A stretch of 64,000 nucleotides of DNA from Bacteroidaceae bacterium (lineage in GTDB: Bacteria > Bacteroidota > Bacteroidia > Bacteroidales > Bacteroidaceae): positions 43,994 to 107,993 of the forward strand of contig JAFXVN010000013.1 in the NCBI GenBank assembly GCA_017524545.1. The letters run 5' to 3'. The position numbers were made by a program, and so were the translations under genes. The notes beneath the pieces are model-generated. The model was not told where the DNA came from. It did not search any database and saw nothing but the letters and a program-made list of their open reading frames with translations. Below are positions 1 to 64,000 of this stretch, one piece after another. Every line of letters begins with the position of its first letter. Position 1 is the stretch's first letter.

Positions 1-1307
1 ACCATAGCAGCAGCAGCAAGGAAAGCACACTGCAACAAGGGCATAATGCCGAGAGCAGAGACAACAATCATGGCAAGCATAATGGCTGTAGAAACGAGTG
101 TGCCATAACCGATGTTGGGCACGTCGTCCGAGTCGAAGAATTGGAGGTCGTTCTTCAGGGACGTGGTGTCAATCTTATAATGACTCGGGTATATCAACAG
201 TAACGTGTCGCCTGCCTCCAGTATCACCTTGCGCGGTGCCTCGTTGATGCGCTTGCCGCGACGGGCAACAGCGGCAACCATCAGGTTGTTGTCCTTCTCG
301 AAGGTAGTTTCGGCGATGCTACGGCCGATGAGACTGCTGCCAAAGTTGACGTAAGCTGTGCGTACCTGCCTGTTCATATCTACCTCGCTCATAGAGAAGA
401 CATGGTGGTCGGCAGCAACAAGCTTGTGACTTACTGCCATCTCGTAAATCTCGTCTATCTGTCCGGCATAAACCAGATGGTCGCCACCCATGATATACTC
501 TTCCTCCGAGATAGGCGACGGAACATCATCGAAGTGGTACATCTCTATCAGACTGCCACCCTTGACGTGGAAGAGACCAGCTTCGGCCAGCGTCATACCG
601 ATGTAGGGATTGTCCGATGGCACACGCAACTCAACGGTATATTCCGATGTGGCTTCGAATGCTGATTCCGGTGCCTTTCTGTCAGGAAGCAGGCGACGCA
701 TAGCAATGACAGAGAGCACCCCAATGAACAGGCAGAACAATCCGGGGATGGTCGTGGCCAACACGTTCATGGCTTGGCCAGTATGCTCTTCGTAGAGTCC
801 GCTGATAATCAGGTTCGGCGGCGTACCGATAAGCGTACAGACACCGCCCATGCCAGAAGCATAGCTCAGGGGTATGAGCAGTTTGGATGGCGAGACACCG
901 AGTTTCTTAGCCCACATCTTAACGATTTTCACGAAAAGGGCTACAACGGTGGTGTTGCTGAGAAACGAGCTGAGGAAGGCGACTGGTAACATCAGTCGGG
1001 TGACCGCCTTTGCGTAACTGTTAGGCTGTCCCAGCAAATACTTCACCATACAATGCAGCACACCTGTATGCATCAGTCCGGCAACCACTACGAACAGCAC
1101 ACCAACGGTAATGACAGACGTTCCGCTAAAGCCAGAGAAGGCTTCCTTGGCATCGAGCACACCCGTTACAAACAGGATGCCTATAGCACAGAGGAACACC
1201 CAATCAGAGCGCAACTTGGTAAACAGCAGGACACTGAACATGCCCAGCACCGTCACTATGGTAATCCAGGCATCAAGGCCGAAGCCTAAAAGCATGAATG
1301 ATTCCAT
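1..1307 (-). CDS. SLC13 (DASS) family permease with RCK_C domains, C-terminus outside window
   Basis: Inner-membrane transporter of the sodium/dicarboxylate-sulfate (SLC13) type. I translated it from the ATG at 1307; about 435 codons lie in the window and the frame runs off the left edge. The N-terminal half is hydrophobic and carries the family's SNTT signature and a GTPPNL loop. It is followed by two soluble stretches resembling TrkA_C/RCK_C domains, ending in phrases such as EAGDTLLLIYP, and then a return to membrane segments. The substrate (dicarboxylate, sulfate or other anion) cannot be told from sequence. It starts 13 nt after the alarmone hydrolase stop, so it is probably the last gene of that operon. 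RCK_C domains bind small nucleotides in some transporters; a link to the alarmone genes is inference. Confidence 0.85.
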   Translation of the reverse strand, partial: MESFMLLGFGLDAWITIVTVLGMFSVLLFTKLRSDWVFLCAIGILFVTGVLDAKEAFSGFSGTSVITVGVLFVVVAGLMHTGVLHCMVKYLLGQPNSYAKAVTRLMLPVAFLSSFLSNTTVVALFVKIVKMWAKKLGVSPSKLLIPLSYASGMGGVCTLIGTPPNLIISGLYEEHTGQAMNVLATTIPGLFCLFIGVLSVIAMRRLLPDRKAPESAFEATSEYTVELRVPSDNPYIGMTLAEAGLFHVKGGSLIEMYHFDDVPSPISEEEYIMGGDHLVYAGQIDEIYEMAVSHKLVAADHHVFSMSEVDMNRQVRTAYVNFGSSLIGRSIAETTFEKDNNLMVAAVARRGKRINEAPRKVILEAGDTLLLIYPSHYKIDTTSLKNDLQFFDSDDVPNIGYGTLVSTAIMLAMIVVSALGIMPLLQCAFLAAAAM

Positions 1308-1320
1308 TTCTTATATTTAC

Positions 1321-1896
1321 TTAATTAAATACTTTATTTATCAGCCCTTCGAACTCTTTATAGGCAAAGGTGTCGCGGAGTTCGATGAGCGATGCGGCGA
1401 GGCCTCGGTAGTGCCATTTGTGGTCACTGCGGTCTTTGGCGTGAAAGAGGTTCCAGAGCTTGTCGCCCTGTACGGCATAGTCGCGGGCAATGGCTCGCAT
1501 ATTGGAGAGCTTGTCGCCCAAAGCCACCATCTTTGCATCGCGCGGGGCAGAGGCTATGCGGTCTATGGCTGCCTGCTTCCGGGCACGCCAGCCTTCAAGA
1601 CTGTACTCGCCCTGATGCGGTTCGTCGCTCTCTATAGCCACAAGCGAAGCGATGCGGTCGCCAAACTCGGCGCAAATCTGCTCCAAGGTGACATCGGTAT
1701 CCTCCACCGTATCATGCAGGGCTGCGGCTGCCAAAAGTTCCTGGTCGGAAGTCATTGTGGCCACAATCTCCACAGCCTCTAAGGGATGCACAATATACGG
1801 GAAGCCCTTGTCTCGGCGCTCTGTCCCTGCATGGGCACGGACAGCAAACACGATGGCACGGTCAAGCAGTTCTGTATCTAAAGGTTTGTTTCCCAT
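1321..1896 (-). CDS. small alarmone hydrolase (MESH1-like HD-domain protein)
   Basis: A 191-residue protein made almost wholly of one HD hydrolase domain of the RelA/SpoT hydrolase and MESH1 type, expected to remove the 3' pyrophosphate of (p)ppGpp or a related nucleotide. The metal and catalytic residues are visible: His22 in AHAG, His37 in IVHP, His61-Asp62 in ALHDTVEDTD with Glu65-Asp66, and Asp128 in GDKLSN. The ALHDTVEDTD stretch is very close to that of animal MESH1. It begins 12 nt after the stop of the alarmone synthetase, so synthesis and breakdown are encoded side by side. In some toxic synthetase systems (toxSAS) a hydrolase of this type acts as antitoxin; whether this pair behaves that way is unknown. 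Confidence 0.88.
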   Translation of the reverse strand: MGNKPLDTELLDRAIVFAVRAHAGTERRDKGFPYIVHPLEAVEIVATMTSDQELLAAAALHDTVEDTDVTLEQICAEFGDRIASLVAIESDEPHQGEYSLEGWRARKQAAIDRIASAPRDAKMVALGDKLSNMRAIARDYAVQGDKLWNLFHAKDRSDHKWHYRGLAASLIELRDTFAYKEFEGLINKVFN

Positions 1897-1908
1897 GGTC
1901 TTAATGTC

Positions 1909-2976
1909 TTACTGATTCTTCTGCATGAACGGCAACGTCTCGGCCTGCTCAAGCATCATTTCGGCCAATACGCCATTGGCTTCGGATTCGCCATTGATGG
2001 TGTCGAAGATGAACCTCAGCCCCTCTCGCCCGCCATCGTGCTTCAGCACATAGACCATGCAGAGGTACTGCAAGGCTGTGCTGGAAGAAAGAATGTCGAG
2101 GTCGGTAACAGCCAACTGGGTGAGGGCCAGTTGGTAGGCATCCTCACCGTTCTCTTCCATAAAGCGCTGCACGTCGCCGAGTGTTTCCATTCCGAAGGAT
2201 TCCAAAACAGGCAGGAATGGCATCATGGACACAGGATAAATCTCGGCCTGATTGACGGCAGCAATGCGCTTGTTCAGATAGTCGAAGTGATTCTGTTCTA
2301 TAAAGTCGCGGAACGACTCTAACGAGAGTGGCACTTCGTCGAGCTGCCCGCTCTTCACAAGCGACTGGATTTGGCGACGATAGTCTGTCAGCTCCTGTCG
2401 GAGGCGGCTGAACTCGTCGTCGATGAGTTCCAGCATACCTGCCAATCGGCTGAACTGCCGTTTGTACTTGCGAGGAATTTTTACAACGCCCTTGTAGCCG
2501 GTGTCGTGCTCGATGGTGGACCAAACGTGCTGTAGGGCTGTACGCATCTGTAGCTCAAAGCGCGGGCCGCCTGTCTTGAGACGACAGATATAATGCAGCG
2601 AGTTGTAGCCGAAGGCATCAAGCTGGTGTAGCTTGCGTTTATCGACGCTCTCCTGCCAGTCGATGTCGAAGATGCGCTTGGCAATAACCGCCACCTTATC
2701 GACATCGTCTGTGTAGAAGGTGATAACACGCATCCCGACAAGGTCTGTCACGTCGTCGATGCTCTTGTACTTGGCTCCCTTCAATTCCAGCTTCCCTGCC
2801 AGCGACTGCTCGGTCTTGACGCGGTGCTCGATGGCGGTGACGTAGATGCCCTGCTCTGCAAGAGCTTGGCGCAGAAGGTCGTAAGCCTGCTGGGACAGCT
2901 GTTCCAACGTGGGACGCAGGTCGCGGTACTGCTGTAAGAGTGCTTCGCCGTGCTGGTCTAAATTGACTTTTTTCAT
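1909..2976 (-). CDS. small alarmone synthetase (RelA/SpoT synthetase domain) with a long C-terminal extension
   Basis: A 355-residue protein with a RelA/SpoT nucleotide pyrophosphokinase domain in residues about 45-165 and no HD, TGS or ACT domain. Visible motifs are HRVKTEQSL (51-59), DLVGMRVI (78-85), GYNSLHY (123-129), FELQMRT (140-146) and TIEHDTGYK (154-162). These match the G-loop, metal-binding and catalytic regions of RelP/RelQ-type enzymes that transfer pyrophosphate from ATP to GTP or GDP. The C-terminal 190 residues are helical-looking and I do not recognise them; RelP and RelQ are only about 210-230 residues, so the extension is notable. Its ATG overlaps the stop of the STAS gene and the hydrolase follows 12 nt later, indicating translational coupling. 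A tRNA-targeting toxSAS activity cannot be excluded. Confidence 0.87.
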   Translation of the reverse strand: MKKVNLDQHGEALLQQYRDLRPTLEQLSQQAYDLLRQALAEQGIYVTAIEHRVKTEQSLAGKLELKGAKYKSIDDVTDLVGMRVITFYTDDVDKVAVIAKRIFDIDWQESVDKRKLHQLDAFGYNSLHYICRLKTGGPRFELQMRTALQHVWSTIEHDTGYKGVVKIPRKYKRQFSRLAGMLELIDDEFSRLRQELTDYRRQIQSLVKSGQLDEVPLSLESFRDFIEQNHFDYLNKRIAAVNQAEIYPVSMMPFLPVLESFGMETLGDVQRFMEENGEDAYQLALTQLAVTDLDILSSSTALQYLCMVYVLKHDGGREGLRFIFDTINGESEANGVLAEMMLEQAETLPFMQKNQ

Positions 2977-3275
2977 TTGAACTCGAAGAGGTTAATGAAG
3001 CCCGTCATGGCGAAGACGGCACGGACGCTGTCGGAGATGCCACGGACATAGACGTGGTCGCCCTTGGGCTTGACACTCTTCAAGACACTAAGGAAGATGC
3101 GAAGCCCTGCCGACGAGATATACTCCAATTGCGAACAGTCGAGGATGATGTTTCGACCAGCACTCTCTTTCAGAGGTGCTACCGCCTTCTCTGCCTCTGG
3201 AGCAGCAGCCGTGTCAAGGCGACCCTCAAAATACATTACCAATTCGTTGTTCTCTTCTTTTAATGTTGTATTCAT
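2973..3275 (-). CDS. STAS-domain anti-anti-sigma-like protein
   Basis: A 100-residue single STAS domain of the SpoIIAA/RsbV class. The phosphoacceptor loop is clear: DCSQLEYISSAGLR at residues 46-59, with Ser54/Ser55 where SpoIIAA carries its regulatory serine. Such proteins are switched by phosphorylation and bind a kinase or partner only in one state. The gene sits 152 nt downstream of the phosphatase/kinase gene, which carries both enzyme activities needed for the switch, and overlaps the start of the alarmone synthetase. No sigma factor is encoded nearby, so the usual sigma-release target is absent from the window. Confidence 0.9.
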   Translation of the reverse strand: MNTTLKEENNELVMYFEGRLDTAAAPEAEKAVAPLKESAGRNIILDCSQLEYISSAGLRIFLSVLKSVKPKGDHVYVRGISDSVRAVFAMTGFINLFEFK

Positions 3276-3292
3276 ATTGTTATTTTTTTTTT

Positions 3293-3408
3293 GGAGTTAT
3301 AATTAGAAGTTATAATGGGGAGTTATAATCTGGAGTTATAAGGAGCCGATACATTTGGCCCATCATAACTTCCCATTTTAACTCCTCTTCATAACTTCAT
3401 ATAATTGA
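3293..3408. repeat. short direct and inverted repeats between phosphatase and STAS genes
   Basis: Four copies of a GAGTTATAA or AAGTTATAA unit lie at 3293-3343, followed at about 3363-3408 by the complementary sense (CATAACTT, TTAACTCC, ATAACTTC). The two halves could pair into a long imperfect hairpin in the message between the phosphatase and STAS coding regions. It resembles other intergenic repeats in this window. A role in tuning expression of the downstream genes is possible but unproven. Confidence 0.6.
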
Positions 3409-3427
3409 ACATTTCCCCTTTCACCTT

Positions 3428-5779
3428 TTAACTCTTTATCCTTTTCACCAGCGTCAGCACGTTGCGTCCTTCTATATACTCGTAGTTTATGCTATCCATA
3501 ATCTGGCGGATGAGGTGTATGCCAAGTCCGCCGATACTTCGCTCCTCAGCAGAAAGATTGGTATCCACCTCTGCCGTGGTCGTGGGGTCGAAGGGCGTAC
3601 CGTTATCGCTGATGACAAACTTCAATTCCTTGTCGGTGATAGTGGCATCAATGCTCACCACCCCTTTGACATTCTTGGGATATGCGTAGTTCATGACGTT
3701 GACGACAGCCTCCTCTATGGCAAGGTTCATTTGCATAGACAAACCCATGTCGAAGCCCGCTGCCTCACAAACTGTTTCGACGAACTCTGACAACTTTGGA
3801 ATCGTCTGCACATCGTTGGGCAGGGTGATGCTGCGCTGATAGCGGATGTTTTGCTGTTGATGTTTATATTGCAAAGCCAACATGGTCAGGTCGTCGCTCT
3901 GCTGGGCTTCACCCACGAACCGATGCACAGCCTCGGTCATAGCCTCGATAATCTGTTTGGGTTCGTGCGATGCCTGCTTTATGACATCAAAGATGCGCTG
4001 CTCTTGGAACTGCCCATGCTCGATGTCCTCTGCCTCTGTCAGTCCGTCGGTATAGAGGAAGATAGTGGTCCAGGGGTCGATGGTCGTTTCTTGCAAAGTA
4101 TATTTCCACCCTTCCATAACACCAACAGGGATATTCGCATCGCAAGGCAACAGCCCTGCCCCACTGCCTATCAGTATGGGTGCATCGTGACCAGCGTTGC
4201 AGTAGCGCATACGTCCCGTCGGCATATCCAGCACACCGACGAAAAGCGTAACAAACATGTCCGATTCGTTGTTTGCCGACATCGTCTCGTTCATATCCGT
4301 AATTATACGGTCTGGCATGACCTCGTGAAAAGCGACAGCACGGAACAGCGTACGAGTGACGGCCATGACCAGCGCAGCAGGAACGCCTTTGCCCGAGACA
4401 TCGCCGATGCAGAAGAAGAGCTTCTCGTCGCGCATAAAGAAGTCGAAGAGGTCGCCGCCAACCTCCTTGGCAGAGACGAGCTGGCCGTAGATGTCTATGT
4501 CGTCGCGTTCGGGATAAGGCGGGAAGACCTTGGGCAGCATGGCCATCTGTATGCCAGTTGCTATGCGGAGGTCGCTCTCTATCGAGGCTTTTTGGGCAGT
4601 GGTTTCCTTCAGCTCTTCAATATATTTTACGAGCGACTTCTGCATGTCGGCGAATGACTTGCTCAGCTGGCCTATCTCGTCAATGCGCTTCAGTTCTGGC
4701 AGCCGCGCATCGAACTGGCCTGAGGCAATGGTCTCTGCTTCGCTGGCAAGCCGCTGCAAAGGGTTTAACTCGCGCGAGATGATGCGGATGAAGAAGTAGA
4801 GCATCAACAACAAGCCCACCAGCACAATGGCCCTAACGCTGTAGCGCAGACGCTGAAAGCCGCCAAATATGTCGCTTTCGGGGCAGACGATGGCCATCGA
4901 GCAGCCCGTCTTACCGAGAGGTTTGTAGAAGACATAACATTTCATGCCGTCCATGTTCATCTGCTTCATGCCTTCCTCGCCGCGCTGCATGGCATGTCCA
5001 AGGGCGGTCAGGGCCGTGTCGGGTTGCTCCATGGATTGCGTAAAGATGGTTTGGCGGGTGATTTTTGTCGTGTCGGGATGCACGAAGTAGGTGCCGCCAC
5101 GACCAATCATGATGCTGTAGGAATTGGGATAGGGCTTAACAGCCGAGATGGTCTGCGAGAGCCAGCTGATGGATAGGCCGGTGTTGATGACGCCAATGAC
5201 GTGCCCTTCGTCGTCCTTGATGGCTTGGCAGTAGCTCGTCACCATCTCGCTGGTGTTGGTGGGAACGTCCACATCGACGTATGGTTCCGTCCAGCAGGGA
5301 TGGTCGAGCAGCGTGGGCATCAGGTACCAGTCCATGTAGAAATACTGGTAGTTGTCGTTGCCGCCTTGAATGGTGCGGATGCTGTCGCCAATGTGCTTTG
5401 AATACGCCGAGAAGTAACGGCCTTTATCCTTGAAGTAGTAAGGCTCGAAGGCGATGGAGCAGTTGTAGAAGTCGGGATTGTTGAGCAACATGCCTCGGCT
5501 ATAGACGAACATCGAGTCTGCTACATCGGGATGCCGCTGAACGAGCCACTCGGTCATGCTTGTAGCCACCTCCACGCGGTTCAGAATGCTCTCCACGAAC
5601 AGCGAAGTCTTGTCCAGCGTTTGCATGGCACGGCTGATGGCTTCCTGACGCACAGCTTCGCGAGCCTGAATGAACAGGAATCCCAGAGCCACATTGAAGA
5701 TAATGGCAGCAAACAAGACCACCCAAAGGCTGACCTTGACCGAAAGCTTACGCCGGAAATATGTTAAGACCCTATTCAT
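3428..5779 (-). CDS. membrane sensor with PP2C-type (SpoIIE) phosphatase and HATPase kinase domains
   Basis: A 783-residue inner-membrane signalling protein. Order: membrane helix (about 16-38), extracytoplasmic dCache-like sensor region (40-310), second helix (316-333), HAMP (334-388), SpoIIE/RsbU-type phosphatase (about 410-635) and a C-terminal RsbW-like ATPase (about 650-783). Phosphatase metal ligands are seen in GGDLFD (441-446), GDVSGKG (459-465), YTDGLTE (576-582) and QSDDLTM (627-633). The ATPase has an N-box (EEAVVNVMNYAY), SDNGTPFDP and GGLGIHL. One protein therefore carries both the activity that would phosphorylate and the one that would dephosphorylate the adjacent STAS protein. 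The STAS, synthetase and hydrolase genes lie downstream on the same strand. The ligand is unknown; an orphan periplasmic binding protein is encoded just upstream. Confidence 0.9.
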   Translation of the reverse strand: MNRVLTYFRRKLSVKVSLWVVLFAAIIFNVALGFLFIQAREAVRQEAISRAMQTLDKTSLFVESILNRVEVATSMTEWLVQRHPDVADSMFVYSRGMLLNNPDFYNCSIAFEPYYFKDKGRYFSAYSKHIGDSIRTIQGGNDNYQYFYMDWYLMPTLLDHPCWTEPYVDVDVPTNTSEMVTSYCQAIKDDEGHVIGVINTGLSISWLSQTISAVKPYPNSYSIMIGRGGTYFVHPDTTKITRQTIFTQSMEQPDTALTALGHAMQRGEEGMKQMNMDGMKCYVFYKPLGKTGCSMAIVCPESDIFGGFQRLRYSVRAIVLVGLLLMLYFFIRIISRELNPLQRLASEAETIASGQFDARLPELKRIDEIGQLSKSFADMQKSLVKYIEELKETTAQKASIESDLRIATGIQMAMLPKVFPPYPERDDIDIYGQLVSAKEVGGDLFDFFMRDEKLFFCIGDVSGKGVPAALVMAVTRTLFRAVAFHEVMPDRIITDMNETMSANNESDMFVTLFVGVLDMPTGRMRYCNAGHDAPILIGSGAGLLPCDANIPVGVMEGWKYTLQETTIDPWTTIFLYTDGLTEAEDIEHGQFQEQRIFDVIKQASHEPKQIIEAMTEAVHRFVGEAQQSDDLTMLALQYKHQQQNIRYQRSITLPNDVQTIPKLSEFVETVCEAAGFDMGLSMQMNLAIEEAVVNVMNYAYPKNVKGVVSIDATITDKELKFVISDNGTPFDPTTTAEVDTNLSAEERSIGGLGIHLIRQIMDSINYEYIEGRNVLTLVKRIKS

Positions 5780-5793
5780 TCTCTTTTCTATTA

Positions 5794-5934
5794 AACCACG
5801 AATTACACTAATTACTCTAAATTCTCTTTCTCTACAACGGATTACACGGATTTCACGGATTTATTTCTCTCACACAGAAAGCATGGGAAGTCATTCGTGT
5901 AATTAGTGTAATTAGTGGTTTCAAATCTTATCCG
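5794..5934. repeat. inverted repeat with ACGGATT-type direct repeats
   Basis: A 22-bp arm at 5794-5815 recurs inverted at 5899-5920 with one mismatch; both arms are built from repeats of AATTACACTAATTAC. Between and beside them lie repeats of ACGGATTTCACGGATT type and their complements (about 5836-5862 and 5928-5942). The block occupies most of the space between the binding-protein gene and the sensor gene. It looks like a Bacteroidetes intergenic repeat element rather than a gene. Confidence 0.65.
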
Positions 5935-5951
5935 TTCAATCCGTTGTTCTT

Positions 5952-6917
5952 TTATTTTCCATTATCAATTAGTTCTTCGTACGTTATTTCGCGGTTCAGC
6001 ATCTGGTATTCTGCCATCAGGCGGCTTGCCAGTTCCACCATGTCGGGGCGCAGGCGGAACTCGCGCTGCTTCGATTCGCGGTCCACTTGCAGACGCAGCA
6101 CCTCCTGGAGCATCAGCCGCTGCATCACGCGGTTGGTGGCAATGTGGTCCTTATCGACATACGCCATGACGATGTCCAATGCCTCTTCGGGATGTTCTGC
6201 TGCCCATTCCCAACCCTTACGGCTGGCCTCGGCAAATTTCTTGGCCTGTTCACGGTGCTGCTCGTAGTAGCTCCGCGTCACATAGACGCCGTCCTCCTGC
6301 ACGTTGTAGCCGTGGTCGCAGAAGCGATAGACGTTCTTATCCGTCATCTCTACGCCAGCCTGCACCAGCTGGTAGTATTCGTTGTAGCTCATGGCAAGCG
6401 TGGCATCGAGAGCGCCGGAGACAAACAGGTTGATATTCTGGGCAAAACGCACCCATTGGTAATCTAAATGGTCCTTATGGTTCATGCAGATAGCCAACTG
6501 TCCGAAGCCTACGCTCCAAATGCCCACACGCGCGCCCCGTTGCGCCAATGGGTTCTTGCCGCGTGCCGAGACAATGACCATTGCGTTGTTCATCGATGTT
6601 TGCAGGATGTTCACCAACGGTATGCCGCCATCCACAATCTCCAAAGCCTGGCAGAGCTGTAGCGTCGTGGCTTGGCACAGGTTCTGGCGCAGACGGCTCA
6701 TGGCGGGCTGTGTGGTCTTGGGATGCTCTATCCTCACCTCCACGCCAGCCTCGCGGTAGAAGCCCAGATGCTCTGCTACATAGTAGCCAGCAAACTGCGC
6801 TTGCGCCGTCCACTGGGGCGTGAAGACGATGGTCTCGTCCTGTGCTGCCACCTGCTGAACCATGCCGACGCAGAGCATCAATATGACGATGGGAATTCGT
6901 TTCAAAGTGTGTTTCAT
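5952..6917 (-). CDS. NMT1/THI5-like (SsuA-type) periplasmic substrate-binding protein, orphan
   Basis: A 321-residue exported protein of the NMT1/THI5/SsuA binding-protein family, which normally delivers pyrimidines, sulfonates or similar compounds to an ABC transporter. I chose ATG 6917 rather than the in-frame ATG at 6944: it begins a good signal peptide ending around VAAQ, while the earlier one lies inside the patatin gene. Family features include TPQWTAQAQFAGYYVAEHLG near the mature start and the GIWSVGF region. No permease or ATPase gene is nearby. It lies 11 nt downstream of the patatin gene and 172 nt upstream of the sensor phosphatase on the same strand, so a role as a ligand-capturing partner of the sensor is possible (inference). 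Confidence 0.8.
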   Translation of the reverse strand: MKHTLKRIPIVILMLCVGMVQQVAAQDETIVFTPQWTAQAQFAGYYVAEHLGFYREAGVEVRIEHPKTTQPAMSRLRQNLCQATTLQLCQALEIVDGGIPLVNILQTSMNNAMVIVSARGKNPLAQRGARVGIWSVGFGQLAICMNHKDHLDYQWVRFAQNINLFVSGALDATLAMSYNEYYQLVQAGVEMTDKNVYRFCDHGYNVQEDGVYVTRSYYEQHREQAKKFAEASRKGWEWAAEHPEEALDIVMAYVDKDHIATNRVMQRLMLQEVLRLQVDRESKQREFRLRPDMVELASRLMAEYQMLNREITYEELIDNGK

Positions 6918-6927
6918 GCCATTACTC

Positions 6928-9204
6928 TCAGAACTCAAATCCAAGGTTCAGGTAAAAATATGGTTTCTTCGTGCGGTTGCTGTAACCGAATGTTGCTCCT
7001 ACAGGACCAAAGAGCGTGCTGAAGTAATAGGCGCCCTGAACGCCGATCAGTGTCCTGTTCTTGAACAGCTCATTCAGTTTTTCGGCCTGCTGCGCACCGG
7101 CAACGCGGAGCTGGACATAGTGCTTGGAGGCTATGCGCAGCTGTGCCTGAAGCTGTGCTGCGACAAACTGCTTGTTGACATACTCGATGTAGCCGATGCC
7201 GGCAAAGGGCATCTGTTGTTCAAGGTAATGGCCGAACCATTCACCGCCCACCATATTGCCGAAGACGGGGGGGACAACGTCGCCGAGAAGCAGACGCCCA
7301 TATACCATTGGCTGGATGACGAAGCGGCGGCCTATCCCGAACGACTCGCGCCAGTTGGCACTGATATCGCTCATGCCGGTCTTGCCATCGAGCTTTATGA
7401 AATTGTCTGTCAGGTAGGCATACTCCGCTTTGAAGCGGGTGCCACGTGTGGGGAAGTACCAGTCGTCCTCGCTGTTATAGTTGATGCGGGCACGATAACT
7501 GTAGAAGTGCTCGTTTTTGAGCGCGTTGCCGGACGATTCGTTCGACGCTAGCTTGTCGTGATAGTGCATGTAGTCCCATCGCAAACCAGCCTGGAAGTTG
7601 AAGTGGCGGAAGTCGAAGTTGATGGGTATGGCCTCTGCCTTGGACTGGGTGTAAAGAACGCTGTAGTCGCGGCCGCCACGGAGATAGACATCTATATCGT
7701 TGCGCCAGAAAGTGTAGCTGATTGTGGGACGGGTGAAACTGCGGGGATGGACGGTAAGCTCGCCACGCGCCATGATGCGCTTGCCCAACCGCACGGTTAT
7801 GTCGGTGTTCATCGGCACGGCTGTCTTCATCGGGATGTCAAGCCCTAACTGGACTGCGGCATACTCTTCCGAATCAAAGCGGAAGCCTGCATAAACCTGC
7901 GCCGACTTGCGGTCGCCAGCCGTGAGGACAACACGCACTCCGTCGCCCTCTGGCACCAAGCGGCACTCTGCGGTCTTATAGAAGAGGTCGATGCGCATGG
8001 ATGTCGTGAGTTGCTGCTCCAGCTTGGCATCGATGCTGTCCGTCTTCTGCAAGTGGAACTTCTGGCTGAGGAAACGCTCGTCCTGCGGTGTCATGTTCTC
8101 GAACGTATAGCCCGACACACGCTGACGTGCACTCAGCACCTGCGGACGTAGGGGTTGCAGGATGGTGGGCTGGAACGATTCGTCGATGCCGATGCGCTTC
8201 TTCAGGGCTATCAACTCGTCCCAATGGGACATAGCCTCTTCCTCACCACGGCGGATGAGCGTGTCTATGGCAGCCGGCGTGAAGCTTGCCGAACCGTAGC
8301 CTGTCGTGTTCACACGGATAGCCACGTCGGTAATGGCGAGATTATCGTCGTACTTGTTCTTACAGTTCACATCGACTATCTGGCTCAGGACACCCATCGT
8401 GCCTTTAATGTCGTCGGCGGTCTTCGGCGCACCCTGCACAGTGACGCCGATGATGATGTCGGCCCCCATCTCGCGTGCAATGTCCGCAGGATAGTTGTTT
8501 TTCAAGCCGCCATCGACCAGCAGCATGTCGCCAAGCCTGACAGGAGCGAAGGCAGCAGGAATGGCCATCGAAGCACGCATGGCCTGTGGCAGCCGCCCGC
8601 TGTGGAAATCGACCTCGCTGTTGTCGATGATGTTCGTTGCCACACAAGCAAATGGGATTTTCAAGTCACGGCTGAAGTCGAGGGAGTCTGTATAGCCTGT
8701 GCAGAGCTGCCCGAACAGTTCGGCAAGGTTCTTGCCCTTGATGATGCCGGCATCGCTGGATTTGTTGGATTTGTGTTTACCCAGGATGATGCTTGTCGTC
8801 AGGGGATAGGTATATTGTTTGCGGCGGTCTGCGAGGCTCTGGTTGCGCAGGTCTTCCTTGTCGGTGATGACGTAGCCCCAGTCCAATGTGCGCACTGTCG
8901 AGTCGAGCACATTGGCATTGTAGCCAATGGCATACAGACCGCCAATGATGCTGCCCATCGATGTGCCGGTTACGATGTCAACTGGAATGCCAGCACGCTC
9001 CAGCACCTTCAGCGCTCCGATATGCGCCATGCCCTTCGCGCCGCCGCCGCTGAGCACAACGGCCACCTTCTTCCTGTCTCTGACATTGTCCTGCTCGGCA
9101 CTCGCTGAATGGAAAGGGAAAAAGGTGAACAGGGAAAACAGGAAAACATTCAGCACCAGCATCCTTTTCCCCATAACTTCCTTATATTTATCTTTTCCGT
9201 TCAT
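6928..9204 (-). CDS. patatin-like phospholipase with C-terminal outer-membrane barrel
   Basis: A 758-residue exported protein. After a signal peptide (ending near SASA, residue 36) comes a patatin domain with the oxyanion loop GGGAKG (53-58), the nucleophile elbow GTSMG (Ser82) and the DGG of the Ser-Asp dyad (231-233). The middle resembles a POTRA-like region, and the C-terminal half has the alternating beta pattern of BamA/TpsB-type barrels, ending in NLGFEF with the terminal Phe expected for outer-membrane proteins. This is the PlpD-like (type Vd) layout of lipase displayed by its own barrel. An alternative start at 9174 is preceded by AAGGAAG and begins directly at the signal peptide, so the true start may be 10 codons later. 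folD lies 42 nt upstream. Confidence 0.88.
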   Translation of the reverse strand: MNGKDKYKEVMGKRMLVLNVFLFSLFTFFPFHSASAEQDNVRDRKKVAVVLSGGGAKGMAHIGALKVLERAGIPVDIVTGTSMGSIIGGLYAIGYNANVLDSTVRTLDWGYVITDKEDLRNQSLADRRKQYTYPLTTSIILGKHKSNKSSDAGIIKGKNLAELFGQLCTGYTDSLDFSRDLKIPFACVATNIIDNSEVDFHSGRLPQAMRASMAIPAAFAPVRLGDMLLVDGGLKNNYPADIAREMGADIIIGVTVQGAPKTADDIKGTMGVLSQIVDVNCKNKYDDNLAITDVAIRVNTTGYGSASFTPAAIDTLIRRGEEEAMSHWDELIALKKRIGIDESFQPTILQPLRPQVLSARQRVSGYTFENMTPQDERFLSQKFHLQKTDSIDAKLEQQLTTSMRIDLFYKTAECRLVPEGDGVRVVLTAGDRKSAQVYAGFRFDSEEYAAVQLGLDIPMKTAVPMNTDITVRLGKRIMARGELTVHPRSFTRPTISYTFWRNDIDVYLRGGRDYSVLYTQSKAEAIPINFDFRHFNFQAGLRWDYMHYHDKLASNESSGNALKNEHFYSYRARINYNSEDDWYFPTRGTRFKAEYAYLTDNFIKLDGKTGMSDISANWRESFGIGRRFVIQPMVYGRLLLGDVVPPVFGNMVGGEWFGHYLEQQMPFAGIGYIEYVNKQFVAAQLQAQLRIASKHYVQLRVAGAQQAEKLNELFKNRTLIGVQGAYYFSTLFGPVGATFGYSNRTKKPYFYLNLGFEF

Positions 9205-9217
9205 ATTTCCATCCTTT

Positions 9218-9249
9218 ACTTTCTCACCCTTTCACCTTTTCACCTTTTA
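9218..9249. repeat. heptamer-like repeat (TTCACCT) between folD and patatin gene
   Basis: Three tandem variants of TTTCACCTT sit between the two genes and run into the last codons of folD. This is one of many short-period repeats in the window; no function is evident. Confidence 0.5.
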
Positions 9250-10122
9250 ATAATAAAGGTGTTTCCCAGCTGCAAGGGTGTTGAGCATGAGCATACAGAT
9301 TGTCATAGGCCCTACGCCGCCAGGGACAGGCGTAATGTATGAGCAGAGCGGTGCGACGTTCTCGAAGTCCACGTCACCCTGGAGGCGGAAGCCGCTCTTC
9401 TTCGTGGCATCGGGAACACGGGTTGTACCCACATCGATGACCACGGCTCCCGGCTTCACCATGTCTGCCTTCAGGAAGGATGGCTGGCCGATGGCAGCGA
9501 TGATGATGTCTGCCTGCTGGCATTCCTCCCGGAGCGTCTTACTGCGGCTATGGCAGACGGTGACTGTGCTGTCGCCATACTGCTTCTGCATCATAAGCTG
9601 TGCCATAGGCTTGCCCACAATGTTGCTGCGCCCGAGGATGACGCACTTCCGTCCGCTTGTGGGAATCTCGTAACGCTTGAGCAGCTCCAGGATGCCCTTG
9701 GGCGTTGCGCTGATGTAGCAGGGCAGACCTATTGCCATGCGCCCCACGTTGATGGGATGGAAGCCGTCCACGTCCTTGCGGTAGTCGATGGCCTCGATGA
9801 CCTTCTGTTCGCTGATGTGCTTGGGGAGAGGAAGCTGCACGATGAAGCCGTCCACCTCGGGGTCGCTATTCAATCGCGACACACAGGACAGGAGTTCCTG
9901 CTCGGTGATGTCGTCCTCGAAGCGGAGTAAGGTGCTCTGGAAGCCGCAGGCCTCGCAAGCCAACACTTTGTTGCGGACGTATGTCTCGCTGCCTCCGTCG
10001 TGCCCGACGAGGATGGCTGCCAAGTGCGGACGCTTGCCGCCGCGAGCCACGATGTCCTCTACCTCTGCCTTAATCTCTGCCTTGATGGTGGCAGCCGTCT
10101 GTTTTCCGTCTATCAATTGCAT
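9247..10122 (-). CDS. folD: bifunctional methylenetetrahydrofolate dehydrogenase/cyclohydrolase FolD
   Basis: A 291-residue cytoplasmic enzyme that interconverts 5,10-methylene-, 5,10-methenyl- and 10-formyl-tetrahydrofolate using NADP. The catalytic Tyr48-x3-Lys52 pair is present in [15 protein letters not shown], along with the [12 protein letters not shown] loop, the dinucleotide-binding GRSNIVGKP and the family signature [11 protein letters not shown] near the C-terminus. Length and motifs are those of standard FolD. It lies downstream of ffh with a repeat-filled 112-nt spacer, and its last codons run into a TTCACCT repeat. Confidence 0.96.
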
Positions 10123-10138
10123 AAAAGACCCTCTCTAA

Positions 10139-10222
10139 CTCTCCCTTAAAGGGAGAGGACATAAAATTACCAAATAATCAAATTGTAAATAAATTGTAAA
10201 TCGTAAATCGTTAAATTGTAAA
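10139..10222. repeat. G-rich hairpin plus AAATTGT heptamer repeats between ffh and folD
   Basis: A perfect hairpin (CTCTCCCT and AGGGAGAG around TAA, 10139-10157) with an additional pyrimidine-rich arm just before it, then five or so tandem variants of AAATTGT/AAATCGT (about 10176-10222). The hairpin architecture recurs at 20287-20308 and, inside a coding region, at 59230-59258. The heptamers recur inside wecB. Confidence 0.7.
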
Positions 10223-10234
10223 TGAAACAGATGG

Positions 10235-11572
10235 TTAGAATGGTGCCCGTCCTTTCATCATGGCGGCCATCTGCTGCATTTTGTTCTTGTCTGTCACCAG
10301 TTTCATCATCTTGCGCGTCTGGTCGAACTGCTTAATGAGCCGATTCACCTCCTGTACGTTCGTACCCGAACCCTTGGCAATGCGCATACGGCGACTGGTG
10401 TTGAGGCACTCGGGGTGTGTCCTCTCCTTGGGAGTCATACTGAGAATGATGGCCTCAATGTTCTTGAAGGCATTGTCGTCGATGTCCATGTCCTTGATGG
10501 CTTTGCCCACGCCAGGTATCATGCCGGCCAAGTCCTTCAGGTTGCCCATCTTCTTGATTTGCTGAATCTGCTTGTAGAAGTCGTTGAAGTCGAACTGGTT
10601 CTTCTGAATCTTCTTCTCTAAGCGGCGGGCTTCCTCCTCGTCGTACTGCTCCTGCGCCCTCTCCACGAGCGACACGATGTCGCCCATGCCGAGGATGCGG
10701 TCGGCCATACGGCTGGGGTGGAAGGGGTCGAGGGCTTCCATCTTCTCGCCTGTGCCAACGAACTTGATGGGCTTATTCACGACGCTGCGGATGCTAAGTG
10801 CCGCACCGCCTCGGGTATCACCGTCGAGCTTGGTGAGGATGACACCCGTATAGTCGAGACGGTCGTTGAACACCTTCGCCGTGTTGACGGCATCCTGGCC
10901 GGTCATGGCATCCACGACGAAGAGGATTTCGTCGGGCTGCACGGCATCGCGGATGTCCTGAATCTGCTGCATCAGCTCCTCATCGACGGCCTGACGGCCT
11001 GCGGTATCGATGATGAGCACATCGTGTCCCTTCGCTTTCGCGTGCTGGATGGCATTCTTGGCCACAAGGACAGGGTCTGTGGCGCCTTCCTCCATATAGA
11101 CAGGCACTCCTACCTGCTCGCCAAGCACACGCAGCTGCTCCATAGCAGCGGGGCGGAAGGTGTCGCAGGCGGCCAACAGGGGATTCTTGCTTCGCTTCTC
11201 GTGCAGGAGTTTTGCCAGCTTGCCGCTCATGGTGGTCTTACCCGCACCGTTCAAGCCTGCCATGAGGATGATGGCGGGGTGTCCCTTGAGGTTCATGTCG
11301 GTGGTCTCGCCACCCATAAGCTCGGTCAGCTCGTCGTGAACAATCTTCACCATCAGCTGCTGTGGCTTGATGGCGGTCAGGACATTTTGCCCCAGTGCCT
11401 TCTGCTTGACGGTGTCGGTGAAGGTTTTCGCCACTTTGTAGTTGACATCGGCATCGAGCAAGGCACGACGCACGTCCTTCAGCGTCTCTGCAACATTGAT
11501 TTCGGTGATTTTGCCTTCACCTTTCAGAATCTTGAACGACCTCTCAAGCCGTTCACTTAAGTTCTCAAACAT
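10235..11572 (-). CDS. ffh: signal recognition particle GTPase Ffh
   Basis: A 445-residue SRP54 homologue that binds 4.5S RNA and signal sequences and guides ribosomes to FtsY at the membrane. The order is normal: N domain, G domain with AGLNGAGKTT (P-loop), DTAGR and TKLDGDTRGG, then the methionine-rich M domain ending MAAMMKGRAPF. The P-loop has Asn-Gly-Ala where most bacteria have Gln-Gly-Ser, a mild variant. The gene is preceded by the small hydrolase gene with a 65-nt spacer of ACCATTTA repeats. Confidence 0.97.
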   Translation of the reverse strand: MFENLSERLERSFKILKGEGKITEINVAETLKDVRRALLDADVNYKVAKTFTDTVKQKALGQNVLTAIKPQQLMVKIVHDELTELMGGETTDMNLKGHPAIILMAGLNGAGKTTMSGKLAKLLHEKRSKNPLLAACDTFRPAAMEQLRVLGEQVGVPVYMEEGATDPVLVAKNAIQHAKAKGHDVLIIDTAGRQAVDEELMQQIQDIRDAVQPDEILFVVDAMTGQDAVNTAKVFNDRLDYTGVILTKLDGDTRGGAALSIRSVVNKPIKFVGTGEKMEALDPFHPSRMADRILGMGDIVSLVERAQEQYDEEEARRLEKKIQKNQFDFNDFYKQIQQIKKMGNLKDLAGMIPGVGKAIKDMDIDDNAFKNIEAIILSMTPKERTHPECLNTSRRMRIAKGSGTNVQEVNRLIKQFDQTRKMMKLVTDKNKMQQMAAMMKGRAPF

Positions 11573-11576
11573 CTAT

Positions 11577-11612
11577 AATTTACCATTTAATCATTTAACC
11601 ATTTACCATTTA
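11577..11612. repeat. ACCATTTA heptamer-like repeats upstream of ffh
   Basis: Tandem variants of ACCATTTA / TCATTTAA fill the short space before the ffh start. Read on the other strand they are AAATGGTAAATGG, the same word found in frame in wecB at 46621-46655 and in the hisG leader near 23670-23697. Confidence 0.6.
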
Positions 11613-11637
11613 TCTACATCGAAAGGCAGATATGTCT

Positions 11638-12228
11638 TTAGATGTTTATAATTCTCTCGACCAGTGGCATGACGACGTGGCTCAGCACTTTGTCGTTGAG
11701 GAAGTGTTCGCCGTCGAAGAGCTGCATCTGCTCCTTGCCGTAGTGTTTCAGGAAGTCAGCCTGGCAGTTGACGAGCTTGTCCTGCGTGCCGAAGAGTCCC
11801 CAGACGCTGGACTTCTCCTCCGGGGTGATGCCCTTGAAGCTGTCCTTCTCCACCTGCTGGAAAGCCTGTATCATCGCCTTATCGACCTTGAACTCCGTCT
11901 GTCCGTCCTGCCGCTTATTACGGAACTCGCGCCGCCCCATCCCCCGGAAGGTCAGCAACCGAGCCATGTGGAAGGATGGGTTGACCAATATCCTCTTCAC
12001 GCCCCTGAGCTGTTCGCCATAGAGCGCGCCCATGCTGGTAGCGACGATAAGGTCGGGCTGCTCCTTTTCCACCAGTGCCTTCAGGAAGGCAATGGCCTCC
12101 AATGGGTCAACAGGCACGTCGGGACTTACCACCTGCCCCCCTTTCGGGTAGAGGTGGTTGCGCATCTGCGTGGCGGAGCCTGTACTGCCCGCAGAGGCAA
12201 AGCCATGTATGTAGAGCACTTTTTTCAT
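11638..12228 (-). CDS. YqiA/YcfP-like alpha/beta hydrolase
   Basis: A 196-residue alpha/beta-fold hydrolase of the YqiA/YcfP (UPF0227-like) group. It starts with the strand-loop LYIHGFASAGS (oxyanion region). The nucleophile elbow is ATSMGA, an acidic residue lies in FGTQDKLV, and the histidine is in DGEHFLND. Such proteins are cytoplasmic esterases of poorly known substrate. A TACCTTTG promoter box lies only 6 nt upstream of the ATG, so the message may have almost no leader. Likely co-transcribed with ffh. Confidence 0.82.
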   Translation of the reverse strand: MKKVLYIHGFASAGSTGSATQMRNHLYPKGGQVVSPDVPVDPLEAIAFLKALVEKEQPDLIVATSMGALYGEQLRGVKRILVNPSFHMARLLTFRGMGRREFRNKRQDGQTEFKVDKAMIQAFQQVEKDSFKGITPEEKSSVWGLFGTQDKLVNCQADFLKHYGKEQMQLFDGEHFLNDKVLSHVVMPLVERIINI

Positions 12229-12233
12229 GCCTG

Positions 12234-12241
12234 CAAAGGTA
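12234..12241 (-). promoter_or_regulatory. Bacteroidetes -7 box (TACCTTTG) abutting the hydrolase start
   Basis: TACCTTTG on the minus strand, followed by GCAGGC and then the ATG at 12228. If used with the usual 5-8 nt gap to the start site, transcription would begin at or within a few bases of the start codon. No clear -33 TTTG is seen, so strength is uncertain. Confidence 0.55.
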
Positions 12242-12406
12242 CGAAATAATTAAGAAATATGGGTTATGAATGAAGAATTATTTGAGCTTACCTGTTGAAA
12301 ATGCTTAACCCCACTCACAGAAAAACGAAGATAGGTACGCAACAAAGGAACTTTTGTGATAATTCATGGCTAATTACGAGATGCCGAAGTCCGTGCTTAG
12401 AAAAAC

Positions 12407-12468
12407 TGTTTCGCACGCGGAAACACTTTGTTTCACGGGCGAAACAAACTGTTTCCACACGCGAAACA
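12407..12468. repeat. three successive GTTTC/GAAAC palindromes
   Basis: Within the otherwise geneless 12229-12572 stretch there are three near-palindromes of 19-20 bp (12407-12425, 12428-12447, 12450-12468). Each has TGTTTC on the left, GAAACA on the right and a variable CG-rich centre. The arms are conserved and the centres differ, unlike simple tandem duplication. Confidence 0.65.
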
Positions 12469-12496
12469 AAAACAAACAATAGCTTATAAACACAAA

Positions 12497-12528
12497 GAGG
12501 GTGTGCCAATTCAGTTTGACACACCCTC
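12497..12528. terminator. hairpin downstream of the winged-helix gene
   Basis: GAGGGTGTG pairs with CACACCCTC around a 14-nt loop that can add three more pairs. It lies 45 nt after the stop of the minus-strand gene at 12573 and is followed on that strand by TTTGTGTTT, a weak T-tract. It probably ends that transcript before the hydrolase promoter. Confidence 0.6.
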
Positions 12529-12572
12529 ATAGTTTTCAAGTCCTCCTCGGAGGAAGGACTGCGGGATTCTAC

Positions 12573-12773
12573 TTACTTCAGAGTGACAGTGATTACCTTA
12601 TCTTCCTCTGCCACTTCCAGCTTGTCCTCGCGGAGCAGCCAGCCGAGAGCCAGGAACAAGTCCTTGTCGGTCTTAATCTTGGCGGCCTTCTTCAGGTCCT
12701 TAGTGTTCATAGCACCATTCTCGTTGAGGGCAGTCCATACGGCACCTGCCAATGTTCCAACTGTTTCAGTCAT
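12573..12773 (-). CDS. small winged-helix protein (DUF2582-like)
   Basis: A 66-residue single winged-helix domain of the type annotated as WHTH_10/DUF2582 in Bacteroidetes. Helices span roughly residues 4-56 and the wing is EVAEEDKVITVTLK at the C-terminus. No cofactor or receiver domain is present. The family is abundant and small, and its DNA or RNA target is not known to me. It is monocistronic: its own TACCTTTG box lies 66 nt upstream and a hairpin follows the stop. Confidence 0.82.
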   Translation of the reverse strand: MTETVGTLAGAVWTALNENGAMNTKDLKKAAKIKTDKDLFLALGWLLREDKLEVAEEDKVITVTLK

Positions 12774-12838
12774 AATTTTAGGATTTTTTGTTTGTTATTC
12801 CTTTATCAATCTGTTTACTATCTCTTTCAATTCACGTG

Positions 12839-12846
12839 CAAAGGTA
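12839..12846 (-). promoter_or_regulatory. Bacteroidetes -7 box for the winged-helix gene
   Basis: TACCTTTG followed by GCACG on the minus strand, giving a predicted leader of about 60 nt before the ATG at 12773. No TTTG is found at the expected -33 spacing, so an alternative upstream element may be used. Confidence 0.6.
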
Positions 12847-12952
12847 CGGCAAAAAATTGAAAGGAGAAAAGGAAAAGGCAAAAAATATATGTTCTATGGC
12901 ATGTTTTTGACATTTATCAAGTGAAGGGGGACGTTTATTTCGGGGAAAAGTA

Positions 12953-12960
12953 TATCTTTG
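12953..12960 (+). promoter_or_regulatory. Bacteroidetes -7 box (TATCTTTG) for the lipoprotein-regulator pair
   Basis: TATCTTTG followed by CGGC on the plus strand, 43 nt before the ATG at 13004. The -33 region has GTTT rather than TTTG. It would drive the lipoprotein gene and the overlapping regulator gene. Confidence 0.55.
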
Positions 12961-13003
12961 CGGCTCAAAAATGCTTTGGCAGCATGATATTTATGTCGAA
13001 TTT

Positions 13004-13414
13004 ATGAAAAAGGTATTAGCCATACTCTGCACGGGTGCGCTGCTCATCTGCGGCGCCTGCAAGCGCGAGACGAAGGACGAGAGGTTCCTGCACGACCTCC
13101 AGCTGTTCACACAGAAGGAATGCCCCAAGTTCGTTGACCCAAACATCCGCATGGACAGCATCTGCTACGACATCGGAACCCGAACACGGACGGAATACTA
13201 TACGGTTTTCAACCAGCTTGACAAGGACTCCATCTACACCAACGATGCGCTCATCAATCCTTTCCGCGAAGCCATTCAGAAGGAGCTGAAGAACAGCATA
13301 CAGCTGAAGTTATACAAGGACGAGGGCATCACCTTCTGCTACGACTACCGCAGCAACACGACAGGCAAGAAGCTGCTCGTGCTGACCTTCACGAAGGAAG
13401 ATTATGGGAATTGA
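13004..13414 (+). CDS. small lipoprotein of unknown function
   Basis: A 136-residue predicted lipoprotein. I chose ATG 13004 over 12971 because it starts a textbook lipoprotein signal, KKVLAILCTG followed by the lipobox LICGAC, with Cys about 17 residues in. The mature part is charged with no recognised domain. The region around residues 30-60 has scattered acidic and aromatic residues. The gene overlaps the start of the next gene by 11 nt, so its product and the DNA-binding protein are made together. The function is not recognised; a sensor or partner for the regulator or the downstream TonB receptor is a guess. Confidence 0.72.
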   Translation: MKKVLAILCTGALLICGACKRETKDERFLHDLQLFTQKECPKFVDPNIRMDSICYDIGTRTRTEYYTVFNQLDKDSIYTNDALINPFREAIQKELKNSIQLKLYKDEGITFCYDYRSNTTGKKLLVLTFTKEDYGN

Positions 13415-14120
13415 AACAATCCATTACGCAGACATACTTGTTGATACAGCCTCGCACCAGACCATGCAGTCGGGCAAGGCTGTGATGCTCACCGATACCG
13501 AATACCGCCTGCTGCTGTATCTGCTCAGGCATCAGGGTGTGGTGTGCCGGCGCGACGACATCATCGAGGGCGTATGGGGCGAGAGGTTCCTCTACGACAC
13601 AGGCACACTCGACGTGCACCTCTCATCGCTCCGCCACAAACTGGGCTGGACGAAGGAAGGTCCCGTCAAGGCCGTCCGGGGCGTGGGCCTCATCCTGCCG
13701 CACGAAGCACCCGCATCGGGCATTGTGAAAATCGACGCCTTCCTGCGCGAACTGCTGATGTGCCACGAGGATGCACTTCGCACGAAAGACATACACTGCT
13801 ACCTGCAACTCACCCCCTTCGTCTATGAGATTCTGGTGGATGAAGCCATCCTCCGACAGATATTCTCCGCCGTCTTCTCCCTCTTCCTCAGACATGCCCC
13901 CGAGGGCGCAAGATGGGAGATTGCGTCGCAGCTGACCATTCGCGAATACACGCTGACCCTGACCTCGACAGGCTCATGCCCCGACTATGCAGAGATGCAG
14001 ACAGCCCGCCAGCAGGCAGCATTCCTCGGCATCCCCATCCGCATGGGCAACCGCCATACTACCGAGGGCGACATCATGGGCGTGGAACTTTCAATTCCGA
14101 TGGACAACACCGAATCTTAA
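13404..14120 (+). CDS. OmpR/PhoB-type winged-helix protein with degenerate HATPase-like C-terminal half and no receiver domain
   Basis: A 238-residue cytoplasmic protein. Residues about 5-100 fit the OmpR/PhoB C-terminal winged helix (Trans_reg_C): LTDTEYRLLLYLL, the recognition-helix region LDVHLSSLRHKLG and the wing VKAVRGVGLIL. There is no phosphoacceptor receiver domain, and the DNA-binding domain comes first, opposite to the usual order. Residues about 140-235 resemble a worn histidine-kinase ATPase: VDEAILRQIFSAVFSLF like the N-box helix (Asn replaced), then APEGARWEI, and a last strand MGVELSIPM like the final strand of HATPase domains. The nucleotide-binding G boxes are not intact. 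It overlaps the lipoprotein gene and precedes the TonB receptor; an 11-bp tandem repeat begins at its stop codon. Confidence 0.75.
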   Translation: MGIETIHYADILVDTASHQTMQSGKAVMLTDTEYRLLLYLLRHQGVVCRRDDIIEGVWGERFLYDTGTLDVHLSSLRHKLGWTKEGPVKAVRGVGLILPHEAPASGIVKIDAFLRELLMCHEDALRTKDIHCYLQLTPFVYEILVDEAILRQIFSAVFSLFLRHAPEGARWEIASQLTIREYTLTLTSTGSCPDYAEMQTARQQAAFLGIPIRMGNRHTTEGDIMGVELSIPMDNTES

Positions 14121-14135
14121 GGCAATCTTAAGGCA
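14114..14135 (+). promoter_or_regulatory. exact 11-bp tandem repeat, candidate operator of the winged-helix regulator
   Basis: ATCTTAAGGCA occurs twice head to tail (14114-14124 and 14125-14135), covering the regulator's stop codon. It ends 18 nt before the -7 box of the receptor gene, where a -33 box would otherwise be. OmpR/PhoB-type proteins typically bind direct repeats with an 11-bp period. Site assignment is inference. Confidence 0.6.
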
Positions 14136-14153
14136 AAACCGAACCTTTTGCCG

Positions 14154-14161
14154 TAACTTTG
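14154..14161 (+). promoter_or_regulatory. -7 box (TAACTTTG) of the TonB receptor gene
   Basis: TAACTTTG followed by GCAGGC, 29 nt before the ATG at 14191. There is no TTTG at -33; the 11-bp tandem repeat occupies that position, which suggests activator dependence. Confidence 0.65.
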
Positions 14162-14190
14162 CAGGCAGTTAAACAAAACCTCTTTCTACG

Positions 14191-16593
14191 ATGAAAAAAA
14201 ACATCTGCTACACATTATTTATTATTAGTCTCTGCCCCACCCTGCTCCATGCCGAGACCTCCGACACGCTCCGCATCCGCGAAATGGACGAAGTGGTGGT
14301 GGTCAGCACTCCCAAAGAACATACCACACTCCGCCAGCAGCCGTTGTCCTCCTCATCGCTTGACTATGAAGCCATGACAAGTTTGGGAATACGCGACATC
14401 CGCGAATTGTCTCGTTACATTCCCTCCTTCGTTATGCCAGACTATGGCTCACGATATACATCTGCAACATATATTCGAGGAATCGGATCGCGTACCAACG
14501 AACCAGCCATCGGGATGTACGTTGATGGAGTACCCCTGCTCAGCAGATGTCTTTTCAACTCCCATCTGTACGAAGCGGAGCGCATAGATGTCCTGCGTGG
14601 ACCGCAAGGCACACTCTATGGCATGAACACCGAAGGCGGACTCGTGCGCATCTATTCCAAAGACCCTTTCCAGCACCAGGGGACCAACATCAACCTGAGC
14701 TTAGGCTCCCACATGTACCGCAATGCAGAAGCAGCCCACTATCATAAGGTAAATGAAAAATTTGCTTTCTCCATAGCAGGTTTCTATGGAGGACAGAATG
14801 GCTTCTTCTGGAACGAGACGACAGGCAATCGTGCTGACAAGTTCGACGAGGCAGGAGGCAAGCTACGCCTGCTCTGGAAGCCAAACAAGCGCTTCTCCTT
14901 CGACTTCATGGCCGACTACCAGTGGGTCAAGCAGAATGCCTTCCCGTACGGACTGATGGACATCAACACAGGAAATGTCGCAAACGTGGCAACGACCATC
15001 GACGGCAAGTATCGCCGTTCGATGCTCAACACTGGGCTGAAGCTGAAGTATGAAGCAAATGCCTTTGAATTGTTCAGTACCACCTCATACCAGCACCTGA
15101 ACGACTATATGCTGATGGACATCGACTACATCTCCAAGCCCAACATGCGCATGAAGGAAAACCAGCTCCAGAACGGTCTGCTCGAAGAGGTTGTGTTCAA
15201 GGGAAAGACCACCGGCATCTGGCACTGGACAGCAGGCCTCTACGGCTCCTACCTATGGAACAAGGTGGACGCACCTGTCTATTTCGACCCAGGCTTCAGC
15301 AAGACGGTGACCGATGCCGCATGGCTGGCTCAGAAGGGAGCCATGTCCCTTTCCGGCATGATACTCACCGACGACAGCCACATGACGCTCAACATGAGCC
15401 CCATAGTCCCCGGACTGTTCCACACACCACAGTACAATTTGGCCCTGTTCCACGAATCGAGCATCGACATCACAAAACATCTGACGGCAACCCTCGGACT
15501 GCGCTACGACTATAACCATGTGAAGCTGGACTATGAGACCTCTGGCTATATGGATGTGGATTTGCTGATGAAGATGAGGCGCGGACCAGCTGTGATTCCT
15601 ATGGCCAACTACAGCATACGCATCAGCGACGCACTGGCCCACACCTACAGCAACGACTTCAACCAACTGCTGCCCAAGGTGGCTCTCACATATAGCTTCG
15701 GCGACGGCAGCAACATCTATGCCACATGGAGCAAGGGCTACCGCACCGGAGGCTACAACATACAGATGTTCTCGGACGTGATTTCGGACGAAATAGAAGC
15801 CAACGAAAAGGCACAAAGCGACGTGGACATCCAACACGACGAAGCAGCATATACCGACATCGAAAAGACTATCTCGTACAAGCCCGAAACATCATGGAAC
15901 TATGAGCTCGGTACCCACCTGAATCTGCTGCCCAACCTAAAGATAGACCTCTCGGCCTTCTACACCCAAGTGCGCGACCTGCAGCTCACCGTCATGGCAG
16001 GCGACACTTCATACGGACGCATGATGAAAAACGCGGGAAAGTCCAGCAACTGCGGCGTTGAAATTAATGTAAACGGTTCGGCCTTTGACAATCATCTCAC
16101 ATATAATGTCAACTATGGTTTTACTCATGCTGTTTTCCACGACTATACAGACTTGCTGGAAGTAAAGGTTGGCGGACAGGAGGTAGAAGTGGATGGGCAA
16201 AAAGTCATGGTGCGCCAGAAGACCGAGAAGCAGCTCGTGGACTACAGCAATAACTATGTTCCATACATCCCAATGCACACCCTCGGCATGATGGCCGACT
16301 ACCGTCTTGACTTCAAAAACTCGTTACTACGCAGTCTTACGTTTGGCGCAAACCTCCATGCCCAAGGCAAGACATACTGGGATGAGGCAAACAGAGCCTC
16401 GCAAAAGTTCTATGCACTCTTAGGGCTTCACGCCTTGGCTGACCTTGGCAAAGCATCGGTAAACCTTTGGGCACGCAACGTCACGAACACCAAATACACC
16501 ATCTTCGGACTGGAGAACGTGAAGGGTGGCAACTACATCGGCCAGCGCGGCACCCCCATCCAGTTCGGCCTCGACGTAAGGTTGAAACTGTAA
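14191..16593 (+). CDS. TonB-dependent outer-membrane receptor
   Basis: An 800-residue receptor with signal peptide (1-21), a short TonB-box-like stretch EVVVVSTP, a plug domain (about 45-160, containing YIRGIG, VDGVPL and IDVLRGPQGTLYGMN) and a 22-strand-type barrel to the end, with DVRLKL as the last strand. It lacks the carboxypeptidase-like N-terminal domain of SusC proteins and has no SusD partner, so it resembles siderophore, haem or cobalamin receptors rather than a glycan importer. The substrate cannot be assigned. It lies 70 nt after the winged-helix gene with its own -7 box, and its last codons converge with the Mfa2-like gene 11 nt away. Confidence 0.92.
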   Translation: MKKNICYTLFIISLCPTLLHAETSDTLRIREMDEVVVVSTPKEHTTLRQQPLSSSSLDYEAMTSLGIRDIRELSRYIPSFVMPDYGSRYTSATYIRGIGSRTNEPAIGMYVDGVPLLSRCLFNSHLYEAERIDVLRGPQGTLYGMNTEGGLVRIYSKDPFQHQGTNINLSLGSHMYRNAEAAHYHKVNEKFAFSIAGFYGGQNGFFWNETTGNRADKFDEAGGKLRLLWKPNKRFSFDFMADYQWVKQNAFPYGLMDINTGNVANVATTIDGKYRRSMLNTGLKLKYEANAFELFSTTSYQHLNDYMLMDIDYISKPNMRMKENQLQNGLLEEVVFKGKTTGIWHWTAGLYGSYLWNKVDAPVYFDPGFSKTVTDAAWLAQKGAMSLSGMILTDDSHMTLNMSPIVPGLFHTPQYNLALFHESSIDITKHLTATLGLRYDYNHVKLDYETSGYMDVDLLMKMRRGPAVIPMANYSIRISDALAHTYSNDFNQLLPKVALTYSFGDGSNIYATWSKGYRTGGYNIQMFSDVISDEIEANEKAQSDVDIQHDEAAYTDIEKTISYKPETSWNYELGTHLNLLPNLKIDLSAFYTQVRDLQLTVMAGDTSYGRMMKNAGKSSNCGVEINVNGSAFDNHLTYNVNYGFTHAVFHDYTDLLEVKVGGQEVEVDGQKVMVRQKTEKQLVDYSNNYVPYIPMHTLGMMADYRLDFKNSLLRSLTFGANLHAQGKTYWDEANRASQKFYALLGLHALADLGKASVNLWARNVTNTKYTIFGLENVKGGNYIGQRGTPIQFGLDVRLKL

Positions 16594-16604
16594 AAGATTT
16601 AGGA

Positions 16605-17552
16605 TTAGGGATTAAGGATTACCGTGTCCTCCCACTTCGTGTCCCAATAAAGGCTGATGCCTGCATTATGTTCTTCCACATCGACTGACGATGCTTCGAA
16701 GAACTTGCCCTGCCAAACTGTCAAGACATTGATGCGGAGAGGAACATTATTGAAATGCTTCTCGTAAAGCACATTATCGTTCTGTCCGAGAGCCTGGACT
16801 GTATAGGTGCTGGTGGTCTGTTCCCCGCTTGGCAGGAAGAGATAGGCCGTGAATGAACTTGCCTTGCCAACATATTGCTCAAGGACAGTGACATCCGAAG
16901 TTCTGCCTGTGCTCTGAGGCGTGAAGCCTGTCGTCGCATCCAACACTGTGCCACCAGCCGTACTGCAGAAACGCATCTTCTTGACTTCGGCAGGGATGAC
17001 ATCCGTGGTTTCAATACGGAAGGCCGTCACCGCATGATTGAGCGTAATCTTCTGCTCAAGGCTCGTATTCTTGTCGAACGTGAATTCGTCGCAGTAGAAG
17101 AATGTATTGGGCACATAATCGTCTTCCCATGTAATATGGGTAGCAGAAGCGATATTGCACTTGCGCTCACCATTATAGCCAAGGAACAGTACACGGTAAC
17201 GTCCGTATGGCAATGTCAAAGAAAACTTCGGATAGGCATCCCATTTATCTTCTGTTGTATAGTCTGACTGGTTATGCTGTATTGGCGTACATGCTTGCTC
17301 GCCAGTCACGGCATCGAAAACCGCAATGAGCAGATGCGCCAGCGTGGAAGGATGGTCGGAAGGCACAGCCCTTGTGACCGACGAACCAGAGAGGTCGTCG
17401 AAGCTAATCTGCCTGTAGTTGCTAACAGAAAACGTAACCGTGCATTGCCCCTCTGGGACAGAAACATCCTCCTCCTGCTCAGACTGACAGGAGACAAGCA
17501 GCGACAGAAGGCAAGGGACGAGGAGCAGGAACAGACCTCTAAGACGATTCAT
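16605..17552 (-). CDS. FimB/Mfa2-family fimbrial lipoprotein
   Basis: A 315-residue lipoprotein. I chose ATG 17552 because it begins the signal MNRLRGLFLLL ending in the lipobox LLVSC. The body fits the FimB/Mfa2 family of fimbrial anchors: an N-terminal beta domain with LPYGRYRVLFLGYN and a second domain containing ITLNHAVTAFRIET. Family members cap or anchor fimbriae at the outer membrane. No major fimbrillin or tip gene is adjacent, so this is an orphan that may act alone or with genes elsewhere. The last residues (ILNP) are encoded by an AGGATTA repeat in the 11-nt convergent junction with the TonB receptor gene. A promoter lies at 17583-17612, followed upstream by two 20-bp direct repeats. 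Confidence 0.78.
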   Translation of the reverse strand: MNRLRGLFLLLVPCLLSLLVSCQSEQEEDVSVPEGQCTVTFSVSNYRQISFDDLSGSSVTRAVPSDHPSTLAHLLIAVFDAVTGEQACTPIQHNQSDYTTEDKWDAYPKFSLTLPYGRYRVLFLGYNGERKCNIASATHITWEDDYVPNTFFYCDEFTFDKNTSLEQKITLNHAVTAFRIETTDVIPAEVKKMRFCSTAGGTVLDATTGFTPQSTGRTSDVTVLEQYVGKASSFTAYLFLPSGEQTTSTYTVQALGQNDNVLYEKHFNNVPLRINVLTVWQGKFFEASSVDVEEHNAGISLYWDTKWEDTVILNP

Positions 17553-17582
17553 ATATGGCATTTTGCATTACTTCTTGTCCTG

Positions 17583-17612
17583 CAAAGATACAGCTTTTTG
17601 CTAAAATTCAAA
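17583..17612 (-). promoter_or_regulatory. promoter of the Mfa2-like gene
   Basis: On the minus strand: TTTG (17609-17612), an 18-nt spacer, then TATCTTTG (17583-17590) followed by GCAGG. The ATG is at 17552, so the leader is short, roughly 20-25 nt. Confidence 0.7.
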
Positions 17613-17615
17613 GGA

Positions 17616-17686
17616 AAAACATGCAGAAAAGTTGCCGTTATCTAAGTCAAGATATAAAAACAAGGCAAAACATGCAGAAATGTTGC
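17616..17686. repeat. pair of 20-bp direct repeats upstream of the Mfa2-like promoter
   Basis: AAAACATGCAGAAAAGTTGC at 17616-17635 and a copy with one change at 17667-17686, spaced 51 bp start to start. Each copy is partly palindromic (GCAAC and GTTTTGC-like ends on the minus strand). The first copy begins 3 nt upstream of the -33 box. The arrangement looks like binding sites for a regulator rather than a transposon end. Confidence 0.6.
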
Positions 17687-17712
17687 TTAAATATAGGGGC
17701 AAAACAAAGAAT

Positions 17713-17735
17713 GAACCCGGCACGATGCCGAGTTC
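17713..17735 (-). terminator. hairpin at the end of the acetyltransferase gene
   Basis: GAAC-C-CGGCA and TGCCG-A-GTTC form a compact stem overlapping the acetyltransferase stop codon. On the minus strand it is followed by TTCATTCTTTGTTTTG, an interrupted T-tract. Confidence 0.5.
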
Positions 17736-18246
17736 AAACAACCAACTGAAACACCACTACCGACTGCCACCCTTCGGGACCTTTCAACCAATCCTGCAAG
17801 GTGGCAGACTGTTTGTAGCCGCAATGACGGAAGAGGGCTATGGATGCGGCATTGTCTTCTGGCACAAGGGCATAGAGCTGGTGGATGCCCAGATGGGCGG
17901 AGACATAACCAGCCAGCAGACGAAGGGCTTCCGCAGCCAAGCCTTGACGCTGCTGCTCGGGCACCACGACAATCCCCACTTCGGCGCGATGGTGCAGAGG
18001 ACTATAGTTCTGCAAATCGACAAAGCCAACGCTCACACCATCGGCCTTCTCAATGACGAGCCGTAGCTGACGGTCGTGGAAGATGTCGCTGCAGCTTTCG
18101 GCGATGTACTGTTTGAGAGCATAGTGCGAGAAAGGCACAGAAGCCTGCCCGCAAGGCCAAAGCTCGGTATCGTTTTCAATGAGATACATCAGGTCGAGAT
18201 CCTCTGGCTCGACAGCTCTCAGCTTTATCTTTTGGCTTTTTAACAC
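17734..18246 (-). CDS. GNAT family N-acetyltransferase
   Basis: A 170-residue GCN5-related acetyltransferase of the SpeG/RimJ-like type that moves an acetyl group from acetyl-CoA to an amine. The fold is recognisable from LRAVEPEDLDLMYLIEN at the start, the strand AEVGIVVVPEQQRQGLAAEAL containing the acetyl-CoA pyrophosphate loop (Gln-x-x-Gly-x-Ala), and NAASIALFRHCGYKQS near the end. The substrate is not evident; polyamine or protein N-terminal acetylation are both possible. It stands 20 nt downstream of the small membrane protein gene. Confidence 0.86.
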   Translation of the reverse strand: MLKSQKIKLRAVEPEDLDLMYLIENDTELWPCGQASVPFSHYALKQYIAESCSDIFHDRQLRLVIEKADGVSVGFVDLQNYSPLHHRAEVGIVVVPEQQRQGLAAEALRLLAGYVSAHLGIHQLYALVPEDNAASIALFRHCGYKQSATLQDWLKGPEGWQSVVVFQLVV

Positions 18247-18266
18247 AATTGCATTTTTGATTTAAT

Positions 18267-18497
18267 TCACTCTCCCTTTTTCCATTTCAAGGTGAACAGG
18301 AATGCGACGGCGAGGATGCCGAGGCCATAGAGCTGCGACGTGTTGTCGTACTTGAAATAGAGCACCAGCACGAAGATGGCAGCAAAGGCAAGTGCCGCCA
18401 TACGCAAGTATGCATTCACCTTCCTATAGCGGATGGCAAAGAAGGCTGCAAGCAGAATGCAGGCGGAACAAAGGAGGGTCAAAGTGTAAATGAGCAT
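18267..18497 (-). CDS. small membrane protein of unknown function
   Basis: A 76-residue hydrophobic protein with three likely membrane segments (about 3-22, 31-48 and 55-70) separated by a short basic loop (RYRKVNAYLR) and ending in the basic tail KWKKGE. I recognise no family. It lies between recR and the acetyltransferase on the same strand, so it may be transcribed with the his-recR operon. The upstream spacer has ATTTCGGGATTTCG repeats. Confidence 0.65.
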   Translation of the reverse strand: MLIYTLTLLCSACILLAAFFAIRYRKVNAYLRMAALAFAAIFVLVLYFKYDNTSQLYGLGILAVAFLFTLKWKKGE

Positions 18498-18552
18498 GGG
18501 GGTTAGTTATTTCGGGATTTCGTTATATCGGGATTTCGACATCGTTCTGTGG

Positions 18553-19167
18553 CTACTTTCCAAAGGGGACTCTTCCTGCGAGGGCGCGGCCCAGTGTTAC
18601 TTCGTCGGTATATTGCAGTTCGTCGTTTTGTGCGATGCCTCGGGCAATGACTGTCACCTTGACATCCATGTCTTCGAGCTTGCGATAGATGTAGAAATTG
18701 GTGGTGTCGCCCTCCATCGTGGGACTGAGGGCAAGGATGACCTCCTCCACCCCACCCCGACGGACGCGCTCCACAAGGCTCTCTATCTGCAAGTCGCCCG
18801 GGCCGATGCCATCAATGGGGCTAATGACTCCGCCAAGGACATGATACAGCCCACGGTACTGCATGGTATTCTCAATAGCCATCACGTCCTGCACGTTCTC
18901 CACCACACAGACGATATGGCTGTCGCGCGACGGATTGCTGCATATCTCGCAACGCTCGTCGTCGCAGATATTGTAGCAGACCTGGCAGTAGTGCACCCCC
19001 CGACGCATGTTGACAAGGCTCTCTGCCAACGCCTCAACCCTGCCCTCATCCTGCCGAAGCAGATGCAGGGCAAGCCTCAGAGCCGTCTTGCTGCCAATGC
19101 CCGGCAAGCGGTTTATCTCTGCAATGGCTTTCTCAAGTAACTGGGAACTATATCTGTTGGTGTACAC
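18553..19167 (-). CDS. recR: recombination protein RecR, GTG start
   Basis: A 204-residue recombination mediator that works with RecF/RecO to load RecA on gapped DNA. Visible are the helix-hairpin-helix [12 protein letters not shown], the zinc finger [16 protein letters not shown], and a Toprim domain ([14 protein letters not shown], then [12 protein letters not shown]). No ATG fits: the frame stays open upstream into hisB, but homologous sequence begins at [13 protein letters not shown], and the codon just before it is GTG at 19167, 11 nt after the hisB stop. The resulting length agrees with RecR in related bacteria. It is the tail gene of the histidine operon. Confidence 0.92.
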
Positions 19168-19178
19168 TATATTAGTAG

Positions 19179-20243
19179 TTAGAGGACTCCTTTGCTTGAG
19201 GGCAGTTGGAAATGGGTGATGTCGCGACGGACAGCCATTCTGAGGCTTCGGGCGAAGGCTTTGAAGATGCCCTCTATCTTGTGATGCTCGTTCTGCCCTT
19301 CGGCCTTGATGTTGAGGTTCATGGCAGCACTGTCGGACAGGCTCTTGAAGAAGTGCAGGAACATCTCTGTGGGCATCTCGCCCACCTTCTCGCGATGAAA
19401 CTCGGCATCCCATACGAGCCAGGGACGGCCCCCGAAGTCGAGTGCCACTTGGCACAGGCAGTCGTCCATTGGCAGGCAATAGCCATAGCGCTCTATGCCG
19501 CGCTTGTCGCCAAGAGCCTTGCGCAGGCACTCGCCAAGAGCAAGGGCAACGTCCTCGATGGTGTGGTGCTCATCGACATGCAAGTCTCCATTGCAGCGGA
19601 TGTAAAGGTCTGTCATGCCATGCTTGGCAATCTGCTCCAGCATGTGGTCGAAGAATCCAAGCCCCGTCTGTATGTCGCTTTTGCCATTGCCGTCCAAACA
19701 GACACGCACCTCAATGTCTGTCTCCTTCGTGGTGCGGCGTACACTTGCCGTGCGTTCCCCGGCAAAGAGCAGTTCCGTTATCTTCTCCCAATCCATGTCA
19801 GCTCCAAGGATAAGGCTGCGGCAGCCAAGGTTCTCTGCAAGCTTTGCATCCGTCTGTCGGTCGCCGATGACCCAGCTTCCGGCCAAGTCGTAATCGCCTG
19901 TCATATAGTCGGTAAGCATAGCCGTTCCTGGTTTGCGTGTCGGCAGGTTGTCTTCGGGGAAACTGCGGTCGATGTGGATAGCATCGAAGGTGATGCCTTC
20001 GCCCTTCAGGATATCGAGCATGAGGTTCTGCGTAGGCCAGAAGGTGTCCTCGGGATAGCTGTCTGTGCCAAGCCCGTCCTGATTGCTGACCATCACAAAG
20101 AGGAAGTCCGTGTGCTGGCGCAGGAAGCGCAGGGCACTGATGGCTCCTGGCACAAAGCTGAACTTCTCGAAGCTGTCTATCTGCTCATCGGCAGGCTCCC
20201 GAAGGATTGTGCCATCGCGGTCGATGAAAAGAAGCCGTTTCAT
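19179..20243 (-). CDS. hisB: bifunctional histidinol-phosphatase / imidazoleglycerol-phosphate dehydratase HisB
   Basis: A 354-residue fusion catalysing two histidine steps. The N-terminal HAD phosphatase (about 1-165) shows FIDRDGT and [10 protein letters not shown]. The C-terminal dehydratase (about 168-354) shows [28 protein letters not shown] and [15 protein letters not shown], whose His and Glu residues bind manganese. I chose ATG 20243 because the family starts at [11 protein letters not shown]; an in-frame ATG at 20258 would add five residues. It is preceded by hisC across a repeat-filled 65-nt spacer and followed by recR after 11 nt. Confidence 0.96.
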
Positions 20244-20308
20244 TTGACAATTTGACAAATTACAATTTCACAATTTAGTGTTTATTCCCCCTAAAGGGGG
20301 TTAGGGGG
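20244..20308. repeat. ACAATTT heptamers and a G-rich hairpin between hisC and hisB
   Basis: The spacer holds about four variants of ACAATTTG (20244-20276) and then CCCCCTAAAGGGGG followed by TTAGGGGG (20287-20308), ending exactly at the hisC stop codon. The hairpin-plus-third-arm layout matches 10129-10157 and 59230-59258. Confidence 0.7.
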
Positions 20309-21349
20309 TCACTTAAAGAACCTCATTGCCCCCAGCAGCTCGTTGTTTTCCTGGCGCGTGCCGATGGTGATGCGCAGGCAGTCTTGACACAGCTGGACGC
20401 GGTGGCGGTTGCGCACCACGATGCCCTGCTCTATCAGGTAGCGGTAGATGCGGTTGGCATCCGTCACACGGACGAGGACGAAGTTGGCATCCGTCGGGAA
20501 CACCTTCAAGACGATGGGCAGCTCCTGGAGGGCAGGCAGGACATGTTCGCGTTCACGTTTGATTTGCGTCAGCCAGCCCTCTACATGCATGAAGTCGTCG
20601 AGCACGGCAAGGGCTTTCTCCTGCGTGAGCAGATTGACATTGTAGGGGTACTTCACCTTGTTGAAAAGCCCGATAATCTCTTCGCTGGCAAACGCCATTC
20701 CCAGACGGATTGCTGCAGAAGCCCATGCCTTGCTGAAGGTGTTCAGCACGATGAGGTTGGGATAGTTGTCCAGAATGTCGCGGAAAGGTTTCTGGGTGGA
20801 GAAGTCGGAATAAGCCTCGTCTATAACCACAATGCCCTCGAACTTGGTCAGCACCTCATGGATGGCTTCGCGCGACATGTCGTTGCCCGTAGGGTTATTG
20901 GGCGAGCATATCCAGATGACCTTTGTGTTGATGTCGGCAGCGGAGAGCAATGTCTTCGGGTCGAGCTGCCATTCATCGTTGAGTGGCACACTGCGATACT
21001 CCACTTCGTTGATGTCGGCACACACCTTATACATGCCGTAGGTTGGCGCAATGGCCACCACATTGTCAATGCCGGGGTTGCAGAAGATACGATAGACGAG
21101 GTCGATGGCCTCGTCGCTGCCATTGCCGAGGAACATCTGCGAGGGACATACATGCTTGAAGGGCGCAAGCCGCTCCTTGAGCTTCTCCTGCAAAGGGTCC
21201 GGATAGCGGTTCAACGGGTCGTTGTAGGGATTCTCGTTGGCATCGAGAAAGACGTGTGCCTGCATACCCTTAAACTCATCGCGGGCACAACTGTATGGTT
21301 CAAGCGCCCAAATGTTGGGGCGAACGAGCTTACCTAATTCAAAGTTCAT
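20309..21349 (-). CDS. hisC: histidinol-phosphate aminotransferase HisC
   Basis: A 346-residue PLP-dependent class I/II aminotransferase that converts imidazole acetol phosphate to histidinol phosphate. The signature NTFSKAW carries the Schiff-base lysine, and [11 protein letters not shown] and VIDEAYSDF supply cofactor contacts. Length and order are standard. Flanking spacers on both sides consist of repeats; the upstream one (21350-21432) continues into the last codons of hisD. Confidence 0.96.
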
Positions 21350-21451
21350 AATTCATAGTTCATAGTTCATAGTCCATAGTTCATAGTTATTTGTTCGCGA
21401 AGTTCACAGGGCGTAGCCTTAACTATGAACTATGAACTATGGACTATGGAC
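21350..21451. repeat. TTCATAG heptamer array with hairpin core, hisD-hisC junction
   Basis: About five tandem TTCATAG-type units are followed by a core (TTATTTGTTCGCGAAG...GGGCGTAGCC) and then by the complementary units AACTATG. The whole can fold into a long hairpin. The array extends into hisD and supplies its final codons and stop. Nearly the same core recurs at about 22743-22796 upstream of hisD. Confidence 0.75.
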
Positions 21452-22722
21452 TGAGTTCTTAGTGTCATTGCATTCTTGTGTGCATCAAGGCCTTCGGCTT
21501 CTGCCATCAGCTCTACGGCACGACCGATGGCACGGATGCCCTCCGGCTGAATGTGCTGAAAGGTAATCTTGCGGCAGAAGCTGTCGAGATTGACACCGCT
21601 GTACGCCACTGCATAGCCGTTGGTGGGCAAGGTGTGGTTCGTGCCGCTTGCATAGTCGCCTGCACTTTCGGGTGTGAAGGAGCCGAGGAAGACACTGCCA
21701 GCATTGACAACCTTCTGCGAGAGCTCCATGTAGTTGGCAGTCTCGATGATGAGATGCTCTGGGGCATAGCGATTCGTCACCGCCATCATCTCATCGTCGT
21801 CATGCACGACAATTGCTTTACTGTGTTCAAGGGCTTGGGCTGCAATATCCTTTCTGGGCAGGAGGGCAAGCTGCCGCTCCACCTCTGCCTCCACCTTCTG
21901 AGCCGTTTCGATGCTCTTGCAAACGAGCAGCACTTGGCTGTCTATGCCGTGCTCTGCCTGACTGAGGAGGTCTGCTGCAACGAAGCTGGGGTTGCTCGTC
22001 TCGTCGGCAAGCACTTCCACCTCGCTGGGACCTGCCGGCATGTCGATGGCCACATCGTGCAGACTGACCTGTTGCTTGGCGCACATCACGAACTGGTTGC
22101 CCGGACCGAATATCTTATAGACCTTTGGCACGCTCTCTGTGCCGTATGCCATTGCACCGATGGCCTGCACGCCACCAATCTTGTAGATGCGGCTCACACC
22201 GGCAATGCGGGCAGCCACAAGGATGGCAGGATTGACAGAACCGTCGCGAGCGGGAGGCGTGCAGAGCACAATATCCTTGCAGCCCGCTATCTTGGCAGGC
22301 GTGGCAAGCATGAGTACCGTGCTGAAAAGCGGTGCTGTGCCTCCTGGTATATAGAGGCCGACGCGCTCGATAGCAACCGACTTCTGCCAGCACTCCACAC
22401 CATCCGTCACCTGCACATGCTCACCGACAAAGCGTTGAGCTGCATGGAAACGCTCGATGTTCTGATGCGCAAGGGCAATAGCCTGCTTCAGCTCATCGCT
22501 GACCTTTGTTTCAGCCTCAAGCATCTCGGCTTCTGTAACCGCAAGGTCTTCAAGACGCACTTTGTCAAAGCGTTCCTCATATTCCCTGACGGCTGCATCA
22601 CCCCGCTGCCTGACGTCCTGCAGCACAGCAGAGACAGTAGCATTCAGTTCCGAAGCATCGCGCACAGGCCGCTTCAGCAGAGCATCAAGCTCATCTTTTG
22701 CAGGATAAATGTATAAGTTCAT
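21430..22722 (-). CDS. hisD: histidinol dehydrogenase HisD
   Basis: A 430-residue zinc enzyme that oxidises histidinol to histidine with two NAD. Family motifs are visible: GLYIPGGTAPLFSTVLM, AGPSEVEVLADETSNP, the region AEHGIDSQ, and the C-terminal TNHTLPTNGYA. The ATG at 22722 gives the expected MNLYIYPAKDEL start; the in-frame ATG at 22743 lies in repeat DNA. The last residues (QSIVHSS) are encoded by the TTCATAG-type repeat array, which also provides the stop codon, so the natural C-terminus appears to have been overwritten by repeat sequence. Confidence 0.95.
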   Translation of the reverse strand: MNLYIYPAKDELDALLKRPVRDASELNATVSAVLQDVRQRGDAAVREYEERFDKVRLEDLAVTEAEMLEAETKVSDELKQAIALAHQNIERFHAAQRFVGEHVQVTDGVECWQKSVAIERVGLYIPGGTAPLFSTVLMLATPAKIAGCKDIVLCTPPARDGSVNPAILVAARIAGVSRIYKIGGVQAIGAMAYGTESVPKVYKIFGPGNQFVMCAKQQVSLHDVAIDMPAGPSEVEVLADETSNPSFVAADLLSQAEHGIDSQVLLVCKSIETAQKVEAEVERQLALLPRKDIAAQALEHSKAIVVHDDDEMMAVTNRYAPEHLIIETANYMELSQKVVNAGSVFLGSFTPESAGDYASGTNHTLPTNGYAVAYSGVNLDSFCRKITFQHIQPEGIRAIGRAVELMAEAEGLDAHKNAMTLRTQSIVHSS

Positions 22723-22812
22723 AGTCCATAGTTCATAATTCATAGTTATTTGTTCGCAAAGTTCACAGGGCGTAGCCTAACTATGAACTATGAACTCATA
22801 ACTATGAACTGG
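22723..22812. repeat. second TTCATAG array with the same core, hisG-hisD junction
   Basis: Heptamers of TTCATAG type, a core nearly identical to that at 21384-21433, then the complementary AACTATG units. The shared core (about 50 bp with one or two changes) in two consecutive spacers of one operon shows that this is a dispersed element rather than chance low complexity. Confidence 0.75.
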
Positions 22813-22814
22813 AT

Positions 22815-23666
22815 TTACGGTATCATCTTCTCAATCGGCACGACAAGGATGCCTTCTGCGCCGAGCTGCTTCAGTTCGCGGATAATCTCCCAGAAGCGTT
22901 TCTCCTCGATGACTGTGTGAACACTGCTCCAGCCTTCGGTAGCAAGAGGCATGACGGTCGGACTCTTTACGCCTGGCAGCACAGCGACGATGTCCTTCAG
23001 ACGGTCGGTCGGGACGTTCATCAGCACGTACTTCTTGTCTTCGGCAGCCTTGACTGCTTCGATGCGGAACAGCAGCTCATCGAGCACCTTGCGCTTCTCG
23101 TCGTCGAGGTTCTTGTTGGCAATGAGGATTGCCTCGCTCTGCATCACGGTCTCCACCTCAACGAGGTTGTTGCTGACCAGCGTCGAGCCGCTGCTGACGA
23201 TGTCGAAGATGGCATCAGCAAGACCAATGCCCGGGCTTATCTCCACACTGCCCGTAATGACGTGAATGTCGGCGGCAATGTGGTTCTCCTGCATGAAGCG
23301 GCGCAGAATGGCAGGATAGCTTGTTGCTATCTTCTTGCCCTCGAACCACTTCAAACCATAGTAGCCACTGCCTTTGGGCACTGCCAAGGAGAGGCGGCAC
23401 TTGCTGAAACCGAGGGGACGAACCACCTCTGCGTCCTCTGCACGCTCCTCAAATTCGTTCTGGCCAACAATGCCCAGGTCGGCGACACCGCTTGCCACGC
23501 TTTGTGGAATATCATCGTCGCGAAGATAGAGGATTTCAACCGGGAAATTACTGCTCTGCACGAGCAGGGTGCGTTTGCTGCTGCTCACCTTGATGCCGGC
23601 TTCGGCAAACAAAGCCATCGTGTCTTCAAAAAGACGACCTTTCGATTGGACTGCTATTCTCAACAT
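22815..23666 (-). CDS. hisG: ATP phosphoribosyltransferase HisG (long form)
   Basis: A 283-residue enzyme for the first step of histidine synthesis, joining ATP and PRPP. Residues 1-210 are the catalytic domains, with RIAVQSKGRL at the start and the PRPP-binding region ISPGIGLADAIFDIVSSG. About 75 residues at the C-terminus form the ACT-like domain through which histidine inhibits the long form. I chose ATG 23666: the frame stays open further upstream, but a TACCTTTG promoter box at 23706-23713 overlaps that extension. It is the first gene of hisG-hisD-hisC-hisB-recR. Confidence 0.95.
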   Translation of the reverse strand: MLRIAVQSKGRLFEDTMALFAEAGIKVSSSKRTLLVQSSNFPVEILYLRDDDIPQSVASGVADLGIVGQNEFEERAEDAEVVRPLGFSKCRLSLAVPKGSGYYGLKWFEGKKIATSYPAILRRFMQENHIAADIHVITGSVEISPGIGLADAIFDIVSSGSTLVSNNLVEVETVMQSEAILIANKNLDDEKRKVLDELLFRIEAVKAAEDKKYVLMNVPTDRLKDIVAVLPGVKSPTVMPLATEGWSSVHTVIEEKRFWEIIRELKQLGAEGILVVPIEKMIP

Positions 23667-23705
23667 CTTGTCATTTACCATTAAAGCATTTACCATTTCA
23701 GGGCG

Positions 23706-23713
23706 CAAAGGTA
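23706..23713 (-). promoter_or_regulatory. -7 box of the histidine operon
   Basis: TACCTTTG followed by GCGCCC on the minus strand, about 40 nt upstream of the hisG ATG. No clear TTTG at -33. The short leader contains AAATGGTAAATG repeats and no evident histidine-rich leader peptide, so classical attenuation is not indicated. Confidence 0.65.
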
Positions 23714-23745
23714 CGAAAAAGAACGGACATACAGAAATATCGTAA

Positions 23746-23799
23746 TTAAAAAAAACAAAAAGACCGCACCTGAGTTCTTACAGAACCCAGATACGGTCT
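23746..23799 (-). terminator. intrinsic terminator of the WbuC-like cupin gene
   Basis: AGACCG...CGGTCT closes a hairpin (23761-23799) with an inner GTTCT/GAAC stem, followed on the minus strand by TTTTTGTTTTTTTT (23746-23760). It lies 48 nt after the cupin stop and just upstream of the his promoter, separating the two units. Confidence 0.85.
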
Positions 23800-23846
23800 A
23801 TACTATATTATATATGTAGTCACCCTGGAGGGGCGTTGTCCCCATC

Positions 23847-24236
23847 CTATCGCATTAACGTCTCACTGCCATCCTTGCCGAAAGCCCCGTCTTTTACCTC
23901 GAAGATGACCGAAGGCTCGATGACATCAACAGTATGCCAAACCCCGACCGGAACCACACAACCGAAATGACCCTCCGACAAATCCAAATGAATGCGTTCC
24001 GTCTCGTTGCCTTCGCTGTCGTAGATGACCTCGTCCAGCTTGCCAACAAGCAGAATCACATTTTCATTACTCTTGGGATGCCGATGTATCGGCACGACTG
24101 TTCCCGGCAGAAGAGCATTCAGCATCCGCTGACTACCATCGTCGGCAGACGAGCGCAAATCATAATTCATACGTCTTCGTTCGGCACCCTGCGCCTCGTC
24201 AAACAGCCTCTCTATTAGTTTCTTATCAATTACCAT
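23847..24236 (-). CDS. WbuC-family cupin-fold protein
   Basis: A 129-residue single-domain cupin of the WbuC family, which is often linked to surface-polysaccharide genes and has no proven reaction. Metal-binding positions are seen in PIHRHPKSNENVILL (two His and a Glu-like residue) and in GVWHTVDV. ATG 24236 is used because the promoter box at 24263-24270 lies inside the longer reading frame. It is monocistronic, between its own promoter and a strong terminator. Confidence 0.82.
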   Translation of the reverse strand: MVIDKKLIERLFDEAQGAERRRMNYDLRSSADDGSQRMLNALLPGTVVPIHRHPKSNENVILLVGKLDEVIYDSEGNETERIHLDLSEGHFGCVVPVGVWHTVDVIEPSVIFEVKDGAFGKDGSETLMR

Positions 24237-24262
24237 ATTGTCTTTGTGGCTAAATTCATCTG

Positions 24263-24294
24263 CAAAAGTACATCTTTTCTTCGTCAAAGCCAAA
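24263..24294 (-). promoter_or_regulatory. promoter of the WbuC-like gene
   Basis: On the minus strand: TTTG (24291-24294), exactly 20 nt, then TACTTTTG (24263-24270) followed by GCAGA. This gives a leader of about 20 nt. Confidence 0.7.
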
Positions 24295-24443
24295 TTTCGC
24301 CACAAAAATTATTGCATCCCTCAATTATATTTTTCTCCAGTTATTCGTTAACGTGCGTCCTGCAAACAAATCTTTTCCGACACGCAATATAAGTTTCCTC
24401 GCCACAGCACAAAAACCTGAACAGCGAGCCTAATAATTATTTT

Positions 24444-24527
24444 CAAGGTTTGAAAATATATTATCAAGCTTTGGAAATATATTATCAAGCCTTGAAAATA
24501 TATTTTCACGCCTTGAAAATAGTTTTA
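24444..24527. repeat. 21-bp tandem repeat, four copies, upstream of nrdD
   Basis: Units start at 24444, 24465, 24486 and 24507. Each consists of CAAGnnTTGAAAATATATTAT with changes at the two n positions and some others. The first part of each unit (CAAGCTTTG-like) is itself near-palindromic. It lies in the 716-nt geneless space between the WbuC-like gene and nrdD, about 340 nt before the nrdD promoter. Confidence 0.8.
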
Positions 24528-24560
24528 TAACGTGCCTCGCAAACTTTTATGCCCTGCACT

Positions 24561-24602
24561 GAGAGGTTTTGTCACCTGCGCCGAGAGGTTTTGTCACCTC
24601 GA
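24561..24602. repeat. 22-bp tandem repeat, two copies
   Basis: GAGAGGTTTTGTCACCT occurs at 24561 and again at 24583, with spacers GCGCC and CGACT after each. The remainder of 24603-24840 shows no gene or clear site, only A/T-rich sequence with a short repeat of CTGATTACAA (about 24749-24770). Confidence 0.75.
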
Positions 24603-24844
24603 CTTGTTGTGCTTGAGCCAAGGTGTGTGGGCGGGCACAAAAGGGGTGGAATTTTCATTAGGCACCCGTAATGTGCTGATTTTCCACTCGTCACGCACTC
24701 AAACATGACGTTTTGGAAAACTTTTTGTTTAACCTAATAACAAACAAGACTGATTTACAACTGATTACAAAAAGAAACTGGAAACTTTTTATTTATAGTC
24801 GTGAAAAAAATCTACCAAAAGTGAAAACTTTTTTGTCATTTCTC

Positions 24845-24875
24845 TTGCACAGGTTTCTGCTTTTGCCTACCTTTG
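24845..24875 (+). promoter_or_regulatory. nrdD promoter
   Basis: TTG (24845-24847), 20 nt, then TACCTTTG (24868-24875) followed by GCAGCC. The ATG is at 24953, giving a leader of about 70 nt. I saw no convincing NrdR box pair. Confidence 0.8.
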
Positions 24876-24952
24876 CAGCCGATTAAGCGACAAACCAAGG
24901 ATAACATACCCAAACAGCATAGTGAAAATACAACCAAACAACTAACAAGATT

Positions 24953-27160
24953 ATGATACAGACAGTCAAAAAGAGAGACGGACGTACAGTAGGCTTCAAC
25001 GAGCAAAAGATTTGTGCAGCCATCCGCAAGGCGATGCTGACCACCGAGGAGGGCGAGGACAACGCGCTCATCCAGCAGATTGCCGACCGCATCTCCGTAA
25101 AGGGCAAGAGCCAGATGACCGTGGAGGAAATCCAGGACATGGTGGAGAACGAACTCATGAAGAGCGCCCGAAAGGATGTGGCAAAGGCATACATCAAATA
25201 CCGCAACCAGCGCAGCGTGGCGCGTAAGGCCAAGACGCGCGACATCTTCCTCGAAATCATCAACATAAAGAATAATGATGTCACGCGCGAGAACGCCAAC
25301 ATGAATGCCGACACACCGGCCGGCATGATGATGAAGTTCGCAAGCGAGACGACGAAGCCCTTCGTCGATGACTTCCTGCTGAGCGAGAGCGCCAAGGAGG
25401 CCGTGCAGGGCAACTACCTCCACATCCACGACAAGGACTACTACCCCACCAAGTCGCTCACCTGCGTGCAGCACCCACTTGACCGCATCTTGAAGTACGG
25501 CTTCCAGGCAGGTCACGGCGAGAGCCGTCCCGCCAAACGCATCGAGACGGCCAGCATCCTGGGCTGCATCAGCATGGAGACTGTGCAGAACGAGATGCAC
25601 GGCGGTCAGGCCATCCCCGCCTTCGACTACTATCTGGCTCCCTACGTGCGTTCCTCTTATATAGAAGAGGTGAAGGTGCTTGAAGACCTCTATGCCGAGG
25701 ACTACAGCGAACTCTACAATGCTCCCATCGACGACTACGTGAACACGCCCCTCAACGGTTTGCAGGGCCGCGAGCGCATCAAGCAGCACGCCATCAACAA
25801 GACCGTCGGCCGCGTACACCAGGCAATGGAGGCGTTCATCCACAACATGAACACCATCCACAGCCGTGGCGGCAACCAGGTTGTCTTCTCCAGCATCAAC
25901 TACGGCACCGACACCAGCGCCGAGGGCCGCTGCATCATCCGCGAGCTCCTGCGCAGCACCTACGAGGGCGTGGGCAACGGCGAGACTGCCATCTTCCCCA
26001 TCCAGATTTGGAAGAAGAAGAAGGGCCTCAGCTATCTGCCCACCGACCGCAACTACGACCTCTACAAGTATGCCTGCAAGGTGACGGCACGCCGCTTCTT
26101 CCCCAACTTCATCAACCTCGACGCGCCCTACAACTTCAACGAGAACTGGCGCGAGGACGACCCCGAGCGCTACAAGTGGGAATGCGCCACGATGGGCTGC
26201 CGCACACGTGTCTTCGAGAACCGCTTCGGCCCCAAGACGAGCATCGGACGCGGCAACCTGAGCTTCACCACCATGAACATTGTGAAGCTGGCCATCGAGT
26301 GCATGGGCATCGAGAACCGTCAGGAGCGCATCGACGCATTCTTTGCCAAGCTCGACCACATGCTCGAGGTGGCAGCACAGCAGCTGCACGACCGCTTCGA
26401 GTTCCAAAAGACCGCCTACGCCAAGCAGTTCCCCCTGCTGATGAAGGGTCTCTGGCTCGGCAGCGAGAAGCTTGGCCCCAACGACACCATAGCCCCCGTC
26501 ATCAACCAAGGCACGCTCGGCATCGGCTTCATCGGCTTGGCAGAATGCCTCATCGCCCTCATCGGCAAACACCATGGCGAGAGCGAAGAAGCACAGGAGC
26601 TGGGTCTGAAGATTGTCACCTACATGCGTGACCGCGTCAACGATTTCTGCGAACGCTACCAGCATAACTACAGCGTCCTTGCTACACCTGCAGAAGGCCT
26701 CGCAGGACGCTTCACCAAGCGCGACCGTGAGAAGTTCGGCATCCTGCCAGGCATCACCGACCGCGACTACTACACAAACTCCAACCATGTGCCTGTCTAT
26801 TACCACTGCTCGGCTCTGCACAAGGCACAGATTGAGGCTCCATACCACAATCTGACTCGTGGTGGACACATCTTCTATGTAGAGATTGACGGCGACGCCA
26901 CCCATAACCCCGAGGCCGTGATGCGCATCGTGGATATGATGGACGAGTACAACATCGGCTACGGCAGCGTCAACCACACACGCAACCGCTGCATGGACTG
27001 CGGCTACGAGAACGCAGAGAAGACGATGGACACATGCCCGAAGTGCGGCAGCGCCAACATCGACCGTCTGCAGCGCATAACCGGCTATCTCGTAGGCACC
27101 ACCGACCGTTGGAACAAAGCAAAGCTCTCGGAGCTTAACGACCGCGTGGTGCATGATTAA
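24953..27160 (+). CDS. nrdD: anaerobic ribonucleoside-triphosphate reductase NrdD
   Basis: A 735-residue class III ribonucleotide reductase that makes deoxynucleotides without oxygen using a glycyl radical. An ATP-cone regulatory domain fills about residues 1-95 (VKKRDGRTVGFNEQKI). The catalytic barrel follows, with LTCVQHPLDRILKYGFQ and NTIHSRGGNQVVFSSINYG. The C-terminus has four zinc cysteines (CMDCGYEN and CPKCGS) and the glycyl radical loop RITGYLVG. nrdG overlaps it by 8 nt. The coding region is strongly GC-biased at third positions, which creates long meaningless open frames on the other strand. Confidence 0.97.
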   Translation: MIQTVKKRDGRTVGFNEQKICAAIRKAMLTTEEGEDNALIQQIADRISVKGKSQMTVEEIQDMVENELMKSARKDVAKAYIKYRNQRSVARKAKTRDIFLEIINIKNNDVTRENANMNADTPAGMMMKFASETTKPFVDDFLLSESAKEAVQGNYLHIHDKDYYPTKSLTCVQHPLDRILKYGFQAGHGESRPAKRIETASILGCISMETVQNEMHGGQAIPAFDYYLAPYVRSSYIEEVKVLEDLYAEDYSELYNAPIDDYVNTPLNGLQGRERIKQHAINKTVGRVHQAMEAFIHNMNTIHSRGGNQVVFSSINYGTDTSAEGRCIIRELLRSTYEGVGNGETAIFPIQIWKKKKGLSYLPTDRNYDLYKYACKVTARRFFPNFINLDAPYNFNENWREDDPERYKWECATMGCRTRVFENRFGPKTSIGRGNLSFTTMNIVKLAIECMGIENRQERIDAFFAKLDHMLEVAAQQLHDRFEFQKTAYAKQFPLLMKGLWLGSEKLGPNDTIAPVINQGTLGIGFIGLAECLIALIGKHHGESEEAQELGLKIVTYMRDRVNDFCERYQHNYSVLATPAEGLAGRFTKRDREKFGILPGITDRDYYTNSNHVPVYYHCSALHKAQIEAPYHNLTRGGHIFYVEIDGDATHNPEAVMRIVDMMDEYNIGYGSVNHTRNRCMDCGYENAEKTMDTCPKCGSANIDRLQRITGYLVGTTDRWNKAKLSELNDRVVHD

Positions 27161-27647
27161 CATCCTGCTCGTCATGCACGACACCACAGTAGATGGCCCA
27201 GGCTTCCGCACGAGCATCTACTGTGCCGGCTGTCGCCACCAATGCCCAGGCTGCCACAATCCGCAGTCGTGGGCATTTGGTTCAGGCGATGACCGTACGA
27301 CAGACGACCTCCTGCAAGAGGTCCTGTCCGACCCCTTTGCCGACGTCACCTTCACCGGCGGCGACCCGTTCTATCAGGCAGAAGGCTTTGCCGAGCTTGC
27401 CGAGCGCATCAAAGCCAAGTCCGACAAGACCATCTGGTGCTACACAGGCTTCCGCTACGAAAAACTGCTGCACGACGATGCAGCCCAACGCCTCCTGAGG
27501 CATATAGATGTATTGGTTGACGGTCCCTTCGTGCAGGCACTGAGAGAAGAAGGCCTGCTCTTCCGGGGCAGCAGCAACCAGCGGCTCATCGACGTGCAGC
27601 GCTCGCGGCAGGAAGGCTGCGTCGTGCTTTGGGAGCGGGAGGAATAA
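27153..27647 (+). CDS. nrdG: anaerobic ribonucleotide reductase activating protein NrdG
   Basis: A 164-residue radical SAM enzyme that installs the glycyl radical on NrdD. The cysteines that hold the 4Fe-4S cluster lie in CAGCRHQCPGC near residues 24-34, and FTGGDPF is the SAM-binding GGE-like motif. The start ATG overlaps the end of nrdD (8 nt), indicating translational coupling. Length is normal for the family. Confidence 0.95.
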   Translation: MINILLVMHDTTVDGPGFRTSIYCAGCRHQCPGCHNPQSWAFGSGDDRTTDDLLQEVLSDPFADVTFTGGDPFYQAEGFAELAERIKAKSDKTIWCYTGFRYEKLLHDDAAQRLLRHIDVLVDGPFVQALREEGLLFRGSSNQRLIDVQRSRQEGCVVLWEREE

Positions 27648-27657
27648 TCAACGACCT

Positions 27658-27684
27658 GTATGTTGCGTTGGCAACGCAACATAC
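27658..27684 (+). other. perfect 12-bp hairpin between nrdG and mrp
   Basis: GTATGTTGCGTT and its exact complement flank a GGC loop. It lies 10 nt after the nrdG stop and 21 nt before the mrp start. There is no T-tract, so it is more likely a dispersed palindrome, mRNA-processing signal or partial block than a true terminator. Confidence 0.65.
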
Positions 27685-27705
27685 GACACAAAATTCATTG
27701 CTTCC

Positions 27706-28803
27706 ATGGAACTTTACCCCCAGCTCATACTCGATGCCCTGGCCACCGTACGCTATCCCGGCACAGGCAAGAACATTGTGGAGATGAAGATGGTCGATGA
27801 CGACATGCGCATCGCCGGCCTCAGCGTCTCGTTCACCCTCATCTTCGACAAACCCACCGACCCCTTCATGCGCAGCGTCGTGAAAGCTGCCGAAGCCGCC
27901 ATCCATGCCTACGCCTGCAAAGATGCCGAGGTGGAAATCAAGACGCGGGCATTGCAGGCGCCACGCCCCGACCTGCCCGACCTTTTGCCAGGGGTGAAGA
28001 ACATCATTGCCGTGTCGAGCGGCAAAGGCGGCGTAGGCAAGAGCACCGTGGCAGTCAATCTGGCTGTGGCACTTGCACGAATGGGCATGAAGGTCGGCCT
28101 GCTCGACTGCGACATCTTCGGCCCTTCCGTTCCCAAGATGTTCAAAACGGAGGACGCCCGCCCCTACAGCGAGAACATCAACGGGCGCGACCTCATCCTT
28201 CCGGTCGAGAAGTACGGCGTGAAGATGCTCAGCATCGGCTTCTTCGTCAACCCGGAGCAAGGCATCATGTGGCGCGGGGGCATGGCCAGCAATGCCCTCA
28301 AGCAGCTCATCGGCGACGCCAACTGGGGCGACCTCGACTACTTCATCCTTGACACGCCTCCCGGCACATCCGACATCCATCTGACACTTGTGCAGACCAT
28401 TCCCATCACGGGTGCCGTCATTGTCAGCACACCGCAGCAGGTGGCTCTGGCCGATGCCCGCAAAGGCATCGACATGTATCAGAACGAAAAGGTGAACGTC
28501 CCCATCCTCGGCCTTGTGGAGAACATGGCATGGTTCACACCGGCGCAGCACCCCGACGAACGCTATTACCTCTTCGGCAAGGAAGGTGTCAAGGCGTTGG
28601 CAGAGGAGATGCAGGTGCCTCTGCTGGCACAGATACCCGTCGTGCAGGACATCTGCGAGAGTGGCGACAACGGCATCCCCGCCGCCACCGACCCTGCTGG
28701 CATCACGGGGCAGGCTTTCATGCAGCTCGCCGCACGCGTCGTTACAGAAACCGACCGAAGGAAGGCAGAGCTGCCGCCCACACAGATAGTTGGAATAAAG
28801 TAA
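27706..28803 (+). CDS. Mrp/NBP35-family P-loop ATPase (iron-sulfur carrier type)
   Basis: A 365-residue cytoplasmic protein of the Mrp/ApbC group that carries or assembles Fe-S clusters. It has an N-terminal MIP18/DUF59 domain (about 1-90), then the deviant Walker A SSGKGGVGKST, the switch region LDTPPGTSDIHL and VSTPQQVALADARKG. The CxxC that binds the cluster in E. coli Mrp is absent; the equivalent region reads NMAWFTPAQHPDE, a form I associate with Bacteroidetes homologues. It follows nrdG by 58 nt including a hairpin. Confidence 0.9.
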   Translation: MELYPQLILDALATVRYPGTGKNIVEMKMVDDDMRIAGLSVSFTLIFDKPTDPFMRSVVKAAEAAIHAYACKDAEVEIKTRALQAPRPDLPDLLPGVKNIIAVSSGKGGVGKSTVAVNLAVALARMGMKVGLLDCDIFGPSVPKMFKTEDARPYSENINGRDLILPVEKYGVKMLSIGFFVNPEQGIMWRGGMASNALKQLIGDANWGDLDYFILDTPPGTSDIHLTLVQTIPITGAVIVSTPQQVALADARKGIDMYQNEKVNVPILGLVENMAWFTPAQHPDERYYLFGKEGVKALAEEMQVPLLAQIPVVQDICESGDNGIPAATDPAGITGQAFMQLAARVVTETDRRKAELPPTQIVGIK

Positions 28804-28832
28804 CAAATCCTCAGCAATAACAGTTTAGCGTT

Positions 28833-29642
28833 ATGAATGTCATCAAAAGCATTCTCCTTCTGACGGCCTGTTCCCTGTGCGTACAGGTGCAGAGCAAGAA
28901 GTACAACTCCTGCCCGTTACCCGGTTACAAACTGGTATGGCACGATGAGTTCTCGAAGTCCGAAGTCGATTCCAGCCTCTGGGTTTATCAAGAAGCGCGG
29001 GCAGGATGGGTCAACCACGAACTGCAGACCTATGTCAAAGGCTATAGCCCCAAAGGCAGGAAGGTAGCCGAGTGCAAGAAGGGCAAATTGAGGATATATA
29101 CCTTCCGCGAAGACGACAAAGTCTATAGCGGCCGCCTCTACGGGAACCGTTCGGTGGGCTTCAAGTACGGCTACATCGAGGCGCGTATCAAGCTGCCAAA
29201 GGGCAAAGGTACCTGGCCGGCATGGTGGATGATGCCCGTCAGTGGAGGCCGTTGGCCCGCTTGTGGCGAGATAGACATCATGGAGGAAGTCGGCGTGGAT
29301 GCCAACGACGTTTCCAGCAGCATCCATTGTGCCGCCTACAACCACCCAGCAAAGACGCAGAAAACTCACCACCTTTATTGCGAAGGAGCAGAAGACAGCT
29401 TCCACATCTATGCCTTGGAGTGGACGGAGGACTACATCCGCACTTATGTTGACGGCAAGGAGCAGCTATACTTCGAGAACGACCATCAGGACAACAACGA
29501 CACATGGCCCTTCAATAAGCCCTTCTTCCTCATTCTCAACGTAGCATGGGGCGGCGACTGGGGCGGCTATGCAGGTGTCGATGAGTCGGCACTGCCCCTC
29601 ACGATGGAAATCGACTACGTTCGCGTCTGGCAGAAGAAATAA
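28833..29642 (+). CDS. GH16 family glycoside hydrolase (laminarinase-like)
   Basis: A 269-residue secreted or periplasmic beta-glucanase-type enzyme. After a signal peptide of about 21 residues (ending near VQSKK) comes a GH16 domain: WHDEFSKSEVDSSLW, YIEARIKLPKGKGTWPAWWM and the catalytic GEIDIMEEVG, whose two glutamates are nucleophile and acid/base. The bulge-type ExDxxE places it with laminarinases and related beta-1,3(-1,4)-glucanases. No SusC/SusD pair is nearby. It lies 107 nt before the surface-polysaccharide locus, but a promoter separates them. Confidence 0.9.
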   Translation: MNVIKSILLLTACSLCVQVQSKKYNSCPLPGYKLVWHDEFSKSEVDSSLWVYQEARAGWVNHELQTYVKGYSPKGRKVAECKKGKLRIYTFREDDKVYSGRLYGNRSVGFKYGYIEARIKLPKGKGTWPAWWMMPVSGGRWPACGEIDIMEEVGVDANDVSSSIHCAAYNHPAKTQKTHHLYCEGAEDSFHIYALEWTEDYIRTYVDGKEQLYFENDHQDNNDTWPFNKPFFLILNVAWGGDWGGYAGVDESALPLTMEIDYVRVWQKK

Positions 29643-29660
29643 CATTTTTCCCAAGAAAGC

Positions 29661-29691
29661 TTGTAGATTACCATAAAAAGCCGTACCTTTG
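29661..29691 (+). promoter_or_regulatory. promoter of the surface-polysaccharide locus
   Basis: TTG (29661-29663), exactly 20 nt, then TACCTTTG (29684-29691) followed by GCAGACC. The first gene starts at 29750. No UpxY/UpxZ-type antiterminator gene and no invertible promoter flanked by inverted repeats was seen, unlike many Bacteroides capsule loci. Confidence 0.8.
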
Positions 29692-29749
29692 CAGACCGAT
29701 TCTTGCATGCACATGCATACACGCGAATTTGTAAAGTAAAAGTAAGGCA

Positions 29750-30817
29750 ATGGTAAGATACAACATCTCACTTGAAGGCAAGACGATTCTTGTGACGGGA
29801 GCCGCTGGTTTCATCGGCAGCAACCTCGTCATTCGCCTCTTCAAGGACTTCAAAGACATCAAGGTCATTGGCATCGACTCCATCACCGACTACTACGATG
29901 TGAACCTCAAGTATGAGCGCCTGGCAAGAATAGAAGCCCTTGGCCGTGACTGGACGTTCATTAAAGACTCCATCGCCAACAAGGATTGTGTCGAACGCCT
30001 CTTCACGGAACACAAGCCAACCGTTGTGGTCAACCTCGCAGCCCAGGCCGGTGTACGCTACAGCATCCAGAACCCCGACGCCTACATCGAGAGCAACCTC
30101 ATCGGTTTCTACAACATTCTGGAGGCCTGCCGCCACCACAGCGTGGAGCACCTCGTCTATGCCAGCAGCAGCAGCGTCTATGGCAGCAACAAGAAGGTGC
30201 CCTACTCCACCGACGACAAGGTCGATAACCCCGTCAGCCTCTACGCCGCCACGAAGAAAAGCAACGAGCTTTTGGCACATGCCTACAGCAAGCTCTACAA
30301 CATCCCCTCGACCGGCCTGCGCTTCTTCACCGTCTATGGCCCCGCCGGACGCCCGGACATGGCATACTTCGGCTTCACCAACAAGCTGCGCGAAGGCAAG
30401 ACCATCCAAATCTTCAACTACGGCAACTGCAAGCGCGACTTCACCTTCGTCGATGACATCGTGGAAGGCGTTGTCCGCATCATGCAACATGCACCCGAAA
30501 AGCAGACTGGCGAAGACAATCTGCCTGTTCCACCCTACAAAGTCTATAACATCGGCAACAGCTCCCCCGAAAACCTGCTGGACTTCGTCACCATCCTACA
30601 GGAAGAGCTTATCGCCGCAGGGGTGCTCCCTGCCGACTACGATTTCGAGGCTCACAAGGAACTCGTCCCCATGCAGCCCGGCGACGTGCCCATCACCTAC
30701 GCAGACACCACACCTCTGGAACGGGATTTCGGTTTCCGCCCCTCCACCCCCCTCCGCCAAGGCCTCCGCGCCTTCGCCCAGTGGTATGCCGGCTACTACA
30801 AGACAAGTGAAGCATGA
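29750..30817 (+). CDS. UDP-glucuronate 4-epimerase-like NAD-dependent epimerase
   Basis: A 355-residue short-chain epimerase. It has the NAD-binding GAAGFIGSNL at about 18-27, the NLAAQAGVRYSIQNPDAYIESN region typical of UDP-glucuronate 4-epimerases, the catalytic Ser/Tyr-x3-Lys (SSSSVYG and YAATKKSNE) and FFTVYGPAGRPDMA. The reaction would interconvert UDP-glucuronate and UDP-galacturonate for the polymer made by this locus. UDP-glucose dehydrogenase, which would supply the substrate, is not obvious here. First gene of the locus. Confidence 0.87.
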   Translation: MVRYNISLEGKTILVTGAAGFIGSNLVIRLFKDFKDIKVIGIDSITDYYDVNLKYERLARIEALGRDWTFIKDSIANKDCVERLFTEHKPTVVVNLAAQAGVRYSIQNPDAYIESNLIGFYNILEACRHHSVEHLVYASSSSVYGSNKKVPYSTDDKVDNPVSLYAATKKSNELLAHAYSKLYNIPSTGLRFFTVYGPAGRPDMAYFGFTNKLREGKTIQIFNYGNCKRDFTFVDDIVEGVVRIMQHAPEKQTGEDNLPVPPYKVYNIGNSSPENLLDFVTILQEELIAAGVLPADYDFEAHKELVPMQPGDVPITYADTTPLERDFGFRPSTPLRQGLRAFAQWYAGYYKTSEA

Positions 30818-30873
30818 GACGACAATAACGAACTTAACAAGAAAACTAACATGTCGTACTTAAAAACACAGCA

Positions 30874-32142
30874 ATGAAACAAACAAAAATTTGTGTAATT
30901 GGCTTGGGCTATGTTGGCTTGCCACTCGCCCGTTTATTCTCGACAAAATATGAAACCATCGGTTTCGACATGAACCAGAAGCGCGTGGATGCGTTGATGG
31001 CCGGCCATGATGCTACGCTGGAAGTCAGCGACGAACTGCTTCAGGATGCCATCAACAACCACGGCTTCAAGTGCACCGCCAGCATAGACGACATCAAGGG
31101 CTGCAACTTCTATGTTGTTGCCGTCCCCACCCCCGTGGATGCCGACAACAATCCCGACCTCACCCCACTCGTCGGTGCCAGCACCACCGTGGGCAAAGTG
31201 ATTTCCAAAGGCGATGTGGTTGTCTATGAATCTACCGTATATCCCGGCGTCACCGAGGACGAATGCATCCCTGTCGTAGAGAAGGTCAGCGGTCTGAAGA
31301 TGAACGTCGATTTCTATGGCGGCTACAGCCCTGAGCGTATCAATCCGGGCGACAAGCAGCACACCGTGGAGCACATCAAGAAGGTGACATCCGGCTCCAC
31401 CCCGGAGATTGGCAAATACATCAACGAGGTTTATTCCTCTGTCATCACCGCAGGCACTCACCTTGCCCCGACAATCAAAGTGGCCGAGGCTGCCAAGGTC
31501 ATTGAAAACTCTCAGCGCGACATCAACATCGCTTTTGTCAACGAGCTGTCCAAAATCTTCACAAAGATGGGCATTGACACGCTTGATGTACTCGAAGCGG
31601 CAGGCACCAAGTGGAACTTCCTGCCCTTCCGTCCGGGACTGGTCGGCGGACACTGCATTGGCGTGGACCCCTATTACCTGGCACAATGCGCAGAGCGGAA
31701 GGGCTATCATCCGGAAATCATTCTGGCCGGCCGCCGCATGAACGACGGAATGGGTGAGTATGTGGCAACACAGACCATCAAACACATGCTCAAGAAAGGC
31801 ATTCAGGTTGTTGGCTCAAAACTGCTCATCCTCGGTTTCACTTTCAAGGAGAACTGTCCGGACGTGCGTAACACCAAGGTAATAGACATTTATCGCGCCC
31901 TCAAGGAGTACAACATCGACATCACCGTTTACGACCCCTGGGCTAATCCTGCCATCGCCAAGCACGAGTATGGCATAGACATCACCAACGAACTGCCCAC
32001 CGAGAAATTCGATGCCGCTATCGCTGCCGTTGCACACAAGGAGTTTGCAAGCCTCGATGTCACCTCTCTGCTCAATTCACAACACGTCATCTTCGATGTG
32101 AAGTGTACCCTCCCCCGCGACATCGTAGATGGCAGGCTATAA
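30874..32142 (+). CDS. UDP-N-acetylhexosamine 6-dehydrogenase, TviB/WbpA-like
   Basis: A 422-residue nucleotide-sugar dehydrogenase that oxidises C6 of UDP-GlcNAc (or UDP-GalNAc) to the uronic acid with NAD. The start has [13 protein letters not shown], the middle AVPTPVD and [12 protein letters not shown], and the catalytic cysteine lies in [13 protein letters not shown]. The C-terminal domain carries [16 protein letters not shown]. The sequence is closer to the TviB/WbpA branch than to WecC, and the next gene is a TviC/WbpP-like epimerase, which supports this reading. Start 57 nt after the previous gene. Confidence 0.88.
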
Positions 32143-32159
32143 AGAAACGATTTGAAGCT

Positions 32160-33131
32160 ATGTATCAGAACCTCACCTTCCCAAAAGACTCGCTGTTCCT
32201 CGTCACCGGCGGTGCCGGCTTCATTGGCTCCAATCTTTGCGAAGCCATCCTGAAGCTCGGCTACCGTGTCCGTTGCCTCGACGACCTCAGCACAGGCAAA
32301 CAGGCCAATGTCGATTTGTTCAAGGACAATCCCCGATATACGTTCATCAAGGGCGACATCAAGGACTTCAACACCTGTATGGAGGCATGTGAGGGTGTTG
32401 ACTATGTCCTGAACCAAGCCGCCTGGGGCAGCGTGCCCCGCTCGATAGAGATGCCCCTGTTCTACTGTGCCAACAACATACAAGGCACGTTGAACATGAT
32501 GGAAGCCGCCCGCCAGCAGAAAGTGAAGAAATTCGTCTATGCCAGCAGCAGCAGTGTCTATGGCGACGAAGCTCACCTGCCCAAGCAAGAAGGAGTGGAA
32601 GGGAACCTCCTCAGTCCATACGCGCTCACCAAGCGGTGCGATGAGGAATGGGGCAAACAGTATAGCCGCCACTATGGTCTCGACACCTACGGCCTTCGCT
32701 ACTTCAACGTCTTTGGCCGCCGCCAAGACCCCAATGGAGCATACGCAGCCGTGATTCCCAAGTTCATCAAGCAACTTCTGAACGACGAGCAGCCCACCAT
32801 CAATGGCGACGGCAAGCAGAGTCGCGACTTCACCTATATAGAGAACGTCATTGAAGCCAACCTCAAGGCCTGCCTCGCACCCCATGAAGCCGCTGGCGAG
32901 GCTTTCAACATCGCATACGGAGGCCGCGAATATCTCATTGACATCTATCACGCCCTGACCAAAGCCCTCGGTAAGGACATCGAGCCCCACTTCGGCCCCG
33001 ACCGTCCCGGCGACATCAAGCACAGCAACGCCGACATCACAAAAGCCCGCACCATCCTCGGCTATGACCCCGAATATGACTTCAAGCGAGGACTGAACGA
33101 GGCGATTGAGTGGTACAAGGAGAACCTATAA
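32160..33131 (+). CDS. UDP-N-acetylglucosamine(uronate) 4-epimerase, TviC/WbpP-like
   Basis: A 323-residue epimerase. ATG 32160 is chosen because it lies 17 nt after the previous stop and begins the conserved YQNLTFPKDSLFLVTGGAGFIGSN; the longer frame overlaps the dehydrogenase. Motifs are TGGAGFIGSNL, NQAAWGSVPRS, SSSSVYGDE, YALTKRCDE and YFNVFGRRQDP. Paired with the TviB-like dehydrogenase it would give UDP-GalNAc-uronate, as in Vi antigen and O6 antigen synthesis. Confidence 0.88.
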   Translation: MYQNLTFPKDSLFLVTGGAGFIGSNLCEAILKLGYRVRCLDDLSTGKQANVDLFKDNPRYTFIKGDIKDFNTCMEACEGVDYVLNQAAWGSVPRSIEMPLFYCANNIQGTLNMMEAARQQKVKKFVYASSSSVYGDEAHLPKQEGVEGNLLSPYALTKRCDEEWGKQYSRHYGLDTYGLRYFNVFGRRQDPNGAYAAVIPKFIKQLLNDEQPTINGDGKQSRDFTYIENVIEANLKACLAPHEAAGEAFNIAYGGREYLIDIYHALTKALGKDIEPHFGPDRPGDIKHSNADITKARTILGYDPEYDFKRGLNEAIEWYKENL

Positions 33132-34655
33132 ATGAGTAAGAGCGGAAGAATAGCAAAGAACACAATTGTTCTTTACATACGAATGGTTGTGGTGATGTTA
33201 ATCACCCTCTACACTTCACGCATTGTCCTAAAAGCACTGGGGGTTGATGATTTCGGTTTGTACAATGTTATTGCCGGTGTCGTGGGCTTGTTCCTGTTTC
33301 TGCGCACATCAATGGAAAAGTGTACCCAGCGTTTCCTGAATGTTGAAATGGTTCGAGGTACAGGCAGACTTAAAGATACTTTTAGTGTTTCCCTAACAAT
33401 TCATTTACTGATAGCCCTGTTTGCTTTTCTATTGACAGAGACAATTGGGCTTTGGTTCCTTAATTATTATATAAACATACCCGAAGGCAGGGAATTTGCG
33501 GCGAATTGCGTTTATCAAGCAGCAGTCATTGGCTTGTCATTCACTATCTGCACCATCCCCTTCAGCGCCTGCATCATTGCACATGAGAATATGGGATTCT
33601 TTGCTTTTGTCAGCATCGCAGATGCCTTGCTGAATTTAGGCGCAGCTGTTATAATTACACATGCAGCAAGTGATCATCTTATCTTCTATTCTATTTGTGT
33701 TCTTACAATTAATGCGTTAAACTTATTGGCGTATATGGTTTATTGTCGAAAGAAGTTTAAAGAGGTTTCCCTTAAACTTCTTTGGGAGAAAAGCCTCATC
33801 AAAAAGATGCTTGACTACATAGGATGGACGTTGTTTGGTCACACGCTCATCATCGCCACCAACCACGGAAACATCATTCTTGTAAACCAATTCTTCGGTG
33901 TCACAGTGAATGCGGCTATGGCAATTGCCTCACAAGTCAATCGAGCGATATTGAATTTCACGAACAACTTTCAGACGGCATTCAATCCGCAAATAACCAA
34001 ATCATACGCGGCACAAGATTACATCTATTTACGTTCTCTTGTCTATGCAACCACAAAGATTTCCTTTTTCCTGCTGACCATCATATCCATGCCACTGATA
34101 TTCAATCTCGAAATGATTCTTGACTTCTGGCTCACAGAAGTTCCGCAATATACCGCCGAATTCTGCACACTGATGATTGTAAGCGGCATTCTGCAAGCAT
34201 CTTCCTCTCCTCTGAACTTCTGTGTCATGTCGAGTGGAGACATCAAAGCGTTCCAAATAACAACAGGTTTAGTTTTCGTTTCCGACCTCTTCATCGTGTA
34301 TGCCTTGTTCTCAGCAGGTATGCCACCAATCACGGCCATGTATGTCAAAGCCTCCATCATGCTTGTTGTCTGTGGTGTCCGTCTCCACTATGCAAGAAAA
34401 AAGATTCCTACTCTCACAATCAATTCTTATCTTCGAAATATAGTATTTCCTCTACTCACATCTACAGTACTCAGTATTGCTGTTATCATTACCTTCATGC
34501 AATATGTCAATACATTATACATGCATATCGTCTCCATCCCTCTGATTGTCGGCATTACAGCCTCGAGTGCATTTCTCATTGGATTATCGCAAGAAGAACG
34601 TTTTCAGATAATTGCTTTCGTTAAGAGAATAAAAACAAGGATTCAACATAATTAA
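33132..34655 (+). CDS. Wzx-type polysaccharide flippase, first copy
   Basis: A 507-residue MOP-superfamily membrane protein with 12-14 predicted hydrophobic segments, which would flip lipid-linked repeat units to the periplasmic face. The start is typical: a basic stretch (SKSGRIAKNT) followed by VLYIRMVVVMLITLYTSRIVLKALG. It starts immediately after the previous stop. From here on the codon use is clearly more A/T-rich than in the genes upstream, in keeping with acquisition from elsewhere. A second flippase gene lies at 46984. Confidence 0.88.
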   Translation: MSKSGRIAKNTIVLYIRMVVVMLITLYTSRIVLKALGVDDFGLYNVIAGVVGLFLFLRTSMEKCTQRFLNVEMVRGTGRLKDTFSVSLTIHLLIALFAFLLTETIGLWFLNYYINIPEGREFAANCVYQAAVIGLSFTICTIPFSACIIAHENMGFFAFVSIADALLNLGAAVIITHAASDHLIFYSICVLTINALNLLAYMVYCRKKFKEVSLKLLWEKSLIKKMLDYIGWTLFGHTLIIATNHGNIILVNQFFGVTVNAAMAIASQVNRAILNFTNNFQTAFNPQITKSYAAQDYIYLRSLVYATTKISFFLLTIISMPLIFNLEMILDFWLTEVPQYTAEFCTLMIVSGILQASSSPLNFCVMSSGDIKAFQITTGLVFVSDLFIVYALFSAGMPPITAMYVKASIMLVVCGVRLHYARKKIPTLTINSYLRNIVFPLLTSTVLSIAVIITFMQYVNTLYMHIVSIPLIVGITASSAFLIGLSQEERFQIIAFVKRIKTRIQHN

Positions 34656-34656
34656 G

Positions 34657-35736
34657 ATGAAACAAAATATAATCAGCCTTCATGGTTCCTATTTTGGGAA
34701 AAATTATGGTGACATCCTTTTAGTTAATCTTTTTGCTAAATGGATTCGCAGTTTATGTCCCAATACAGTAATCAATATGCCTTTGGGAGGACGCAGCACA
34801 GCTCCAGACCTTGATTACGACACGACTGGCATAATGAATCTGTTTCGCTCCAAAGCTCTAATATTCTGCGGAGGCGGTTATTTCGGAGAAAAGCCAAAAC
34901 ATTATCAGCGATGGGCTATGCGAAACTTTAAAAGACATGGCATCATCGGACTTTTGGCTGTTCTCTTTCACATTCCTTTTGCAATTATAGGTGTCGAATT
35001 TGGCCCTATCAGTTCTTGCTGGTTTCGCAAGTTCTGTATTTGGCTGGCAAAACATGCATCAGTTGTTGTCGTCAGAAATGAGGAATCGCTGAAATTCCTT
35101 GGTGATAATGGCATCTCAAATGCTGTATTGTCTGCGGATGCTGTATTAACTTTACCTGATATTATCAAACCTAACAACAACAACGATATTGAGGTGCCAA
35201 ATATAGTTATCCACATGGATACTATTACTGCTTCTTATCTTGATACCACTCTTTTATTGATAAAGTCTATTACTGATGCTGCAAAAGAAACTTTTTCGGA
35301 TTATAATCTCATAATTATATCCGACGGTACTAATCGTTGGTTTGACCAACCATTCTTTGCTCCTGTATTAACATATTTATCACAAAATAAAATCAACTAT
35401 AAAACATACCCTTACGAAACATGCCAGAAACTGATTGACATTATCAATTCTTCGCAATACATCATCACCACGAAACTCCATGTCGGCATCACATCACTTG
35501 CTCTCAACAAACGAGTATTCTCATTTTGGACCCACAGCAAGACACCTCGCTTGCACAAAATGGCCAACAACGAACGATATTGCCTTGAATACAAAAATAT
35601 CAATGAAGAGACTAAGCGCATGCTGAAATCCTTTTTCCTCGTGTCTCCCTATGAGCTCAATCAGGACTTAAAGGACAAAGCACAACGCAACCGTATTGAG
35701 CTTAACAAATTCCTGCACACACTCCATACCCTATAA
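34657..35736 (+). CDS. polysaccharide pyruvyl transferase family protein
   Basis: A 359-residue protein of the WcaK/CsaB family (PS_pyruv_trans), which adds ketal pyruvate to sugars or acts as a related transferase. It begins ISLHGSYFGKNYGDILLVNLFAKWI, as usual for the family, has an FCGGGYFGE loop near residue 70, the VRNEESLKFLGDNGI region, and a C-terminal TTKLHVGITSLALNKRVFSFW in place of the more usual SxRLHG. It starts 1 nt after the flippase stop. The exact substrate cannot be read. Confidence 0.82.
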   Translation: MKQNIISLHGSYFGKNYGDILLVNLFAKWIRSLCPNTVINMPLGGRSTAPDLDYDTTGIMNLFRSKALIFCGGGYFGEKPKHYQRWAMRNFKRHGIIGLLAVLFHIPFAIIGVEFGPISSCWFRKFCIWLAKHASVVVVRNEESLKFLGDNGISNAVLSADAVLTLPDIIKPNNNNDIEVPNIVIHMDTITASYLDTTLLLIKSITDAAKETFSDYNLIIISDGTNRWFDQPFFAPVLTYLSQNKINYKTYPYETCQKLIDIINSSQYIITTKLHVGITSLALNKRVFSFWTHSKTPRLHKMANNERYCLEYKNINEETKRMLKSFFLVSPYELNQDLKDKAQRNRIELNKFLHTLHTL

Positions 35737-35746
35737 ATTGTCTAAT

Positions 35747-37042
35747 ATGAATAATTCTTTCGCAATGGAAGACGATAGCCTAATCAACAAATACAAATGG
35801 ATAGGGATATCCTTCCTTGTGATTTTCTCATTCATGTTCCTAGGAGGCATCCATATAGGCCCCTTGTCTGTCCGTATGGTAGTGGCATACGGACTGCTGG
35901 GATATGTATTGTGGCGCGGAAAGACAGACTATCTGCCAACACGAGGTATGCAACTATACTTTGTTTATCTCGGCGTCTATCTTTTTATCAACCTCCTCAA
36001 TCTAACGGCATTTAGTCCTGTTTTCATAAAAGATTTGATTGCGGTGCATCTCGTCAGTTGTATCGCTATCTTTGCCTTTCCCCGGCTATTCAAGACCGAG
36101 GCATCCATCCGAGGAGCCTATATCGTTGTGGCCTTCGGCTTCTTGTTGGATGCCTTCACAACCTTCCTGCAATACAATAACTCTCTATTGGGCTGGACAA
36201 TTGGCATGTCTATCAACCCCACTCAGCAGGACGAATTGGGCGAAATACAGTCAGTATTGGAAAATGTCGAAGATTTCCGTCGTGCCATACTTACCGGCAT
36301 CATGGGTAATGCTGTCAGCAATGGCTACTTTATTGCCACTATGCTCCCCATCATGACTTACTTTATTTGGGATAAGTTTAAGTTGAAGACGTTGTGGTCA
36401 TTTGCCATGTTTGCTGTAGCTGCAATCTGCATCTATTTCATCCAACAACGTATGGCATTGGCCGTTGCTGCAGCATATCTTATCGCAATTATAACACTAA
36501 AGCGGACATCCATAGTTACAAAAATCTTCTTTTCCACCGCAGCCATCATAGTCATTGCATTATACATAAATGACATCCAAAATTATGACTATTCGAAATG
36601 GGGACGTCTCGTCAACACAGAGGATGAGCTACGCTCGAGCACACTAACTGTATTAGATTCATTCATAAGCAATCCACAAAGATTGTTGTTAGGAAATAAC
36701 CAAAATGTCACAAATGAGGATTACTATATATTTCATACTTTAGGACATAACACTTTCACTGATTCGTTACGTCTTGGCGGCATCTTCCTGCTCCTTACCT
36801 ATATCGTGCTTTTCTTCTTTCTTTGCAAGACACTCATCGAGATTGCCTTCTTCTCGCGATGCGAAGAGGATTTCCGCACCATGGGCATGGCTATTGGTTG
36901 TCTTTGTTATATGCTATATTCGCAGACACACTCTACGGGAGTTCAGTCGGGCAGTATAATGTTTTGGACGCTTTATATGCTGACCATCCAAAGTCACAGG
37001 GTTAGATGCGAAGCTATTGAAGAAAAAGAAATCAAGGAATAA
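35747..37042 (+). CDS. O-antigen polymerase/ligase-like membrane protein (Wzy-type)
   Basis: A 431-residue protein with ten or more hydrophobic segments and a large periplasmic loop in the C-terminal third (about 285-340, containing WGRLVNTEDELRSSTL and LGHNTFTDSLRLGG). This is the layout of Wzy polymerases and WaaL-type ligases. ATG 35747 is chosen because it follows the previous stop by 10 nt; an earlier in-frame ATG lies within the pyruvyl transferase gene. Wzy proteins have little sequence conservation, so polymerase versus ligase is not settled. A second candidate polymerase is at 48245. Confidence 0.75.
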   Translation: MNNSFAMEDDSLINKYKWIGISFLVIFSFMFLGGIHIGPLSVRMVVAYGLLGYVLWRGKTDYLPTRGMQLYFVYLGVYLFINLLNLTAFSPVFIKDLIAVHLVSCIAIFAFPRLFKTEASIRGAYIVVAFGFLLDAFTTFLQYNNSLLGWTIGMSINPTQQDELGEIQSVLENVEDFRRAILTGIMGNAVSNGYFIATMLPIMTYFIWDKFKLKTLWSFAMFAVAAICIYFIQQRMALAVAAAYLIAIITLKRTSIVTKIFFSTAAIIVIALYINDIQNYDYSKWGRLVNTEDELRSSTLTVLDSFISNPQRLLLGNNQNVTNEDYYIFHTLGHNTFTDSLRLGGIFLLLTYIVLFFFLCKTLIEIAFFSRCEEDFRTMGMAIGCLCYMLYSQTHSTGVQSGSIMFWTLYMLTIQSHRVRCEAIEEKEIKE

Positions 37043-37062
37043 GACAGTTAAAGTCGGAAAAG

Positions 37063-38190
37063 ATGAACATTGTCATTATATCATACGATTACCCCGACGA
37101 GCGACGGACTGTGTTCCCTTTTGTCGCACGATTGGTTGAACAATGGGCCAAACAGGGACACAACTGTTGCGTAATAGCTCCATATAGCATCATCGCCAAT
37201 CGCCACTTCCATACATTTAAGGAAGTTATCCAGCATGAAGGACAAGGGACTATCACCATCCTAAGACCTAACTTTATATCTGTATCGAATCTGACGATTG
37301 CTGGCAAACGCATTTCATGGGTAATGCACGAACGGGCAGTTCAGCGTGCCCTAAAACGGCTGCCCATCAAACCCGACGTTATTTATGGGCACTTCTGGGA
37401 ACAGGCACACGAAGGCTATCGCTTTGCAAGGAAACACGGCATTCCATTGTTTGTTGCAACAGGTGAAAGTGATATTGCCAAGATGATTAGCAAATGGAAA
37501 GATAAAGAGGTTTTCTGCAATTATCTGAGCGGAGTTGTTTGTGTATCGACAAAAAACAAACAAGAGAGTATTGCGCTGGGGCTAACAGAAGAGAGCAAGT
37601 GCGAGGTCATTCCCAATGCAATCGACTCGAAGTTATTCCAAAAACTCGACAAGACATCTTGCCGTCGCGAATTAGGTATTGCTGAAGATGACTTCGTGGT
37701 TGCATTTGTAGGATGGTTCAATGAGCGTAAAGGAGCCAAACGAGTTGCACAAGCAATACGTGCAAGCAATGATTTGGACATCAAGTCTTTATTTGTCGGA
37801 ATTGGTTCCGAAGAGCCAGATTGTCCTGGTATTCTTTTCAAAGGCAAGCTACAGCATAAAGATGTCCCCAAATATCTCAATGCTTCCGACATCTTCGTGT
37901 TGCCAACGCTCAATGAAGGCTGTTGCAATGCCGTAGTTGAGGCCATGGCATGTGGATTGCCAGTCATTTCCTCCAACCGTGCTTTCAATTGGGACATTCT
38001 CAATGAGAGAAACTCCATCATGGTGGAACCAACAGACATCAACGCCATCTGCCAAGCAATTCTGCGATTGAAGACAGACAGCAATCTTCGCCAAACCATG
38101 GCAGAAGCAGCATTGGCCTCTGCAGAACAGCTTACAATAGATGTGCGCGCATCCAAAATTATAAACTTCTTCAAAAGTCATGCAACATAA
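37063..38190 (+). CDS. GT4 family glycosyltransferase
   Basis: A 375-residue retaining GT-B glycosyltransferase that would extend the repeat unit at the cytoplasmic membrane face. The N-terminal domain starts with IISYDYPDERRTVFPFV. The C-terminal domain has VAFVGWFNERKGAKR and the nucleotide-sugar-binding EGCCNAVVEAMACGLPVISSN with the ExFE-like pair. Its last codons overlap the next start (ATGCAACATAA contains both). Its final 40 or so codons recur as a fragment at 42562-42687. Confidence 0.86.
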   Translation: MNIVIISYDYPDERRTVFPFVARLVEQWAKQGHNCCVIAPYSIIANRHFHTFKEVIQHEGQGTITILRPNFISVSNLTIAGKRISWVMHERAVQRALKRLPIKPDVIYGHFWEQAHEGYRFARKHGIPLFVATGESDIAKMISKWKDKEVFCNYLSGVVCVSTKNKQESIALGLTEESKCEVIPNAIDSKLFQKLDKTSCRRELGIAEDDFVVAFVGWFNERKGAKRVAQAIRASNDLDIKSLFVGIGSEEPDCPGILFKGKLQHKDVPKYLNASDIFVLPTLNEGCCNAVVEAMACGLPVISSNRAFNWDILNERNSIMVEPTDINAICQAILRLKTDSNLRQTMAEAALASAEQLTIDVRASKIINFFKSHAT

Positions 38191-40600
38191 ATATGGATTC
38201 TTGTCACATATTCCGAAACTGGAATTGTTGATATTCGCTATATCATCTGTAGCTGTAGAGATGATGGCACAAAACAAGCTTGTCATTAATGAGTTCATGC
38301 AGTCGAATGTGGATTTCATGATGGCTAATCATGACTTCCCAGACTCATGGGTGGAATTATACAACGGAAACGATCGACAGGTTTCCATTTGCGACTACCG
38401 AATCGGGCCTTCAGACAATTTCAATGATTGTTATAAGATTACCACAGAAAACGTATTCATAGAGCCGGGTGACCACTTGCTTCTTTATTGTGACAAAACA
38501 ACGAGAATGCCTTTTCATTATGGCTTTAACCTTGAAGCAGGCAAGGGATCACTTTTCTTATTTGACAGCTCAGGAAATCTTGCAGACTCCATCATTTACA
38601 AAAAAATGCCAGCACCGAATGTGGCATACGGACGCGTGACGGATGGGAGTAGTGAATGGCAATATGAGCTGAACGCCACTCCTGGAGCTCCCAACCATAG
38701 CATCGGGAGTAATGACATATTACCAGAACCTGTTTTTTCCTCACAAGGACATCTGATGACAGGTAGTATGGAGACCGTCACAATCAGTATGCCACCTGGG
38801 GTTCCCGAAGACACACGTATATACATGACCTCAAATGGTAGCGAACCAACGTGGGAATCTGCATCGGATACTCTCTTCACTCTCAACATTGACAAATCAA
38901 CCGTTATTCGTGCGAAACTTTTGTCACATCAGGCCCTGCCGATTCGCTCCACCACGCATTCCTTTATTTTTCATCCAAGGACGACAACTCTCCCTATAGT
39001 CTCCATTGCCACTGACAGCACTTATCTCTATAGCAGTGAGGAAGGAATCATTTCCAATGACAGCACTGATGGACAGCCAAACTATAGTTACGACTGGCGT
39101 CGTCCCGGGAACTTTGAATACTTCAACATAAAGGAGGGAACGACTGTTTTCAATCAATCTGGCGAAATGGCAGTGGCTGGCGCGAGTACACGAGCATTGC
39201 CGCAGAAAAGCATCAAATGTTATGCAAAGAACCGCTTCGGCAAGAAGTATTTCAAAGGCAATTTCTGGCACGATAAGCCCAATGTTACCAAAATCAAATC
39301 ATTCACGTTAAGAAACGGTGGAAACAAATATCAGTCTGCACGTTTTAACGATGCAGCTCTACAAAGGTTCTTCGGCACGAACCTTGAGGAACTTGACTGG
39401 CAGGCATACGAGCCAGCTATCGTCTATATTAACGGAGTGTATAAAGGCATTTATGGTTTCAGGGAACGTTCTAACGAGGATTATGTCACCAGCAACTATG
39501 ATGTGAATGAGGAAGACGTGGAGATAGCTGTTGCGGCCAATTACAAATCTTCCAAAGTATCTGGTTCACCAGAATTCAATGCCTTTAATAGACTCTATAG
39601 CAAATCAGATGTCACTTATGAAGAACTGGACAACGCGATGAATGTCTCGAATTTCATGAATGCCTTCATCGCTGAGTGCTACTCCTCAAATACAGATTAT
39701 CCGCAAAATAACATCGCTATATGGAAACAAATTGGAGAAGATTACCAATGGAGATGGATTTTGAAAGATTTGGATTTTGTTGCCAAACATGAACCCTCTT
39801 GGGATATGTTCAAGTATATGCTGGGAACCGATGATGAGCAGTCTCCAGAATATGAATATTCCAATCGATCTGCTACCGTTAAGACAAGATTTCTCTATGA
39901 ACAGATGAACTCTTTCCCTGAATTCCGTAACCGCTTCATTGCAACATACGCTACTTACCTTGGTGATTTTCTACGTCCAGATATCTGTTTGCCAATCGTT
40001 AGTGAGATGAATAATCAGATAATTGATGAGATTGGCCCTACCTTTGCGGCATACGACAATATGTCCACTCTCAAAAAACATAATTCATACGTAGAAAGAT
40101 TCAAATCATATATCACCGAACGTCCAGGGTTCGTCTACCGTCAGATGGCAAATTATTTCATGTTAGGAGATGTCATACCCATAAGCGTAGTTGCAGAAGA
40201 CAGGGAAGAGGATGCCCGCCTCACTCTTTGCGACATTCCACTTCGTACCGGACGGTTTGGCGGAGCATGGTTCACGAACTTTCCACTCTCGCTTGGCACG
40301 AATGAAGGAAGTGCATGGGAAATGGTGGTTACACATGCAGATGCTAGCGAATCGGTCTATTACTTTCCAGACTCAGAGATACAGCCGTCTCTGACATCAT
40401 GTACCTTGGGCGATTCTGTTGCATTTATAGCGACAAAGGCGACCGAAGATATGGTACGCGCCACATACGGATTTGGCCGCAACAACGTCATTACCATCTA
40501 CGATGTTGCAGGCATGAAACATGATACTATGCAACGTGGATTGAATATCGTCATATATGCCGATGGCAAACGTCGGAAAATAAAATTCACTCCAGATTAA
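38180..40600 (+). CDS. CotH-kinase-like secreted protein with lamin-tail domain
   Basis: An 806-residue exported protein. Order: signal peptide (about 1-31), lamin-tail domain (about 34-165; VINEFMQSNVD and DSWVELYNG), a chitobiase/Fn3-like domain (about 185-265; IYMTSNGSEPTWES), then a CotH-type kinase domain (about 275-640) with PIVSIATD, FTLRNGGNKYQSARFNDA, YINGVYKGIYGFRERS and the metal-site-like WRWILKDLDF. The last 80 residues include VITIYDVAGMKHDTMQRGLN and a terminal beta strand, much like a worn type IX secretion sorting domain. CotH proteins phosphorylate proteins in Bacillus spores; here the target is unknown. It overlaps the preceding transferase by 11 nt and sits where the two halves of the locus meet. 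Confidence 0.8.
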   Translation: MQHKYGFLSHIPKLELLIFAISSVAVEMMAQNKLVINEFMQSNVDFMMANHDFPDSWVELYNGNDRQVSICDYRIGPSDNFNDCYKITTENVFIEPGDHLLLYCDKTTRMPFHYGFNLEAGKGSLFLFDSSGNLADSIIYKKMPAPNVAYGRVTDGSSEWQYELNATPGAPNHSIGSNDILPEPVFSSQGHLMTGSMETVTISMPPGVPEDTRIYMTSNGSEPTWESASDTLFTLNIDKSTVIRAKLLSHQALPIRSTTHSFIFHPRTTTLPIVSIATDSTYLYSSEEGIISNDSTDGQPNYSYDWRRPGNFEYFNIKEGTTVFNQSGEMAVAGASTRALPQKSIKCYAKNRFGKKYFKGNFWHDKPNVTKIKSFTLRNGGNKYQSARFNDAALQRFFGTNLEELDWQAYEPAIVYINGVYKGIYGFRERSNEDYVTSNYDVNEEDVEIAVAANYKSSKVSGSPEFNAFNRLYSKSDVTYEELDNAMNVSNFMNAFIAECYSSNTDYPQNNIAIWKQIGEDYQWRWILKDLDFVAKHEPSWDMFKYMLGTDDEQSPEYEYSNRSATVKTRFLYEQMNSFPEFRNRFIATYATYLGDFLRPDICLPIVSEMNNQIIDEIGPTFAAYDNMSTLKKHNSYVERFKSYITERPGFVYRQMANYFMLGDVIPISVVAEDREEDARLTLCDIPLRTGRFGGAWFTNFPLSLGTNEGSAWEMVVTHADASESVYYFPDSEIQPSLTSCTLGDSVAFIATKATEDMVRATYGFGRNNVITIYDVAGMKHDTMQRGLNIVIYADGKRRKIKFTPD

Positions 40601-40770
40601 AAAACCTTCAAAAATGCCAGAAACGTCTTGTCAACAACACCAAGTCTGGAGATGTAGTATTGTTCCATTTCTGCCATCGGCATGAGAAAGAGACGAGACA
40701 ATTATTGCCAGATTATCTTAATTGGCTTACAGAAAACGGCTATCATTCAGAAGCAATAGCCTTTTCATAG
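40597..40770 (+). pseudogene. C-terminal remnant of a NodB-type polysaccharide deacetylase
   Basis: In a frame different from the CotH-like gene, 40597-40770 reads without a stop until TAG at 40768, giving KNLQKCQKRLVNNTKSGDVV, then LFHFCHRHE and DYLNWLTENGY. This matches the C-terminal end of NodB-fold polysaccharide deacetylases (phrases like KPGDIILFHD...LP.I...L...GY). The catalytic N-terminal and central parts are missing and there is no start codon or room for them, so it is a fragment left by deletion or recombination. Seen by manual translation; the family call is by eye. Confidence 0.65.
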
Positions 40771-40833
40771 CATCAAGCATGTTTTCACAAACAAATTCCT
40801 ATTTTCACCACCTCGAAAATAACGATGGGGAAA

Positions 40834-40865
40834 TTTGGAAGAGTTAAAGATAATGTGTACTTTTG
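40834..40865 (+). promoter_or_regulatory. orphan promoter within the capsule locus
   Basis: TTTG (40834-40837), exactly 20 nt, TACTTTTG (40858-40865) followed by GCAGG. The next 310 nt contain no recognisable gene: only a 12-codon frame at 40933 preceded by AGGAGG-like sequence and a 28-codon frame at 41008. It may belong to a deleted gene. Confidence 0.55.
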
Positions 40866-41120
40866 CAGGAAAAACACAGAGAAGTTGTAAATACAAAGCG
40901 AACTTTACGCAAAAAGGAGGAAAGTTATAGCTATGGAGATAAAATTAGGGAAAATGGAGTTCCTCAGATAGACAATAAAAATATTTGATTTATTCAAGAC
41001 AATGATGACCCACAACCCCATGAAACCGGAAGCGGTCGCTCATACATTTATAGAGGAGGAGAAATCATCTAATGATAAACATCAATAAAAATCGCAGCCG
41101 CGAAAATCGCAGCAAGGAAA

Positions 41121-41152
41121 TTTGGCAGTCTCATGCAAAAAGTGTATCTTTG
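41121..41152 (+). promoter_or_regulatory. promoter of the AAA ATPase gene
   Basis: TTTG (41121-41124), exactly 20 nt, TATCTTTG (41145-41152) followed by GCACATG. The ATG is 27 nt further on. The gene is therefore expressed independently of the capsule operon. Confidence 0.8.
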
Positions 41153-41179
41153 CACATGTTTTATCAATAAATTATAGAT

Positions 41180-42520
41180 ATGAAGTTCTATGACAGAGAT
41201 AGAGAGTTGAACACACTGGCTGAAAGTCGGGAAGTGGCATTCAATAGGGTGTCACAAATGACGGTGCTGACAGGCAGAAGACGTATCGGCAAGACAAAAT
41301 TGATGCTGAAAAGTTGCGAAGGTACACCAACCGTATATCTGTTTGTGGGCCGCAGCAGCGAACCCGTGTTATGCCGCCAATTTTCGCAGGTGGTGAGAGA
41401 TTCGCTTGACGTGTTCGTTCCAAACGGGATTGAAACCTTTCGCGATTTGTTCCGCCTCCTGATGGAATTAGGAAAGCAGCAAGCATACAATCTTATTATT
41501 GATGAGTTTCAGGAATTAGAAGGAATCAACAGCGCAGTATTTAGCGACATCCAAAACATCTGGGACTCAACAAAAGACGAAGCTCGCGTCAATCTGTTAA
41601 TCAGCGGCTCTGTCTATTCACTGATGCACCATCTCTTTATGGACTACAAAGAGCCTCTTTACGGCCGCGCCACCAGTATAATCCGCATGAAGCCTTTTGC
41701 CGTATCGGTGCTCAAAAAAATACTCCATGACCACTCACCTGAATATACCAATGATGACCTACTCGCGCTTTATATGCTAACCGGAGGTGTGCCAAAGTAT
41801 GTAGAGCTTCTAATGGATAGCGGCGCTTTTTCTGTGAAGTCGATGATAGACCGAGTGGTAAAGGAAAACTCTGTGTTCATAGAGGAGGGAAATGTGATGC
41901 TCATTCAAGAATTTGGCAAGAAATATGGAAACTACTATGCCATTCTCTCTGCCATTGCTTCAGGCGCCAATGAGACATCGCGGATATCAGATGTAACCGG
42001 GCAACAAATTTTGGGTGGCAGTCTGCAACGCTTAGAGGAGGATTACGGTATTATAACCAAGCTAAGACCTGTAAAAGCAAAAGAGGGTACGCAGACCGTG
42101 AAATATGAAATCAAAGACCATTTCCTGCGCTTTTGGTTCCGATACATTGTGAAGTACCAAAATCTCGTTCAGTCTGGACGGTTTGAAGATTTGCGTTCGT
42201 TGGTGATGCGCGACTATGCCGACTATTCGGGGCATGTGTTAGAGGCTTATTTCCGCGACAAGATAGCTGAAGAAAATTCATTGGAGCAGATTGGCTCCTG
42301 GTGGGAAGGTAAACGAGGAAAAGGTGAAGGGACAGATCAACATGAAATAGATATTGTAGCAGTCTTTTTCAAGGAAAAAAGAGTGCTACTGGCCGAGGTG
42401 AAGCGGCAACGCAAGAATTTCGATGCAGCAAAATTTGGACACAAAGTTGAACTGATTAAGACAAAATTATTTGCAAAGTACAAAATTGAGACCGCATGTC
42501 TGACCTTGGATGAAATGTAA
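41180..42520 (+). CDS. AAA ATPase (archaeal-type ATPase_2) with C-terminal DUF234/nuclease-like domain
   Basis: A 446-residue protein unrelated to glycan synthesis. The N-terminal ATPase has the Walker A GRRRIGKTKL (about 31-40) and Walker B LIIDEFQEL (about 102-110), followed by the helical region YMLTGGVPKYVELL typical of ATPase_2. The C-terminus fits DUF234, with a PD-(D/E)xK-like core: EIDIVAVFFKEKRVLLAEVKRQRK supplies the Asp, Glu and Lys. Such genes are common in Bacteroidetes genomes, often as isolated insertions, and their role is not established; DNA maintenance or defence are possible. It has its own promoter and interrupts the capsule operon between duplicated sequences. Confidence 0.86.
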   Translation: MKFYDRDRELNTLAESREVAFNRVSQMTVLTGRRRIGKTKLMLKSCEGTPTVYLFVGRSSEPVLCRQFSQVVRDSLDVFVPNGIETFRDLFRLLMELGKQQAYNLIIDEFQELEGINSAVFSDIQNIWDSTKDEARVNLLISGSVYSLMHHLFMDYKEPLYGRATSIIRMKPFAVSVLKKILHDHSPEYTNDDLLALYMLTGGVPKYVELLMDSGAFSVKSMIDRVVKENSVFIEEGNVMLIQEFGKKYGNYYAILSAIASGANETSRISDVTGQQILGGSLQRLEEDYGIITKLRPVKAKEGTQTVKYEIKDHFLRFWFRYIVKYQNLVQSGRFEDLRSLVMRDYADYSGHVLEAYFRDKIAEENSLEQIGSWWEGKRGKGEGTDQHEIDIVAVFFKEKRVLLAEVKRQRKNFDAAKFGHKVELIKTKLFAKYKIETACLTLDEM

Positions 42521-42561
42521 GTTTTGGAACAACACAAAGATACTTTGTTTGATATAAACAG

Positions 42562-42687
42562 GATGTAACAGAAAGTAATAACCTTCGCCAAACCATAGCA
42601 GAAGCAGCATTGACATCTGCTCAATCACTCAATATAGAAAATCGTGCATATAGAATTATCCATTTCTTCAAGCAGTATGCAACATAA
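42562..42687 (+). pseudogene. duplicated C-terminal fragment of the GT4 glycosyltransferase gene
   Basis: Reading frame ending TAA at 42685 encodes NNLRQTIAEAALTSAQSLN and then RIIHFFKQYAT, clearly related to the end of the transferase at 37063-38190 (SNLRQTMAEAALASAEQLT ... KIINFFKSHAT). The nucleotide sequences also align, and both copies end in ATGCAACATAA, where the next gene's start overlaps the stop. The rest of the gene is absent. It marks the right edge of the inserted or rearranged block. Confidence 0.8.
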
Positions 42688-43783
42688 AGTTTGTTTTTTC
42701 AATCAAAGTTCTGTCCATTACCGCAAGAACATCTTCATGCTCATGGACAGGGAACTGGGCATTGATTTCTTCTTTGGCGACTCGCGTAAGCAGGGAGCTA
42801 TCAAGGAGCTTGACACATCATGCCTAAAGCATTTCAAAGGCTATTTCCATAACATTGGATTTGGTCTCATCTATTGGCAGAACGGAGCCATCCGTCTGTT
42901 ATGGAGTGACTACACTGACCTCTTTACGACTGGCACTCACTATTGCCTCTCTGCGTGGGTTATCTTGTTGTTAGCTCCGCTTTTCGGTAAGCGCGTCTAT
43001 CTGTGGTCTCATGGGGCATACGGCAATGAGCGGGGAATAAAAAAGTGGCTTACCATATGGAAGATGAAACGTGCAACCAGTTCGCTTCTTTATGGCAACC
43101 ATGCTAAGAAGATACTCATGGAATGGGGAGTACCAGAAGAAAAGCTGCACGTCTTTTACAATTCACTGGCATACGACGAAGAGATAGAAGTACGTAAGAC
43201 ACTCACTGCCACGTCATTCTATCAAGACCACTTTCACAACGAACTGCCCAACTTGGTATTTATTGGCCGTTTGATTGCGGATAAGAAATTGGACATGATT
43301 ATCCGTGCCATGTCGTTGCTACGCAACAAAGGCATCAAGATGAACATGACCTACGTCGGCGATGGTCCAAAGAAAGCAGAACTTGAAGCAATCGCAAAGC
43401 AAAACGAAATAAAGGACAATGTATGGTTCTATGGTCCATGTTATGACGAAAAGCAGATAGCCCAGCTTATATACAATGCCGACCTCTGTGTCTCGCCTGG
43501 CGACATTGGTTTGACTGCCATACATTCTATGACCTTTGGCACTCCAGTAATCACCCACAACCATTTTTGCCACCAAGGACCAGAGTTCGAAGCAATAGAG
43601 GATGGTAAGACTGGGACTTTCTTCCAAGCAGACAATGTGGAAGATTTAGCCCATTCTATTCAAGCGTGGCTCACCAGTGGATTGGATCGCGAGCAGATTC
43701 GAAAGAATTGCTACGATGTCATCGACAACAAATATAATCCACATCGCCAGTTAGAGATGATAAAAAAAGTAATTTATAATTAG
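42677..43783 (+). CDS. GT4-like glycosyltransferase
   Basis: A 368-residue GT-B fold transferase. ATG 42677 (MQHKVCFFNQSSVHYRKNIF) is chosen because it repeats the stop-start overlap seen at 38180; the longer frame reads through the fragment upstream. The C-terminal domain shows NLVFIGRLIADKKLDMIIRAM and GDIGLTAIHSMTFGTPVITHN; the usual first glutamate of the E-x7-E motif is replaced (Gly-Asp-Ile-Gly), so the donor-site pair is atypical. It is followed by an acetyltransferase 9 nt downstream. Confidence 0.82.
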   Translation: MQHKVCFFNQSSVHYRKNIFMLMDRELGIDFFFGDSRKQGAIKELDTSCLKHFKGYFHNIGFGLIYWQNGAIRLLWSDYTDLFTTGTHYCLSAWVILLLAPLFGKRVYLWSHGAYGNERGIKKWLTIWKMKRATSSLLYGNHAKKILMEWGVPEEKLHVFYNSLAYDEEIEVRKTLTATSFYQDHFHNELPNLVFIGRLIADKKLDMIIRAMSLLRNKGIKMNMTYVGDGPKKAELEAIAKQNEIKDNVWFYGPCYDEKQIAQLIYNADLCVSPGDIGLTAIHSMTFGTPVITHNHFCHQGPEFEAIEDGKTGTFFQADNVEDLAHSIQAWLTSGLDREQIRKNCYDVIDNKYNPHRQLEMIKKVIYN

Positions 43784-43792
43784 ACCCATACT

Positions 43793-44449
43793 ATGCTGCA
43801 ATATCTCTCATCCCTTTTTTCGTTAAAGAAAATTCTCTTCAAGGACATATCACCTCTTGCTCTATGGGACAAGACCAGCAGTATTACCAAATACACTTCC
43901 CTTCAGCGTAAAGCAAAGCTCATGCATTCACATGTAGGCAGGCATTCACGCATCTGCATCAACACAGAGCTATTTAACACGACAGTTGGAAACTTCTCCA
44001 TTATAGCAAGAAATTGTGTGGTTGGATTGGGTGCCCATCCGACAAACACTCTATCCCCCCACAGCATTTTCTACAAGAAAAAACGTTGGAAATGGCACGA
44101 TGAGTGGTGCAGGGATACTGGCTTCAGAGAAAGCGATAAGCCAATAACAATAGGTAATGGCGTTTGGATAGGAATGCGTTGTCTTATTCTTGACGGTGTC
44201 ACTATTGGTGATGGGGCTATTGTAGCAGCAGGAGCTGTAGTGACAAAAGATGTCCCACCTTTTGCCGTTGTTGGTGGCGTTCCTGCCAAGGTGTTAAAGT
44301 ATCGCTTCTCACCAGAAATGATTGAACGACTTCTGGAAATCAAATGGTGGAATCTGCCCGACGAAGAAATAACTCGAACCAAGGATCTCTTCCACATCCC
44401 CAACCCAACACTTGACGACCTTGAGAGATACTTCCCTAGAAATAGCTAA
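43793..44449 (+). CDS. CatB-related hexapeptide-repeat O-acetyltransferase
   Basis: A 218-residue left-handed beta-helix acyltransferase, likely to O-acetylate a sugar of the polymer. The C-terminal half has the hexapeptide pattern ([36 protein letters not shown]) followed by [13 protein letters not shown], the usual acetyl-CoA-site ending, and a C-terminal helix. The catalytic His may be in [12 protein letters not shown]. It lies between a glycosyltransferase and the wecC promoter. Confidence 0.85.
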
Positions 44450-44492
44450 CGGCTAATTATAAAGAAGTTATTATTGGTTTTGCATAATGCAA

Positions 44493-44524
44493 TTTGCATA
44501 ATCGGAATAATTGTTGTACCTTTG
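44493..44524 (+). promoter_or_regulatory. internal promoter before wecC
   Basis: TTTG (44493-44496), exactly 20 nt, TACCTTTG (44517-44524) followed by GCACG. The ATG is at 44544. It gives the second half of the polysaccharide locus its own start of transcription. Confidence 0.8.
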
Positions 44525-44543
44525 CACGCAAATTAAAATTAAG

Positions 44544-45770
44544 ATGATTAATGTTATTGGCTTAGGCTACATTGGACTTCCGACAGCGCTAATGATGGCT
44601 TCTCATGGACTGGAAGTTATCGGTACCGATTATAATAAAAAACTTGTTGACACCCTCAACGCTGGACAAACCACTTTCAAGGAGGATGGTCTGGATGAAC
44701 TTTTCCATGCCGCAGTAAAGGCTGGTATTAAGTTCACTACCGAATACCAGAAGACAGACATGTATATTGTGTCCGTCCCAACGCCATACGACAAGTTCTC
44801 GAAGAAGGTCGATGCCTGCTATGTTATAGCAGCTGTCAAGGAAGTGATGAACCATTGTCCAAAAGGCGCCACCGTGGTGATTGAGTCCACTGTAAGCCCA
44901 GGAACAATTGACAAGTTTGTGCGCCCCGTAATAGAGGCCAGAGGCTTCAGAATTGGTGAGGATATCAACCTTGTTCATGCTCCCGAGCGCATCATCCCGG
45001 GGAATATGGTCTATGAACTACTCCATAACAACCGCACTATAGGAGCAGACAGCCACGAGATTGGCGAGAAGGTGAAGCAATACTACGCCAGCTTCTGCCA
45101 AGGCGAAATCATCGTGACAGACATCCGTACGGCAGAGATGACCAAGGTCGTAGAGAACACCTACCGCGCCGTGAACATTGCCTTTGCCAACGAGCTAAGC
45201 CGCATTTGCCGCCACGACAACATGGATGTGTATGAAATCATCAGGATTTGCAACATGCATCCCCGTGTGAACATCTTGCAGCCAGGCCCTGGTGTGGGCG
45301 GTCACTGCATCTCGGTTGACCCTTGGTTCCTTGTGGGCGACTATCCCCAATTGGCAAAAGTGATTGATGAAAGCATGAAGACCAACGACAGTCAACCCGA
45401 ATTTATCTTGAACCGTATTCACGAAATCATGAAGGAGAACGGCATCACCGACAATCGGAAGGTTGGCCTTTATGGGCTAACCTATAAGGAGAATGTCGAT
45501 GACTTCCGCGAGAGTCCTGCTCTGCAAATGCTCGAGAACCAAGAGCGTCATCTGGCACATCCGCTGAAGTGCTACGACCCCTTCCTTGAGCAACAGAAAA
45601 TAGCCGAAAACCAGTTCAACAATTTCGATGCCTTCCTTGACGACATTGACATGGTGGTAGTCCTTATCAAGCATCAGCATATTATCGACAACGAGGAACG
45701 TCTGCGCGGCAAGGTCGTTTTTGACTGCTGCAACGTGCTTCACAAACTCGACAAAGTCTATTATATCTAA
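44544..45770 (+). CDS. wecC: UDP-N-acetyl-D-mannosaminuronate dehydrogenase WecC-like
   Basis: A 408-residue dehydrogenase that oxidises UDP-ManNAc to UDP-ManNAcA. Features: GLGYIGLPTALMMA at the start, SVPTPYD, ESTVSPGTIDKF, HAPERIIPGN and the catalytic cysteine in GVGGHCISVDPWFLVGD, which is the WecC form. ATG 44544 is used because the promoter box lies within the longer frame. The adjacent wecB-like gene supplies UDP-ManNAc. Confidence 0.92.
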   Translation: MINVIGLGYIGLPTALMMASHGLEVIGTDYNKKLVDTLNAGQTTFKEDGLDELFHAAVKAGIKFTTEYQKTDMYIVSVPTPYDKFSKKVDACYVIAAVKEVMNHCPKGATVVIESTVSPGTIDKFVRPVIEARGFRIGEDINLVHAPERIIPGNMVYELLHNNRTIGADSHEIGEKVKQYYASFCQGEIIVTDIRTAEMTKVVENTYRAVNIAFANELSRICRHDNMDVYEIIRICNMHPRVNILQPGPGVGGHCISVDPWFLVGDYPQLAKVIDESMKTNDSQPEFILNRIHEIMKENGITDNRKVGLYGLTYKENVDDFRESPALQMLENQERHLAHPLKCYDPFLEQQKIAENQFNNFDAFLDDIDMVVVLIKHQHIIDNEERLRGKVVFDCCNVLHKLDKVYYI

Positions 45771-45782
45771 TCTGCAAAAGGC

Positions 45783-46979
45783 ATGAAGAGGGTTATGCTT
45801 ATCTTTGGCACACGGCCGGAAGCCATCAAAATGTGTCCGTTGGTCAAGGAGTTCCAGAAACATAGCACAGACTTCGAGACCATCGTATGTGTCACGGGCC
45901 AGCATCGTGAGATGCTCGACCAGGTACTCAGGATTTTCAACGTCACGCCCGACTATGACCTGAATATCATGAAGCAGGGACAAGACTTATATGACGTAAC
46001 CGCCCGTGTACTTACAGGAATGCGCGATGTGTTGAAAGAGGTTCAGCCAGATGTCGTATTGGTACACGGCGACACCACTACCTCTACAGCTGCTGCGTTG
46101 GCAGCTTTCTACCAGCAGATTCCTGTGGGCCATGTGGAAGCAGGCCTTCGCACACACAACATCTACAGTCCCTGGCCAGAGGAGATAAACCGGCAGATAA
46201 CAAGTCGCATAGCAACATATAATTTTGCTCCGACTTCCCTCTCTGAGCAAAACCTCAGGGAAGAAAAGGCACACGGCCATATCTACGTTACAGGCAACAC
46301 TGTCATCGATGCGCTTCACATGGTCGTTGACAAGCTCAAGAGCAACCCTAAACTTGCAGCAGAACAAGAGACAGTACTCAGAACCACAGGATATGATATC
46401 TCCCGTTTAAATGATATTGTTAATAGTAAATCGACAAATTGTAAATTCAGAAGGCTTGTTCTTATCACAGGCCATCGGCGCGAAAACTTCGGCGATGGAT
46501 TCACCCGTATGCTGACAGCGATGAAAGACCTCTCCGAGAAATATCCAGATGTGGACTTCGTCTATCCTATGCACCTCAACCCTAACGTGCGCAAGCCCAT
46601 CCACGAAGTTTTCGGTGAAATAGTAAATTGTAAATCCGTAAATGGTAAATGGGGGAATTTCTTCTTTATCGAGCCGCTACAGTATCTTGAGTTTGTTTAC
46701 CTGATGGAGAAGAGTTACCTGGTGCTGACCGACAGCGGCGGCATACAAGAAGAAGCTCCTGGATTGGGGAAGCCCGTCCTCGTAATGCGCAACACAACAG
46801 AGCGACCCGAAGCGCTTGCCTCTGGCACAGTGCATCTCGTTGGCACCGACTACGACAAGATTGTGTCCGAGGTCAGCACCCTCCTTGATGATGATGACGC
46901 TTACGAAAAGATGAGCAAGGCCGTCAACCCCTACGGCGACGGGAAAGCCTGCGGAAGAATTGTTGAAGCACTGAAATAA
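45783..46979 (+). CDS. wecB: UDP-N-acetylglucosamine 2-epimerase WecB-like with two in-frame repeat insertions
   Basis: A 398-residue non-hydrolysing epimerase making UDP-ManNAc from UDP-GlcNAc for the adjacent WecC. Conserved parts are intact: GTRPEAIKMCPLV, VTGQHREMLDQ, VHGDTTTS, HVEAGLRT, PEEINRQ, GHRRENFG and DSGGIQEEAPGLGKPVLVMR. Two stretches absent from ordinary WecB interrupt surface loops: about residues 213-223 (IVNSKSTNCKF) and 280-291 (IVNCKSVNGKWG). Their DNA (46418-46449 and 46621-46655) is the AAATTGT/AAATGGT heptamer repeat found in the spaces between genes here. The frame is preserved, so the enzyme is probably functional with longer loops. Confidence 0.92.
   Translation: MKRVMLIFGTRPEAIKMCPLVKEFQKHSTDFETIVCVTGQHREMLDQVLRIFNVTPDYDLNIMKQGQDLYDVTARVLTGMRDVLKEVQPDVVLVHGDTTTSTAAALAAFYQQIPVGHVEAGLRTHNIYSPWPEEINRQITSRIATYNFAPTSLSEQNLREEKAHGHIYVTGNTVIDALHMVVDKLKSNPKLAAEQETVLRTTGYDISRLNDIVNSKSTNCKFRRLVLITGHRRENFGDGFTRMLTAMKDLSEKYPDVDFVYPMHLNPNVRKPIHEVFGEIVNCKSVNGKWGNFFFIEPLQYLEFVYLMEKSYLVLTDSGGIQEEAPGLGKPVLVMRNTTERPEALASGTVHLVGTDYDKIVSEVSTLLDDDDAYEKMSKAVNPYGDGKACGRIVEALK
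46418..46449 (+). repeat. heptamer repeat inside wecB, first tract
   Basis: Variants of TTGTTAATAGTAAAT and AAATTGTAAATT in frame, directly before the conserved RLVLITGHRREN. Comparable words fill 10176-10222. Confidence 0.7.
46621..46655 (+). repeat. heptamer repeat inside wecB, second tract
   Basis: TAGTAAATTGTAAAT followed by CCGTAAATGGTAAATGGG in frame, just before FFFIEPLQYLEFVYLM, where E. coli WecB passes directly from its preceding helix. The same words lie in the spacer at 11577-11612. Confidence 0.72.
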
Positions 46980-46983
46980 AACC

Positions 46984-48234
46984 ATGACAGCAAGAATCAT
47001 TCAATTGCTAAAGAAAGATGCCATTTGCTTCTTCATGGCCAACATACTGTTCAGTGTATCGACCATGATAATCAATATACTTCTGCCAAAGATTCTCCCG
47101 ACAGTTGTCTTCACAGACTTTATCTATATCTTCCAGATGGTGTTCTTCCTGACCACAGTGTTCCAGATAGGTCTCGTGGTTGGATTGTATCACTTCATTG
47201 AGCAGGATAGGCAGAAGACACTCAACATCTACTATCTTTCTGTCGGCTCATTGATGATTCTTCTCTTGGCATTTGCTTTATGGCCCGACAATCCACTGCT
47301 CTCCGCATTAAATCTAAACGGCATTGGCAGAGGGCAGCAGATGGCCTTTTTTGCGAGCGTCATCGTCTCAGAAATTTTCCTTTACAATAAGGGTAAGAAT
47401 GTGGCAGACAAAGATTATCGATATATGATGAGAATATCCGTTACTGTATTCTTATTCAGGATGATAGCTTTGGCTGTTATCGGTCTTACACATATTACGG
47501 ACATAAGCCTTATACTTGCATTGGTATTCATCATTCCATTTGTCCAGGATATTCGCGACTTTGTAGTCAATAGCTGTCGATATGTCCGTCTGGGCTTAGT
47601 ATCTGGCAACCTGCTACAACAGTTACTCGCTTACAGTCTCAAGGTATGGGTCATTGGCGCACTGTTTATCATCTCGGATAAAATGTTTTTGATTTCGACA
47701 AAGGGATTAGATGTTTTGTTCACCACAGCACTTGCCTTTTGTTCTGGCTTCGTCGGCATCATCAGTCTGTTCAACAGCAGCTTCACCAACTACTTCATGT
47801 CCAATCTTTCCTCCTCGCGCATAGACGAAATTCGACGGCATATCAACCGTCTCTTCAAACTCGCCCCACTATATGTTCTTATGCTGCTGGTTGTCTGCGG
47901 ATTGGTCAGTGGCGGAATCTTTTTGACCTATCCCAACATGGGCATGATTGCACCTATGGTTGCATTTATCATTCTTCTGCGAACGGGGTTGATTAGCTAC
48001 CTTGGCATGTTCTCCCTGCTAACCAAGGTCATGGACATGTTGAATATCGAGATAGCCCTAAACGTATGCCGCGTCGTATGGACTGCAGTCCTATGCTATA
48101 TGTGGCAACCCGAGAATATCCTGATATGGTTTACCATCGTTACCTTCATGATTCTTCTGCCAGAGTTGCTGCTAACCATCATTACCATCAAACGTGTTAA
48201 CACTCAAGCCAAACAATTGGTAACAATCCAATAG
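46984..48234 (+). CDS. Wzx-type polysaccharide flippase, second copy
   Basis: A 416-residue membrane protein with about 12 hydrophobic segments and the basic start of MOP-type flippases (ARIIQLLKKDAICFFMANILFS, then LPKILPTVVFTDF). It begins 4 nt after wecB. It is about 90 residues shorter than the first flippase and not obviously similar to it, so it is not a recent duplicate. It would translocate the ManNAcA-containing repeat unit. Confidence 0.82.
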   Translation: MTARIIQLLKKDAICFFMANILFSVSTMIINILLPKILPTVVFTDFIYIFQMVFFLTTVFQIGLVVGLYHFIEQDRQKTLNIYYLSVGSLMILLLAFALWPDNPLLSALNLNGIGRGQQMAFFASVIVSEIFLYNKGKNVADKDYRYMMRISVTVFLFRMIALAVIGLTHITDISLILALVFIIPFVQDIRDFVVNSCRYVRLGLVSGNLLQQLLAYSLKVWVIGALFIISDKMFLISTKGLDVLFTTALAFCSGFVGIISLFNSSFTNYFMSNLSSSRIDEIRRHINRLFKLAPLYVLMLLVVCGLVSGGIFLTYPNMGMIAPMVAFIILLRTGLISYLGMFSLLTKVMDMLNIEIALNVCRVVWTAVLCYMWQPENILIWFTIVTFMILLPELLLTIITIKRVNTQAKQLVTIQ

Positions 48235-48244
48235 CCGTACATTT

Positions 48245-49411
48245 ATGCAAATCTACGAGTACTCCGTATCATATTCTCAGGTCATCCTCTCTGCACTTCT
48301 GTGGTTATTTGCATTTTACATCTGCAAGAGGCAAACTGCCATCTACAATTCAATTGAAGAAGCAGATACGACAATACTATACAAACCGTTTGGATTTCTG
48401 CTGGTGTTCGGCATATTAGTTTTCTGTTATAGCACATTTGGATGCTCTGGCAGTGACTTCCTACACTACTGGGACTTATACAACAAAAACGCCAAATCGG
48501 ACGAGCCTATCCACTACGAACAGTTCTACTATGAAATCATTCATCTGTTGCCCGACGGCTATTATTGGTGGAGAGCAGCAGTATGGGGGACTGCCACATG
48601 CGCGTTAATGGCAATTATACACCGACTAAGAACCGATGCGGATATTTCATGTTTGATTTTTGTCCTGCTGCTGATGTTCCATTTCCCAAATCTGCGCCAG
48701 GTTCTGGGTTTTACGGTTATGTACTATGGATTTATTCTGCTGTATGAAAGCATAGAAGAAAAACGTGAAATACTTCTGCCCATATCAATATGCTTTATCG
48801 CCTTATCTACGATATTCCATTCCACCATGACACTATTCATAGTATTGACTCTCCTGCCAATCATACCAGGTGTCAAAAACAAATATGTCATCATCACGCT
48901 TCTGCTTTTGTTTCCTATACTATACATATCGTTTTCACAGGCAAAAAACTATCTTCTGATATGGGCTGGAGAAGAGTACGGCGGAATTGAACGTGCCACC
49001 CACTATATTGGGTCTGACTTCCGGTCAAGTGCCAATCTGTTTGGTTTATTAAAAATGGTTATCAACAGATTTCCCATCCTCGCACTCCTGTCGTATTCAA
49101 TGTGGCATGTCTTCTTTAAACGTGTCGAGACCTCTATGCTCTGCAAGAATTTCTTGATGGCATCCTTCCTTATGATATATCTTTCATTCCTATTCGAGAA
49201 CAATGATGTTTCCTCTTTTCTATCCACGAGACTTTGGGATGCTGCGATTTATCCCTTGGCATTCTTTTCCATGGTATTTCTAAGAGATTACATTACGACA
49301 AGATTCGTCAAATACGCCCTGCTCTGTGTGCTTTTTTCCAACTTATACAACCTGGCATACGTCATCTATTCCGTAAATAGGATGAACGCCGAATATCTCA
49401 TATCACTGTGA
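48245..49411 (+). CDS. EpsG-family polysaccharide polymerase-like membrane protein
   Basis: A 388-residue protein with about ten membrane segments. FLHYWDLYNKNAK, HFPNLRQVLGFTVMYYGFILL and STIFHSTMTLF are reminiscent of EpsG/Wzy proteins, in which the FR-Q-x-A/L region is conserved. It would join repeat units. It starts 10 nt after the second flippase and its stop overlaps the GTG start of the following transferase. Together with the flippase at 46984 it forms a complete second export set. Confidence 0.8.
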   Translation: MQIYEYSVSYSQVILSALLWLFAFYICKRQTAIYNSIEEADTTILYKPFGFLLVFGILVFCYSTFGCSGSDFLHYWDLYNKNAKSDEPIHYEQFYYEIIHLLPDGYYWWRAAVWGTATCALMAIIHRLRTDADISCLIFVLLLMFHFPNLRQVLGFTVMYYGFILLYESIEEKREILLPISICFIALSTIFHSTMTLFIVLTLLPIIPGVKNKYVIITLLLLFPILYISFSQAKNYLLIWAGEEYGGIERATHYIGSDFRSSANLFGLLKMVINRFPILALLSYSMWHVFFKRVETSMLCKNFLMASFLMIYLSFLFENNDVSSFLSTRLWDAAIYPLAFFSMVFLRDYITTRFVKYALLCVLFSNLYNLAYVIYSVNRMNAEYLISL

Positions 49412-50502
49412 AGATAATAGAAATAGTGCCTGCCTTGGCATCCGGTGGAGGAGAACGGTTTGTTGTGGATTTATGCAATGAACTTAGCCAAAAACATGAC
49501 GTTACTCTGCTTACGTTGTATAAACTGGAAGGGATTTGTGACTTCTACCTCCCACAAATTAGCAAACGAGTGAGGGTCGTATCGCTTAACAAAAAACGCG
49601 GTGCAGACCTCTGTATATTCTGGCAAGTGTACCAATTCATCAAGAAAGAAAAGCCAGACATCATCCACACTCATCTGCGAGCAATTGTCTATGCTATCAT
49701 TCCTGAATTATTCACCATTCACGGCATACACACGGTTCATAGCGACGCAGAAAAAGAAGCTAATAACAAGCTGTTTGGGTGGGTTCGTCGGATACTCTTC
49801 AAGAGTGGTCGTGTTACACCTATAACCATATCGCAAGACTCGCATCGCAGCTTCGTAGAGTTCTATGGCATGAATGCCATTCAAATAGACAATGGGCGTG
49901 ATATACCAGAGAACCTGCCGATACCTGATGCCATCAAATCTGAGATTGCAGGCTACCGAAAGGACGAACAAACACGTGTCATCGTGCAACTCGCCCACTT
50001 GGACGATATTAAGCGGCAAGACTTGATGGCGAGCGTCGCCATGCGGCTCTACAACGAGGGATATAACTTTACAGTTCTCTTCATTGGCCGTTGGGACAGC
50101 GAAGCATTCAAACAGAAAGTTGAAAAGGCAATGCCACCCTGCTGCCATATCTTGGGACAACGCCAGAATCCTTTGGAGTATTTGAAGGAAACAGGAGCCT
50201 TTGGCCTATGCTCACGTTATGAAGGCTTTCCCATTTCGCTCATAGAAGCTCTCGGCGTAGGTGCTATCCCAATCTGTACACCTGTCGGCGGTATCTTAAA
50301 TGTCATCAAGGACGGAGAAAACGGTCTACTGTCAGACGATATTAGCGAAGAAGCATACTATCGGACAATCAAACGCTATCTTGATATGACAGAAGACCAA
50401 ATAACTGAGATGAGAGCTAAAGCGATACAGTCATACGCGCCCTACTCCATGAAAGAGTGTGCCAAGAAATATGTTGAAGTGTTCAAATCCATCCAATCAT
50501 AA
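49408..50502 (+). CDS. GT4 family glycosyltransferase, GTG start
   Basis: A 364-residue GT-B transferase. The start codon is GTG at 49408, overlapping the previous stop as GTGA; KIIEIVPALASGGGERFVVDL is the standard N-terminus. The C-terminal domain has VQLAHLDDIKRQDLM and SRYEGFPISLIEALGVGAIPICTPVGG with both glutamates of E-x7-E. It is probably translationally coupled to the polymerase gene. Confidence 0.87.
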   Translation: MKIIEIVPALASGGGERFVVDLCNELSQKHDVTLLTLYKLEGICDFYLPQISKRVRVVSLNKKRGADLCIFWQVYQFIKKEKPDIIHTHLRAIVYAIIPELFTIHGIHTVHSDAEKEANNKLFGWVRRILFKSGRVTPITISQDSHRSFVEFYGMNAIQIDNGRDIPENLPIPDAIKSEIAGYRKDEQTRVIVQLAHLDDIKRQDLMASVAMRLYNEGYNFTVLFIGRWDSEAFKQKVEKAMPPCCHILGQRQNPLEYLKETGAFGLCSRYEGFPISLIEALGVGAIPICTPVGGILNVIKDGENGLLSDDISEEAYYRTIKRYLDMTEDQITEMRAKAIQSYAPYSMKECAKKYVEVFKSIQS

Positions 50503-50512
50503 ATTCATTTTC

Positions 50513-51451
50513 ATGAACCAGCTTCTCATCATAGGTACACTCCCAGAAACCGCCGGTATCGGCGGTGTAACGGTTCACGTGCAGCGGCTGCTTGAATGGT
50601 TGGATGCAAAAGGTGCTGAATACACACTGTGCAACTACAAGAGTTTATCACTTCGGAAGCAAATTTGCATGATAATGCAGCACAAAAGCATTCACCTGCA
50701 TGTGTCGCATCCTGCACTTCGGGTAATGTATGCGCTGACAGTCAAACTGATGGGTAAGAAACTGGTTTTCACTATTCATGGCAACCTTGGACGCTTCAAT
50801 TGGTTTGGGAATCTGTTGGACAAATTGACGGTCAAACTATCTGACGTACCCATTGTCATCAATCAGCAGAGTTATGAAAAGGCTTTGAGATGGAACAAAC
50901 GTGCACAATTCATCTCTGCCTTTATTCCCCCTGTCAAGGATGGCAAAGCACCAGAATGGGCAATCGAAAAGATTGACTCTTTGCGAAAGGCAGGAAGAAT
51001 TGTCTTTTCAACAAACGCCTCTGCATGTTCATATACGCCCGACGGCGAAGAGATCTATGGCATCGAGTTTTTGATAGAATTTTTCCGTAACCGAGAAGAA
51101 GTTCTTGTCATATCAGATCCTTCTGGGAAATATGCCAACAGACACAAAGGGGAAGACCTGTTTATCATAACAGAGCCACATTCCACATGTGCCCTCTATA
51201 AGCATGTAAATGGGACAATACGTAATACAGCCACGGACGGCGACTCTCTCTCCGTCCGTGAATCGCTTTATTTTGGTTTGCCAACCATTGTAACTGACAG
51301 AGTGGATCGACCGAACGGATGCATCTTGTTCCACTACAATGACACAGCAAGTCTTGCCAAAGCACTCAACGAGGACATGACTGTCCCAAACACAGAAATA
51401 AGTAATCCTGTTGAACAAATAATAACGGTATATAACAGTCTCCGCAAATGA
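50513..51451 (+). CDS. glycosyltransferase, GT4-like
   Basis: A 312-residue putative transferase. ATG 50513 is 10 nt after the previous stop and gives NQLLIIGTLPETAGIGGVTVHVQRLLEWL, a typical GT-B start. The C-terminal acceptor/donor region is weaker: NTATDGDSLSVRESLYFGLPTIVTD retains the glutamate before GLP. It is shorter than most GT4 enzymes. Its end overlaps the next start by 4 nt. Confidence 0.78.
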   Translation: MNQLLIIGTLPETAGIGGVTVHVQRLLEWLDAKGAEYTLCNYKSLSLRKQICMIMQHKSIHLHVSHPALRVMYALTVKLMGKKLVFTIHGNLGRFNWFGNLLDKLTVKLSDVPIVINQQSYEKALRWNKRAQFISAFIPPVKDGKAPEWAIEKIDSLRKAGRIVFSTNASACSYTPDGEEIYGIEFLIEFFRNREEVLVISDPSGKYANRHKGEDLFIITEPHSTCALYKHVNGTIRNTATDGDSLSVRESLYFGLPTIVTDRVDRPNGCILFHYNDTASLAKALNEDMTVPNTEISNPVEQIITVYNSLRK

Positions 51452-52908
51452 ACTTTCGTCAACTGCTTCATACCATAGTATATTTAAAGCCCACTCAAAT
51501 CTTCTTCCAAATGAAGAACAAGGTGGTGAAGCCGGGATATATCTCCATGTCTGCACCAGTTCATAAGATGCCGACTTTGAAGACGAAACCCGTTGCAAGG
51601 TACAAAGGGGTTGAGGGAGACGTGTTCACACTTATCAACCTGCACTACAAGTTTGAAGACTGGAACTATTCAGACAACGGAACACTTTTCACATATAACC
51701 TCAATTACTTCGACTTCATCAACGCCGATGACATTACACCAGAGGATGCCTGCCGATGGATTGACCGCTTCATCATTGATCGCCCCCACATAACACAGGG
51801 GATGGATTCCTACCCCATCGCCCTTCGGTGCATCAACTGGACTAAGTTTTTCTGCCGCCATCCCGAATGTGCAACAAAGGAGCGTGAAGATTCTCTATAC
51901 AGTCAATATCGGTTGCTCGGGCGCAAGCTGGAGTATCATCTGTTGGGCAATCATCTCCTTGAAGATGCTCTCTCGCTGACTATCGGAGGATATTACTTTG
52001 GCGATGAGCGAATGAAGCAGAAAGGGATGACGCTATTGTTGCACGAGCTTCAGGAACAGATTCTTCCCGATGGGGCGCACTACGAGCAGAGTCCGATGTA
52101 CCACTGTATTCTGCTCGACCGATTGCTTGACACATACAACATTACTGGATTCACGAAGCTTGTACCCTTTGCCAAACGTATGCTCGGCCATTTGGAGAGC
52201 ATCTGCTATGAGGATGGCACATGGCCATTCTTCGGCGATGCGGCATTGGGCATTGCCCCAACCCCTCGAGACATCAAGGACTATGCCCATCGGTTTGGCA
52301 TCACATGGGAAGCACTTCCACTTAAGGAATGCGGCTATCGCAAGATGCAGTCGAAGAAGATGGAAGCGTTCGTTGATGTAGGTAACATCATGGCATCCTA
52401 TCAGCCTGGGCATAGTCATGCCGACACTCTCAGCTATGAGCTGCACATCGACGGCAAGCCTGTCATCATCGACACAGGCACCTCAACCTACGACAAGACA
52501 GCACGTCGCCAGTTGGAACGCTCCACTATTGCCCATAATTGCGTGGTGGCTGACGGGAGAAGCTCATCGGAGGTATGGGGAGGATTCCGCATCGGAAAAC
52601 GCTGTAAGGTAACTATTCTCCGGGATGAGGAGAATTACATTGAAGGTTCACACGATGGTTTTTCCATGCCCTGCCAACGCAGCTTCAGGATAGACGATAA
52701 AACCTTTGCCATTGAAGACCACTATCAGGGCAATGCTGTAAGCATACTGCACATAGCAACAGATTTCGAAATCGGCCGCATACACGTTGAGGGTGCAAAC
52801 AGCATTGAGATAACAGAAGGAAAATACTCTGTCACCTATAACCAATTCCTACCCTGCAAGATTATGACCATCCATTTTAACAATAAAGTAAGATATACCA
52901 TCCAATGA
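51448..52908 (+). CDS. heparinase II/III-like (alginate-lyase family) protein
   Basis: A 486-residue protein with an alpha/alpha toroid N-terminal half (GNHLLEDALSLTIGGYYFGDERM, EQSPMYHCILLDRLLDTY) and a beta-sandwich C-terminal half containing the hallmark PGHSHADTLSYELHIDGKPVIIDTG. These are features of heparinase II/III-type lyases that cut uronic-acid glycans. No signal peptide is visible, so it may act in the cytoplasm or be a non-lyase relative. It is embedded in an operon whose sugars are predicted uronic acids, so it may trim or edit the polymer or its intermediates. Overlaps neighbours by 4 nt on both sides. Confidence 0.85.
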   Translation: MNFRQLLHTIVYLKPTQIFFQMKNKVVKPGYISMSAPVHKMPTLKTKPVARYKGVEGDVFTLINLHYKFEDWNYSDNGTLFTYNLNYFDFINADDITPEDACRWIDRFIIDRPHITQGMDSYPIALRCINWTKFFCRHPECATKEREDSLYSQYRLLGRKLEYHLLGNHLLEDALSLTIGGYYFGDERMKQKGMTLLLHELQEQILPDGAHYEQSPMYHCILLDRLLDTYNITGFTKLVPFAKRMLGHLESICYEDGTWPFFGDAALGIAPTPRDIKDYAHRFGITWEALPLKECGYRKMQSKKMEAFVDVGNIMASYQPGHSHADTLSYELHIDGKPVIIDTGTSTYDKTARRQLERSTIAHNCVVADGRSSSEVWGGFRIGKRCKVTILRDEENYIEGSHDGFSMPCQRSFRIDDKTFAIEDHYQGNAVSILHIATDFEIGRIHVEGANSIEITEGKYSVTYNQFLPCKIMTIHFNNKVRYTIQ

Positions 52909-54098
52909 ATGTACTGATAGTGTCATTTTTCTACGCCCCAGAGATAGGTGCTGCACCATCCCGCATCTATAGCATGGCAAAGGGCATTCAGAGCCACGGT
53001 CACAAAGTGGAAGTGCTGACCTGTATGCCAAACTATCCCAAAGGGCGCATCTTCGAGAAATATCGAGGCTGTCTGTCACGGCATGAGGAGATGAATGACA
53101 TCAAGGTTCACCGCTACTGGACATACGCCACGCTGTCGAAGAACCCCATCCGACGCATATTGAGCATGTTTTCATTTGCCTTCATGCTCTGGTGCTTTGC
53201 CATACATTTCCTACGCATCCGCCACTACGATCGTGTGATTATCCAGTCACCGCCTCTTCCTGTCGGCATGTCCGCCCTATTGCTCTTCAAGTGTCTATAC
53301 CATCGACAGACCATTGTCAATATCTCTGACCTCTGGCCTATCTCTGCCGTTGAACTGGGAGCATTGCGCGAAGGGTCTGCCATTCACAAACTGCTCTTAT
53401 GGATGGAACGGTTCATATACAAACATGCAGACGCCATACAGGGACAAAGCCAAGAGATATTGGACCATGTCCTTTCGTTTTACCCGGAGAAGAGGACGTT
53501 CTTATACCGCAATCTGCAACTTCCTGTCAAAACTGGCCCTGTAGCCGAGCACAAGCAGCATCCTGTGTTTCGTATCATTTACGCCGGGCTGCTGGGCGTG
53601 GCACAAGATGTGCTGTCCATCGTAGAGCAGATTGACTTCAAGGCGCTTGGCACCGAATTACACATTTTCGGCGGCGGCATTCAGTTGGAGCAGATTGAAG
53701 CATATATCAAGAATCATGATACAGGCATATTCTATCATGGCTTCCTAGAGAAAGCCGAGATGATAAAGGAACTGCAAGGCTATGATGCCAGCATCGTCCC
53801 GCTGACAGTTCAAATCACAGGTGCTGTGCCATCCAAAATTTTTGACCTGATGTCCGTCGGCGTTCCTATCCTTTTGTGTGGAAGTGGAGAAGCAGCAGCT
53901 ATCGTTCGGGATTACGGCATAGGCCTCGTTTCTGCGCCTCAAGATATAGATGCACTTAGGGAAAACATACAAAAGATGGCAAAGATGACCAGCGATGAAC
54001 AAGCAGCCATAAAGCAAAAGTGTATTGATGCCAGCAAACAGGACTTCTCCTTTGAAAACCAGATGAACAGGTACTCCAAGTGGTTTTCTGGAAATTGA
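52905..54098 (+). CDS. WbuB-family GT4 glycosyltransferase
   Basis: A 397-residue GT-B transferase close to WbuB-type enzymes: NVLIVSFFYAPEIGAAPSR at the start, CMPNYPKGRIFEKYRG, then ISDLWPISAVELGAL. The C-terminal domain has AGLLGVAQDVLSIVEQ and VPSKIFDLMSVGVPILLCGSGEAA. WbuB members often transfer amino sugars, which agrees with the ManNAcA genes upstream. It overlaps the lyase gene by 4 nt, a pairing I have the impression is common in such loci. Confidence 0.88.
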   Translation: MNVLIVSFFYAPEIGAAPSRIYSMAKGIQSHGHKVEVLTCMPNYPKGRIFEKYRGCLSRHEEMNDIKVHRYWTYATLSKNPIRRILSMFSFAFMLWCFAIHFLRIRHYDRVIIQSPPLPVGMSALLLFKCLYHRQTIVNISDLWPISAVELGALREGSAIHKLLLWMERFIYKHADAIQGQSQEILDHVLSFYPEKRTFLYRNLQLPVKTGPVAEHKQHPVFRIIYAGLLGVAQDVLSIVEQIDFKALGTELHIFGGGIQLEQIEAYIKNHDTGIFYHGFLEKAEMIKELQGYDASIVPLTVQITGAVPSKIFDLMSVGVPILLCGSGEAAAIVRDYGIGLVSAPQDIDALRENIQKMAKMTSDEQAAIKQKCIDASKQDFSFENQMNRYSKWFSGN

Positions 54099-54115
54099 AA
54101 TAATATTCGTGTAAA

Positions 54116-54147
54116 TTTGCATAAGTGCCGAAAAATTCATACCTTTG
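54116..54147 (+). promoter_or_regulatory. internal promoter before the GT2 gene
   Basis: TTTG (54116-54119), exactly 20 nt, TACCTTTG (54140-54147) followed by TACACG. The ATG is at 54179. It would separately express the last three or four genes, including the initiating transferase. Confidence 0.8.
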
Positions 54148-54178
54148 TACACGATAAGGGAAAGGACACTCATAAACC

Positions 54179-54955
54179 ATGAAAATATCCATTATCACAG
54201 CGACATTCAATAGTTCTGCCACCATGCGCGATACATTAGATAGCATATTGTCGCAGACACATCAGAACTGGGAGCTTATCATCGAGGATGGTCTCTCAAA
54301 TGATGACACGCTCTCCATTGTCCGGAAATATGAACCATTATGCCAAGGCAGAATGCGTATCTTCTCTGAAAAAGACAATGGTCTCTACGATGCCATGAAC
54401 CGAGGCATAGCGCGTGCCACGGGCGATGTCGTTGGCATCCTCAATTCCGATGACTTTTACCATGATGAACATGTGCTCGAAGACATCAACCGAGCCATGG
54501 AAGGGCAGCCAATAGACTGCGTATATGGAGACTTGAAATTCATACAGGCAGAGAATAAGGACAAAGTGGTACGCATCTGGAAGGGGTCACAGCATAAGAA
54601 AGGTGCATTTCTGCGAGGCTGGCATCCGGCACACCCCACGTTCTATGCTCGCCGCGAATGCTTCGACAAATTCGGCGCCTTTAACACAAAATATGCTGTC
54701 TCTGCGGACTTTGAACTAATGCTGCGCTTCCTTGAAGTTGCCGAACTGCCTAATTGTTACATCAACCGATATTTCATCAAGATGCGCATGGGTGGAGAGA
54801 GCACTGGCAGTCTGCGTAACATCATACGCGGCAACTGTGGCATCCTACATGCTCTGCGAGACAACGGTTTCAAGCCTTCTCTCCTGTTCGTCTTGCGACG
54901 TATGATACCAAAAATTTGGGCTACCATCCGAGGCAGATTGCATCTGACAAACTAA
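54179..54955 (+). CDS. GT2 family glycosyltransferase
   Basis: A 258-residue inverting GT-A transferase. SIITATFNSSATMRDTLDSIL and LIIEDGLSNDDT form the nucleotide pocket, LNSDDFYHDE gives the DxD-like metal site, and HPAHPTFYARRECF with VSADFELMLRF covers the acceptor region and catalytic base. No membrane helices, so it acts on lipid-linked intermediates at the inner face. Confidence 0.9.
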   Translation: MKISIITATFNSSATMRDTLDSILSQTHQNWELIIEDGLSNDDTLSIVRKYEPLCQGRMRIFSEKDNGLYDAMNRGIARATGDVVGILNSDDFYHDEHVLEDINRAMEGQPIDCVYGDLKFIQAENKDKVVRIWKGSQHKKGAFLRGWHPAHPTFYARRECFDKFGAFNTKYAVSADFELMLRFLEVAELPNCYINRYFIKMRMGGESTGSLRNIIRGNCGILHALRDNGFKPSLLFVLRRMIPKIWATIRGRLHLTN

Positions 54956-54977
54956 TAGACACGACATATTCCATCCT

Positions 54978-56816
54978 ATGATTACCGAGTTACCCATAAG
55001 ACTAACCCCATTCTTCATATCCCTTCTGCTTGGACTGATTATCATTCCGAACATGCGTCTTGCAGGCTCGGAAAAGAAGAGATTTCTGCCAAAAAATGGA
55101 GATGATGCAAAAGACAGTCTGATGATAGGCGGCATCACCTTCTTCCCTATCATTCTGATTGCCTTGTGCATCAGCGTTTCACTACCTTACCTCTTAGGAC
55201 TGACGGAGCTACGCACCAAAGTTGAACCCTCGGCTATGCGTATTATGCAGCTCATCGTGGGATGCTCGCTGCTGTTTGTCACTGGTCTAAAGGATGACTT
55301 GAACGGCACACGCGGTTACGTCAAGATGGCGGTTATCCTTATCGCTGCCATGATGTTCCCTGCCACAAATCTATGGATAAACAATCTGCACGGGCTCTTC
55401 GGCATAGGCGAACTGTCACCATACGTGGGTATGCCGCTCACCGTGCTATTAACACTATACATCACAGAAGCTTTCTGTCTGTTGGACGGCATCGATGGTT
55501 TAAGCAGTGGCGTGGGTTGCATCATGCTATTTACGTTCCTTGTTTTTAGCGTCGTGTATGGCTCCACACTCATCAGCTTTGTCTCTGCTGCCACGTTGGG
55601 GGTTACGGTTCCGTTCAGCCTGATGTCCTTCTTCTCCAAGAAATGGCGAAATACGCTGATGGGTAACTCTGGCGCATACATTCTTGGCTATATTGTCAGC
55701 TACCATACTATCGGATTGAGCCACAGCAATTATATGCCGGAAGGGATGCTGATGATTTGCCTCGGAGCTTTGTTTGTCCCGATGCTCGACATCATCCGCG
55801 TTGTCAGCAGTCGTGTTCGGGACAGCCGCACACTGGATCGCCCAGACCGCAATCAATTCAACCACAAATTGATTCGCACGGGTATGCCAAGTGATGTAAT
55901 TCCTTTCTGCATTGCATGTCTCATGGGAGCCTTTGTAGTGATGAACACATACGGGGTACTACGCCATTGGAATTCCAATATCATTCTCCTGTTGGATATT
56001 GTTCTCTGGATTTACATTCATGGCATTCTCAATTTTTTCATCCATCGGCATGAGAACAAGGGATTCCACAGGCAATGGGACAAGGCATACGGCGAAGATT
56101 CCTGGTACGCAAATATCCCCCATGAAACACTCCAGCGCAAAATGGAGATTTATGGGACAATGGGACTGCCATCGAATATGATGACGGAGGATGCCATCGC
56201 ATTTATCCCGGACGGGATGAACAGTTTCGAGCGAAACACCAAACGCGCCGCAGACTTGCTGGTATCCTCGTGCTGCCTCATCGTGTTCTCTCCACTGATG
56301 CTTCTCAGCTACATCCTCATTAAATTAGACGACGGTGGACCGGCAATCTTCAAGCAGGAACGCATAGGCAGATTCGGTCGTCCTTTCCATATCTATAAGT
56401 TCCGTTCCATGCGATTGGACGCAGAGAAGGCAGGTCCCGCACTTAGTCATTCTGGAGGCGACAAAGACCCGCGCCTGACCAAAGTGGGCAAATTCCTCAG
56501 AGCGCACCATCTGGACGAACTGCCGCAGCTGTGGAATGTCTTCACTGGCGACATGGCCTTCATCGGCTATCGGCCGGAACGAAAGTTCTTCATCGACAAA
56601 ATCATGCAGGTTGACCCGCGCTATGCCTTCCTCTACCAGATACGTCCTGGCGTGACATCATACGCGACACTCTACAACGGCTATACCGACACGATGGAGA
56701 AGATGCTGCGTCGCCTCGAACTTGACCTCTACTATTTGGGACATTGCTCATGGTGGCTCGACATCAAGATACTGGGACTGACTTTCCTCAGCATCATCTT
56801 CGGTAAAAAATTCTGA
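54978..56816 (+). CDS. fusion of a WecA/MraY-like polytopic phosphoglycosyl transferase (degenerate) with a WcaJ-type monotopic sugar transferase
   Basis: A 612-residue membrane protein that would start repeat-unit synthesis by moving a sugar-1-phosphate to undecaprenyl phosphate. Residues 1-355 have ten or so membrane segments and look like WecA/MraY: DD at 106-107 and DGIDGL at 170-175 are kept, but the GDxGS loop reads GNSGA (229-233, Asp to Asn) and the His-rich HIHH motif reads QFNH (293-296). Residues about 415-612 are a complete monotopic transferase: KRAADLLVSS re-entrant helix, FKQERIGRFGRPF, KFRSMR, and the catalytic Asp513-Glu514 in HLDELPQ, then NVFTGDMAFIGYRPE. I infer that catalysis lies in the C-terminal half and that the first half is a scaffold or has altered activity. 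Confidence 0.88.
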   Translation: MITELPIRLTPFFISLLLGLIIIPNMRLAGSEKKRFLPKNGDDAKDSLMIGGITFFPIILIALCISVSLPYLLGLTELRTKVEPSAMRIMQLIVGCSLLFVTGLKDDLNGTRGYVKMAVILIAAMMFPATNLWINNLHGLFGIGELSPYVGMPLTVLLTLYITEAFCLLDGIDGLSSGVGCIMLFTFLVFSVVYGSTLISFVSAATLGVTVPFSLMSFFSKKWRNTLMGNSGAYILGYIVSYHTIGLSHSNYMPEGMLMICLGALFVPMLDIIRVVSSRVRDSRTLDRPDRNQFNHKLIRTGMPSDVIPFCIACLMGAFVVMNTYGVLRHWNSNIILLLDIVLWIYIHGILNFFIHRHENKGFHRQWDKAYGEDSWYANIPHETLQRKMEIYGTMGLPSNMMTEDAIAFIPDGMNSFERNTKRAADLLVSSCCLIVFSPLMLLSYILIKLDDGGPAIFKQERIGRFGRPFHIYKFRSMRLDAEKAGPALSHSGGDKDPRLTKVGKFLRAHHLDELPQLWNVFTGDMAFIGYRPERKFFIDKIMQVDPRYAFLYQIRPGVTSYATLYNGYTDTMEKMLRRLELDLYYLGHCSWWLDIKILGLTFLSIIFGKKF

Positions 56817-56823
56817 CTCCGCT

Positions 56824-57906
56824 ATGCTTTTCCTTGAGCTTCTACGTGTTGCCGTTGAGCGTCAGACATGCCTGAGCCGCATTCCCTCTGAACGGGAATG
56901 GCGGGAGCTACTGAAGGAGTCTGCACGGCAAGCTGTCGTTGGAGTCACTTATCGTGCCCTCAACATGTTGCCCGCCGAACAACGGCCGCCAAGACAGGTG
57001 TTGATTGACTGGCAGGCATCGGTGCAGAAAATCATCTGCGACAACAAACGCCTCAACCACGACTCAGTCTGGGTGAGTGAGCGTTTCCTCAAGGCAGGCT
57101 TCCGCAATGCCATACTCAAAGGGCAGGGCAATGCCCTACTCTATCCAGACCCAATGCTGCGCACAGGTGGCGACATCGACGTATGGCTGGATGGCGGACG
57201 CGAGAAAATCATTGGCTACGTCACGCACTTCTTTCCAAAGACAAAGGTGCAATGGCAGGAAATGGAGTTCCCCGTCAGGAAAAACACCTGCATCGAAGTG
57301 CACACCATCCCTGCGCTGATGTTCCATCCCGCAGACCGCCGTCGAATGGAGGCATACTTCGACCAGCATCGCGACGAGATATTCGGCAACGAGACAGAGC
57401 TGCCGGGCGAAGAAGGCAAGGTGCGCATCCCTACACTGCGCGTCAACCTGACGTTCCAGCTCATCCACATCTACCGTCACATCTTCAACGAAGGCATCGG
57501 ACTCAGGCAGCTGGTTGACTACTACTACCTGCTGCAGCATTGTCTCGAAACAAGTCAAACAGACTTGCTCCCGGAAACAGCCCTGATGGTGCAACGCCTG
57601 CACATGACGCGCTTTGTTCGCGCCTTGATGTGGGTCATGCAGGAGGTCTTCCATTTGCAGGACGAACTGCTCATCCTTCCTCCGGATGAAAAGGAAGGGA
57701 GTTTCCTGCTGCGCGAGATTCTGCTGGCAGGCAACTTCGGACACTACGACAGTCGCAATCGGCATAAGACAAGCAAATGGGGCAACTTCTGGCAGCAGAC
57801 CTCGCGCAATATGCGTTTCCTCACACGCTATCCTCGCGAAGTCATCTGGAACCCCTGGTACCGGCTCACACAGTTCATCTGGCGCAAGTGCAAAGGATAC
57901 CGATAA
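56824..57906 (+). CDS. nucleotidyltransferase-fold protein (NTP_transf_5 family)
   Basis: A 360-residue protein of the nucleotidyltransferase-like family often found at the ends of Bacteroidetes polysaccharide loci. The signature ILKGQGNALLYPDPMLRTGGDIDVWL holds the paired aspartates of the nucleotidyltransferase active site. The remainder is mainly helical and unrecognised. The role in the pathway is unknown; modification of a sugar or a protein with a nucleotide is possible. It starts 7 nt after the fusion transferase and is the last gene of the locus. Confidence 0.8.
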   Translation: MLFLELLRVAVERQTCLSRIPSEREWRELLKESARQAVVGVTYRALNMLPAEQRPPRQVLIDWQASVQKIICDNKRLNHDSVWVSERFLKAGFRNAILKGQGNALLYPDPMLRTGGDIDVWLDGGREKIIGYVTHFFPKTKVQWQEMEFPVRKNTCIEVHTIPALMFHPADRRRMEAYFDQHRDEIFGNETELPGEEGKVRIPTLRVNLTFQLIHIYRHIFNEGIGLRQLVDYYYLLQHCLETSQTDLLPETALMVQRLHMTRFVRALMWVMQEVFHLQDELLILPPDEKEGSFLLREILLAGNFGHYDSRNRHKTSKWGNFWQQTSRNMRFLTRYPREVIWNPWYRLTQFIWRKCKGYR

Positions 57907-57945
57907 GCAAATTCAAAATTATTAAATTCTTATATATTATATGTT

Positions 57946-60507
57946 ATGGTAAAAAAGATTGTGTTTTTGATTACTCTTGGCCAATGGCTTATGGTAAATG
58001 CTCAATGGTCAATGGCTTTGGCACAGAGTGCCGAGTTCTTCAAGCCCTACAAGCAGACGGACTTGCGTCTGCCCAGTGTTCCACTTGTGGTGAGCGACCC
58101 CTACTTCTCCGTTTGGAGTCCCTACGACAAGCTTACCGACGGCAGTACGCGCCATTGGACTAACGACGAGAAGCCCATGGAGGGCCTGCTCCGTGTGGAT
58201 GGCACGACCTACCGCTGGATGGGTGCTGCACAACGCACGCTCATGGAGAGTGTCGTCCCTATGGCAAACGAAGCCGAATGGGAGGCACAATATACAGACA
58301 AGAAGCCTGCTGACAGCTGGATGAAGCCAGACTTCAATGCCTCATCATGGAAGACGGGCAAGGGGGCCTTCGGCTCTGACAACTACGACAACATCCGCAC
58401 CTCCTGGACAAAGGAAGATGATGACATTTGGGTGCGCCGTACTGTGGAGCTGACTGCCAACCAGCTCCAAGGCGACCTCTACCTCATCTTCTCGCACGAC
58501 GATGCCTGCGAAATCTACATCAACGGCGAAAAGGCAGCCACGGGCATCATGGACTATGTGGATGGTGTGGTGGTACGTCTGGATGGCAAGAAGGCTGGCC
58601 TGCTGAAGGAAGGCAAGAACGTCTTTGCCGTGCATTGCTATAACAAGACAGGCGGTGCACTGGTGGATTTCGGCATTTTCCGCAACATCGCTAAGGGTAA
58701 CGACAAAATTGTGACGGCAGAGCAGAAGAGCGTGGATGTGCTGGCCTGCAACACTTACTACACCTTCGCCTGCGGCCCCGTGGAACTGGATGTAGTCTTC
58801 ACTGCACCTCACATCATCGACGACTACGACCTGCTCTCCGCCCCCATCAACTACATCTCCTATCAGGTGCGCTCCACCGACGGCCAGAAGCACGACGTGA
58901 AATTCTATCTCTCCACGACACCCCAGATGGCTGTCAACAAGATTCAGCAGCCCACCATCTCCAACGCAGTCTTCGAGAACGGCACACGCTACCTCAAGGC
59001 TGGCACCATCCAGCAGCCCATCCTTGCCAAGACGGGCGACGGCATCTGCATCGACTGGGGCTATGTCTATCTGGCAGGCACAAACGGTCGCCTTGCCTTG
59101 GCTTCCGATGCCGACATCAAGACGCAGTTCCTTGCCGACGGTCGTTTGCCTCGTGGCGAGCGTCAGGTAGTTTGCCAAAAACAGGTTTCCCTGCCTACTC
59201 TGGCTTACGTCCATGACTTCGGCACAATTCCTCCCTCCTTGGGAGGGGACGGGGGAGGCTCCAGCAGCTTTGCCATGATTGGCTACGACGAGATATGGGA
59301 CATCGAGTACTTCTACAAGCGATACAAGGGCTATTGGGCACACGAGGGAAGCGTCAGCATCTTCGACATGTTCGACCGCATGAAGAATAACTACACCAGC
59401 ATCATGCAGCGTTGCCGCCTGATGGACAAGACCATCTACGACGATGCTCTGGCAGCTGGCGGCGTGAAGTATGCCGAGATACTCTCTGGCTCCTACCGTC
59501 ACATCAATGCCGCACACAAGCTTTTCCGCGACGACGAGGGCAACGTGCTCTTCTTCTCGAAGGAAAACAACTCCAACGGCTGCGTCAATACGGTTGACCT
59601 CACCTACCCCGAGGCTCCGCTCTACCTCTGCTATAACCCAGAGTTGCAAAAGGGCATGATGACCTCCATCTTCGAGTACAGCTACTCTGGTCGCTGGACA
59701 AAGCCCTTCGCTGCGCACGACCTCGGCCAATATCCTAAGGCCAATGCACAGGTCTATGGCGGCGACATGCCTCTGGAGGAAGCAGGCAACATGATTACCC
59801 TTGCAGCCCAAATTTGCAAGCAGGAGGGCAACACGCTCTACGTTGACAAGTACTGGCAGATTATCACCACATGGGCCGACTACCTCGTGGAGAACGGTCT
59901 GCATCCCGCCAACCAGCTCTGTACCGACGACTTCGCAGGGCATTGGGCTGGCAACTGCAACCTCGCAATCAAAGCCATCATGGGCGTGGCTGGCTATGCA
60001 GAGATTGCCAAGATGAAAGGTCTGGGCGATGTCTATGAGAAGTACAACGCCAAGGCAAAGGAGATGGCGGCCGCCTGGGAAAAGGAGACAAAGGTCAAGG
60101 ACCACTACGAGCTGGCATACGGCGCAGGCAAGGACACCTGGAGCCAGAAGTACAACATGGTTTGGGACAAGCTCTGGCAGACTGGCATCATTCCGGGCGA
60201 TGCCATGCAGACGGAGCTGAAGTACTACCTGAAGAAGCAGAACAAGTATGGTCTGCCGCTCGACTGCCGCAAGGACTACACCAAGAGTGACTGGATTATG
60301 TGGTCGGCTGCGATGGCCGAGACAGACAAGGACTTCCAGGCCTTTGTGGACCCCCTCTACAAGTACATCAATGAGACCGAGAGCCGCGTGCCTATCTCCG
60401 ACTGGCACGACACGAAGACAGGCCGCATGACCGGCTTCAAGGCACGCTCCGTCATCGGCGGCTACTGGATGAAGGTACTCATGGACAAGATGCTCAAGGC
60501 AGAATAA
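57946..60507 (+). CDS. DUF4965/glutaminase A-like secreted protein
   Basis: An 853-residue exported protein of the DUF4964/DUF4965/DUF1793 group related to fungal glutaminase A and annotated as glutaminase or putative glycoside hydrolase; the true substrate is unclear. Order: signal peptide (about 1-27, partly made of CAATGGT-type repeats), DUF4964-like start (SVPLVVSDPYFSVWSP), an inserted galactose-binding-like beta domain (about 105-240; WMKPDFNASSW, IYINGEKA), DUF4965, and a helical toroid domain (ILSGSYRHINAAH, CTDDFAGHWAGNCNLAIKAI, KARSVIGGYWMKVL). About residues 429-437 (PPSLGGDGG) are encoded by a G-rich hairpin repeat. It is flanked by its own terminator and is not part of the polysaccharide locus. 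Confidence 0.85.
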   Translation: MVKKIVFLITLGQWLMVNAQWSMALAQSAEFFKPYKQTDLRLPSVPLVVSDPYFSVWSPYDKLTDGSTRHWTNDEKPMEGLLRVDGTTYRWMGAAQRTLMESVVPMANEAEWEAQYTDKKPADSWMKPDFNASSWKTGKGAFGSDNYDNIRTSWTKEDDDIWVRRTVELTANQLQGDLYLIFSHDDACEIYINGEKAATGIMDYVDGVVVRLDGKKAGLLKEGKNVFAVHCYNKTGGALVDFGIFRNIAKGNDKIVTAEQKSVDVLACNTYYTFACGPVELDVVFTAPHIIDDYDLLSAPINYISYQVRSTDGQKHDVKFYLSTTPQMAVNKIQQPTISNAVFENGTRYLKAGTIQQPILAKTGDGICIDWGYVYLAGTNGRLALASDADIKTQFLADGRLPRGERQVVCQKQVSLPTLAYVHDFGTIPPSLGGDGGGSSSFAMIGYDEIWDIEYFYKRYKGYWAHEGSVSIFDMFDRMKNNYTSIMQRCRLMDKTIYDDALAAGGVKYAEILSGSYRHINAAHKLFRDDEGNVLFFSKENNSNGCVNTVDLTYPEAPLYLCYNPELQKGMMTSIFEYSYSGRWTKPFAAHDLGQYPKANAQVYGGDMPLEEAGNMITLAAQICKQEGNTLYVDKYWQIITTWADYLVENGLHPANQLCTDDFAGHWAGNCNLAIKAIMGVAGYAEIAKMKGLGDVYEKYNAKAKEMAAAWEKETKVKDHYELAYGAGKDTWSQKYNMVWDKLWQTGIIPGDAMQTELKYYLKKQNKYGLPLDCRKDYTKSDWIMWSAAMAETDKDFQAFVDPLYKYINETESRVPISDWHDTKTGRMTGFKARSVIGGYWMKVLMDKMLKAE
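59230..59258 (+). repeat. G-rich hairpin repeat in frame within the DUF4965 gene
   Basis: CCTCCCTCCTTGGGAGG followed by GGACGGGGGAGG. The arrangement of a pyrimidine arm, complementary purine arm and third purine arm equals the intergenic elements at 10129-10157 and 20287-20308. It encodes Pro-Pro-Ser-Leu-Gly-Gly-Asp-Gly-Gly. Confidence 0.68.
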
Positions 60508-60523
60508 CAGTCATATAGGAAAC

Positions 60524-60586
60524 AACGGATTGAAGGGATTTACACTTCTCTAACAACAGAGGAAATGTAAATCCCTTCAATTCGTT
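60524..60586. terminator. bidirectional terminator between DUF4965 and MCE-protein genes
   Basis: A 21-bp stem with one G-T mismatch (AACGGATTGAAGGGATTTACA and its partner at 60566-60586), extended inside by TTCTCT/AGAGGA. It is followed by TTTTGTAT on the plus strand and serves two converging genes whose stops are 17 and 24 nt away. Confidence 0.85.
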
Positions 60587-60609
60587 TTGTATAGCTTAAG
60601 TTTCAGGAG

Positions 60610-61497
60610 CTATTTTCCGTCCTTCTTTCCGAACACCGAGAAGTGGACGTAGCGCTTGGGATGGGCCTTGAGGTCGGTGACGAGGCTATCGGCACTCTGA
60701 ACCGTATGGTTGAGGTTGTCATAGAGTTCCGAGTCGTTCATCATCTTGCCAAGCGTACCATTGGGACTCTGCATCTGCTCCATCATGCGGTGGACACTGC
60801 TGATGGTCTGGTTGACGCTGTCGAGCGTTGCCTGCAGGTCGAGTTGGTTCATCTTGTCCGTCAGCGAGGCTACATTGTCGCCAGCCTTCGTGAAGGTGCC
60901 CGTCATCTGCGGAATGTCGTTGCGAAGCAGCTGGTTCAGCTGCTCGGTGCTGCGGTTGAGGTTCTCTGTGATAAGCTCCGCATTCTGAATGATGAGGGGC
61001 AGGTTGGGGTTGGAGAGCAGGGTGTTGAGCGTGGCGACAAGGGTATCAACCTTGGCCACGACCTGTTCCAGCTGCGGCACCATACCGCCCACCTTCGCCA
61101 TCAAGCCGCTCACGTCGCTGCCCTTGATGGTGTCGCCAGGCTGATATGCTTCGCGCAGGTTCGTCGCAAGCAGCATGTTCAGGGTGCAGCCGCCCAGCAC
61201 GGCTTCGTCAAGCTGTGCCGAACTGCCTTTGGGAATGCGTAGCCCCTTGTCTGTGCTGATTTCCACAACGACCTCCCCGGGGTGATTGTAGTCGTACTGG
61301 ATGTTGCTGACAATGCCCACCTTGAAGCCGTCGGCATAGACCGCACTGCTCTTCGTCAGTCCCTTTGTGTTGCTGAAGGTGATGTAATACACTTCGCTGG
61401 AGCTGAAAAGGTTAACACCTTTCAGGAAGTTGATGCCGAGAAAAAGCGCAACAAGCGCAATGGCACCTGTGAGTCCTATCTTTACTTCTGTTTTCAT
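60610..61497 (-). CDS. MCE/MlaD-family lipid-transport protein
   Basis: A 295-residue inner-membrane-anchored protein with one N-terminal helix (about 7-26), an MCE domain (about 37-115; YYITFSNTKGLTKSSAVYADGFKVG) and a long helical tail with heptad-like spacing that probably forms a needle or barrel with other subunits. MlaD proteins carry phospholipid between the two membranes, but the MlaE/MlaF partner genes are not here. It follows the amidase gene by 3 nt, an arrangement that I associate with Bacteroidetes. Confidence 0.9.
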   Translation of the reverse strand: MKTEVKIGLTGAIALVALFLGINFLKGVNLFSSSEVYYITFSNTKGLTKSSAVYADGFKVGIVSNIQYDYNHPGEVVVEISTDKGLRIPKGSSAQLDEAVLGGCTLNMLLATNLREAYQPGDTIKGSDVSGLMAKVGGMVPQLEQVVAKVDTLVATLNTLLSNPNLPLIIQNAELITENLNRSTEQLNQLLRNDIPQMTGTFTKAGDNVASLTDKMNQLDLQATLDSVNQTISSVHRMMEQMQSPNGTLGKMMNDSELYDNLNHTVQSADSLVTDLKAHPKRYVHFSVFGKKDGK

Positions 61498-61500
61498 CTC

Positions 61501-62241
61501 TTATTTCTTATACGCCACGAAAGCGTTATAGATACTCTTGGCGAGGGCATTCACTCCGGATTTGGAGGTGAGGTAAGCCGCTTCGGACGCATTGTTGATA
61601 TAGCCGAGTTCGACCAGCACGCTTGGCATACTGGTTGCCCTCAGCACGAGGAAACCCGCCTGATGCACACCCTTGTCGATACGTCCTGCCGTCGTGCGGA
61701 ACTGCTTCTGTATGAGTCCCGCAAGCTTCACGCTGCTTTCCATGTTCTTGTCCTGCATAAGCTCGAAGATGATGTAGCTCTCGCTGCTGTTCGGGTCGAA
61801 ACCCTCATACTTCTGCTCGTAGTTGCTCTCGAGGGTGATGACGGAGTTCTCGCGCTTGGCAACGGCAAGATTGTCGGCGGCGCGGTGCATACCGAGGGTG
61901 TAGGTCTCTGCGCCTCGCGGCCCCACCTTGGCAGCGGTGGCGTTCGTGTGGATGCTGATGAAAAGGTCGGCCTTGGCGCGGTTGGCGATGTTGGCACGTT
62001 CATCCAGCTCCACGAAGACATCCGTCTTGCGTGTATAGACCACTTTGACATCTTTGCAGTTCTGCTCTACCAGCCTGCCCAAAGCGAGGGCAACAGCCAG
62101 ATTGATATTCTTTTCCTTGGCTGTGCGGCACTGCGTTCCCGGGTCCTTACCGCCATGTCCGGCATCGATGACCAGCGTGTAGGGCATCGCCCACAGGCAG
62201 CACGCAAGGAGAATGAATGTGGCAATATATCGTTTCATCAT
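61501..62241 (-). CDS. N-acetylmuramoyl-L-alanine amidase (Amidase_3)
   Basis: A 246-residue exported zinc amidase that cuts the bond between MurNAc and the stem peptide of peptidoglycan, as AmiA-C do in cell separation. Signal peptide of about 18 residues (ending near CLWAMP), then VIDAGHGGKDPG (zinc His), KEKNINLAVA (zinc Glu), FISIHTNA (second zinc His) and VLVELGYINN (catalytic Glu). Met1 and Met2 are adjacent, so the start may be 62238. The promoter box is at 62268-62275. Confidence 0.94.
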   Translation of the reverse strand: MMKRYIATFILLACCLWAMPYTLVIDAGHGGKDPGTQCRTAKEKNINLAVALALGRLVEQNCKDVKVVYTRKTDVFVELDERANIANRAKADLFISIHTNATAAKVGPRGAETYTLGMHRAADNLAVAKRENSVITLESNYEQKYEGFDPNSSESYIIFELMQDKNMESSVKLAGLIQKQFRTTAGRIDKGVHQAGFLVLRATSMPSVLVELGYINNASEAAYLTSKSGVNALAKSIYNAFVAYKK

Positions 62242-62267
62242 GATGATTCAATGCACTATTTCGCGTG

Positions 62268-62275
62268 CAAAGATA
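62268..62275 (-). promoter_or_regulatory. -7 box of the amidase-MCE operon
   Basis: TATCTTTG followed by GCACGCG on the minus strand, 26 nt before the ATG. The -33 region lies in an AATTCAT heptamer array and has no clear TTTG. Confidence 0.65.
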
Positions 62276-62280
62276 CAACA

Positions 62281-62317
62281 TTTAATTCATAATTCATAAT
62301 TCACAATTCATAATCTT
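62281..62317. repeat. AATTCAT heptamer array upstream of the amidase promoter
   Basis: Five tandem units of AATTCAT or AATTCAC occupy the expected -33 region of the amidase promoter. The word is close to the TTCATAG array in the his operon. Confidence 0.65.
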
Positions 62318-62341
62318 TTGAACAAACAATAGTTTTTCACG

Positions 62342-62393
62342 AAAAGAGGCTTGCAGGAATACATCAATAGATGTCTCTGCAAGCCTCTTTTTT
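62342..62393. terminator. terminator of glutamine synthetase gene
   Basis: AAAAGAGGCTTGCAG pairs perfectly with its complement at 62377-62391 around a loop of about 20 nt, with T-tracts on both strands. It lies 24 nt after the stop of the minus-strand glutamine synthetase gene. Confidence 0.9.
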
Positions 62394-62416
62394 ATTTCAA
62401 GGTCAAAGGGAAGAAC

Positions 62417-64000
62417 TTATCGGATGAAGAGCAGTTCCCTATACTTGGGCAGCGGCCAGAGGCTGTCGTCCACGATGAGTTCGAGCTTGTCGATTTGATA
62501 GCGAATCTTGTCGAACATCGGGGCAATGGTGTCGTGATAGGCGATGGCCTTGGCGTGCTCGTCCTCAATCTTGTTGGCAACCTTGCGAGCCTCGACGAGT
62601 TCCTCCACCTTGGTCTCGATGGTGGCGGTGCGCTCTGCAATCTCCTCTATGAGCTTGAGGTTGCGGGCGTTGAGCTTGTCTGCTTTGTCCTTCGGGAAGA
62701 CGCCTGTCATCCTTTCGACATTGCGCAGGAGCTGGCTCTGGTAGCTGGTGGCGACAGGGATAATGTGGTTCATCGAGAGGTCGCCCAGCACGCGAGCTTC
62801 AATCTGAATCTTCTTCGTGTAGGTTTCCCACTTCACCTCGTTGCGAGCTTCGAGTTCTTTTTTCGTCATTACGCCCATACTCTCGAACATTGCGATGCTT
62901 TCTGGGTCAAGATAACGCTCGAAGATGACGGGGCAGCTGGTCTCCGTGTCGAGGCCACGCTTGGCTGCTTCTGCCTTCCATTCGTCGCTGTAGCCATTAC
63001 CATCGAAGCGGATGGGCTTGCACGTCTTGATGTCCTCGCGAAGCACGTCGATGATAGCGTGGAAAGTGGCGTTGTGTTTGCCCTCGGAGAACTCGGAGTT
63101 CTCGGATATCTCAGAGATTCTCTGGTCCACTCTCTTCTTGAAGCTTGCCAAAGCCTCTGCCACAGCACTATTGAGCGTAATCATTGCGCTGGCGCAGTTG
63201 GCCTCTGAGCCTACGGCACGGAACTCGAATCGGTTGCCCGTAAAGGCAAACGGCGAGGTGCGGTTGCGGTCGGTATTATCGATGAGGAGTTCGGGGATTT
63301 CAGGGATGTCGAGCTTCATGCCCTGCTTGCCGTCCATCGAGAAGAGGTCGTCCTTGTCGGCCTTTTCTATGTGGTCGAGCAGTTCGCTGAGCTGCTTGCC
63401 GAGGAAGCTGGAGATGATGGCTGGAGGTGCCTCGTTTGCTCCAAGACGATGGGCATTAGTGGCAGACATTATCGAAGCTTTGAGCAATCCATTATGCTTG
63501 TAAACGCCCATCAAAGTCTCAACAATAAACGTGGCGAAGCGTAGGTTCTGTTCGGGTGTCTTGCCAGGAGCATGGAGCAGCACGCCTGTGTCGGTCGAGA
63601 GCGACCAGTTGTTGTGCTTGCCGCTACCGTTGATGCCTGCGAAGGGCTTTTCGTGCAGGAGAGCGCGGAAGCCGTGCTTGCGGGCCACGCGCTTCATGAG
63701 CGACATGAGCAGCATATTGTGGTCAACGGCAAGGTTCGTGTCCTCGAAGATAGGAGCCACCTCGAACTGGTTGGGAGCCACCTCGTTGTGACGCGTCTTC
63801 ACGGGAATGCCGAGCATCAGGGCTTGTATCTCAAGGTCGCGCATGAAGGCTGCCACGCGCTCAGGAATGCTACCGAAGTAATGGTCGTCCATTTGCTGGT
63901 TCTTGGCCGAGTCGTGTCCCATGAGCGTGCGGCCAGTCAGCAGGAGGTCGGGACGAGCGGCGTAGAGTCCTTCATCTACGAGGAAGTATTCCTGCTCCCA
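62417..64000 (-). CDS. type III glutamine synthetase, N-terminus outside window
   Basis: C-terminal 527 residues of a GlnN/GlnA3-type glutamine synthetase, which makes glutamine from glutamate, ammonia and ATP; complete type III enzymes are about 720-730 residues. The frame is open to the right edge, beginning [20 protein letters not shown]. Recognisable parts are [51 protein letters not shown] and [20 protein letters not shown]. Near residues 273-287 of the visible part ([16 protein letters not shown]), DNA containing a perfect GAGAACTC/GAGTTCTC inverted repeat appears to lengthen a loop. A terminator follows the gene. Confidence 0.94.
63083..63105. repeat. inverted repeat inside the glutamine synthetase gene
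   Basis: GAGAACTC-G-GAGTTCTC (63087-63103) with a further CTCGG-type unit on each side. It encodes Glu-Asn-Ser-Glu-Phe-Ser-Glu in a loop between a helix ending KRVDQRI and the conserved [18 protein letters not shown]. Confidence 0.6.

Follow-up and report, generated by a model that had tools for sequence, protein, structure and literature searches.

A minus-strand gene cluster at the start of the window (a 64,000-nucleotide stretch of DNA from a Bacteroidaceae bacterium, a Prevotella-like gut bacterium) encodes the parts of a partner switch beside a small alarmone synthetase (SAS) and a small alarmone hydrolase (SAH), and suggests a so far undescribed way to turn on the (p)ppGpp stress signal. 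Partner switching is known as a control of sigma factors and has been described in a few cases for c-di-GMP cyclases. The best explanation for the cluster, towards which we lean modestly, is a switch with the SAS as its output instead of a sigma factor. If true, this would give gut and rumen bacteria a direct link from extracytoplasmic sensing to the stringent response, and would provide a small testable protein set for the post-translational regulation of a small alarmone synthetase.

The sequence-only reading had described five minus-strand genes, for a sensor, a STAS protein, an SAS, an HD hydrolase and a permease, and open reading frames and Pfam searches gave the same coordinates, strands and domains. 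The spacing was also borne out: the STAS and SAS genes overlap by 4 nt, the gaps from SAS to HD and from HD to permease are 12 and 13 nt, and a 152-nt spacer with repeats separates the sensor gene from the STAS gene. That description had overlooked a sixth gene on the same strand, 172 nt upstream of the sensor gene, which encodes an NMT1/THI5-like periplasmic binding protein (about 5952..6917, minus strand; Pfam NMT1, 1.8e-26) with a signal peptide-like N-terminus; an alternative TTG start at 6944 is possible. Relatives of this probable ligand-presenting protein lie on the same strand near 42 of the 106 SAS loci described below.

The membrane sensor (3428..5779, minus strand) contains, by Pfam, a PDC/Cache domain (5156-5491), a HAMP domain (4628-4783), a PP2C/SpoIIE phosphatase domain (3866-4429; SpoIIE, 1e-48) and an RsbW-like HATPase_c_2 kinase domain (3443-3820; 2e-24), with hydrophobic stretches around residues 19-37 and 317-335. 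The PP2C and kinase motifs are largely kept in 46 relatives, and only two HATPase_c_2 proteins were found in the genome (92% complete) at E 0.001. The spacer (3276..3427, minus strand) contains 13-nt tandem repeats of the GGAGTTATAA type and an imperfect inverted repeat of 49 nt; a consensus scan found no terminator-like site in it, and an Rfam search over bases 1-12000, the spacer included, returned nothing at the gathering threshold.

The STAS-only switch protein (2973..3275, minus strand) is of the RsbV/SpoIIAA type (Pfam STAS, 2.4e-16; TIGR00377 over its cut-off). Its Ser55 (codon 3111-3113, minus strand) aligns with the serine preceding S/T-G in SpoIIAA and RsbV, which we take to be the residue phosphorylated in those proteins, and the position is serine in 60/60 aligned STAS proteins; Ser55 is thus the predicted phosphorylatable serine. 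By Pfam domains and motifs, a PP2C phosphatase, a HATPase_c_2 kinase and a STAS protein are encoded together, as in the classical RsbUVW/SpoIIAA-AB partner switch. The absence of a sigma factor, claimed earlier, holds for the SigB/F/G type: TIGR02980 gave 11 matches in the 92% complete genome, none over the cut-off and the best at 113 of 234 bits.

The SAS (1909..2976, minus strand) has a RelQ/RelP-like core, as indicated by Pfam (RelA_SpoT, 6e-18; residues 51-163, 2488-2826), PDB profiles (2be3, 2e-19; RelQ/YjbM, 1e-17; RelP (6ewz), 3e-17; CapRel, 1e-3) and a Foldseek search with its AF2 model. It scored 55.9 of 320 bits against the YjbM (RelQ) equivalog, below the cut-off, and has in Pfam a RelA_SpoT domain without HD, TGS or ACT domains, which corresponds to the definition of an SAS. 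The catalytic-core residues are conserved in the alignment, and the protein probably synthesizes an alarmone. Two further RelA_SpoT proteins are encoded in the genome, in 752- and 827-aa frames. The stand-alone HD_4 protein (SAH, MESH1-like; 1321..1896, minus strand; Pfam HD_4, 1.6e-18) carries the H, HD and ED motifs, the HD motif residues being conserved in 67 aligned proteins, and matches the PDB entries 4yf1, 7qoc, 3nr1 and 5vxa (MESH1). Together, the two enzymes probably make and destroy (p)ppGpp. The last gene encodes an SLC13/CitMHS permease with TrkA_C domains (1..1307, minus strand, continuing beyond base 1; Pfam CitMHS, 6e-39, plus TrkA_C); it extends 490 nt outside the window to a full length of 598 aa (full frame in L241).

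To compare neighbourhoods, we assembled 116 SAS loci (L034-L149), of which 10 were dropped as duplicates by SAS sequence, leaving 106; counts over 109 loci leave out L065-L069, whose SAS is distant. A STAS gene lies within 7.5 kb of the SAS gene in 65 of 109 loci (within 5.5 kb in 58/106) and directly upstream of it in 59. For 52 pairs among these 59 the gap lies between -4 and +48 nt; the remaining seven overlap more owing to over-long start calls by the script. An SAH gene is near in 74/109 loci, a count that includes a weak HD match 7.3 kb off (L144) and excludes an HD-SAS fusion (L112). No STAS gene is near in 44/109 loci, 39 of them with at least 3 kb on both sides; incompleteness of the metagenome-assembled genomes (MAGs) blurs such absences. 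Across 139 genomes of the genus, with strand ignored, 23 of 31 SAS places have, within 7 kb, a STAS that is at least 50% identical, 24 of the 25 small HD hydrolases with 63% identity or more are near an SAS, and SAS, HD, STAS and permease occur together at 15/31 places, with the sensor seen in fetched loci. One list of relatives reaches down to about 32% identity.

The cluster also recurs reshuffled and re-fused. In one locus (L103) the order is HD, lone kinase, STAS, SAS and response-regulator PP2C; in a second family (L189-L191) it is kinase, Cache-PP2C, STAS, SAS and a fused HD-APH, and three more families (L188, L194, L195) have switch, SAS and SAH in other arrangements. Divergent synthetases (45% and 28-29% identity; L064, L065) also adjoin a kinase domain and STAS. 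Four loci (L040, L041, L049, L084) count against the switch reading, as they keep PP2C and STAS with no kinase nearby. Our survey of the order matched 18 of 393 genomes, our own included, nine with a full-length SAS and nine with just the core; the fetched set comprised 16 of the other 17 genomes, G467 being left out. Six of the eight full-length loci from other families have the switch, and profile searches found no switch gene near the core-only SAS in eight fetched loci, two of them on contigs under 4 kb. In the phylum survey 13/395 genomes matched, our own included; the other 12 were all fetched and no switch was found nearby. The annotation shown for three phage or plasmid relatives, from a Mycobacterium prophage (L242), Cetobacterium (L243) and Bacteroides finegoldii (L244), contains no switch genes. 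The neighbourhood recurs beyond chance. Because it does so in reshuffled and re-fused form, without a SigB-type sigma factor, a functional link between the switch and the alarmone enzymes is likely.

The permease appears less tightly bound to this neighbourhood. Neither it nor the binding protein was found in L103 or in the fetched stretches from four other families of the order that have switch, SAS and SAH. We regard the permease as an accessory part, because the stretches fetched for the eight full-length other-family SAS loci yielded none and because, of 73 STAS genes, 17 have a permease but no SAS nearby. These 73 STAS genes (at least 50% identity, 139 genus genomes) also speak for a different reading, in which the target of the switch is the SLC13/RCK permease or is unlinked, and SAS and SAH make up a separate unit within one shared transcription unit: 23 are near an SAS, 17 near a permease only and 33 near neither (one at 53%, from G137, among the last), and in one locus (L151) STAS lies between two permeases with no SAS found. 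With 50/73 not near an SAS, a sensor-STAS unit is common without SAS, which is a counterpoint to the SAS as target. For the permease set, 71 of the 73 rows were used, the second pieces of two genes being omitted. In 14 loci, moreover, permease divergence follows that of STAS (0.57) and sensor (0.55) more than that of SAS (0.30). On the other side, six of the eight full-length loci with no permease in their fetched stretches have the switch, no permease was found in L103, L064 or L065 although kinase, STAS and SAS are there, and on the STAS tree permease linkage changes at least 21 times versus at least 12 for SAS linkage, in a set gathered via SAS that leans towards SAS. We therefore judge the permease or an unlinked target unlikely, though worth keeping in mind.

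The divergence of the proteins points to the synthetase. In the main clade (32 loci), SAS distances correlate with those of STAS (rho 0.66) and sensor (0.75), each above 500/500 shuffles, and barely with those of the HD hydrolase (0.24); physical linkage alone can yield such co-divergence, and by linkage the immediate neighbour would be expected to co-diverge more strongly than the hydrolase does. With STAS directly upstream in 59/65 loci, and with SAS distances tracking those of STAS and sensor and barely those of the hydrolase, the synthetase is favoured over the hydrolase as the probable STAS target. The opposite arrangement, in which STAS controls the hydrolase or the sensor kinase receives feedback from the alarmone, could draw on the SAH being near in 23/23 SAS-near STAS of the genus, but SAH adjoins SAS in just 37 of 74 loci and diverges in weak correlation with STAS (0.23), and we find this arrangement highly improbable.

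The proposal that STAS controls the alarmone level directly, made earlier with the C-terminal extension of the SAS as one possible docking site, gains support in part: a functional link is likely, and binding through that extension in particular is not supported. The C-terminal helical domain (residues 205-355, 1912..2364, minus strand) is as well conserved in SAS without a STAS neighbour as in those with one, STAS-free loci showing no added relaxation, and therefore need not be a STAS dock. Searches gave it no clear relative by family or structure (Pfam showed no tetratricopeptide match, Foldseek and VIA nothing clear); a prophage relative, with no switch genes in its annotated stretch, aligns to the SAS up to residue 276. 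This conservation independent of STAS would also suit a link that is transcriptional or metabolic only, with one operon answering one signal and no contact between switch and alarmone enzymes, as would the overlapping or tightly spaced genes and the permease, binding protein and kinases that also join the cluster. However, partner switches act via protein contact, as established for the systems of SigB and SiaC, and among the loci studied, which were gathered via SAS, SAS is the most constant of the candidate targets; such a contact-free link seems rather unlikely to us.

SAS and SAH could also be a toxic-synthetase/antitoxin or anti-phage pair that sits in a signalling operon by chance. SAHs often accompany toxic synthetases, according to the part of the source consulted (PMC9765508), relatives were seen in phages and on a plasmid that carries phage genes, and there is a weak match to PADLOC PDC-S33 (46 bits). 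Against this, the nearest solved relatives of the synthetase are of the RelQ/RelP type, with CapRel much weaker; a close SAH was not found in 6/30 SAS-bearing genus genomes, with the caveat of MAG incompleteness; the linkage and the divergence of SAH vary separately from those of SAS; and SAH is fused once to SAS (L112) and in four loci to an APH-like domain. We consider such a pair quite unlikely. The main toxSAS survey is that of Jimmy and colleagues (PNAS 2020).

Returning to the switch with the SAS as output, we infer the regulatory step as follows. The sensor would read a periplasmic signal through its Cache domain, perhaps after delivery by the NMT1-type protein; its kinase domain would phosphorylate STAS on Ser55 and its PP2C domain would remove the phosphate. 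In one state, most likely the unphosphorylated one as for SiaC, STAS would bind the SAS, and (p)ppGpp or a related nucleotide would be made; phosphorylation would release STAS, and the HD hydrolase would hold basal alarmone low and reset the signal. That STAS is phosphorylated, that it touches the SAS and activates instead of inhibiting it, which nucleotide results and what the signal is are all inferred. Direct STAS control of the SAS is, on gene order and divergence, marginally the side we would take, and if control is direct, activation by unphosphorylated STAS is fairly probable by analogy. More tentatively, and with rather less than even confidence, we propose that alarmone partner switches form a family found across several Bacteroidales families. 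In these switches STAS phosphorylation would be set by a periplasmic signal and STAS would directly turn the SAS on or off, giving a (p)ppGpp route independent of the ribosome and of long RSH proteins; SAH and kinases of the TIGR02172 type would be additional components. For TIGR02172, no paper was found in the literature searched.

The literature searched does not bring "small alarmone synthetase" and "STAS domain" together, the listed papers that join partner switching, ppGpp, PP2C and STAS concern SigB, the titles and abstract openings listed show no alarmone-output switch, and a STAS-only review (PMC8256260) does not mention ppGpp, alarmone or diguanylate. The closest analogue would be SiaABCD of Pseudomonas aeruginosa, which controls c-di-GMP synthesis and where, in the portions consulted, a STAS-like protein whose phosphorylation depends on a PP2C phosphatase and a kinase controls an enzyme that makes a guanine-nucleotide messenger (PMC8457831, PMC7647112). 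The STAS-type proteins BgrV, HsbA and SiaC are described there as controlling diguanylate cyclases (PMC8457831), and HsbA is also tied, in the excerpt consulted, to sigma-factor control through RpoS (PMC6482189). Judged from the genes alone, our locus shares the phosphatase/kinase pair, the STAS-like protein and the adjacent guanine-nucleotide messenger enzyme. It differs in its output, a RelA/SpoT-type synthetase plus hydrolase instead of a diguanylate cyclase (RelA_SpoT takes the place of GGDEF, for which Pfam gave no match among the five proteins), in a canonical STAS protein where SiaC is a DUF1987 protein, and in having phosphatase and kinase on one polypeptide; the SiaA equivalog (NF038263) gave 89.6 bits against a cut-off of 700. 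With RsbU-RsbV-RsbW and SpoIIE-SpoIIAA-SpoIIAB it has in common the PP2C, the HATPase_c_2 kinase and a STAS with the conserved serine, whereas here the kinase is fused to the phosphatase, alarmone enzymes are attached and no SigB/F/G sigma factor exceeds the cut-off. Treponema denticola has an SAS with a C-terminal domain (DsRel, SAS-TPR) plus a separate SAH, the DsRel domain being a TPR that brakes synthesis, as far as the text consulted goes (PMC10434055); our SAS has no TPR match, and STAS is absent from that text. The SAS shares with RelQ/RelP the catalytic core and fold common to such synthetases but adds a C-terminal helical domain of about 150 residues of unplaced fold, and the SAH resembles MESH1-like hydrolases in its HD_4 domain and HD motif residues but is encoded with the SAS and at times fused to it or to an APH-like domain.

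In the 3.6 Mb genome (85 contigs), every gene of the cluster in the window is encoded on the minus strand. The 783-aa sensor (3428-5779) carries two hydrophobic segments and, by Pfam, PDC/Cache, HAMP, SpoIIE-type PP2C and HATPase_c_2 kinase domains, the PP2C and kinase motifs being largely conserved among 46 relatives. It is followed by the STAS switch protein (100 aa, 2973-3275), which overlaps by 4 nt the small alarmone synthetase (SAS, 355 aa, 1909-2976), a RelA_SpoT core with an extension, and then by an HD protein of the small alarmone hydrolase (SAH)/MESH1 kind (191 aa, 1321-1896) and a permease (CitMHS and TrkA_C, 1..1307) whose end lies beyond the window. A sixth gene, 172 nt upstream of the sensor, encodes an NMT1-type binding protein (Pfam, about 5952-6917). 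Two kinds of repeat occur in the intergenic spacers at 3276-3427 and 5780-5951: direct repeats, which are short, and inverted repeats, which are long and imperfect. Besides the SAS, the genome encodes two RelA_SpoT proteins whose long reading frames, of 752 and 827 aa, would fit long RSHs. A 2011 RSH survey (PMC3153485) lists at least Rel and RshB for Bacteroidia.

We gathered 116 SAS loci, 106 after removal of duplicates; the relatives include 80 named loci retained from 102, mostly MAGs and many from ruminant gut, with titles naming Prevotella, Prevotellaceae, Bacteroidaceae or Bacteroidales. On the same strand within 5.5 kb, HD was present in 65 of the 106 loci (plus one HD-SAS fusion), STAS in 58, PP2C in 52, kinase in 49, the binding protein in 42, the permease in 24, Cytidylate_kin2 in 23, TIGR02172/APH in 19 and a tyrosine phosphatase in 11, while 24 had none of STAS, kinase, HD, permease and binding protein. 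Gene clustering set the families of the cluster apart: after the top nine clusters, none recurred in more than ten loci. TIGR02172/APH-like kinases, Y_phosphatase3 and Cytidylate_kin2 proteins are repeated neighbours of SAS and SAH (L034-L149), and at L112:6371-8059 the hydrolase HD and the SAS are naturally fused into a single reading frame of 562 aa that resembles a short RSH.

Among 139 genus genomes, 30 held 31 strong SAS places (E up to 1.3e-90), of which 15 had HD, STAS and permease, eight HD and STAS, and one HD; the other seven lacked all three by the criterion of close homologues, and in one of these (G003) the SAS has a lone kinase and a STAS of divergent sequence beside it. SAS occurred in 30 genomes, SAH in 25 and both in 24 (hypergeometric 2.7e-20, kinship ignored), with SAH lacking SAS in G023. 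On a quickly built SAS tree with 109 tips, linkage changes at least 17 times for STAS and at least 20 times for HD; on the STAS tree, it changes at least 12 times for SAS.

The same parts recur in varied architectures. In other families of the order, told apart by kinship codes, we found eight full-length SAS loci from five families: sensor, STAS, SAS, APH, HD and tyrosine phosphatase in L188 (Pfam for the neighbours); kinase, Cache-PP2C, STAS, SAS and a fused HD-APH in L189-L191 (Pfam for L189); Cache-PP2C, kinase, STAS, SAS and a fused HD-APH in L194 (Pfam); SAS, HD, APH, sensor and STAS in L195 (Pfam); and SAS with HD and no switch in L192 and L193 (Pfam for the L192 neighbours). An APH-like domain is thus joined to the hydrolase in four loci (L189-L191, L194). 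The switch was present in 6/8 loci and 4/5 families and the hydrolase in 8/8, and neither permease nor binding protein was found in any of the eight fetched stretches (0/8 each). Therefore, the core of the module is the switch, SAS and SAH, often plus an APH-like kinase, with the permease and binding protein added in particular lineages. The switch, SAS and HD neighbourhood described by the sequence-only reading recurs beyond its own genome, in the genus and in four other families of the order. Further orders were HD, lone kinase, STAS, SAS and response-regulator PP2C in L103, where permease and binding protein were looked for and not found; SAS (45% identical), lone kinase and STAS in L064; and kinase domain, STAS and SAS (28-29% identical) at a contig start in L065.

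SAS lies directly downstream of STAS in 59 of 65 STAS-near loci (within 7.5 kb), and HD adjoins SAS in 37 of 74 HD-near loci. In the main clade (32 loci), pairwise divergence of SAS followed that of STAS (rho 0.66) and of the sensor (0.75), both above all 500 label shuffles, and that of HD at 0.24 only, a value reached by 14 of the 500; STAS and sensor gave 0.86. Across all clades (40 loci), SAS gave 0.88 with STAS, 0.92 with the sensor and 0.62 with HD. Part of the co-divergence of SAS with STAS and the sensor could come from linkage alone. Several results speak against the proposed control of SAS by the switch, and the sensor-STAS unit is not bound to SAS: 50 of 73 STAS proteins of at least 50% identity lie away from SAS, 17 of these 50 near the permease (L150-L153 and L162 exemplify units apart from SAS). 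The window STAS is 83, 81 and 77% identical to those of G124, G032 and G075, genomes 62-86% complete in which no SAS match was found, and has a median identity of 58% to SAS-adjacent STAS proteins, most of them below these three. The C-terminal domain of SAS is equally conserved in 39 STAS-free and 65 STAS-linked proteins, and in four loci (L040, L041, L049, L084) PP2C and STAS occur with no nearby kinase. The sensors of these four keep Cache and PP2C and lack the kinase domain, and STAS and SAS still follow.

Among solved sequences, those nearest to SAS are the GTP pyrophosphokinases 2be3 (2e-19) and 3l9d (9e-19), with RelQ/YjbM at 1e-17, RelP at 3e-17 and CapRel much weaker at 1e-3, and Foldseek with the AF2 model placed B. 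subtilis SAS1 on top. The isolated C-terminal domain was predicted with confidence (pLDDT 91.9, pTM 0.88), and the predicted model had no clear match. A precedent for a regulatory C-terminal domain on a SAS is that of Treponema denticola, whose synthesis, as described in PMC10434055, is braked by a C-terminal TPR domain. Residues 10-279 of the window SAS are matched by phrog_9640, and stand-alone relatives of this SAS occur on a Bacteroides finegoldii plasmid (L244, 38% over residues 4-213) and in a Mycobacterium prophage (L242, 28% over residues 7-276), both on the strand opposite to most phage genes around them. An 864-aa protein (L196:6045-8639) with RelA_SpoT, SLOG/LSDAT-like and RyR domains is reminiscent of conflict systems.

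Position 55 of STAS, placed by alignment with SpoIIAA and RsbV, is Ser in 60/60 aligned sequences. We propose that input to the sensor would set the phosphorylation state of Ser55, that unphosphorylated STAS would bind and activate SAS, and that SAH would reset the signal; the STAS-SAS contact, its direction, the product and the signal are what we infer. The direction is proposed because SiaC, when phosphorylated, can neither bind nor activate SiaD, as stated in PMC8457831. The genome encodes two HATPase_c_2 proteins and no SigB/F/G sigma over the cut-off. On contig C65 of the same genome (L238:3773-12499), a second Cache-PP2C-kinase sensor and STAS directly precede a nonribosomal peptide synthetase-like gene (condensation, AMP-binding, PP-binding and NAD_binding_4 domains) that encodes 2131 aa or more and runs past the fetched stretch, possibly another non-sigma setting of the partner switch. 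We found no alarmone-directed partner switch in the literature searched, and within that literature the proposed alarmone output would be the new part of a scheme already known for c-di-GMP, in which partner switches acting on messenger synthases include BgrV, HsbA and SiaC (PMC8457831).
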